The notes under the pieces: generated by a model
What the model was told of the DNA's origin: nothing
Databases searched by the model: none
Seen by the model: the letters and a program-made list of their open reading frames with translations, nothing else
Assembly: GCA_013388965.1 (NCBI GenBank)
Contig: JACAEG010000129.1
Span: forward strand, 1 to 36,824
DNA from: Pseudorhodoplanes sp.
GTDB taxonomy: Bacteria > Pseudomonadota > Alphaproteobacteria > Rhizobiales > Xanthobacteraceae
Direction of reading: 5' to 3'
DNA: 36,824 nucleotides
Part shown: piece after piece, positions 1-36,824 of the stretch
Layout: each line of letters begins with the position of its first letter
How positions within the stretch are numbered: the first letter of the stretch is position 1
Position numbers and translations under genes: made by a program

Positions 1-624
1 CACGTTGACCACACCGGCCGGCACGCCGGCTTCCTCCAGGATCGGCATCATGGCGAGCATCGTGAGCGGCGTGTCGGACGCCGGCTTCAGCACGACGGTG
101 CAGCCGGCCGCGAGCGCCGGCCCGATCTTGCGGGTCGCCATCGCGGCCGGGAAATTCCACGGCGTCACCAGCACGGCGACGCCGGCGGGCTTGTGCTGCA
201 CCAGGATGCGCGCGCCGGACGAAGGGGCGCGCGACAGGCTGCCCAGATTGCGCACGGCCTCTTCCGCATTCCAGCGGAAGAATTCGGCCGAATAGGCGAC
301 CTCGCCGCGCGAATCCGACAGCGCCTTGCCGTTCTCGACCGTGATCAGCTTCGCAAAGCGCTCCGCGTCGCGCATCAGCAGCTCGAACGCCTTGCGCAGA
401 ATCTCGCCGCGCTCGCGCGGCTTGCGCGCGGCCCAGCCCTCGAAGGCCTCGCTCGCGGCATCGACGGCGGCGATGGCGTCCTCGGGCGTCGCGCTCGCGA
501 CGGAGGCGACCTTCTTCTCGGTCGCGGGATCGATGACGTCGAAGCGCTCGCCGTTCGATGACTTGCGCCACTTGCCGCCGATCCAGAGGTCGGTCGGGAC
601 ATTGGCGAGGAGATTGTCGTACAT
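1..624 (-). CDS. NAD(P)-dependent aldehyde dehydrogenase, succinate-semialdehyde dehydrogenase-like (partial, runs off left edge)
   Basis: Reverse-strand translation from ATG at 624: MYDNLLANVPTDLWIGGKWRKSSNGERFDVIDPATEKKVASV...VLVTPWNFPAAMATRKIGPALAAGCTVVLKPASDTPLTMLAM; typical ALDH N-terminal half. Confidence 0.93.
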   Translation of the reverse strand, partial: MYDNLLANVPTDLWIGGKWRKSSNGERFDVIDPATEKKVASVASATPEDAIAAVDAASEAFEGWAARKPRERGEILRKAFELLMRDAERFAKLITVENGKALSDSRGEVAYSAEFFRWNAEEAVRNLGSLSRAPSSGARILVQHKPAGVAVLVTPWNFPAAMATRKIGPALAAGCTVVLKPASDTPLTMLAMMPILEEAGVPAGVVNV

Positions 625-765
625 GGTCTGCTTTCCTTCCACTCGGTAATTCAGCGGCTCGGCGAAAGGGCACACGCCGAATCGATAATCATTTTTCTCA
701 TCCTGATTCGGGTTTCACGAAAACCTTTCGCGCCCCGAAATAGCGACAGCTCCTTTTTCAGTCTT

Positions 766-1359
766 CTATTCACCCGCTCCGCGGCCCGGCTTCGCTGCGT
801 CCGGAATCCAGAGCACGTTCAGCGGAAAAGTATGTGTCTCGAACGGCGGGGCGCTCACGGCATCGTCGTCCTTGAAGGTGGCGGCGAGCAGCCACTTTCC
901 GCCTGTCAGCGCAAGCACCTCGAGCGTCCTCGCGATGGGATCGACGTACCAGCAATGACCGACGCCGAAGGTGGCATAGACCGCCAGCTTGTCGGTGCGG
1001 TCGATGGCCTGCGTCGAGGGCGAGAGAACCTCGGCGATCCAATCGGGCGGTGTTTCGATGAACGCGGTGTCGGGAAACGGGGTCAGCCGTTCGCGCCGCC
1101 ATCCGCCGATATCGGGAACCACAATGTGAGGCCCAAGATGCAATTCCGGCTCGACAATGAATATCCACCCGCCGGGTCCGTCGCGACCGCGTCCGAATGG
1201 AACGCTCAGTTCGGTCTGAAGCTCGCCAGCGGCCACGCCGTGACGGGGTGTCGGCCGCGGATGCGCATGCAGCACGCCATCGATGATCTCGCCGACGAGA
1301 TTCGACGGCAGCGCCTCAAGATCGGCATAGGTCGCGGAACGTTTCTTGGTCTGCACCAT
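766..1359 (-). CDS. Uma2 family (DUF820) restriction-endonuclease-fold protein
   Basis: MVQTKKRSATYADLEALPSNLVGEIIDGVLHAHPRP...VVPDIGGWRRERL...PDWIAEVLSPSTQAIDRTDKLAVYATFGVGHCWYVDP; Uma2 motif pattern. Confidence 0.9.
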   Translation of the reverse strand: MVQTKKRSATYADLEALPSNLVGEIIDGVLHAHPRPTPRHGVAAGELQTELSVPFGRGRDGPGGWIFIVEPELHLGPHIVVPDIGGWRRERLTPFPDTAFIETPPDWIAEVLSPSTQAIDRTDKLAVYATFGVGHCWYVDPIARTLEVLALTGGKWLLAATFKDDDAVSAPPFETHTFPLNVLWIPDAAKPGRGAGE

Positions 1360-1510
1360 CTCTGCAATCTATCAGAACGTCGGTTGGGGGCGCGAATCGG
1401 TCACAACGGGCGATCCTCTCCACTGTCACCCCCCTCCCCACTCCTCCCCCACAACGCGGGAGGGCGCAGAGCGAGCGTGTTGCTCCGCTTGTTATCCGTC
1501 GGCTCGTCCA

Positions 1511-2491
1511 TCACGACGTCAGCGACCGCCGCACCGTCTCCGCGATCCGCTCCACCGTCGGCAGCACCGCGTCCTCCAGAATGTCCGCCGCCGGCAGCGG
1601 AATATGCGGCGTCGTGATGCGGACTGGCGGCCCGTCGAGGTCGTAGAAGGCCTCGTCCGCGACGATCGACACGATCTCGGCGCCCCAGCCGCACAGCCGC
1701 GGATTTTCCTCGACCGTGAACAGCCGGTGCGTGCGCCCGACCGAACCGAGAATCGTCTGCGTGTCGAGCGGCACCAGCGAGCGCAGATCGACAACCTCGC
1801 AATCGATGCCGTGTTCCGCCTTCAGCCGCTCGGCGGCCTCGAGCGCGCGCGGAACCATGAGGGCCAAAGCGAGAATGGTCGCATCCTTGCCGGGCCGCAC
1901 GATTTTAGCGGTGCCGAGCGTGTCGACGATCTCGCCGTCGGGCACCTCGCCCTTGGTCGCGTAAAGCGACTTGTGCTCGAAGAAGATCACCGGATCGGGA
2001 TCGCGCACGGAGGCGGCCAGGAGCCCGATCACGTCGCGGGGCGTGGAGGGGGCCACCACCTTCAGGCCCGGAATCATCATGCACCAATTCTCGACGCTTT
2101 GAGAGTGCTGCGCGCCGAAGCGCGAGCCCGCGCCGTTGCCGGTGCGCACGACGAGCGGGCACTTGAGCTGGCCGTTCGACATGTAGCGGCTTTTCGGAAA
2201 CTCGTTGGCGATATAGTCGAAGCAGACCGCCAGAAAATCCGAGAACATGATCTCGGCGATCGGCTTCAGGCCCGTCATCGCCGCGCCCATTGCGGCGCCG
2301 AGGATCGCCTGCTCGGAGATCGGCGTGTCGCGCACGCGCCTCGACCCGAACTGCTCGTAGAGCCCGACCGTCGCCTTGAACACGCCGCCGGGCTTGGCCA
2401 CGTCCTCGCCAAGGAACACGACATCGGGATCGCGCGCCATCTCCTGCGCAATGCCGCGCGCGACCGCCTCGCGATAGGTCAGTTCCGCCAT
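1511..2491 (-). CDS. 2-oxoacid (pyruvate/acetoin) dehydrogenase E1 component, beta subunit
   Basis: MAELTYREAVARGIAQEMARDPDVVFLGEDVAKPGGVFKAT...; transketolase-like pyrimidine-binding and C-terminal domains. Confidence 0.92.
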   Translation of the reverse strand: MAELTYREAVARGIAQEMARDPDVVFLGEDVAKPGGVFKATVGLYEQFGSRRVRDTPISEQAILGAAMGAAMTGLKPIAEIMFSDFLAVCFDYIANEFPKSRYMSNGQLKCPLVVRTGNGAGSRFGAQHSQSVENWCMMIPGLKVVAPSTPRDVIGLLAASVRDPDPVIFFEHKSLYATKGEVPDGEIVDTLGTAKIVRPGKDATILALALMVPRALEAAERLKAEHGIDCEVVDLRSLVPLDTQTILGSVGRTHRLFTVEENPRLCGWGAEIVSIVADEAFYDLDGPPVRITTPHIPLPAADILEDAVLPTVERIAETVRRSLTS

Positions 2492-3540
2492 GCGAAGCCT
2501 CCGTCGGCATAGACATCGGTGGCGATGATATCGAGCGGCGGCGGCGGCGCGGCCTTGCATCGCTCGGTGGCGTCGTCGACGACCTTGCGGATCTCCGCGT
2601 CGATCCTTGCGATCGTGTCGTCGCCGACGCCGAACTGCTTGAGCCTTTCGCGGTAGAGCACGACGGGATCGCGCTCCTTCCACTTTTCCAGCTCGCCCTC
2701 CGGGCGATATTTCGCAGGGTCGGCGCGCGAATGCCCGCTGTGGCGATAGGTGATGCACTCGATCAGCGAAGGCCCTCCGCCCGCGCGCGCCTTCGCGAAG
2801 GCGGCCTGCGCGGTGCGATAGACAATGTCGGCGTCGTTGCCGTCGATCACGATCTTCTCGAGGCCGTAGGCCGAGGCGCGGTCGCCGGCAGGCGAGGGCA
2901 CCGCCGTCACGTCGCCGATCGGGGTATATTCCATGTAGTGATTGTTCTCGCACACGAACACGACCGGCAGCTTCCAGACCGCCGCGAAATTCAGCGCCTC
3001 GTGAAAGGCGCCGATATTGGTCGTGCCATCGCCAAAGAAGCAGACCGACACGTCGTCGTCGCCCTTGTATTGCGCGCGCCAGGCCGCGCCGCAGGCGATC
3101 GGCAGATGCGCGCCGATGATGGCATAGGAGCCCATGACGCCGCGCGAAGCGTCGGTGAGATGCATCGAGCCGCCCTTGCCGCGCATCAACCCGTTGTCGC
3201 GGCCCATCAACTCGCCCAGCACCTGCTCGACGGACGCCCCGCGCGCAAGCGTATGGGCGTGACCTCTGTATGTGCAGAAGCTCAGATCCTTCGGCTGCAT
3301 CGCGGCGGCGAAGCCCGCCGCGATCGCCTCCTGCCCGAGCGAGAGATGGCTGGTGCCCTTGACAAGATTCTGCAGGAACAGGTCGAAGGCGCGCTGCTCG
3401 GCTTCGCGGATCGTGACCTGCAGGCGGTAAAGCTCGAGGCGCTTGTCCTCGCCGATGTCGTCGTTGAGGCCCGCTTGAGCGGCCTTCGCCTTGTCCAGCA
3501 TGGGATACCCCGGCAGGGATGGAAGAGATGGTTGGACCAT
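2479..3540 (-). CDS. Thiamine pyrophosphate-dependent 2-oxoacid dehydrogenase E1 component, alpha subunit
   Basis: Contains GDGTTNIGAFHEALNFAAVWKLPVVFVCENN (TPP-binding motif) and YRGHAHTLARG; overlaps the beta subunit start by 13 bp. Confidence 0.93.
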   Translation of the reverse strand: MVQPSLPSLPGYPMLDKAKAAQAGLNDDIGEDKRLELYRLQVTIREAEQRAFDLFLQNLVKGTSHLSLGQEAIAAGFAAAMQPKDLSFCTYRGHAHTLARGASVEQVLGELMGRDNGLMRGKGGSMHLTDASRGVMGSYAIIGAHLPIACGAAWRAQYKGDDDVSVCFFGDGTTNIGAFHEALNFAAVWKLPVVFVCENNHYMEYTPIGDVTAVPSPAGDRASAYGLEKIVIDGNDADIVYRTAQAAFAKARAGGGPSLIECITYRHSGHSRADPAKYRPEGELEKWKERDPVVLYRERLKQFGVGDDTIARIDAEIRKVVDDATERCKAAPPPPLDIIATDVYADGGFAWRN

Positions 3541-3608
3541 CGACTATCGTAGCAGGTCGTCTTCCGCGCAACAGAGGCTTTCTCCCCGGTCATGGGCGGC
3601 ACCCCACC

Positions 3609-4526
3609 TCATGCGGCGGCCCGCGGCCCGACCGTGCGCTCGCGATAGAGCAGGTAAAGACCCGAGGAAATGACGATGACCGCACCGGCAATCGTCCAGC
3701 TGTTCGGAATATCCCCGAACACGAGGAAGCCGAGCGCCGTGGTCCAGACGATCTGCGTGTAGATGAAGGGTGCAAGTGTCGAGGCGGGCGCGAGCCGATG
3801 TCCCGCGATCAGCATGTAATGGCCGAAGCTGCCGAACGCGCCACAGACGACCATCAGGAACATGATGAAGAGGTTTTCCGGCGTCGTCCAGACGAAGGGC
3901 ACGACGAAGGACATCAGCGCCGCGCCGACAAGGTTGGAATAGAACAGCGTCGTCTCGTTGGAATCGTAACGCGAGAGAATGCGCGTCGACACCACATAGA
4001 CCGCGTAGCAGAGCGTTCCGCCGATGGCGAGAAACGCGGCGGGGTGAATCCCGCCGGCGCCCGGCCGCGTCACCAGCAGCACGCCGCAGAAGCCGACGAC
4101 AATGGCGACCCAGCGCCTCCAGCCTATCCATTCGCCTAGAATCGGCCCCGCCATCGCGGCCACCAGCAGCGGCGTCGCGAACAGGATCGACAGGACCTGA
4201 TCGAGCTGAAGATACTTGAGCGCATAGAAGTTGAAGGCGGTGGAGCCGAGAAGCAGCGCCGAGCGCCCCACCTGCATGACGGGCTTCCTGGTGCGCAACA
4301 TGCCGGGATGCGACATCGGGTTGAACAGAAAGAAAGCCAGCACGAAGGCGCTCATGTAGCGCGCCCACACGACCTGCATCGTATCCATGTGATAGTTGAG
4401 ATACTTGGCGGTGGTATCGAGGCAGGAGAAGCAGGCGAGCGCAGCGCACATCAGCGCGATGCCGGTGAGCCGGCCACGACGCGCGCGTCGCTGCTCGACG
4501 CCGTATTGCTCCTCGTCGAGTTCCAT
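3609..4526 (-). CDS. DMT superfamily (EamA) transporter
   Basis: About 10 hydrophobic segments; internal EamA duplication (ALMCAALACFSCLDTTAKYL..., GLYLLYRERTVG). Confidence 0.9.
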   Translation of the reverse strand: MELDEEQYGVEQRRARRGRLTGIALMCAALACFSCLDTTAKYLNYHMDTMQVVWARYMSAFVLAFFLFNPMSHPGMLRTRKPVMQVGRSALLLGSTAFNFYALKYLQLDQVLSILFATPLLVAAMAGPILGEWIGWRRWVAIVVGFCGVLLVTRPGAGGIHPAAFLAIGGTLCYAVYVVSTRILSRYDSNETTLFYSNLVGAALMSFVVPFVWTTPENLFIMFLMVVCGAFGSFGHYMLIAGHRLAPASTLAPFIYTQIVWTTALGFLVFGDIPNSWTIAGAVIVISSGLYLLYRERTVGPRAAA

Positions 4527-4529
4527 CGC

Positions 4530-5285
4530 TCAGTAGGTCGCCCGTCCTCCGGAAATGTCGAACACGGCGCCGGTGGTGAACGAGCACTCCGCCGATGCGC
4601 AGAAGGCGGCGAGAGCCGCGATCTCGTCCACCTCGACGAAGCGCGCGCGCGGAATTTTTGAGAGCATGTAGTCGATATGCTCCTTGGTCATCTGATCGAA
4701 GATGGCCGTGCGCGCGGCTGCGGGCGTCAGGCAATTTACCGCGATGTCGTAATTCGCGAGCTCCTTGCCGAGCGATTTGGTGAGCGCGATCACGCCGGCC
4801 TTGGAGGCGGAATAGGCCGGCGCATTCGGATTGCCCTCCTTGCCGGCGATCGAGGCGATGTTGACGATGCGGCCGTAATTCTGCGCGATCATCAGCGGCG
4901 CGATGGTGCGGCAGCAATAGAACTGGCTGTCGAGGTTGACGCGCATTACCTGCGCCCAGTCCTCGGGCTTGTAGTCCCAGGTCTTGACGTTGGGCCCGGC
5001 GATGCCGGCATTGTTGACCAGGATGTCGATGCGGCCGAACGCCCTGACCGTCTCGTCGCGCGCGCGCTCGATTTCGGCGAGTTTCGTGACATCGACAGGG
5101 ATCGCGACGACCTGGCCTTTCGATCTCAGCTCGTCAGCGGTCCTTTTCGCGAGCGCGATATCGAAGTCCCAGATCGCGACCGCAGCGCCCGACGCCAGGA
5201 ACCGCTCGACGATGGCGCGGCCGATGCCTTGCGCGCCGCCCGTCACCACAGCCTTGCGTCCTTCGAGATCGATCTTGTTGGCCAT
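4530..5285 (-). CDS. SDR family NAD(P)-dependent oxidoreductase
   Basis: MANKIDLEGRKAVVTGGAQGIGRAIVERF (TGxxxGIG), NNAGIAG, YSASK catalytic motif. Confidence 0.94.
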   Translation of the reverse strand: MANKIDLEGRKAVVTGGAQGIGRAIVERFLASGAAVAIWDFDIALAKRTADELRSKGQVVAIPVDVTKLAEIERARDETVRAFGRIDILVNNAGIAGPNVKTWDYKPEDWAQVMRVNLDSQFYCCRTIAPLMIAQNYGRIVNIASIAGKEGNPNAPAYSASKAGVIALTKSLGKELANYDIAVNCLTPAAARTAIFDQMTKEHIDYMLSKIPRARFVEVDEIAALAAFCASAECSFTTGAVFDISGGRATY

Positions 5286-5492
5286 ACACTCCTCCCGGGA
5301 TTTTCGCGCGAGGCTACAGAAGCGGGAGCGGACTGACGAGTGGGCACGCGCACAAGGCGGCAATTCCTGCAGGGGCGTTGCCCGGCGGGACCGGCTGTTG
5401 TAGGGTGCGCCATGCGGGGCCTGCGACGGTCGCCCCGTGTTCCAAGGCTCGCAAGGCCCAAGCACCGTCTCCTTCTCTCGAGGAGGGGACGC

Positions 5493-6317
5493 ATGTCTGC
5501 CGCGAGCTTCTTTGTCTCTCCGCACGACCTCTGGCGCCGGATCGGCACCGCCGAGGCGCCGCTTCTGATCGATGTGCGCCGGCGCGAGATTTACGAATCG
5601 TCCGACATTGTCCTTCCGGCTTCGGTCTGGCGCGATCCGCTTGATGCGGAATCCTGGATGGCCGGGCTCGACCGCAGCCTGACCTACGCGATTGCCTGCA
5701 AGGCCGGGCATGAATTGTCGCAGATGACGGCGGCCCGGCTGCGCCAGCAGGGCGTTTCCGCCTCCGTGCTGGAGGGCGGCCATGCCGGCTGGGCCGAAGC
5801 CGGACTGCCCCTTGTGTCGAAAGCCGCGCGCGACCGGCTCGCACCGCAGCCGCCGAGTTTGTGGGTGACGCGCCGCCGTCCGAAGATCGATCGCGTGGCC
5901 TGCCCGTGGCTGATCCGCCGATTCATCGATCCGCAGGCGCGCATTCTCTTTGTGGACCCCTCGGAGGTGGCGGCGGTCGCGCGCGAGACCGGCGCCGTGC
6001 CCTTCGACATCGACGGCGCGGAATTGAGCCACGAGGGCGAGCGCTGCTCGTTCGACACCATGCTCCGGCTGTTCGGGCTGGAAGGCGAGCCCGCGCTGGC
6101 GCGGCTCGCGCCGATCGTGCGCGGCGCGGATACGGCGCGGCCCGATCTTGCGCCGGAGGCGGCCGGCCTGCTCGCCATCTCGCTCGGGCTGTCGGCGCTG
6201 GCGGGCGACGACGATCATGGTCTTCTGTGTCGCGGCTTTGTCGTCTATGACGCGCTCTATGCGTGGCTGCGCTTCGCGGCCGCGGAGCGCCACAACTGGC
6301 CGGCACGGGCGGCCTGA
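5493..6317 (+). CDS. Rhodanese (sulfurtransferase)-ChrB chromate resistance domain fusion protein
   Basis: N-terminal rhodanese-like part (LLIDVRRREIYESSDIVLPAS...YAIACKAGHELSQMTAARLRQQG) followed by ChrB-type domain (WVTRRRPKIDRVACPWLIRRFIDPQARILFVDP). Confidence 0.88.
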   Translation: MSAASFFVSPHDLWRRIGTAEAPLLIDVRRREIYESSDIVLPASVWRDPLDAESWMAGLDRSLTYAIACKAGHELSQMTAARLRQQGVSASVLEGGHAGWAEAGLPLVSKAARDRLAPQPPSLWVTRRRPKIDRVACPWLIRRFIDPQARILFVDPSEVAAVARETGAVPFDIDGAELSHEGERCSFDTMLRLFGLEGEPALARLAPIVRGADTARPDLAPEAAGLLAISLGLSALAGDDDHGLLCRGFVVYDALYAWLRFAAAERHNWPARAA

Positions 6318-6320
6318 TCG

Positions 6321-7661
6321 ATGACGACGCAAGCCATGCCTGCAGACACGGCCGCTCGCCCAGGCTTCGGAGAAGCCGTCGGCGTCTGGTTCAAGATCGG
6401 CTGCCTCGGCTTCGGCGGACCGGCGGGCCAGATCGCGCTGATGCATCGCATCGTGGTCGACGAGAAGAAATGGGTCGACGAGCCGCGCTTCCTGCATGCG
6501 CTGAATTTCTGCATGCTGCTGCCCGGACCGGAGGCGCAGCAGCTCGCGACCTATATCGGCTGGCTGCTGCATGGCGTGCGCGGCGGCCTCGCGGCGGGCA
6601 TCCTGTTCGTGCTGCCCGGCGCCTTCGTGATGCTGGGCCTCAGCCTGATCTACGCGCTCGCCCGCGGCATTCCGCTGGTCGACGGCGCGCTCTACGGAAT
6701 CAAGGCCGCGGTGCTGATGATCGTGGTCGAGGCGCTCATTCGCATCGGCAGGCGCGCGCTCAAGACCAGGCTGCTGATGGGCCTCGCCGCCACGGCCTTT
6801 ATCGGGATTTTCTTCTTCGCGATCCCGTTTCCGCTGATCGTCATCGGCGCCGGCCTGATCGGCTACGTTGTCGCGCGAATTGCGCCCGGGCGGCTCGCAC
6901 TCGGACCGACGCCGCCCCGGCAGAACAAGGACGGCAAGGGCGGCTGGCGGCGCGCCGCGTTCACCGCCGCCGCGGGACTCGCGATCTGGTGGCTGCCGGT
7001 GCTGCTGGCGGCGCTGCTTCTGGGGCCGTCGCACATTCTCGTGTCGATCGGCCTGTTCTTCTCCAAGCTCGCGGTCGTCACCTTCGGGGGCGCCTATGCC
7101 CTGCTCGCCTACATGGCGCAGCAGGTGGTGGAGAATTACGGCTGGCTCGCGCCCGGCGAGATGGTGGACGGGCTCGGGCTCGCCGAAACAACGCCGGGAC
7201 CGCTCATCCTCGTCACGCAATTCGTCGGCTTTCTCGCCGCCTTTCGCGAGGCTGCGCCGTTTTCGCCCGTGCTCGCCGGCGTTCTTGGCGCCGCGATAAC
7301 GACCTGGGTGACGTTCGTGCCCTCAATGGTGTGGATTTTCATCGGCGGGCCCCATGTCGAGGACCTGCGCAGCAACCGCAAGCTTGCGGGCGCGCTCGCG
7401 TCAATTACGGCCGCAGTGGTCGGCGTCGTGCTCAATCTCTGCGTCTGGTTCACGCTGCATGTCCTGTTCAGCCGGATCGAGGAGCAATCGAGCGGGCCGC
7501 TGCGCTGGTATGCCATCGATATGACCAGCCTCGACTTCGCGGCAGCCGCGCTTGCGATCGTTGCGGCCGCGCTGGTGTTCCGCTTTCATTTCGGCCTGAT
7601 CCCGACCGTGGCCACGATGGCCGCGCTCGGCTTTGCGGTGAAGTTCGCGGTCGCAGGCTGA
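6321..7661 (+). CDS. chrA: Chromate efflux transporter ChrA (CHR family)
   Basis: FKIGCLGFGGPAGQIALMHRIVVDEKKWVDEPRFLHALNFCMLLPGPEAQQLATYIGW; duplicated CHR domain with AETTPGPLILVTQFVGF. Confidence 0.93.
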   Translation: MTTQAMPADTAARPGFGEAVGVWFKIGCLGFGGPAGQIALMHRIVVDEKKWVDEPRFLHALNFCMLLPGPEAQQLATYIGWLLHGVRGGLAAGILFVLPGAFVMLGLSLIYALARGIPLVDGALYGIKAAVLMIVVEALIRIGRRALKTRLLMGLAATAFIGIFFFAIPFPLIVIGAGLIGYVVARIAPGRLALGPTPPRQNKDGKGGWRRAAFTAAAGLAIWWLPVLLAALLLGPSHILVSIGLFFSKLAVVTFGGAYALLAYMAQQVVENYGWLAPGEMVDGLGLAETTPGPLILVTQFVGFLAAFREAAPFSPVLAGVLGAAITTWVTFVPSMVWIFIGGPHVEDLRSNRKLAGALASITAAVVGVVLNLCVWFTLHVLFSRIEEQSSGPLRWYAIDMTSLDFAAAALAIVAAALVFRFHFGLIPTVATMAALGFAVKFAVAG

Positions 7662-7663
7662 CG

Positions 7664-8485
7664 TCAGCCTTCTCCCTGAACGGCGCTTTCGTGCCAGCGG
7701 CGCAGCACGAGATGCGAGAGCAGCGACAGCGCGGCGAAGATCGCGATGCCCGCGGCCGACAGCAGCAGCAGGGCCGCGAACATGCGCGGGATGTTGAGCC
7801 GATAGCCGGATTCGGCGATGCGGTAGGCGAGCCCGGAGCCCGCGCCGGCCGAGCCCGCCGCGATCTCGGCGACCACCGCGCCGATCAGCGACAGCCCGCC
7901 CGCGATCTTCATCCCGCCGAGAATATAGGGCAGCGCCGAGGGCAGCTTGAGATCGCGCAGCATCTGCCAGCGCGACGCGCCATACAGCCGGAACAGGTCG
8001 GCGAGGTTGCGGTCGACGGAGTTCAGCCCGAGCGTAGTGTTGGCAAGCACCGGAAAGAACGCGACGATCCAGGCGCAGACCAGCACCGCGCTGTCCGGCG
8101 ACAGGTAGATCAGCAAGAGCGGCGCGATCGCGACCACGGGCGTGACCTGCAGAATGACCGCGTAGGGATAGAACGAATATTCGACGAGGCGCGACTGGTT
8201 GAACAGGATCGCAAGGCCGATCCCGCCCGCGAGCGCGAGCAGAAACCCCTCGAATGTCGTTCGAAGCGTCACGAGCAGCGACGGGCCCAGCACGCTCCAA
8301 TCCGCGACCAGCGTCTGCCCAACAAGGCCGGGACCGGGAAGGATGTAGGCCGGAATCGCGTTGATCCGCACCACGGCATCCCAGGCCGCCACGCCGATCG
8401 CGAGCGCCAGGATCGGAAGCGCGATTTGGAGCACCCGTCCACCGCTTCGGCTCTCACGCGCCGGCGCACGACGATGTCCGTTCAC
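7664..8485 (-). CDS. ABC transporter permease (nitrate/sulfonate/taurine or NMT1-type)
   Basis: GTG start inferred (GTGAACGGACATCGT), overlapping the ATPase stop by 4 bp; multi-TM BPD_transp_1-like protein with VVAIAPLLLIYLSPDSAVLVCAWIVAFFPVLANTTLGL and LPSALPYILGGMKIAGGLSLIGAVVAE. Confidence 0.9.
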   Translation of the reverse strand: MNGHRRAPARESRSGGRVLQIALPILALAIGVAAWDAVVRINAIPAYILPGPGLVGQTLVADWSVLGPSLLVTLRTTFEGFLLALAGGIGLAILFNQSRLVEYSFYPYAVILQVTPVVAIAPLLLIYLSPDSAVLVCAWIVAFFPVLANTTLGLNSVDRNLADLFRLYGASRWQMLRDLKLPSALPYILGGMKIAGGLSLIGAVVAEIAAGSAGAGSGLAYRIAESGYRLNIPRMFAALLLLSAAGIAIFAALSLLSHLVLRRWHESAVQGEG

Positions 8486-9270
8486 AGGGTGCCTCCCGCC
8501 GCCATCGCCGCTTGCAGCGCCTCCGACACCCTGCGGCAATGCGCCGCGTAGTCGGCAGATGTGCGGAACGCCTCGTCGCGCGGATACGGCGTATCGATGA
8601 CGATCTCCTCGAACACGCGGCCCGGCCGCGAGGTCATGACCAGAATGCGCCGGGAGAGAAAGACCGATTCGAACACCGAGTGGGTGACGAAGACGACGGT
8701 GCCCCGCATCGACTCCCACAGGGCCAGGAGATCCTGATTGAGCCGGAAGCGCGTGATCTCGTCGAGCGCCGCAAAGGGCTCATCCATCAGCAGCAGCTCG
8801 GGACGTGTGACCAGCGCACGCGCGATCGAGACGCGCATCTTCATGCCGCCGGAGAGCTCGCGCGGATAGGCATTCGCGAAATCCGCGAGGCCGACTCTGT
8901 CAAGGGACTCGCCGATGCGTTGCGCGGCGCCCGATCGCGACAGCCCCATGAGCTTGAGCGGCTGATGGACATTGCCGCTCACGGTCGCCCAGGGCATCAG
9001 CGTCGGCTCCTGAAAGACGAAGCCGATTGCGCCCGCACGGGCGCGCGCTGGCGTCCCGTCGCCCCACACGACCTCGCCTTCGGTTTCGCCCGTCAGGCCC
9101 GCAACGATTCTGAGCGCCGTCGATTTTCCGCAGCCGGAGGGCCCGAGCAGCGAGACGAATTCATGGCGATGGATGTCGAGCGACAGCCCCTGCAGGGCGC
9201 GCACGCCGCCGGGAAAAATCTTTCCCACGTTCCGAAGGGAGACGAGGGCGCGTGAGTTTTCTCTCTCCAC
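8482..9270 (-). CDS. ABC transporter ATP-binding protein (SsuB/TauB-like)
   Basis: Walker A GPSGCGKST, signature LSGGMKMRVSIARAL, Walker B LLLMDEPFAALDE. Confidence 0.95.
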   Translation of the reverse strand: MERENSRALVSLRNVGKIFPGGVRALQGLSLDIHRHEFVSLLGPSGCGKSTALRIVAGLTGETEGEVVWGDGTPARARAGAIGFVFQEPTLMPWATVSGNVHQPLKLMGLSRSGAAQRIGESLDRVGLADFANAYPRELSGGMKMRVSIARALVTRPELLLMDEPFAALDEITRFRLNQDLLALWESMRGTVVFVTHSVFESVFLSRRILVMTSRPGRVFEEIVIDTPYPRDEAFRTSADYAAHCRRVSEALQAAMAAGGTL

Positions 9271-9298
9271 GGGAATTTCGACAACTCCCTATCGATGG

Positions 9299-9385
9299 GT
9301 CATGCCCGCGCGCGTCGCGGGCATCCATGTCCTGAATGTCGGCGCCATCAAAGACATGGATGGCCGGGACGGGCCCGGCCATGAC
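9299..9385. repeat. Dispersed palindromic (REP-like) intergenic element, copy 1
   Basis: GTCATGCCCGCGCG..CGCGGGCATCC...GACATGGATGGCCGGGACGGGCCCGGCCATGAC; same boundary architecture as 33038-33126. Confidence 0.75.
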
Positions 9386-9411
9386 GAACAAATATTGTAA
9401 TCCGCATCCAT

Positions 9412-10422
9412 TCAGTTCTTCGGCCGCAGGTCGACACCCACGCCCTTGTTCACGAATTGCAGCGTGTAGGATTTGCGGTAATCGAGGTCCGGCTTGACGA
9501 CGCCCGCTCGCACCATCTTGTCAAAGAAATCCCGCATGCGCGCATCGGTCATGGCGCCGATCCCCTGCGTCAGCGCGTCGCCCGAATCGACAATTCCGTG
9601 CTTCTTCATGCGCGCGATGGAATAGGCGATCGCGTCGTCGGTCATTTCCGGATTGTCGCGCTTGATCAGTGCGTTCGCAGCCCTGTTGTCGCCGTAGAGA
9701 TAATTGTACCAGCCGATCGCCGAGGCATCGACAAAGCGCTGCACGAGCGCGGCCTTCTTCTCGACGAGGTCGCGCCGCGTCTCGATCAGGGTCGAGTAGC
9801 TGCTGAAACCCTGATCGGCCAGCAGAAAGATCTTCGGACGGAAGCCGCCCTGTTTCTCGATCGCGTAGGGCTCCGAGGTGACATAGCCCTGCATGGCCGA
9901 GCGCTTGTCGGCGAGAAAGGGTTGCGGGTTGAAGGTGTAGGGCTTGACCTGGCTTTCGCTGAAACCGAAATCGCGCTTCATCCACTGGAAGTAGCTCGCG
10001 ATCCCCTCCTTCGATACGAACAGCGTCAGCTTCTTCAGGTCCTCGAAGGTCTCGATGCCCTCCCCCGGATGGGCCAGAAACACCTGCGGATCCTTCTGGA
10101 AAATCGCGGCGACGGTGACTGTCGGCACGTTCTGCGCGACGGCATCGAAGCCCTGCAGCGAATTCGCCATCATGTAGAAGTCGAGCTTGCCGGCAGCGAG
10201 CAGCAGGCGGTTGTTCGCGTTCGGGCCGCCCTGCATGATGGTTACGGCTAGACCGTGCCTGGCATAGGTTCCATCGGCCACGGCCTGATAGAAGCCGCCA
10301 TGCTCCGCCTGTGCGACCCAGTTGGTGCCGAACGACACCTTGTCTGGCGTCTGCGCGCCGGCATCCGCGACGGAAAGGCAGAAAAATGCGGCAACAAGGG
10401 TTTTCCTGAACATCGTCCTCAT
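9412..10422 (-). CDS. ABC transporter substrate-binding protein (NMT1/THI5-like)
   Basis: Signal peptide MRTMFRKTLVAAFFCLSVADAGAQ; VSFGTNWVAQAEHGGFYQAVADGTYARHGLAVTIMQGGPNANNRLLLAAGKLDF. Confidence 0.9.
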   Translation of the reverse strand: MRTMFRKTLVAAFFCLSVADAGAQTPDKVSFGTNWVAQAEHGGFYQAVADGTYARHGLAVTIMQGGPNANNRLLLAAGKLDFYMMANSLQGFDAVAQNVPTVTVAAIFQKDPQVFLAHPGEGIETFEDLKKLTLFVSKEGIASYFQWMKRDFGFSESQVKPYTFNPQPFLADKRSAMQGYVTSEPYAIEKQGGFRPKIFLLADQGFSSYSTLIETRRDLVEKKAALVQRFVDASAIGWYNYLYGDNRAANALIKRDNPEMTDDAIAYSIARMKKHGIVDSGDALTQGIGAMTDARMRDFFDKMVRAGVVKPDLDYRKSYTLQFVNKGVGVDLRPKN

Positions 10423-10622
10423 ATCCGAAAAGGCAAATCCCGGCGCCGCGACGATACGGCATCGCGCGGAGCCGTGCGAGTCGCGCGGCTCCGTCCGGCG
10501 TCACCTTCGCTCCGTCACCCCCCACGCGAGGTCATCGCGGTTCAGTCGGTAATGGCCAGCCGCTTCGCCACCTCTTCCAGCGGGCACAGGAAACATCCGA
10601 ACCGGAGGCCTGCACAGGCTGC

Positions 10623-10647
10623 GGAACAATTCCTCACCGACAGCGTT
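10623..10647 (+). promoter_or_regulatory. Putative sigma-EcfG promoter upstream of the HWE kinase gene
   Basis: GGAAC-N16-CGTT: ggaac aattcctcaccgacag cgtt. Confidence 0.75.
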
Positions 10648-10772
10648 GACCCACCCGTTCCTGCGGGCGCAGTGTGGCAGCAACTGACGAGAGACATCCG
10701 CTTAAATGACATAATCCTTGGGCGATCTGGAAACCGCCCTCCCGCGAGGCAGCGTTTCGCTCTGCCTGGAAT

Positions 10773-12452
10773 ATGCAAGGCACAATGACTCCGCGCGACG
10801 TCCGTCAGCCCCTGGGTCTGCCCCGAAGCGCCATCGCCGTCCTGGTGTTGCTCGCGGTCGGCGGTATCCTGCTGTCCTTCTATGCCGGCCATCGAGAGAC
10901 GCGCCAATACGAGGCGCTGGAGAAGCTGCGCGTCGACGAGGCGGTCGACGCGCATTTCAGCGCGGTCAGGGATCATCTCAGCGCGCGCGAGAATCTGGCT
11001 GCGACCGTTTCCACCCTGTTCGATCCGCCGCCGCTGCCGGCCTCGAATCCGCTGGGAAATTTCGGCGAGCATGTCATCGCGCTGGCGCCGGAAATCTCGA
11101 CGGTCGGCTGGCTGCCGGAAGTCACGGCCGACAATGCGGCGGCTGCGCTGCAATCGATGGCCGCGTCCGGGATCTCCGATCCGCGCTTTGTGGGCGCCGA
11201 CGGCGCTCCCATCTCGCCGGACGGACTGGGGCGTCCGCTTTATCCCATCATCGACATCGCCCCGGAGAGCAACCGCCGGCTTCTCGGCGTCGATGCCGGC
11301 TCCTTTCCGGAGCGTCTGGACGCCATCCGCCGCGCGCGCGACAGCCGCGCCGTGAGCCGCACGACGCCGTTGCGGCTCGTGCAGGCACCCGAGAGCGAAG
11401 CGATCCTTCTCTACGCGCCCGTCTACGCCAAGGATGGCCGCTTTCTCGGCGTGATGGGCTTTGCCTACAAGGTCGAGCGTCTCTTTCAGGCCGCGCTCGC
11501 ATCAGCGCAGGCGGCCGGCCATTTCGGCGTGCGGGTCATGTCCCGGAACGTCGACGTGCCGCTCTTCGCAGCCGGTCCCGGCCAGGGCCCGGCAGCGGCT
11601 GCCCCGGATGAGGCTCGCACGACGACGAAAATCGAGCGCAAAACCGATTTCGGCGGCCGGGAATTGCGCTTCGTCTATGCAGCACCGAGCAATCCCGGCA
11701 ACGAGGGTTTCTGGCGCGGCCTCGGCGTCACCCTGGCGGGACTGGGACTGACCGTGGCGGCCGTCTCGCTGCTCGGCTTCATGGCGAACCGCACCAGCGC
11801 GCTGACTCGCGAGGTCAGTTCGCGGCGCTCGGCCGAGGATCGGCTGAAGGTCCTCATTCATGAGCTCAATCATCGCGTCAGGAACGTGATGTCGGTCGCG
11901 CAGGCGATCGTGCGGCTGAGCTTCACGCCGGGCGCCAGCCTGCCGGACGTGCAGAAGACCTGCGAGGGGCGGCTGCAGGCGCTCGCCAATGCGATGTCGC
12001 TCCTTACCGCGAGCGACTGGAAGAACATCAGCATCCGCAGCCTGATCACCGAGGAAATCCTGCCCTTCTCGGAGCGCATCCGCACCAGCGGTCCCGACCT
12101 CGCGCTGAGCGGGCGTTCGGCGCAGACCTTTGCGCTGCTGCTGCACGAGCTCGCCACCAATGCCGTCAAGCATGGCGCACTCTCGGTGCCGAGGGGACAA
12201 GTATTCCTGACCTGGCAGATCGAGCAGGCCGAGCCGGAAGCGACGTTCCGCCTGCGCTGGCGAGAGACCGGCGGGCCGGAGGCCAGGCAGCCGACGCATC
12301 GCGGCTTCGGGGAGTTGCTGGTCAAGCGCATCGCGCCGCGCGATCTTGCGGGCCGGGGCACGGCAACCTACGAGACGGACGGCTTCCGCTACGAGCTGGA
12401 AGCGCCGCTGCGCGAGGTCACCTCTCCCGCCGTGCAGGTAGCGGCGGAATAA
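10773..12452 (+). CDS. CHASE-domain sensor histidine kinase of the HWE family (start may be 10785)
   Basis: TM, periplasmic CHASE-like region (FSAVRDHLSARENLAATVSTLF...), second TM, LIHELNHRVRNVMSVAQAI (HRxxN), N-box LLLHELATNAVKHGALS, WRETGGP (WxE motif). Confidence 0.9.
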   Translation: MQGTMTPRDVRQPLGLPRSAIAVLVLLAVGGILLSFYAGHRETRQYEALEKLRVDEAVDAHFSAVRDHLSARENLAATVSTLFDPPPLPASNPLGNFGEHVIALAPEISTVGWLPEVTADNAAAALQSMAASGISDPRFVGADGAPISPDGLGRPLYPIIDIAPESNRRLLGVDAGSFPERLDAIRRARDSRAVSRTTPLRLVQAPESEAILLYAPVYAKDGRFLGVMGFAYKVERLFQAALASAQAAGHFGVRVMSRNVDVPLFAAGPGQGPAAAAPDEARTTTKIERKTDFGGRELRFVYAAPSNPGNEGFWRGLGVTLAGLGLTVAAVSLLGFMANRTSALTREVSSRRSAEDRLKVLIHELNHRVRNVMSVAQAIVRLSFTPGASLPDVQKTCEGRLQALANAMSLLTASDWKNISIRSLITEEILPFSERIRTSGPDLALSGRSAQTFALLLHELATNAVKHGALSVPRGQVFLTWQIEQAEPEATFRLRWRETGGPEARQPTHRGFGELLVKRIAPRDLAGRGTATYETDGFRYELEAPLREVTSPAVQVAAE

Positions 12453-12459
12453 CGCGCCC

Positions 12460-13224
12460 CTATGTCCTGAAGCGGGCGGCGAGCGCGTCTGCGGCGCGGG
12501 CGAGCAGCCCGACATCCGACCCGACGCCCACGACCAGCGCGCCGAGTTCGAGCCAGCGCCGTGCATTCTCCTCGGTGTCGGCGAGGATCCCGGGCGCCTT
12601 GCCGGCCTTCGCGATGCGGCGGATGGCGTCGTCGATCAGCGGCATGACGTCCTTGTGCGAGCGTTCGCCGGTAAAGCCGAGCGAGGCATGCAGATCGCCC
12701 GGCCCGATGAAGATGCAATCGATGCCGTCGATTGCGGCGATGGCTTCGATGTTGTCGAGCGATTCCTGCGTTTCGGCCTGCACGATCACGCAGATCTCCT
12801 CATGCGCGATCCTGAAATAGTTCCTGATGCGGCCGAACATCGTGCCGCGCGTCGCGGCGGCGATGCCGCGCACGCCGGCGGGCGGATAGCGCGTGTAGGC
12901 GACCGCGTTCCTCGCTTCCTCCGCGGTGTTGACCTGGGGGATCAGCAGGCTCTGGATGCCGATATCGAGATAGCGCTTGATCGTGACCATGTCGTTCCAG
13001 GGCACGCGCACGATCGGCGTCGTCGGATAGCGCGCCATTGCCTGCAGCTGTCCGAGCACGTTCTCGAGATCGGCGGGCGAATGCTCGGTGTCGATGACGA
13101 GCCAGTCGAAGCCGGCGCCGGCGATCACCTCGGCGGTGTAGTTCGACGACAGGCTCGCCCACAGACCGATCTGCGGCCTGCCGGCCGCGAGCGCGCGCTT
13201 GAGATTGTTTTTCGGATTGTCCAT
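12460..13224 (-). CDS. HpcH/HpaI family aldolase (2-dehydro-3-deoxyglucarate aldolase-like)
   Basis: LWASLSSNYTAEVIAGAGFDWLVIDTEHSPADL...PIVRVPWNDMVTIKRYLDIGIQSLLIPQVNTAEEARNAV...IDCIFIGPGDLHASLG. Confidence 0.93.
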   Translation of the reverse strand: MDNPKNNLKRALAAGRPQIGLWASLSSNYTAEVIAGAGFDWLVIDTEHSPADLENVLGQLQAMARYPTTPIVRVPWNDMVTIKRYLDIGIQSLLIPQVNTAEEARNAVAYTRYPPAGVRGIAAATRGTMFGRIRNYFRIAHEEICVIVQAETQESLDNIEAIAAIDGIDCIFIGPGDLHASLGFTGERSHKDVMPLIDDAIRRIAKAGKAPGILADTEENARRWLELGALVVGVGSDVGLLARAADALAARFRT

Positions 13225-13236
13225 TGGCGTTTGTCC

Positions 13237-14073
13237 TCAAAACCCGTAAAGGCGTGCCGGATTGTCGACGAGAATCTTCTGGCGCGTCGCCTCGTCCGGC
13301 GCCCAGTCGAGCAGCATGTCGAGCAGGACCGCGTCGTCAGGCTTGCGGTCCGCAGGCGCGGACGGATGCGGCCAGTTGCTCGCCCACAGCATGCGCTCCG
13401 GCGCGGCGCGCACCAGCTCTTTCGCAAGCGCACCGACATCGTCGAAATGGGGCGGGCCCTCTTTCGACGTTTCGTAGGGCGCAGCGAGCTTTACATAGGT
13501 GCGGCCTTCCTCGACCAGCCGCAGCAGCGCGCGGAAGGCCGGATGATCGACGGGCACCGGCTCGAGAAATTTTCCGACATGGTCGATGACGAGCGTGCCG
13601 GGCAGCCGGCGCACGGCCGCCTCGTGCTCGAGAAACTCGCGGCCGTCGAACTGCAATTGCGCATGCCAGCCGAACGGCTGCACACGCGCGGCAATGGCAT
13701 CGAGCGCCCGCCACGGCAGCGCACCGCCCGGCAGCATGAAGAAGCGGACGCCGCGCACGCCAGCCCTCGTCAGGCGATCGAGCTCGGCGTCGCTCACGCC
13801 GGCATCGACCACCGCGACGCCCCGTGCCTTGTCGGCCCCGATGGCCGCCATCGATTCCAGCAGGCAGCGATTGTCGGTGCCATAGGTCGTGGCCTGGACG
13901 ACGACGGTGCGGGCGATCCCAAGCCGTTTCGCCATTGCGAGGTAGTCGGCGACGGACGCGTCGGGCGGATACATTTTCGCGGTCGACGCCATCGGATAGC
14001 GCCGATCGTAGACATGGATATGGGTGTCGGTCGTGCCGGACGGCGCCTGCAGGCGCGGTGAGCCGCTGGTCAT
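13237..14073 (-). CDS. Amidohydrolase-superfamily (COG3618-type) lactone hydrolase/isomerase
   Basis: TDTHIHVYDRRYP (HxH), GVRGVRFF, LVIDHVGKF, MLWASNWPHPS, ILVDNPARLYGF. Confidence 0.88.
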   Translation of the reverse strand: MTSGSPRLQAPSGTTDTHIHVYDRRYPMASTAKMYPPDASVADYLAMAKRLGIARTVVVQATTYGTDNRCLLESMAAIGADKARGVAVVDAGVSDAELDRLTRAGVRGVRFFMLPGGALPWRALDAIAARVQPFGWHAQLQFDGREFLEHEAAVRRLPGTLVIDHVGKFLEPVPVDHPAFRALLRLVEEGRTYVKLAAPYETSKEGPPHFDDVGALAKELVRAAPERMLWASNWPHPSAPADRKPDDAVLLDMLLDWAPDEATRQKILVDNPARLYGF

Positions 14074-14080
14074 CGGGCGC

Positions 14081-14890
14081 TCAGACCGGCGACGGCTCGC
14101 CGCCGTCATACTCGGCGCTGCAGAAAGGGCCTCCCTGATACCAGTCGCCCACCGGATCGGGCGGCAGCCTGGCCTGCTCGGCCAGGGCGGCATCGCGGAA
14201 ATCCTCCGCGCGGCCCTGCGGCCTATAGCCGTAGCGAAATGCCGCCTCGTTATCCCAGAAGCCGCGCTCGTTGTTCGAGGCGCCGTAGAAAATCTCGTAG
14301 CGGATATCCGGATGTTCGAGCCCGATCCGGATCAGCTGCACGAGATCCTGCGGCGCGAGCCAGATCGACAGGCGGCGCTGGTCGAGCGGCGCGTCGCCGA
14401 AATTGCCGATGCGCAGGCAGGTCACGCGCAGACCGTGCTTGAAGGCATAGAGCGAGCCGAGCGCCTCGCCGAACGCCTTGCTGACGCCATAGCGCGAATC
14501 GGGGCGCACGGGCGCGTTGATGCCGATCTTGCGGCGACGCGGATAGAACCCCATCGCGTGATTGGACGAAGCGAACACGATGCGCTTCACGCGCGCCACG
14601 CGCGCCGCCTCGAACAGGTTGTAGCAGCCGATGATGTTTGCGTTGAGGATCGTATCCCACGGGCCTTCGACCGAGTGTCCGCCGAGATGCACGATTCCCT
14701 CGACTCCCTCGACCGCCTTCGCGACCTCGTCCATCTTCGCAAGGTCCGCGACCACAAACGTCTCGTCGGACCCGAGATCGGCCGGCGCGCCGATGTCGCT
14801 CCACACGATCTGCGGATAGACGCCCTTCAGAAGCGTCCGCAGCCGGGTTCCGATTCCCCCCGACGCGCCGGTGACCAGGACTTTCTGCAT
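14081..14890 (-). CDS. NAD-dependent epimerase-fold oxidoreductase, probable uronate dehydrogenase
   Basis: MQKVLVTGASGGIGTRLRTLL; HLGGHSVEGPWDTILNANIIGCYNLFEAARVARVKRIVFASSNHAMGFYPR; YGVSKAFGE; pattern typical of Udh. Confidence 0.85.
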   Translation of the reverse strand: MQKVLVTGASGGIGTRLRTLLKGVYPQIVWSDIGAPADLGSDETFVVADLAKMDEVAKAVEGVEGIVHLGGHSVEGPWDTILNANIIGCYNLFEAARVARVKRIVFASSNHAMGFYPRRRKIGINAPVRPDSRYGVSKAFGEALGSLYAFKHGLRVTCLRIGNFGDAPLDQRRLSIWLAPQDLVQLIRIGLEHPDIRYEIFYGASNNERGFWDNEAAFRYGYRPQGRAEDFRDAALAEQARLPPDPVGDWYQGGPFCSAEYDGGEPSPV

Positions 14891-14929
14891 GCTGCTCCCT
14901 TGCAGGATTTCAACGCGACCTCGGCGCCG

Positions 14930-15691
14930 TCACGCCTTGCCGTGCAGGCGTGCCAGCTTGCTGTAGCGTTTCCGGCTGTTCATGAGATGACGCCGCATGG
15001 CGGCGCTTGCCTGTTTGGGCGATCGGCTGCGAATGGCATCCACGATCTGCCGATGCTCCTTCTGGAAGGTTTCGGCATAGCTGCGGCGCGCCGACGGACT
15101 GGAGCCGCCCGCAATGGTGTTGCGCGGAATGACGAAGCGGCCAAGATATTCGAGAAACCGCGTGAATTGCGGATTCCCGGTCGCCTCCGCGATGGCGCAA
15201 TGCAGGGCGAAATCCTCGCTCACGGCGGATTCGCCGCGCCGGATGGCTGCTTCCAGCGTGTCCAGCCGCATGACGATCTTTGCTATCTGCGCGCTCGTCG
15301 CCCGTTCCGCCGCCAGTCCGGCGGCCTCGACCTCGACGCCGGTCCGCAGCTCCATCACGTCGAGCACCTCGCGCAGCGTGCGCGCCTCGTCAAGATCGAT
15401 CCGGAAAGGCCGACGCGGATTGTCCGTCACGAAAGCGCCCACGCCCTGGCGCGTGATGACAAGCCCCTCCGCGCGCAGATGAGCGACCGCTTCGCGCACG
15501 ACGGTGCGGCTGACACCCGTGGCGGCGATCATTTCCTGCTCGGTCGGCAGCCGCGCCCCCGGCGCGAGCCGCCCGTCGACGATGTCCGCGGTCAGCCGCG
15601 CGACGAGCTCGGCGGTCAGGCGGGGCGGCACGGGAAGGCGACGAAACGCGCCGAGTTTTTCAGCCGCAGGCTTGTTCAGCGATCTTGACAC
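14930..15691 (-). CDS. GntR-family transcriptional regulator, FadR/FCD subfamily
   Basis: wHTH LAPGARLPTEQEMIAATGVSRTVVREAVAHLRAEGLVITRQGVGAFV followed by an FCD-like helical domain. Confidence 0.93.
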   Translation of the reverse strand: MSRSLNKPAAEKLGAFRRLPVPPRLTAELVARLTADIVDGRLAPGARLPTEQEMIAATGVSRTVVREAVAHLRAEGLVITRQGVGAFVTDNPRRPFRIDLDEARTLREVLDVMELRTGVEVEAAGLAAERATSAQIAKIVMRLDTLEAAIRRGESAVSEDFALHCAIAEATGNPQFTRFLEYLGRFVIPRNTIAGGSSPSARRSYAETFQKEHRQIVDAIRSRSPKQASAAMRRHLMNSRKRYSKLARLHGKA

Positions 15692-15707
15692 CCGCCGGTC
15701 CTATAAG

Positions 15708-15720
15708 GTCATCATATGAC
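15708..15720. promoter_or_regulatory. Candidate GntR/FCD operator in the divergent gntR-dctP intergenic region
   Basis: Inverted repeat GTCAT-CAT-ATGAC between the divergent regulator and TRAP genes. Confidence 0.6.
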
Positions 15721-15799
15721 ATGACGCCTAACATGAGGCGGCGCGGGGATCAACGGCCGGCGACGGTCACTCCGCAAAGACAATGTCAGGGAGGAACGG

Positions 15800-16795
15800 A
15801 TGAAGAGATTGGTGACCGGGATTGCGTCCGCCGCGTTGCTGGCGGCGGTGCTCGGAGCGGGAAGCCCCGCTTTCGCTCAACAAAAGATGGTGCTCAAGGC
15901 GACCGACGTGCATCCACTCGGCTATCCGACGGTGGAAGCGGTTGTGCGCATGGGCAAGAAGCTCGAACAGGCAACCAACGGCCGGCTCAGCATCCAGATG
16001 TTCCCGTCGATGCAACTCGGCGGCGAGAAGGAGATGATCGAGCAGGCGCAGGTGGGCGCGCTGGCCTTCGCGCGGATCAGCGTCGGTCCGATGGGGCCGG
16101 TCGTGCCGGAGCTCAATGTCTTCAATCTCCCCTTCATGTTCCGCGACGTCGCTCACGCCGAGAAAGTGATGGACGGACCGATCGGCGATGAAATGCTGAA
16201 GAAGCTGTCCGACAATCCGAATGCGGGCCTGATCGGGCTCGCCTGGATGAGCGGCGGCGCACGCAACGTCTACAATAACAAGAAGCCGATCAAGACGGTG
16301 GACGACCTGAAAGGTCTGAAAATCCGCATGATGGGCAATCCGGTGTTCGTGGACACGATGAACTCGCTCGGCGGAAACGGCGTGGCAATGGGCTATGACC
16401 AGCTCATCAACGCATTGCAGACCGGCGTCGTCGACGGCGCGGAGAACAACGAGCCGAGCTACGAGAGCGGCCAGCACTACCGCTATGCCAAATACTATTC
16501 GAATACCGGCCACCTGATCATCCCCGAGATTCTCGTCTTCTCGAAGAAGATCTGGGAATCGCTGTCGAAGGACGATCAGGCGCTGATCATGAAGCTCGCC
16601 AAGGAGGCGCAGCAGGAACAGCGCCAACTCTGGGCGGAGCGCGAAAAGGCCTCGCTGGTGAAGATGAAGGAGGCGGGCGCCATCATCAACGACGTGCCCG
16701 ACAAGAAGCCGTTCCAGGCTGCGGTAAAGCCGGTGTGGGACAAGTATGGTGCGCAATACCAGGCGCTGATCCAGCGCATCCAGGATGTGAAGTAA
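15800..16795 (+). CDS. dctP: TRAP transporter substrate-binding protein (DctP family)
   Basis: Signal peptide; KATDVHPLGYPTVEAVVRMGKKLEQATNGRLSIQMFPSMQLGGEKEMIEQAQVGALAFARISVGPM; TGVVDGAENNEPSYES. Confidence 0.94.
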   Translation: MKRLVTGIASAALLAAVLGAGSPAFAQQKMVLKATDVHPLGYPTVEAVVRMGKKLEQATNGRLSIQMFPSMQLGGEKEMIEQAQVGALAFARISVGPMGPVVPELNVFNLPFMFRDVAHAEKVMDGPIGDEMLKKLSDNPNAGLIGLAWMSGGARNVYNNKKPIKTVDDLKGLKIRMMGNPVFVDTMNSLGGNGVAMGYDQLINALQTGVVDGAENNEPSYESGQHYRYAKYYSNTGHLIIPEILVFSKKIWESLSKDDQALIMKLAKEAQQEQRQLWAEREKASLVKMKEAGAIINDVPDKKPFQAAVKPVWDKYGAQYQALIQRIQDVK

Positions 16796-16877
16796 GAGAC
16801 ACTGTCGGGGGCGTCGAGGGGCCGGCCGTTCCGTCGAGGCGCGCGCCGGCCCTTCAATTTTGGAACGGGATGGGGAC

Positions 16878-17396
16878 ATGAAGGCGCGCTACGTCGAGCT
16901 GATGAACGTGCTGCATCGCTTCTGCATGGTGATCGCCGGCGCCTGTCTTGTGATCATTACCCTCATCATCCCGTGGGGGGTTTTCACCCGCTACGTGCTC
17001 AACAGCGCGTCGTCTTGGCCGGAGCCGGCAGCCGTGCTGCTGATGATCTGGTTTTCGTTCCTTTCGGCGGCGATCTGCTATCGCGAGAGCCTGCATATCG
17101 GCGTCGCCGTCGTTCCGATGATGTTGAGCGGCAATGCGCGCGTCGCCGTCGGATGGTTCGTCGAGGCGTGCATGATGAGCGCGGCGCTGTTCATGTTCTG
17201 GTGGGGCAGCAAGCTCGTGCAAACGACCTGGCATCAGTCGATTGCCGATTTTCCGGGATTTTCGGTCGGGGCGTCCTATCTCCCGATCCCGCTCGGGGGG
17301 CTGATCACAGCGCTGTTTGTGATCGAGAAGCTATGGACATCCGATCTGTTCGGCGAACCCGACGACGACGCAGTCAGCCGCGTGTCGACCGAGTAG
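16878..17396 (+). CDS. dctQ: TRAP transporter small permease (DctQ family)
   Basis: 4-TM protein; MKARYVELMNVLHRFCMVIAGACLVIITLIIPWGVFTRYVLNSASSWPEPAAVLLMIW. Confidence 0.92.
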   Translation: MKARYVELMNVLHRFCMVIAGACLVIITLIIPWGVFTRYVLNSASSWPEPAAVLLMIWFSFLSAAICYRESLHIGVAVVPMMLSGNARVAVGWFVEACMMSAALFMFWWGSKLVQTTWHQSIADFPGFSVGASYLPIPLGGLITALFVIEKLWTSDLFGEPDDDAVSRVSTE

Positions 17397-17411
17397 CAGA
17401 GGCACCGCGTC

Positions 17412-18695
17412 ATGGACATGCTGATCTTGATGGGTGGCTTCGCGGTGCTATGCCTGATGGGCGTGCCGGTTGCCTATGCGCTCGGTCTCGCGGCCATTCT
17501 CGCCGCGCTCTGGCTGGACCTTCCGCTTGAAGCGGTCATGCTGAAAACGTCCGACGGAATGGACGATTTCGCTCTGCTGGCGATCCCGTTCTTCATCCTC
17601 GCCGGCGGCATCATGGCGGAAGGCGGAATGGCGACGCGCCTGGTCAACCTGGCGAAGGTCTTTGTCGGGTTCATCAGAGGCGGCCTCTCGCTCGTGAACA
17701 TTCTCGCCTCGACGATGTTCGGCTGCATCTCCGGTTCGTCCGTTGCGGATACCGCCGCGATCGGCTCGGTGATGATCCCGCAGATGGTGAAGGCGGGATA
17801 TCCGCGCCTGTTCGCGGTGAATGTCACGATCGCCGGATCGCTGCAGCCTCTGCTGATCCCGCCTTCGCACAATGCCGTGATCTATTCGCTGGCGGCGGGC
17901 GGAACCATCTCGGTCGCCCATCTCTTCATCGCGGGAATCATTCCGGGACTTCTGCTCGGCCTCTCCCTGATGTCGCTGTGCTTCTATATCGCGCGCCGCG
18001 ACAATTTTCCGAAAGGAGACGTGATTCCGCTCGGTCAGGCCTTGAAGATCGCGGGCGAGGCGTTCTGGGGACTGCTGACCGTCGTCATCATCATCGGCGG
18101 CATCCTGAGCGGAATCTTCACGCCGACCGAATCGGCCGCGGTGGCCTGCGTCTATTCGTTTTTCGTCACGATGTTCATCTATCGCGACTACAAGTGGCAT
18201 GAATTGCCTCTGCTGATCGGGCGCGTCGTGCGGACCGTCGGCATGGTGATGATCATGATCGGGTTCTCGGTCGCTTTCGGCTACATGATGGCGATCATGC
18301 AGGTGCCCGCCAAGGCGACCGCGTTCTTCCTCACCATCGCCGACAACAAGTACACACTGCTCCTGCTGATCAATGTCCTGCTGCTGGTGCTCGGAACGTT
18401 CATGGACCTCGCGCCGATGCTGCTGATCTGCACGCCGATCTTCCTGCCGGTCATCAAGCAGTTCGGGATCGATCCCGTTCACTTCGGGATGATCATGATC
18501 CTCAATCTCGGAATCGGACTGTTGACGCCTCCGGTGGGTCCGACACTGGCGGTCGGATGCGCGATCGGAAAAGTGTCGATGGAAGCGGTCTCGCGGAGCA
18601 TCCTGATCTTCTATATCCCGATGCTCATCGTGCTCATGCTCGTTACCTATATCCCGGCGCTGTCGCTGTGGCTGCCGCGCGTCCTGCTGAACTGA
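17412..18695 (+). CDS. dctM: TRAP transporter large permease (DctM family)
   Basis: GVPVAYALGLAAILAALWL...AIPFFILAGGIMAEGGMATRLVNLAKVFVGFIRGGLSLVNILASTMFGCISGSSVADTAAIGSVMIPQM. Confidence 0.95.
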   Translation: MDMLILMGGFAVLCLMGVPVAYALGLAAILAALWLDLPLEAVMLKTSDGMDDFALLAIPFFILAGGIMAEGGMATRLVNLAKVFVGFIRGGLSLVNILASTMFGCISGSSVADTAAIGSVMIPQMVKAGYPRLFAVNVTIAGSLQPLLIPPSHNAVIYSLAAGGTISVAHLFIAGIIPGLLLGLSLMSLCFYIARRDNFPKGDVIPLGQALKIAGEAFWGLLTVVIIIGGILSGIFTPTESAAVACVYSFFVTMFIYRDYKWHELPLLIGRVVRTVGMVMIMIGFSVAFGYMMAIMQVPAKATAFFLTIADNKYTLLLLINVLLLVLGTFMDLAPMLLICTPIFLPVIKQFGIDPVHFGMIMILNLGIGLLTPPVGPTLAVGCAIGKVSMEAVSRSILIFYIPMLIVLMLVTYIPALSLWLPRVLLN

Positions 18696-18705
18696 AGACG
18701 CCTGT

Positions 18706-18849
18706 TCACGAGACGAGCCAGCTCACGACGAAGCCGATCACCACGAGCGCAGTGCCGATCACGAGCACAGCGAGCACAGGCCTGTCCAGGAAACCCTGCC
18801 GCGCCTCGACCGCCGTCTCTTCGATTCGTCCGTCTGCCGTCTTGCGCAT
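18706..18849 (-). CDS. Small single-TM hypothetical protein (47 aa)
   Basis: MRKTADGRIEETAVEARQGFLDRPVLAVLVIGTALVVIGFVVSWLVS; preceded by an exact EcfG-type promoter motif. Confidence 0.65.
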   Translation of the reverse strand: MRKTADGRIEETAVEARQGFLDRPVLAVLVIGTALVVIGFVVSWLVS

Positions 18850-18882
18850 CGCGCTTCTCCCGCGTTGAGGTGCCTGCCGGTC

Positions 18883-18907
18883 AACGTGCAGCGCGTTCGC
18901 CTGTTCC
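18883..18907 (-). promoter_or_regulatory. Putative sigma-EcfG promoter (minus strand) for the 47-aa TM protein
   Basis: Minus strand GGAAC-AGGCGAACGCGCTGCA-CGTT (N16). Confidence 0.75.
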
Positions 18908-18925
18908 GTTTTGCTGTTCCCGCAC

Positions 18926-18950
18926 GGAACTTTTTGCACAAGTCGGTGTT
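18926..18950 (+). promoter_or_regulatory. Putative sigma-EcfG promoter (near-consensus) for the DUF3309 gene
   Basis: GGAAC-TTTTTGCACAAGTCGG-TGTT (N16; one mismatch in the -10). Confidence 0.6.
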
Positions 18951-19008
18951 GCCAAACGTCACAGGGGCGGGGCGCCCCAGAAATTGGTGACGACTTAGGA
19001 GATACGTC

Positions 19009-19167
19009 ATGTCACTCGGCACAATTCTGCTGATCATCCTGATTTTGATTTTGGTCGGCGCTTTTCCGGGGTGGGGCTACAGCCGCGGTTGGGGCTATGG
19101 TCCGTCCGGCATCGTTGGCGTCATTCTGGTTGTGGTTCTGATCCTCGTTCTGCTTGGACGGATCTGA
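19009..19167 (+). CDS. DUF3309 family small membrane protein
   Basis: MSLGTILLIILILILVGAFPGWGYSRGWGYGPSGIVGVILVVVLILVLLGRI. Confidence 0.88.
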   Translation: MSLGTILLIILILILVGAFPGWGYSRGWGYGPSGIVGVILVVVLILVLLGRI

Positions 19168-19196
19168 TCGACAGCCATTCGGCGAGGGAAACAAAC

Positions 19197-19223
19197 AAGG
19201 CCGCCCGCGAGGGCGGCCTTTGT
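19197..19223 (+). terminator. Rho-independent terminator-like hairpin after the DUF3309 gene
   Basis: AAGGCCGCCC-GCGA-GGGCGGCCTT followed by TGT. Confidence 0.75.
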
Positions 19224-19264
19224 CACTGGAGATGCCGCAGAAAACGGAACCCCGGGTCAAGCGG

Positions 19265-19642
19265 CTACGTCACGCAACGGCCGCTCTCGCGCGCCAGCGG
19301 AGACCGCGTGATCGAGCTGACGACCGGCTCGCAGGCCACCGGCAGCTTGTTTTCCGTCCGTGACGGCCCTGGACCCGGAATATCGCGCACCGGGGTGAGC
19401 GGAGGGCGCACCCGCTCGCGATTCGCAAGTCCCGGAGAATGGAACGGGCGTTCGGCCTCGATCTGCAGCCGATCGCCCTTGCCGGACCGGTCGACGACCT
19501 GTTCGAAATGCGCCGCGCCGCTCTGGCTCAGCGCGGCCGACGGACGGGCCCAGTCAAGCGGCGAGCCAGCCAGTTCAAGGACCGCGGCCGTGACAATGCC
19601 GCCAACGATGTAGGGTGCAAGATTCGGTGCAAGACGGCCCAT
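19265..19642 (-). CDS. Hypothetical protein with N-terminal TM/signal segment
   Basis: MGRLAPNLAPYIVGGIVTAAVLELAGSPLDWARPSAALS...; exact EcfG-type motif upstream. Confidence 0.65.
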   Translation of the reverse strand: MGRLAPNLAPYIVGGIVTAAVLELAGSPLDWARPSAALSQSGAAHFEQVVDRSGKGDRLQIEAERPFHSPGLANRERVRPPLTPVRDIPGPGPSRTENKLPVACEPVVSSITRSPLARESGRCVT

Positions 19643-19708
19643 GACTGATCCCTCGATGCCCCCGAACCCCGTTCGCTGCGTGTAACCCCTGTACGTACTC
19701 CGCCAAGC

Positions 19709-19733
19709 AACGCGCGCTGCAAGGCTTGGTTCC
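19709..19733 (-). promoter_or_regulatory. Putative sigma-EcfG promoter (minus strand) for the 19265-19642 gene
   Basis: Minus strand GGAAC-CAAGCCTTGCAGCGCG-CGTT (N16). Confidence 0.75.
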
Positions 19734-19910
19734 TGTCAGGCCTTGGGCCGCCGCTTCCGGAGAAAAAAGCCGAGGAACATCGCCGTCGCTCCGGCGTTAT
19801 TCCGGCGACCGGCTGATCCCCTCCCCCCGTGCTTGGCCGGTCAATGGGCGTAGCCGGTTCCCCCGCCGGCTACGCCATTTTCTTGTGCGATCGGCCGATC
19901 GCATGCGCGT

Positions 19911-19935
19911 GGAACCCGGTTGCACACGCGGCGTT
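19911..19935 (+). promoter_or_regulatory. Putative sigma-EcfG promoter for the YqjD-like/YqjE-like gene pair
   Basis: GGAAC-CCGGTTGCACACGCGG-CGTT (N16), 34 bp before the ATG. Confidence 0.75.
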
Positions 19936-19969
19936 GAAGTTCCGAGCTTGCAAACACGGCGAGGATGAC

Positions 19970-20416
19970 ATGCCCAGGCGCACAACAAAGAACGGCCGCA
20001 CCCCGGCAACCGCAGAGATGGCCGAAATCAACGCCCTGCTGGGCGATCTCGAACAGCGCCTGGCGCGCGTGAGCGCGGTCGCCGCGCAGGAGGGCTCGTC
20101 CGCCGCGTCGGCAACCGCATCGGCTGCGGACAATATCAGCCGGGCCGTGGTGGATGCGCTGATCGGCATGGCCGATCGCGTGCGCGAAAGCGCGGGCCTC
20201 ATCTCCGAGGACGTCGCGGGCCGGCTTCGCGACAACGCGGTCGAGGCCGGCGGGCGCATGAGCAGGACCGCGCGAAATGTCGCGGACGACGCCTTCCGGT
20301 TCGGCACCGGCGCCATCAGGCGAATCGCCGACCAGGCCGAACAGCGGCCGCTGCTTACGCTCGCGATTGCGGCCGGCGTCGGCTATCTCGCGGGCCTTGC
20401 CGGCCGCCGTCACTAA
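19970..20416 (+). CDS. Hypothetical protein resembling DUF883/ElaB-YqjD type (helical, C-terminal hydrophobic anchor)
   Basis: MPRRTTKNGRTPATAEMAEINALLGDLEQRLARVSA...EQRPLLTLAIAAGVGYLAGLAGRRH. Confidence 0.75.
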   Translation: MPRRTTKNGRTPATAEMAEINALLGDLEQRLARVSAVAAQEGSSAASATASAADNISRAVVDALIGMADRVRESAGLISEDVAGRLRDNAVEAGGRMSRTARNVADDAFRFGTGAIRRIADQAEQRPLLTLAIAAGVGYLAGLAGRRH

Positions 20417-20431
20417 CCAGGGGCAGTTTCG

Positions 20432-20824
20432 ATGTCGCTCGTCCAATATGCCGCCGCCAGGGTCGGCCGGGCGGCCTCGCGCGTGGCGAAGCTCGCCGGC
20501 GGCTATCTTGCCGCAGGCGTGCTGCTGCTCGTCGGGATCGGCTATGCATCGACGGCCGCGGTCATGGCGCTCGAGACGGCCATCGGTCCGGCGGGCGCGC
20601 GTTTCGTGCTCGCAGCCTTCTACATGCTCTGCGGCGCCGCAATCATCGTTGCGATGCGCTGGCGCGAGAATCCCTCCGCAGCCGCTTCCGAAAGCGAACA
20701 GAGCGCGGGCGACAAGCCCCGCGCCCTGAATCTTGCGATGCTGCTCGAAGCCCTGATGCTGGGCTTCTCGATGTCGTCGTCGCGAGCGCCTGGCCGCAAG
20801 CCGCCGACCAGGCGCCGCCGCTGA
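20432..20824 (+). CDS. Phage-holin-family/YqjE-like membrane protein
   Basis: Two hydrophobic segments (LAAGVLLLVGIGYASTAAVMAL; FVLAAFYMLCGAAIIVAM); 15 bp downstream of the YqjD-like gene. Confidence 0.7.
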   Translation: MSLVQYAAARVGRAASRVAKLAGGYLAAGVLLLVGIGYASTAAVMALETAIGPAGARFVLAAFYMLCGAAIIVAMRWRENPSAAASESEQSAGDKPRALNLAMLLEALMLGFSMSSSRAPGRKPPTRRRR

Positions 20825-21625
20825 TCAGCTTGCGCGGCGCTCGCTCCGCTTCGCCTTCCGCTCGAAGAACAGCGCCTGGCTGACCACCGCCGAAATGGTG
20901 GCCGGCTGGAAGGGCTTGGGGATGAGGAAGGCCGGCTCCGGCCGCTCGCCGGTGAGGAAGCGCTCCGGATAGGCCGTGATGAAGATCACCGGCACCTCGA
21001 AGGTGCGCAGCAACTCGTTGACGGCATCGAGGCCGGAGCTCCCGTCCGCGAGCTGGATATCGGCAAGGATGAGACCGGGTCGCTTGGGCTTCGCGAGCGC
21101 GACCGCTTCCGCATGCGTGCGCGCGATGCCGATCACGCGATGACCGAGCCCCTGGACGAGGCCTTCGAGGTCCATGGCAATGAAAGGCTCGTCCTCGATG
21201 ATGAGGACGTCGGTCGCGATCTCCGCTGCCAGTTCGCGGCCGGATTCCTCGACAAGCTGCGTCAGATCTCGCGTATCGACGTCGAGAATCTGGGCGGCGT
21301 CCGCCTCCGAAAAGCCCTCGAGCGCGATCAGCAGAAAGGCCTGGCGCGGACGGGAGGTAATCTGGGCGATCCGCTGATCGATCGGCAATCCGCGATCGGC
21401 CATGTCGGGCGCATTGTTCACCGACACCGAATTCCAGATTTTCGTGAACAGCCGGTAGAGCGCGACCCGCGGCTCGAGCGCGCCGTCAAGAACGCCGGGA
21501 TCCCCGATGAGGGCTTCGAGCGTTGCCGCCACATAGCTGTCTCCGGAGCCCTGGCTGCCGGTGAGCGCGCGGGCATAACGACGCAAAAAAGGCAAATGAA
21601 GTGCAACGGCCTGGGATGTGGACAC
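20825..21625 (-). CDS. phyR: General stress response regulator PhyR (sigma-like domain + receiver)
   Basis: N-terminal sigma-like domain (FLRRYARALTGSQGSGDSYVAATLEAL...) and C-terminal receiver (DVLIIEDEPFIAMDLEGLVQGLGHRVIGIARTHAEAVALAKPKRPGLILADIQLADGSSGLDAV). Confidence 0.96.
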   Translation of the reverse strand: MSTSQAVALHLPFLRRYARALTGSQGSGDSYVAATLEALIGDPGVLDGALEPRVALYRLFTKIWNSVSVNNAPDMADRGLPIDQRIAQITSRPRQAFLLIALEGFSEADAAQILDVDTRDLTQLVEESGRELAAEIATDVLIIEDEPFIAMDLEGLVQGLGHRVIGIARTHAEAVALAKPKRPGLILADIQLADGSSGLDAVNELLRTFEVPVIFITAYPERFLTGERPEPAFLIPKPFQPATISAVVSQALFFERKAKRSERRAS

Positions 21626-21698
21626 GAAAAGACCCTCCCGCTGTGATCCACGAAGTTACCCGCATTAATCCCCCACCTCAAAAAAAGTTCCGAGGCCG

Positions 21699-21723
21699 GG
21701 AACATTCGAAATTTGCTGGCGTT
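21699..21723 (+). promoter_or_regulatory. Putative sigma-EcfG promoter of nepR-ecfG (autoregulatory)
   Basis: GGAAC-ATTCGAAATTTGCTGG-CGTT (N16). Confidence 0.85.
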
Positions 21724-21796
21724 ATCCGGGTGTTCACGCAGGCAGGGGGCCTCAATCCTGGGACTATTGTCTCAGAAGGGTCGGGGGAAACGAGAG

Positions 21797-22036
21797 ATGA
21801 CGGACGACAAGCCAGGCAAACCCGAACAGCCAATGACCATGCACCAGAATCCTCAGAAAGACGGGGCCCGGCTGAGCAAGGAGATTCAAGCACGAATCGG
21901 CCAGCAGCTGCGCTCCATGTACGACGACGTCGTCAAGGAAGGCGTCCCCAGCCGTTTCGCCGCGCTGATCGAGCAGATCGAGAATTCCGACGACCAGCCC
22001 AAGGACACGGACAGCAGCAAGGGATCGCGCGGATGA
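21797..22036 (+). CDS. nepR: Anti-sigma factor NepR
   Basis: LSKEIQARIGQQLRSMYDDVVKEGVPSRFAALIEQIE; located between phyR and ecfG; stop overlaps the ecfG start (ATGA). Confidence 0.93.
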   Translation: MTDDKPGKPEQPMTMHQNPQKDGARLSKEIQARIGQQLRSMYDDVVKEGVPSRFAALIEQIENSDDQPKDTDSSKGSRG

Positions 22037-22584
22037 AGATCGACCCGCATCTGCGCGACGCCGTGCTGGCCGCTGTGCCGAGCCTCCGCGCCTTCGCGAT
22101 TTCGCTGTCCGGCAATGTCGACCGGGCCGACGATCTCGTGCAGGAAACCATGCTGCGGGCGCTCGCCAACATCCATTCCTTCCAGCCCGGCACCAACATG
22201 TCCGCATGGCTGTTCACCATCCTGCGGAACCTGTTTCGCTCCGAATACCGCAAGCGCCGGCGCGAGGTCGAGGATGCCGACGGCAGCTATGCAGCCAACC
22301 TGAAATCCCAGCCCGAGCAGAACGCCAAGGTGGAATACAACGAGCTGCGCGAGGCGCTCGCCAAGCTGCCCGCAGACCAGCGCGAGGCGCTCATTCTCGT
22401 CGGCGCCTCCGGCTTTTCCTATGAGGAAGCCGCCGCGATCTCGGGCTGCGCCGTGGGCACGATCAAGAGTCGCGTGAATCGCGCGCGCAACCGGCTGGCC
22501 GAGATGATGTCGCTGGACAGCGCCGAGGATTTCGGTCCGGACCGCGAGACTCAAGCCGTGATGGGCGGCACTCATCGCAGATAA
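22033..22584 (+). CDS. ecfG: RNA polymerase sigma factor EcfG (ECF15)
   Basis: VPSLRAFAISLSGNVDRADDLVQETMLRALANIHSFQPGTNMSAWLFTILRNLFRSEYRKRRREVED...LPADQREALILVGASGFSYEEAAAISGCAVGTIKSRVNRAR. Confidence 0.95.
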   Translation: MKIDPHLRDAVLAAVPSLRAFAISLSGNVDRADDLVQETMLRALANIHSFQPGTNMSAWLFTILRNLFRSEYRKRRREVEDADGSYAANLKSQPEQNAKVEYNELREALAKLPADQREALILVGASGFSYEEAAAISGCAVGTIKSRVNRARNRLAEMMSLDSAEDFGPDRETQAVMGGTHRR

Positions 22585-22598
22585 CCGCGGGGCGGGTC

Positions 22599-23051
22599 AT
22601 GGCAAGGAAAAGGCAGCGCCGTCGCGAAACCGCGACGGCCATCGGTGCGGGCTTTCAGGAGCAGTTCAGCAGGATCGCAACGGTCATCGCGCAGAATGCT
22701 GGCAGGCCTGCGACCTTCCTGGCTGCCATTGCGCTGATCGTGGCCTGGGCCCTGAGCGGCCCGCTCTTCGGCTTCAGCGACACGTGGCAGCTCGTCATCA
22801 ATACCTCGACGACAATCGTGACGTTCCTGATGGTGTTCCTCATTCAGAACACCCAGAATCGCGACACGATGGCGCTGCAGATCAAGCTTGCGGAGCTGAT
22901 CTGCGCGGTCGATGGCGCCAAGAACAGGATCGCGACCGCCGAAGACCTGTCGGAAGGCGATCTTGAGCAGCTTCACAAGCATTATCGATCGCAGGCGGAC
23001 GCGACCCTGGAAAGCCTCGAGCAGCGCCGCAAGGAAAAGAGCCGGCACTGA
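22599..23051 (+). CDS. Low-affinity iron permease family small membrane protein
   Basis: FLAAIALIVAWALSGPLFGFSDTWQLVINTSTTIVTFLMVFLIQNTQNRDTMALQIKLAELI, typical of this family. Confidence 0.88.
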   Translation: MARKRQRRRETATAIGAGFQEQFSRIATVIAQNAGRPATFLAAIALIVAWALSGPLFGFSDTWQLVINTSTTIVTFLMVFLIQNTQNRDTMALQIKLAELICAVDGAKNRIATAEDLSEGDLEQLHKHYRSQADATLESLEQRRKEKSRH

Positions 23052-23078
23052 GCGCGCGTTCCGGCTGACGATGCAACA

Positions 23079-23429
23079 CTAGCTGAGAGCCGCTTTCACG
23101 CTGGCCAGCACGTCGGCGAGATGCTCGATGCGATAGGGCTTTTGCAGCACGGGCTGCGACCGCCACGCTTCGTCGATGCTCTCGCCGCCATAGCCGGTGC
23201 AGAAGACGACCGGAATTCCCCTGTTTCTCATTGCTTCCGCGACGGGATAGACCGGTTCTCCGGCCAGATTAACGTCGAGCAGCGAGGCATCGGCCGCGCA
23301 TTCCTGCGCAAGCTGCAGCGCCTCGCTCAAGCGCGAAGCGGAGCCCGCGATTTCGCAACCCAGTTCGGCCAGCATATCCTCGGCCAGCATCAGAATCGCA
23401 GCGTCGTCCTCAACGACGAAGATGCGCAT
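23079..23429 (-). CDS. Single-domain response regulator
   Basis: MRIFVVEDDAAILMLAEDMLAELGCEIAGSASRLSEALQLAQECAADASLLDVNLAG...IPVVFCTGYGGESIDEAWRSQPVLQKPYRIEHL. Confidence 0.92.
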   Translation of the reverse strand: MRIFVVEDDAAILMLAEDMLAELGCEIAGSASRLSEALQLAQECAADASLLDVNLAGEPVYPVAEAMRNRGIPVVFCTGYGGESIDEAWRSQPVLQKPYRIEHLADVLASVKAALS

Positions 23430-23603
23430 TCCCCTTACGTCTGCATTATCAGTCAACGTGACCGTTCGCCCCCGCTTCACCACACGTGCAAGATACGCTT
23501 TGCGTGCGGCGGGGCAAGCGTGGTGCGCCCCTTGCGCTCGAACGGCGAACGAACCGAAAATTCTGATCCCGCAGCTGGAGTGTTCTGGACAATTTCTGGG
23601 GAA

Positions 23604-23679
23604 TGGTGCCGCAAGAGGGATTCGAACCCCCGACCCCCTCATTACGAATGAGGTGCTCTACCAGCTGAGCTATTGCGGC
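23604..23679 (-). tRNA. tRNA-Thr (anticodon CGU), CCA encoded
   Basis: Minus strand GCCGCAATAGCTCAGCTGGTAGAGCACCTCATTCGTAATGAGGGGGTCGGGGGTTCGAATCCCTCTTGCGGCACCA; complete cloverleaf, loop TTCGTAA. Confidence 0.97.
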
Positions 23680-23731
23680 CCGCAGGCGGTTCCTGATACC
23701 GGGCGAACCCGCAAATGACAAGCGATACGGC

Positions 23732-25276
23732 TCAACCGAACAGCCGCCAGCGCTTTTGCGGCGGAGGCTCGTCCAGTTCGGGATCGGGTTCGGGACCCGG
23801 ATCGTCCGGGACCTGCACCACCGGAACAATTTGATGGGCCTTGGCGGGCGGAGGCATGCCCGGAGGTTCGGGGCGCTTGGGTGCCGGCTCTGCCGCAGGC
23901 GGCTCGGCGGCAACGGGGCTTTCCGGCGCCGACGCTGCTTCCTCGGCGTCGATGGCCGGAATGTCCAACGGCTCTCCGGCGGGCGGCTCGGTCGCGATCA
24001 TCGGCGGCGGAGCCACCCACTGCAACGCATCGATTTTGCCGCTGACGGGCGAGACCGGAAGCCATCGCTCGAAGGTCATGCCATCGGCCGTCCAGGCGGG
24101 GTCGCGCGCCGCACGCAAGGCCCGGCGCATCCATTCCCGGGCGCGACCCCGGTCGCCATGTTCGCGCTCCTCGATTTCGGCCATCAGCAGGGCGACACGG
24201 CGCGTCGGCTGCGTCAGCAGAGGCGCGATCGCGTCGCGCGCCTCGGCAAACTCGCCCGCATCGATGGCCGCGCGCGCGACCGCCAGCGCGCTCTCGGCAT
24301 GCCCCGGCTGCTTCGCTGCCAATGTGCGTGCGCGCGCGAGGCGTTCGCGCGCCGAATCGCCGAACCGCAGATTCGAGTAAACGTCCGCGAGGTCCGGATG
24401 CGGCGAGGCGGTCCAGGCCTTTTCGATGGTTGACGACGCCCTGCGCAGCTCTCCCGCCTCCGCGAGAAAACGACCCGCCAGCGCTGCTGCGGGGACCAGA
24501 TCGGGCGCCAGCTTCACGGCCTCCAGCGCCAGCGTCCTGGCGCGATCGCGATCCGATTGCTCGAGCGACAGCGCCTGCGCAGTCAGCAACACCGCACGGC
24601 GGCGACGATAGGTCGGCTTGTCGATCGCACCGGCCATGCGGTCGCGCTCGAGGCTTTCGAGGGCTCCCTCCCAGTCGCCCGCCGCGCAACGCAGCTGCAT
24701 CACCGCCTGCCCTGCCCAGGCGAGCGACGGCGCCGCTTTTGCCGCTTCCTCGGCATAGAGCCGCGCGGCAGCATAATCGCCCCGGCGTTGCGCCTCGATG
24801 AACAGCCCCCGCAACCCGAGAAGCCGCGTGTCGGCATGCTGCGCCATCGCGCGGAAGTTCTCCTCGGCGGACGCAGTGTCGCCGGTGAGCTGTGCCGTCT
24901 GGGCGGCAAGCAGCAGCGTCAATGGCTGACCCGGCGCGAGCCGCCTGGCGGCGTCGGCATGCCTTCGCGCGCCACCGGCATCGCCCGCGCCGACCGCGAT
25001 CAGTCCGCGCGACAAGGCGAGCAGTCCCTGCTCTCCGCGCCGCCTTCGCAGCGCCTCCGCGACCCGGCGCGGCGCATGCCAGGTGTGATGCAGGATCATC
25101 CAGATCGCGACCGCCAGCACGACCAAGGTGATGAGCGCGGCGATCGCGACCGTGACCGAAGTCTCCGCGCGCCAGTTCTCGAGCGTGATGGAAACCTCGC
25201 CCGGACGATCCGCAAGAACGATGAGTCCTGCGGCGACGAGCGCCATACCTGCCATATAGAGAAGAACCCGGATCAT
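23732..25276 (-). CDS. hemY: HemY N-terminal-domain TPR membrane protein
   Basis: MIRVLLYMAGMALVAAGLIVLADRPGEVSITLENWRAETSVTVAIAALITLVVLAVAIW followed by TPR-like repeats; adjacent to hemDC. Confidence 0.9.
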   Translation of the reverse strand: MIRVLLYMAGMALVAAGLIVLADRPGEVSITLENWRAETSVTVAIAALITLVVLAVAIWMILHHTWHAPRRVAEALRRRRGEQGLLALSRGLIAVGAGDAGGARRHADAARRLAPGQPLTLLLAAQTAQLTGDTASAEENFRAMAQHADTRLLGLRGLFIEAQRRGDYAAARLYAEEAAKAAPSLAWAGQAVMQLRCAAGDWEGALESLERDRMAGAIDKPTYRRRRAVLLTAQALSLEQSDRDRARTLALEAVKLAPDLVPAAALAGRFLAEAGELRRASSTIEKAWTASPHPDLADVYSNLRFGDSARERLARARTLAAKQPGHAESALAVARAAIDAGEFAEARDAIAPLLTQPTRRVALLMAEIEEREHGDRGRAREWMRRALRAARDPAWTADGMTFERWLPVSPVSGKIDALQWVAPPPMIATEPPAGEPLDIPAIDAEEAASAPESPVAAEPPAAEPAPKRPEPPGMPPPAKAHQIVPVVQVPDDPGPEPDPELDEPPPQKRWRLFG

Positions 25277-25288
25277 GCGGCGCGCATC

Positions 25289-26491
25289 TCAGTGACCGGC
25301 CTCGCCGATGGCGCCGAGGGCCGAGGCTGCAAGCGTGCGGCTTGCCGCCACCACGGTTTCGCGCAGCTTCGCCCTGTCGATCCAGGCTTGAGCGCGGGCG
25401 CGCATCGGCTCCGGCAGCTTCTCCAGTTCCTCCAGCGCGCCCTGAATGTCGCCGCGCGCCGCCCTCGACTCGGCGCGCGCAACGCGATGGTGCGGCTCCT
25501 CGCCCGCCACGTCGCCGACCGGACGGATATGCACGAGCCGCAGCGCGCGCGCCTGCAAGCGCTCGAGCAGATTGTCGCTTTCGGCGCCGAGCGGCCCCGC
25601 CTCGAGAATGGCGCGCGCGGACGCCGACAGTTCCGCCGCAAGCGCCGCGTCGGAGGGCGCGCCCTTGCCGGCCAACGCATCAAGCGGCGCGAGCGCCGCG
25701 GCGTCGGGCGCCAGCGCCTTGGCCGCTGCCAATTGAACGGCATAAGGCTGACCGCGCTCGACCGCGCCGCGCAGCTCGGTTGCGGCAATGGCGAACTTGA
25801 TCCTGCGTTCGAGATCGGGCGGCGGCGCGCTCGGCTGGGCCGGCTGCTGCGTGCTCGCGGTGACGGCCTGTTCAAGCGCGGTCAATCGATTGACGAGCGT
25901 CTCGATATCGTTCGGCGACAGCGCCGGAGTGTCCGCACTTGCCGCCGGCCGCGGCGCAGAGGCGGCTGCCGCGGCGGCTTTTGCGGCCTCGTCGGCGCGC
26001 GCGCGCGTTTCGTTCGCCGCCGCCGCAAGCTCATCGAGCCTGCGATGCAGCCCCGACAGACTCTCTTCGAGCGGCTTGATCGCCGCGCCGGCCGCTGCCG
26101 CGATGGTTTCGCTCATGGGCGGGCTTTCGGGTACGGCCGCGACGGGAGCGGGCGCGACGGGGGTGCGCGCAACCGCGATCAGGTCGCGCGCGATCAGCAG
26201 ATGGACCAGATAGCCGCCGGCCGCGAGACAGACGAGCGCGGTCACCAGCGCAATCGCCGCCACCGTCCGCCAGCGCACGCCGTGCGCGGGCGCGGAACGT
26301 ACCGACCCGATCCCGAGCGGATCGTTTTCGAAAGCGGGATCCGCGCCGGGTGCAGAGGCCTCGCGCTCGCGCGGCTCGTCTGCAGAGGTTGAATCACGCG
26401 GCCGGGAACCGACTTCGGTGGCCTTCAGATCGATCGTCGGCGTGGGCCGGGGCCGCGGCGCCGAGGTCGATGCATTGTCGTCATCCGCCAT
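25289..26491 (-). CDS. Mitofilin-like (COG4223) membrane protein
   Basis: N-terminal disordered segment, TM (TVAAIALVTALVCLAAGGYLVHLLIA), coiled-coil, C-terminal helical region; position between hemD and hemY. Confidence 0.8.
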   Translation of the reverse strand: MADDDNASTSAPRPRPTPTIDLKATEVGSRPRDSTSADEPREREASAPGADPAFENDPLGIGSVRSAPAHGVRWRTVAAIALVTALVCLAAGGYLVHLLIARDLIAVARTPVAPAPVAAVPESPPMSETIAAAAGAAIKPLEESLSGLHRRLDELAAAANETRARADEAAKAAAAAASAPRPAASADTPALSPNDIETLVNRLTALEQAVTASTQQPAQPSAPPPDLERRIKFAIAATELRGAVERGQPYAVQLAAAKALAPDAAALAPLDALAGKGAPSDAALAAELSASARAILEAGPLGAESDNLLERLQARALRLVHIRPVGDVAGEEPHHRVARAESRAARGDIQGALEELEKLPEPMRARAQAWIDRAKLRETVVAASRTLAASALGAIGEAGH

Positions 26492-26635
26492 GCCGCTCCT
26501 CCCGCGATGCGTGGGCCGGACCTTGGCCGCACCCTGACCGCACCTTGGCCGCGCGCCGGAACGCGGCGAGAATCAACATTGTGAGCGTCCGGCGGCCTTC
26601 GATACTGCGGACGCGCCATGACGGCAACTCGACCG

Positions 26636-27346
26636 TCACCCCGCAAGCAGGCCGAGCAGCGCGTCCTCGTCCGGCTGCCGGGCCACGCGGACTTGGCGGA
26701 AGCCCGCCGATTGCAACGGTTCAGCCACGCGCTGCGAGAGACAATAATGCATGAGCCGGCCTGCGGTTTCGTTAAGACCCGCTTCATTAACGGCGCGCAG
26801 AAAGATTTCGGCGGTTCGCCGCGAGTAGTGCAGCACGCCAGAGACGTCGCCGCGCGCCATCGCGTGCTGCGCCTCTGCGCCCAGCGCGCAGGCGGCGGCG
26901 CGATAGACCACGACCGTGTCGACGGCGAGGCCATGCGACGACAATTCGCCAGGCAGATCGCGCGCGCGGTCGTCGCCTGCGAGATAGAGGAGCCTTGCGC
27001 CGCGAGGCGGGATGCGCGCGCCGACAAGCCGCACGAGATCGCCGGCATCGCCCTCGGCCGAGATCACGTCGGCGAACCCAGCCTCGCGCGCCGCCTCGGC
27101 CGTCCGTCCGCCGACCGCGAATAGCGGCAGCGACAGCAGACCCGCCCGCTGCGGATGCTGCGCGAGCATGCGCGCGGCGTTGCCACTGGTCATCAGCACC
27201 GCCTGCCAGCCGCCAGCGTTCCATGTCGCGTCGGCAATCGCTTCGATCTGCAGCAACGGAGCAAGCAGAGATTCGTGGCCGAGCTTGCGCAGACGGCATG
27301 CCGTCCGTTCGGCCTCGTCGATCGGGCGGGTGACAAGCAGCCGCAT
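26636..27346 (-). CDS. hemD: Uroporphyrinogen-III synthase
   Basis: MRLLVTRPIDEAERTACRLRKLGHESLLAPLLQIEAI...; downstream of hemC. Confidence 0.9.
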   Translation of the reverse strand: MRLLVTRPIDEAERTACRLRKLGHESLLAPLLQIEAIADATWNAGGWQAVLMTSGNAARMLAQHPQRAGLLSLPLFAVGGRTAEAAREAGFADVISAEGDAGDLVRLVGARIPPRGARLLYLAGDDRARDLPGELSSHGLAVDTVVVYRAAACALGAEAQHAMARGDVSGVLHYSRRTAEIFLRAVNEAGLNETAGRLMHYCLSQRVAEPLQSAGFRQVRVARQPDEDALLGLLAG

Positions 27347-27348
27347 CG

Positions 27349-28281
27349 TCAGCCGAAATAGTCCGGGGACGCCTTGTCCTTCAATTCGCCCCCGGCGTCG
27401 GCTCCGAACGCCACGGCGTCCCGCACATGGCCCTCCCGCACGGTCTCGTGCGCCTCGGTGCCGTCGGGCCGCACGATCATGCCGCGAAAATGCAGCCGCT
27501 CGCCGGCGATCGTGGCGTGGCCCGCGATCGGCGAGCGGCAGGTGCCGTCGAGCACCGCGAGAAAGGCGCGCTCGGCGGCCAGCGCAATCGATGTGTCGCG
27601 ATGATCGATCGCGGCCACCAATTCGTTGACCCGCGCGTCCTCGGACCGGGTTTCGATGCCGACGACACCCTGGCCGACGGCGGGAAGGAATTCGTCGATC
27701 CCGAGAATTGCAGTGGCGTGGCCCGCAAGACCGAGCCGCTTCAGGCCCGCGAGCGCAAGCAGCGTGGCGTCCGCCTCGCCCTCAGCAATCTTGCGCAAGC
27801 GCGTTTCGACATTGCCGCGCAGGAGCACAATTCGCAGATCGGGCCGCAGCCGACGCAGCAGTGCCTGCCGGCGCGGCGACGAGGTACCGACCGTCGCGCC
27901 CTGCGGCAAGGCGGCAATGCTCGCAGCCTTCGGGCTGATGAGAACGTCGCGCGCATCCTCGCGTGGCAGGCAGGCCGCGAGCGCGAGCCCCTCCGGCAGG
28001 GTGGCGGGCAGGTCCTTCGAGGAGTGGACGGCAAGGTCGATCTCGCCCGCCGACAAGGCCTCCTCGATCTCCTTGGCAAACAGCCCCTTGCCGCCGGCAT
28101 CCGCCAGCGGCCGGTCGGTAATCCGGTCGCCGGTGGTGCGGATCGGGCAGATTTCGACCGCCGCGGGATCGAGGCCATGCGCGGCGATCAGCGCATCGCG
28201 CACCATATTGGCCTGGGTCAGCGCCAGCGGCGAGCCGCGTGTCCCGATCCGGATTTGCGCCGCCCTTGACGATTGCGCCAT
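27349..28281 (-). CDS. hemC: Hydroxymethylbilane synthase
   Basis: [69 protein letters not shown] (dipyrromethane cysteine region). Confidence 0.97.
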
Positions 28282-28374
28282 TCCACCTCGCAATGCTACC
28301 CCCGTGAGGCCCGATTGCCGCTGCATTCCGGGCCATGCGGGCGCGATCATAGGGAATTGGGCGCGGAAAGCATC

Positions 28375-29451
28375 ATGCTTGTTCTCGGAATCGAGACGAC
28401 ATGCGACGAGACCGCAGCCGCGGTGGTCGAGCGCCACGAGGACGGCCGCGGGCGCATTCTCTCCAATATCGTCCTGTCGCAGACCAACGAGCATGCGGCC
28501 TTCGGCGGCGTCGTGCCGGAGATCGCCGCGCGCGCGCATGTCGAGGTGCTCGATCTCCTGATCGCCAAGGCCCTCGACGAATCCGGCCGCCGGCTGGAGA
28601 TGATGACCGGCATCGCCGCCGCGGCCGGGCCCGGCCTGATCGGCGGCGTGATTGTCGGCCTCACCACCGCCAAGGCGCTCGCTCTCGTCAACAAGGTACC
28701 GCTGATCGCCGTCAATCATCTCGAGGCGCATGCGCTCACTGCGCGGCTGACCGACGGCGTGCCGTTTCCCTATTGCCTGTTTCTCGCCTCCGGCGGTCAC
28801 ACCCAGATCGTGGCGGTGCGCGACGTCGGCGACTACGTGCTGCTCGGCAACACGATGGACGACGCGATCGGCGAGGCCTTCGACAAGACCGCGAAGCTGC
28901 TCGGCCTCGGCTATCCCGGAGGCCCGCGCGTCGAGCGCGAGGCCGAGCGCGGCGATCCCGCGCGCTTCGCCTTGCCGCGGCCGATGCGCGGGCGCGAGGA
29001 AGCCGACTTCTCGCTGTCCGGCCTGAAGACAGCATTGCGGCTGGAGGCGGAGCGGATTGTGCCGCTGAGCGATCAGGACGTCGCGGACCTCTCAGCGTCC
29101 TTCCAGCAAGCCGTGGTCGATGTGATTCACGACCGGCTGAAGGCGGGCCTCGCGCTGTTTCGCGGACGTTTCGGGCCGCCGACGGCGCTGGTCGCTGCGG
29201 GCGGCGTCGCCGCCAACCAGGCGATCCGGCGGCAGCTGCATCGGCTTGCGCTCGAATGCGGCACGGTCCTGGTCGTGCCGCCGCCCGCGCTCTGCACCGA
29301 CAACGGCGCGATGATCGCCTGGGCCGGCGCCGAGCGCCTCGCGCTCGGGCTGACCGATCCGCTCGAAACCGCGCCCCGCGCGCGCTGGCCGCTTGAGGAA
29401 GTCAGCAAGACCCGCACGCCCGCGTCCTATCTCGAACTCTACCGCCTCTGA
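28375..29451 (+). CDS. tsaD: tRNA N6-adenosine threonylcarbamoyltransferase
   Basis: [71 protein letters not shown]. Confidence 0.98.
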
Positions 29452-29469
29452 CCCTTCCGGATCCCGGAT

Positions 29470-30459
29470 ATGGCATATGAGCGCATCGCGGTCGTCGGAG
29501 CCGGAAGCTGGGGAACGGCGCTCGCCTGCGCCGCCGCGCGCGCCGGCCGTTCCGTGACGCTGGTCGCGCGCACGCCGGAAGCCGCGGACATCATCCGCAA
29601 TTCGCGCGAGGCGCCGCGATTGCCAGGCCATCGAATCCCGAAGGAGATCGCCGTTGCCGGGGAAATCGGAGCGGTGAAGGATGCCGATGCGATCCTGCTG
29701 GTGGTCCCGGCACAGTCTGTGCGCAGCATGGCCGCGTCGATGCAGGGTCTCGTGCGCGCGAATGCGCCCGTCGTCGTCTGCGCGAAGGGCATCGAGCGCG
29801 GCACGCAGAAGTTCATGACAGAGATTCTGGCGGAATGCCTTCCGGGCAGGATCGCGGCGGTGCTGTCGGGGCCGAGCTTCGCCACCGACGTGGCGCGCGG
29901 CCTGCCGACCGCGGTGACGCTTGCGGCGCACGACGAGGCGACTGCCGCGGGCCTCTCGCACGCCGTGGGCACGGCAACCTTTCGCCCCTATCACACGACC
30001 GATATCCGCGGCGTCGAACTCGGCGGCGCGGCCAAGAATGTGTATGCGATCGCCGCCGGCGTCGTGGCGGGCCGCAAGCTCGGGGCGAGCGCGCTCGCCG
30101 CGCTGATCACGCGCAGCTTTTCGGAGCTCTTTCGCTTTGGAAAGGCGTGCGGCGCGAAGCCCGAGACACTCACCGGGCTGTCGGGTCTCGGCGATCTCGT
30201 GCTCACCTGCTCCAACACGCAGTCGCGCAATTTCTCCGCCGGCATTGCCCTTGGCGAAGGCCGCAGCCCCGGCGATCTGCGCACGAGCGACAAGCTCGCG
30301 GAAGGCGTCGAAACCGCGCCGGCCTTTACCGAGATGGCAAGGGCGCGCGGCATCGAATTGCCGATCGGCGCAGCCGTCTCCGCCATCGTCACCGGAGCGA
30401 TGAGCGTGGACCAGGCGATCGACGGCCTCTTGGCGCGGCCGGTCCGTGCGGAGAACTGA
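29470..30459 (+). CDS. gpsA: NAD(P)-dependent glycerol-3-phosphate dehydrogenase
   Basis: [87 protein letters not shown]. Confidence 0.97.
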
Positions 30460-30460
30460 G

Positions 30461-30880
30461 ATGGCCTATTGGCTGATGAAGAGCGAGCCCGATGCCTGGT
30501 CGTGGGACCAGCAGGTCGGGAAGGGCGCCAAGGGGGAAGCCTGGAGCGGCGTGCGCAACCACAGCGCCAAGCTCAATCTCATGAAGATGAAGAAGGGCGA
30601 CCGCGCCTTCTTCTATCACTCCAATATCGGCAAGGAGATCGTCGGCATCGTCGAGGTCGTGCGGGAGCACTATCCCGACCCGACCGCCAAGCCCGGCGAC
30701 CCCTGGGTGGTGGTCGATGTCGCCGCGCGCGAGGCTCTGCCGAAGCCGGTGACGCTCGACTCCATCAAGGCCGAGCCGAAGCTGAAGGACATGGCGCTGA
30801 TCAGGTTTTCGCGGCTCTCGGTGCAGCCGGTGACCGCGGACGAGTGGAAGCTGGTCTGCAGGATGGGCGGCCTGAAATAG
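30461..30880 (+). CDS. EVE domain-containing protein
   Basis: [67 protein letters not shown]. Confidence 0.95.
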
Positions 30881-30920
30881 GGGGGCAAGACGCGCGCCCC
30901 GCCGGCAAGGCCGGGACGCA

Positions 30921-30984
30921 GCGACGGGACGGCGCGACCAAAGTGGAAGGTCTGCGCCCTTGTCGCTGAAAGGCCGTCCGTCGC
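30921..30984 (+). other. Candidate structured leader element upstream of acs
   Basis: GCGACGGGACGGC (30921-30933) pairs with GCCGTCCGTCGC (30973-30984) with one bulged G; inner stem GCGAC/GTCGC. Confidence 0.4.
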
Positions 30985-31055
30985 ATAATGGGAAACAGAA
31001 ACAAGAACAAACCGCGCGGGTACGGTGCGCGGGACGTTGCGCCGGAGGGAGTGAG

Positions 31056-32996
<1,941 letters not shown>

Positions 32997-33037
32997 CCGC
33001 GCGCCGATCGACCGGAAGCGCCGGTGGGTTGGCGCCT

Positions 33038-33126
33038 GTCATGCGCGGGCTTGACCCGCGCATCCCTTGCGTCCGGCGAATGACGGATGGCCGGATCGCG
33101 CGCCGCTCGGCGCGGCCGGCAATGAC
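33038..33126. repeat. Dispersed palindromic (REP-like) intergenic element, copy 2
   Basis: GTCATGCGCGGG..CCCGCGCATCC...GGATGGCCGG....CCGGCAATGAC; same architecture as 9299-9385. Confidence 0.7.
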
Positions 33127-33280
33127 CGGATCGTTAATCGCGCCGGTTCAATTTTCGGAATTCAATTCGATCCACTTTGACGCTCTTTCGAACCATCGCT
33201 TCCCTCCTTGCGACAGACCTGAATAATGCACGCGGGCAAAACCGGCCGCGTGCGCGCGGCCGCATTCAGGGGGTGTCATC

Positions 33281-33796
33281 ATGCGTCGTGTTGCCTTGCG
33301 TTCGCTTGCGGCCTCGGCCGCGCTCGCGATTTCCGTTCTCTCGCTCGATGCCGCGCAGGCGCGCGAGACCGTCCGCTTCGATGACGGCTATGCGCCGGGC
33401 ACCATCGTGGTGAAGACCAATCAGCGGAAGCTCTACCTCGTCACCGGCAACGGCCAGGCCGTGCGCTATACGGTCGGCGTCGGCCGCGCCGGCATGACCT
33501 GGGAAGGCCAGACCCAGATCAGCGGCAAGTATCTGCGGCCCGACTGGTCGCCGCCCGCGGTGATCCGGCGCGACAAGCCGAACATGCCGGCAGTCATTCC
33601 CGGCGGCTCGCCGCAGAATCCGATGGGCGCCGCGGCGCTCACGCTCGCCGGCGGCGAATACGCCATCCACGGCACCAATGCCCCGGGCTCGATCGGCGGC
33701 TTCGTGTCCTATGGCTGCATCCGCATGCACAATGCCGACATCAGCGACCTGTTCAGCCGCGTCCAGGTCGGCACGCCGGTCGTGGTGGTGCGCTAG
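33281..33796 (+). CDS. L,D-transpeptidase (YkuD domain)
   Basis: Signal peptide; [68 protein letters not shown] (HGT...SxGCIRM catalytic motif). Confidence 0.96.
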
Positions 33797-33863
33797 TTCG
33801 CAAATCCTGACGTTCCGGACAGCCGCGCCGCGCGGCTTCCGGAATGAAAGAAACTCCGGCTGC

Positions 33864-34400
33864 CTATTCGCACCAGCCTTCCTTGCGCCCGCCGGAATAG
33901 CTGCGTGCGTGACCCGCCCTCAGCAGCGCGTCCGCGACATCGGGCGTCGTGCGCGTGGACACGTCCGCAAGCACGCGCCCGCCATACTTGTCGAGGCCGA
34001 CCTGCGCGATCCGCACGCCGCCTTCATCGAGCATGCGCTGCAGCGCCGCGCGCGCCGCATCCGCCCTGCGGTATTCCTCGGCGCAGCGGGCGTTCAGTTC
34101 GGCGGTATCGACATTGCGCAGGCGGACCTTGGTCGTCACGGCGAGTCCCGGCCAGATCCGCACCTGAGCCTCGAACGTGTCGCCGTCGTTGATGCGCAGC
34201 ACTTCGACCGGGTAGACGGCCCCGGTGACAGCCCGCGGGTCGTGCAAGGGCGCCGCCGAGGGGTCGGGCAGGGCCGGCCCGGAGCCGGACGCCGCGGGCT
34301 GCAGGAAATGGCCCGCGACGAGGCCGGCGCAGAAAATCGTTCCGGCCAGCCAGACGGTGCCGAATGCGGGTGCCATGCCGGCGAGACGCGCGGTGAACAT
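33864..34400 (-). CDS. Thermonuclease-family (SNase-like) protein, membrane-anchored or exported
   Basis: N-terminal TM ([21 protein letters not shown]); [49 protein letters not shown]. Confidence 0.87.
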
Positions 34401-34598
34401 AGTCCTAATGATAGGACCGCAGACCTGATTCGCGCAAGGCCGGCGCATGCCGGCAAGACCCGCCCTTTCGGGGCGGACGCTCCGGCACGCGACGCCGGGA
34501 CGCATCCTCTTGCGGGACGAATTCGCCCTCCCCATCGTTTACGCAAATGTGCGGGCGGCGCCACACGGCGGCCGCCTTGCCGGAAGGGGATTGAGGGA

Positions 34599-35610
34599 AT
34601 GAACTATTTTCGCACGGCGATCCTGCTCGCGGGACTGACCGCGCTGTTCATGGGTGTGGGCTACCTGATCGGCGGCGGCGGCGGCGCGATGATCGCGCTG
34701 CTCGTGGCCGGCGGCATGAACATGTTCGCCTACTGGAATTCCGACCGCATGGTCCTGTCCATGCACGGCGCGCACGAAGTCGACGAGCGCCAGGCGCCGG
34801 AAATCTATGCGATGGTGCGCGAGCTGTCGCATCGCGCGGGCCTGCCGATGCCCAAGGTCTATGTGATGGACAACCCGCAGCCCAACGCCTTCGCGACGGG
34901 GCGCAATCCGCAGAATGCCGCGGTCGCCGTCACCACCGGCCTGATCGATACGCTCAACCGCGAGGAGATCGCGGGGGTGATTGCTCACGAGCTGGCGCAT
35001 ATCAAGAACCACGACACGCTGATCATGACGATCACGGCGACGATCGCCGGCGCAATCTCGATGCTGGCGCAGTTCGGCATGTTCTTCGGCGGCAACCGCG
35101 ACAACAAACAACGGCATGGGCGTCATCGGGACGCTTGCGATGGTCATCCTCGCGCCGATCGCCGCCATGCTGGTGCAGATGGCGATCAGCCGCACCCGCG
35201 AATATTCTGCCGACAATCTCGGCGCGCAAATCGCGGGCCAGCCGCGCGCGCTCGCCTCCGCGCTTGCCAAGATCGCCAATGCCGCGCACCTGATCCCGAA
35301 CGAGGAGGCCGAGCGCAACCCCGCGACCGCGCACATGTTCATCATCAACCCGCTGTCCGGGCAGCGGATGGACAATCTTTTCTCCACCCACCCGGCGACC
35401 GAGAACCGCATCGCGGCGCTCGATGCGCTGGCGCGCGAGATGGGTCAGGGTGGATTTGGCGGATTGGGCGGCGTCGATCGCACCGAAGGCGGCGGCCGGG
35501 ATTTCACCGGCGGCTCCCATTACGCGGGCTCGCGCCCGGCATCCGGCCCCTGGTCGGGGCGGGCGTCGCCCGGATCGTCGCAGGGCCACGGACCCTGGGG
35601 ACGGCGCTGA
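34599..35610 (+). pseudogene. htpX: Zinc metalloprotease HtpX, frameshifted by one extra base near 35106-35108
   Basis: Frame 1 [23 protein letters not shown]...[25 protein letters not shown]...FFGGNRDNK then continues in another frame as [42 protein letters not shown]...; total length is 3n+1. Confidence 0.9.
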
Positions 35611-35651
35611 ATTAACTCGTTTCCGACCGCGCTTCGTGCCATCGCTTCGGG

Positions 35652-36824
35652 ATGAACGTACCCAAGACCAGGGAAGCCGGCGCAGGCGCCAGACCCGATG
35701 TGCCGGGCCTCGCCGCGCGCCGGGCGGCGGCCGACATCCTCGAGGCCGTGCTGTATCGCAATCGCGCGCTCGACGAGACGCTCGAGTCCGAAGGCCTGAG
35801 GAACTCCGCCGTCGACGACCGCGACCGCGCGCTGGTGCGAGTGCTGGTCTATACGGTGCTCCGGCGCCACGGCACGCTGCGCCATCTCGTATCGACGCTG
35901 CTGGAACGCGGGCTGCCGCCGAACGCGCCGCGCGTCGAGACATCGCTGCTGATCGGCGCCGCGCAGATTCTCCTGCTCGACGTTCCCGACCATGCCGCCG
36001 TGGATCTCTCCGTCCGGCTGGTGCAGGAGAACAAGCACACGGCGCATTTCGCCGGGCTCGTCAATGCGGTGCTGCGCCGAATCGGCCGCGAAGGCCGCGC
36101 CATGCTCATGGCAATCGACCCGATCGCCTACGATACGCCGCCCTGGCTGCTGGCGCGCTGGATCAAGGCCTATGGCGAGGATGCCGCGCGCGGCATCGCG
36201 GAGGCGAACGCACACGAACCGCCGCTCGATCTGACTGTCCTCGCCGATCCCGCCGGCTGGGCCAAAAAGCTGGGCGGCAAGGCGATGCCGACCGGCACCG
36301 TGCGGCTTGTCGCGCATGGTCCGGTCACCGCGCTGCCGGGATACGACGACGGTGCGTGGTGGGTGCAGGACGCCGCCGCCGCCTTGCCGGTCCGGCTGCT
36401 GGGCGATGTGCGCGGCAGGCAGATCGCCGATCTCTGCGCGGCGCCGGGCGGCAAGACGCTGCAGCTCGCGGCGGCCGGCGCACATGTCACTGCCGTCGAT
36501 CGCTCCGCCTCGCGGCTTGCGCGCCTGACGCAAAATCTCGCGCGGATGAAATTGTCGGCCGAGATCGTTGCCGCCGACGCGACGACCTACGAGGGCGGCC
36601 CGTTCGATGCCGTCCTGATCGATGCGCCCTGCACGGCGACCGGCACGATCCGCCGCCACCCCGACGTCGCGCGCTCGAAGACCGAGCGTGACCTCGCGAA
36701 GCTCGTCGCCCTGCAGGCGCGGCTGCTCGACCGGGCGGGAGGGCTCGTCAAGCCGGGCGGGCTCCTCGTTTATTGCACCTGCTCGCTTGAGCCGGAGGAA
36801 GGCGAGAAGCAGATCGCCGGCCTG
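35652..36824 (+). CDS. rsmB: 16S rRNA (cytosine-5-)-methyltransferase RsmB/Fmu-like (partial, runs off right edge)
   Basis: NusB-like N-terminus (ARRAAADILEAVLYRNRALDETLE); IADLCAAPGGKTLQLAAAGAHVTAVDRS; VLIDAPCTATGTIRRHPD; LLVYCTCSLEPEEGEKQ. Confidence 0.94.
   Translation, partial: MNVPKTREAGAGARPDVPGLAARRAAADILEAVLYRNRALDETLESEGLRNSAVDDRDRALVRVLVYTVLRRHGTLRHLVSTLLERGLPPNAPRVETSLLIGAAQILLLDVPDHAAVDLSVRLVQENKHTAHFAGLVNAVLRRIGREGRAMLMAIDPIAYDTPPWLLARWIKAYGEDAARGIAEANAHEPPLDLTVLADPAGWAKKLGGKAMPTGTVRLVAHGPVTALPGYDDGAWWVQDAAAALPVRLLGDVRGRQIADLCAAPGGKTLQLAAAGAHVTAVDRSASRLARLTQNLARMKLSAEIVAADATTYEGGPFDAVLIDAPCTATGTIRRHPDVARSKTERDLAKLVALQARLLDRAGGLVKPGGLLVYCTCSLEPEEGEKQIAGL

Follow-up and report, generated by a model that had tools for sequence, protein, structure and literature searches.

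A CHASE-HWE histidine kinase with an EcfG-type promoter motif in Pseudorhodoplanes: a candidate membrane component of the GSR

The HRXXN motif is a mark of the kinases of the general stress response (GSR), whose phosphorylation targets are PhyR or accessory phosphotransfer elements; one such kinase is usually encoded near phyR (PMC8103513). Brucella LOV-HK likewise acts on the GSR (PMC4438053). In Caulobacter, PhyK works as a phosphotransferase that is fed by MrrA despite its conserved ATP site, and the SigT-controlled LovK-LovR pair drains phosphoryl groups (PMC5964349). Sphingomonas PhyT, which has a degenerate ATPase domain and transfers from SdrG to PhyR, restrains the response (PMC5898713) and belongs to the transcriptional feedback control of the Sphingomonas GSR (PMC6599016). 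A literature search outside the subscription journals found no paper linking CHASE sensors to NepR or PhyR. Here we describe a CHASE-HWE kinase encoded in a 36,824-nucleotide stretch of a Pseudorhodoplanes sp. genome (the window), which a first-pass annotation had called a PhyK-like candidate GSR sensor with positive feedback.

The kinase and its clade

The gene occupies positions 10773-12452 of the forward strand, an ORF encoding 559 amino acids, with a plausible alternative start at an in-frame ATG at 10785 that is preceded by AAGG. Pfam identifies a CHASE sensor domain at residues 106-247 (11088-11513, forward strand; 79.6 bits) and an HWE_HK domain at residues 364-442 (70.4 bits), both far above the respective cut-offs of 25 and 22.8 bits. 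The CHASE match agrees with the extracytoplasmic CHASE-like sensor that had been proposed, the membrane helices coming from inspection and the model only: hydrophobic stretches at about residues 19-38 and 314-337 flank the sensor in the sequence and in the predicted model, and the first of them, a probable transmembrane segment (10827-10886, forward strand), coincides with a helix modelled at residues 18-82. The extracytoplasmic region would then extend from this segment to about residue 310. The dimerisation and phosphotransfer domain (11862-12098, forward strand) carries HRVRN, in keeping with HRXXN, and the phosphoacceptor His367, which is invariant in 14 aligned homologues. It is followed by the catalytic ATP-binding domain (12099-12410, forward strand), in which the N box residues E459 and N463 and the G1/G2 glycines G500, G501, G511 and G513 are all intact. 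Having the HWE_HK domain, HRXXN, an N box and WxE, the protein is a member of the HWE histidine kinase family, and the hallmarks HRVRN, HELATNAVKHG and WRETGGP were all correctly read in the first-pass annotation. It is not of the PhyT type, in which the ATP-binding domain is degenerate and the His is kept, as N463, G500, G501 and G511 are intact. In the predicted structure (mean pLDDT 82), the kinase core is structurally closest to Brucella LOV-HK (5epv; TM 0.85 by target, 2.4 Å), and the sensor matches that of Xanthomonas PcrK (6k62; TM 0.74 by target) as well as the CHASE domain of Arabidopsis AHK4.

A single-protein search of genome contigs with the kinase gave no matches, and an alignment search gave few full-length relatives. 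In a tree, the window kinase and its genus orthologues join full-length CHASE-HWE proteins of other genera with a clade support of 100/96, at identities of 27-37% over the full length. Of 200 genomes searched in the family, 82 have such a protein, almost always in single copy. Among the 73 genomes in which both kinase and phyR were placed, the kinase gene lies within 12 kb of phyR in 52, the window included, and within 4.4 kb in 50; as about 30% of placed members are not next to ecfG/phyR, adjacency is common and not defining. Where we looked at sister-clade loci, the gene order is phyR, nepR-ecfG and then the kinase, pointing back at ecfG.

The sister clade (loci L293-L342) has lost N463, G500, G501 and G511 in 48 of 48 members checked, and the phosphoacceptor His and the HRXXN Asn are kept in every one. 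It thus has the appearance of a clade-wide pseudokinase under EcfG-type promoters, with a residue pattern that is the signature of PhyT-type phosphotransferases. Pseudorhodoplanes and one other genome, G011, keep all four residues. The G011 kinase, catalytically intact, adjoins ecfG and has an EcfG-type promoter, so the intact form occurs at a GSR locus too.

The candidate EcfG promoter

An EcfG-type motif, GGAAC-N16-CGTT (GGAACAATTCCTCACCGACAGCGTT), was found by pattern match at 10623-10647 of the forward strand; it is exact and ends 125 bp before 10773, as previously annotated, and 125-137 nt separate its -10 element from the kinase start codon. The motif alone is weak evidence, since the strict pattern has 76 matches genome-wide and a reversed control pattern 82, with no enrichment. 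For any one gene, a strict motif is expected by chance in about 0.3% of 300-bp upstream stretches, and the chance of a motif in at least one of eight genus members is 2%. A looser EcfG pattern is enriched within the window (8 observed, 2.05 expected). Scored with a matrix built from relatives' nepR/phyR promoters, the spacer of the kinase motif ranks 8th among the 51 strict N16-spacer sites of the genome and is equalled by 11% of random spacers. No sigma-70 promoter was found in a scan of 10350-12600.

Stronger support for a kinase EcfG promoter than these motif statistics comes from comparison. GGAAC-N17-[AG]TT lies upstream of the gene in eight of the first eight sister-clade members; the relaxed -10 was picked after inspecting these eight and then tested on held-out genomes, where it is present in 36 of 42, and none of the eleven genera sampled is without a positive member. 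These counts come from related genomes and are not independent events, although upstream sequences and positions differ widely. Eight other spacings combined gave 10 hits in the 42 held-out loci, about 1 in 42 each, and the nepR promoters of the same sister genomes provide an independent check, having GGAAC-N17 followed by ATT, GTT or, once, CTT. Sister-clade promoters stand at -63 to -227 relative to the approximate start and are retained even in genomes such as G031, G124 and G187, in which the kinase is unlinked from phyR. The strict form GGAAC-N16-17-CGTT had suggested that the promoter was a singleton of the window, an idea that was revised as the sister nepR promoters use xATT. A sister clade that is usually at the phyR locus and has EcfG-type promoters strengthens the earlier proposal that the kinase is a candidate GSR sensor with an EcfG promoter.

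Within the genus, a kinase orthologue 49-66% identical to that of the window is present in all seven other genomes. No EcfG-type motif was found upstream of it in any of the seven, as against the window, where GGAAC-N17-[AG]TT is also matched; a decayed site was sought by aligning upstream regions within the genus, and these regions do not align. Because the seven congeners are without the promoter, the motif of the window kinase would have been kept only here, or lost and regained, or have arisen by chance. Were it a chance match, the kinase could still act in the GSR, its expression being constitutive or driven by another factor, presumably as in the congeners. The motif-free congeners, the lack of genome-wide enrichment and the length of sequence between the -10 and the start codon all fit such a coincidence, but the sister clade has promoters of this kind across a range of positions and the spacer is a fairly good fit to known EcfG promoters, and we regard this explanation as possible, if doubtful. 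EcfG control of the candidate kinase promoter in the window organism appears somewhat more probable than its absence.

The GSR locus and the genus

In the window, phyR (20825-21625, reverse strand; Pfam PhyR_sigma2, PhyR_sigma-like and Response_reg) faces away from nepR (21797-22036, forward strand; Pfam PF18557 NepR) and ecfG (22033-22584, forward strand; Pfam Sigma70_r2 and Sigma70_r4_2), the last of which is 77-82% identical between the window and congeners. Pattern matches place EcfG-type motifs before phyR (GGAACTTTTTTTGAGGTGGGGGATT, with a -10 variant; 21667-21691, reverse strand) and before nepR-ecfG (21699-21723, forward strand). The phyR promoter of the window ends in ATT and those of congeners mostly in CGTT, consistent with a relaxed EcfG -10. 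Two more EcfG-type motifs on the forward strand lie at 18926-18950, about 60 bp before the gene of a small glycine-rich membrane protein (19009-19167), and at 19911-19935, about 35 bp ahead of a short ORF starting near 19970; this gene and this ORF are likely further GSR targets. Adjoining the ecfG operon is a single-domain response regulator (23079-23429, reverse strand), recognized from Pfam and from its sequence FCTGYG, which is FATGUY-like. By analogy with Caulobacter (PMC5964349) it is a possible relay partner; no close homologue of it was found beside phyR in congeners.

The end of the kinase gene lies 8.4 kb from the end of phyR, as had been annotated, with unrelated genes between them that include an aldolase/TRAP cluster, so that the direct ecfG/phyR adjacency common in the CHASE-HWE GSR clade is missing here. 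The distance was right, but as evidence of function it carries little weight, because the two are unlinked in congeners, all seven of which have the kinase at a great distance from phyR or on a different contig, and the GSR locus appears to have moved. In G003, G005 and G007 the kinase has an NMT1-type transporter block (3.6-10.4 kb in the window) on one side and tRNA-Thr/hemY (from 23.6 kb in the window) on the other, and in G005 and G007 tRNA-Thr is within about 30 bp of it. The window counterpart, tRNA-Thr(CGT) at 23604-23679 of the reverse strand, thus marks the ancestral neighbour, and the interval between kinase and tRNA-Thr/hemY (12460-23430) holds first the aldolase/TRAP cluster and, after it, the complete GSR locus (18.7-23.4 kb). 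Catabolic genes occupy the same interval without the GSR locus in G004 and G001. This synteny suggests that the GSR locus, and not the kinase, changed place, so that proximity to phyR is probably not ancestral and closeness alone is no evidence of function.

Such a history also invites the view that in this genus the kinase is outside the GSR, an orphan sensor of neighbouring transport or catabolic genes that came near phyR through rearrangement. Its position in congeners between transporter block and tRNA-Thr/hemY, away from phyR and without an EcfG promoter, is what one would expect of such a sensor. Set against this are its clade membership, the locus and promoter data of the sister clade and the exact motif in the window; nor is the catabolic cluster a constant neighbour, being absent next to the kinase in G005 and G007. 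We therefore think an orphan sensor unlikely. Far less probable still is that kinase and GSR locus lie close together only through misassembly. No genome but that of the window, a draft of 369 contigs that is 89.5% complete, shows the arrangement, but GC content is even across the junctions, none of which is spanned by a long repeat, and every part resembles the same genus to a similar degree of identity. No direct repeats marking insertion of the GSR block were found.

A different HWE kinase adjoins phyR in six of the seven congeners (the exception being G002), with PAS domains in the one that was scanned, and it forms a clade separate from the window kinase in the tree. Its counterpart was not found in the whole window draft genome, nor in G002. 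Congeners carry the PAS-HWE gene between a small DUF3309-like gene and phyR, and it is missing at the corresponding place in the window (19168-19970). The window genome has at least four further HWE/HisKA_2 kinases (on C125, C208, C143 and C133), and these could also act on PhyR.

Proposed role and comparison with known systems

We consider it likely that the window kinase belongs to the GSR, given the support for its clade, the linkage of that clade to phyR, the promoters in both the first and the held-out members, the HRXXN motif and the LOV-HK-like core, and given the absence from its genome of the PAS-HWE kinase that six congeners encode beside phyR. This case is weakened by the congeners, which lack the motif and have the gene far from phyR, and by the other HWE/HisKA_2 kinases of the genome; the catalytic degeneracy of the sister clade also counts against it, as function may have diverged. 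The best explanation overall, to which we give a probability of roughly 0.58, is an EcfG-transcribed membrane component of the GSR that exchanges phosphoryl groups with PhyR. EcfG would transcribe the kinase gene, so that the amount of kinase would rise once the GSR is on, and the protein would exchange phosphoryl groups with PhyR directly or via a single-domain regulator such as that at 23079-23429. With its intact catalytic site the kinase may be able to feed the pathway, and control by EcfG may just as well make it a brake. What the data show is the domain make-up, the intact catalytic residues, the exact motif and a clade found mostly at phyR loci with EcfG-type promoters; the use of the promoter by EcfG, the receipt of phosphoryl groups by PhyR or a relay, and the sign of the feedback are inferences.

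Negative or set-point feedback by a phosphotransferase or phosphatase, as for PhyT and LovK, appears at least as likely as the positive feedback that had been annotated and for which we find no support. Positive feedback would have a true stress kinase phosphorylate PhyR and EcfG raise the level of that kinase, amplifying the response. The N, G1 and G2 residues intact in the genus and the motif upstream of the gene are compatible with this, and loss of the phyR-adjacent PAS-HWE kinase would leave a job to fill. However, the residues that the sister members have lost (48 of 48) make it unlikely that these proteins, which share the promoter type, are ordinary ATP-dependent kinases; the EcfG/SigT-controlled LovK-LovR and PhyT restrain the response (PMC5964349, PMC5898713, PMC6599016); and an intact CA domain is no proof of kinase use, since Caulobacter PhyK works without its own (PMC5964349). 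The intact ATP site leaves room for a true stress kinase, but amplification seems to us rather unlikely.

A tentative, family-wide picture may be drawn, in which CHASE-HWE membrane proteins would form an EcfG-controlled phosphotransfer hub of the GSR, with an ATP-dead form at the GSR locus and an intact form in Pseudorhodoplanes; the window lineage would have lost the PAS-HWE kinase, its GSR locus moving beside an intact form with an EcfG promoter. If true, nature would here have exchanged the sensor behind a conserved stress switch. The clade bears on what GSR kinases and phosphotransferases sense and on how ATP-dead HRXXN proteins arose from kinases. As it pairs intact and dead members that share the CHASE sensor, largely the promoter type and mostly the locus, the change from kinase to phosphotransferase is testable by catalytic domain swaps. 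A further prediction from the clade is that, in a large group of soil- and plant-associated bacteria, the GSR receives a small-molecule input from the periplasm.

Among described proteins, the CHASE cytokinin receptors Xanthomonas PcrK and Arabidopsis AHK4 share the fold of the window sensor at 18-22% identity, and cytokinin as its ligand does not appear to be indicated by this match of a model. The congener PAS-HWE kinase, directly downstream of phyR, is likewise a phyR-linked HRXXN HWE protein but has a PAS sensor and belongs to a separate clade. Caulobacter LovK/LovR, a GSR HRXXN kinase and its partner with SigT-controlled transcription, is a precedent for EcfG feedback; it differs in its LOV sensor, its LovR partner and its role as a phosphate drain with negative feedback (PMC5964349), the window kinase having CHASE.

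Caulobacter PhyK shares a periplasmic sensor and a HisKA_2/HWE core, adjoins the GSR sigma factor gene and performs phosphotransfer to PhyR (PMC5964349). In the one named Caulobacter strain compared, the phyR-locus kinase, identified by position, is HisKA_2 with a weak dCache-like sensor and falls far outside the clade of the window kinase; orthology was ruled out, and strictly speaking the label PhyK-like is wrong. The phyR-locus CHASE-HWE protein of Sphingobium SYK-6 was also rejected as an orthologue, being 27% identical and branching outside the clade. Its gene (L278: 10393-12042, reverse strand) lies between phyR and nepR and has an intact-looking N box, making this a second lineage with a CHASE sensor at the GSR locus.

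PhyT and PhyP of Sphingomonas melonis resemble the window kinase as membrane-anchored HRXXN proteins with a periplasmic sensor, and are GSR-linked and under GSR transcriptional control (PMC5898713, PMC6599016); PhyT has a degenerate ATPase domain and a gene at the phyR locus, and the window protein differs in both. The closest counterparts are the CHASE-HWE proteins encoded at GSR loci in the family, to which Rhodopseudomonas palustris RpaI_4707 (PhyP-type in PMC5898713) probably belongs. They share with the window kinase the CHASE sensor, the HRXXN DHp domain, the clade and the EcfG-type promoter, but they no longer have the N-box Asn or the G1/G2 glycines and are usually next to ecfG, whereas the window kinase is intact and lies 8.4 kb away.
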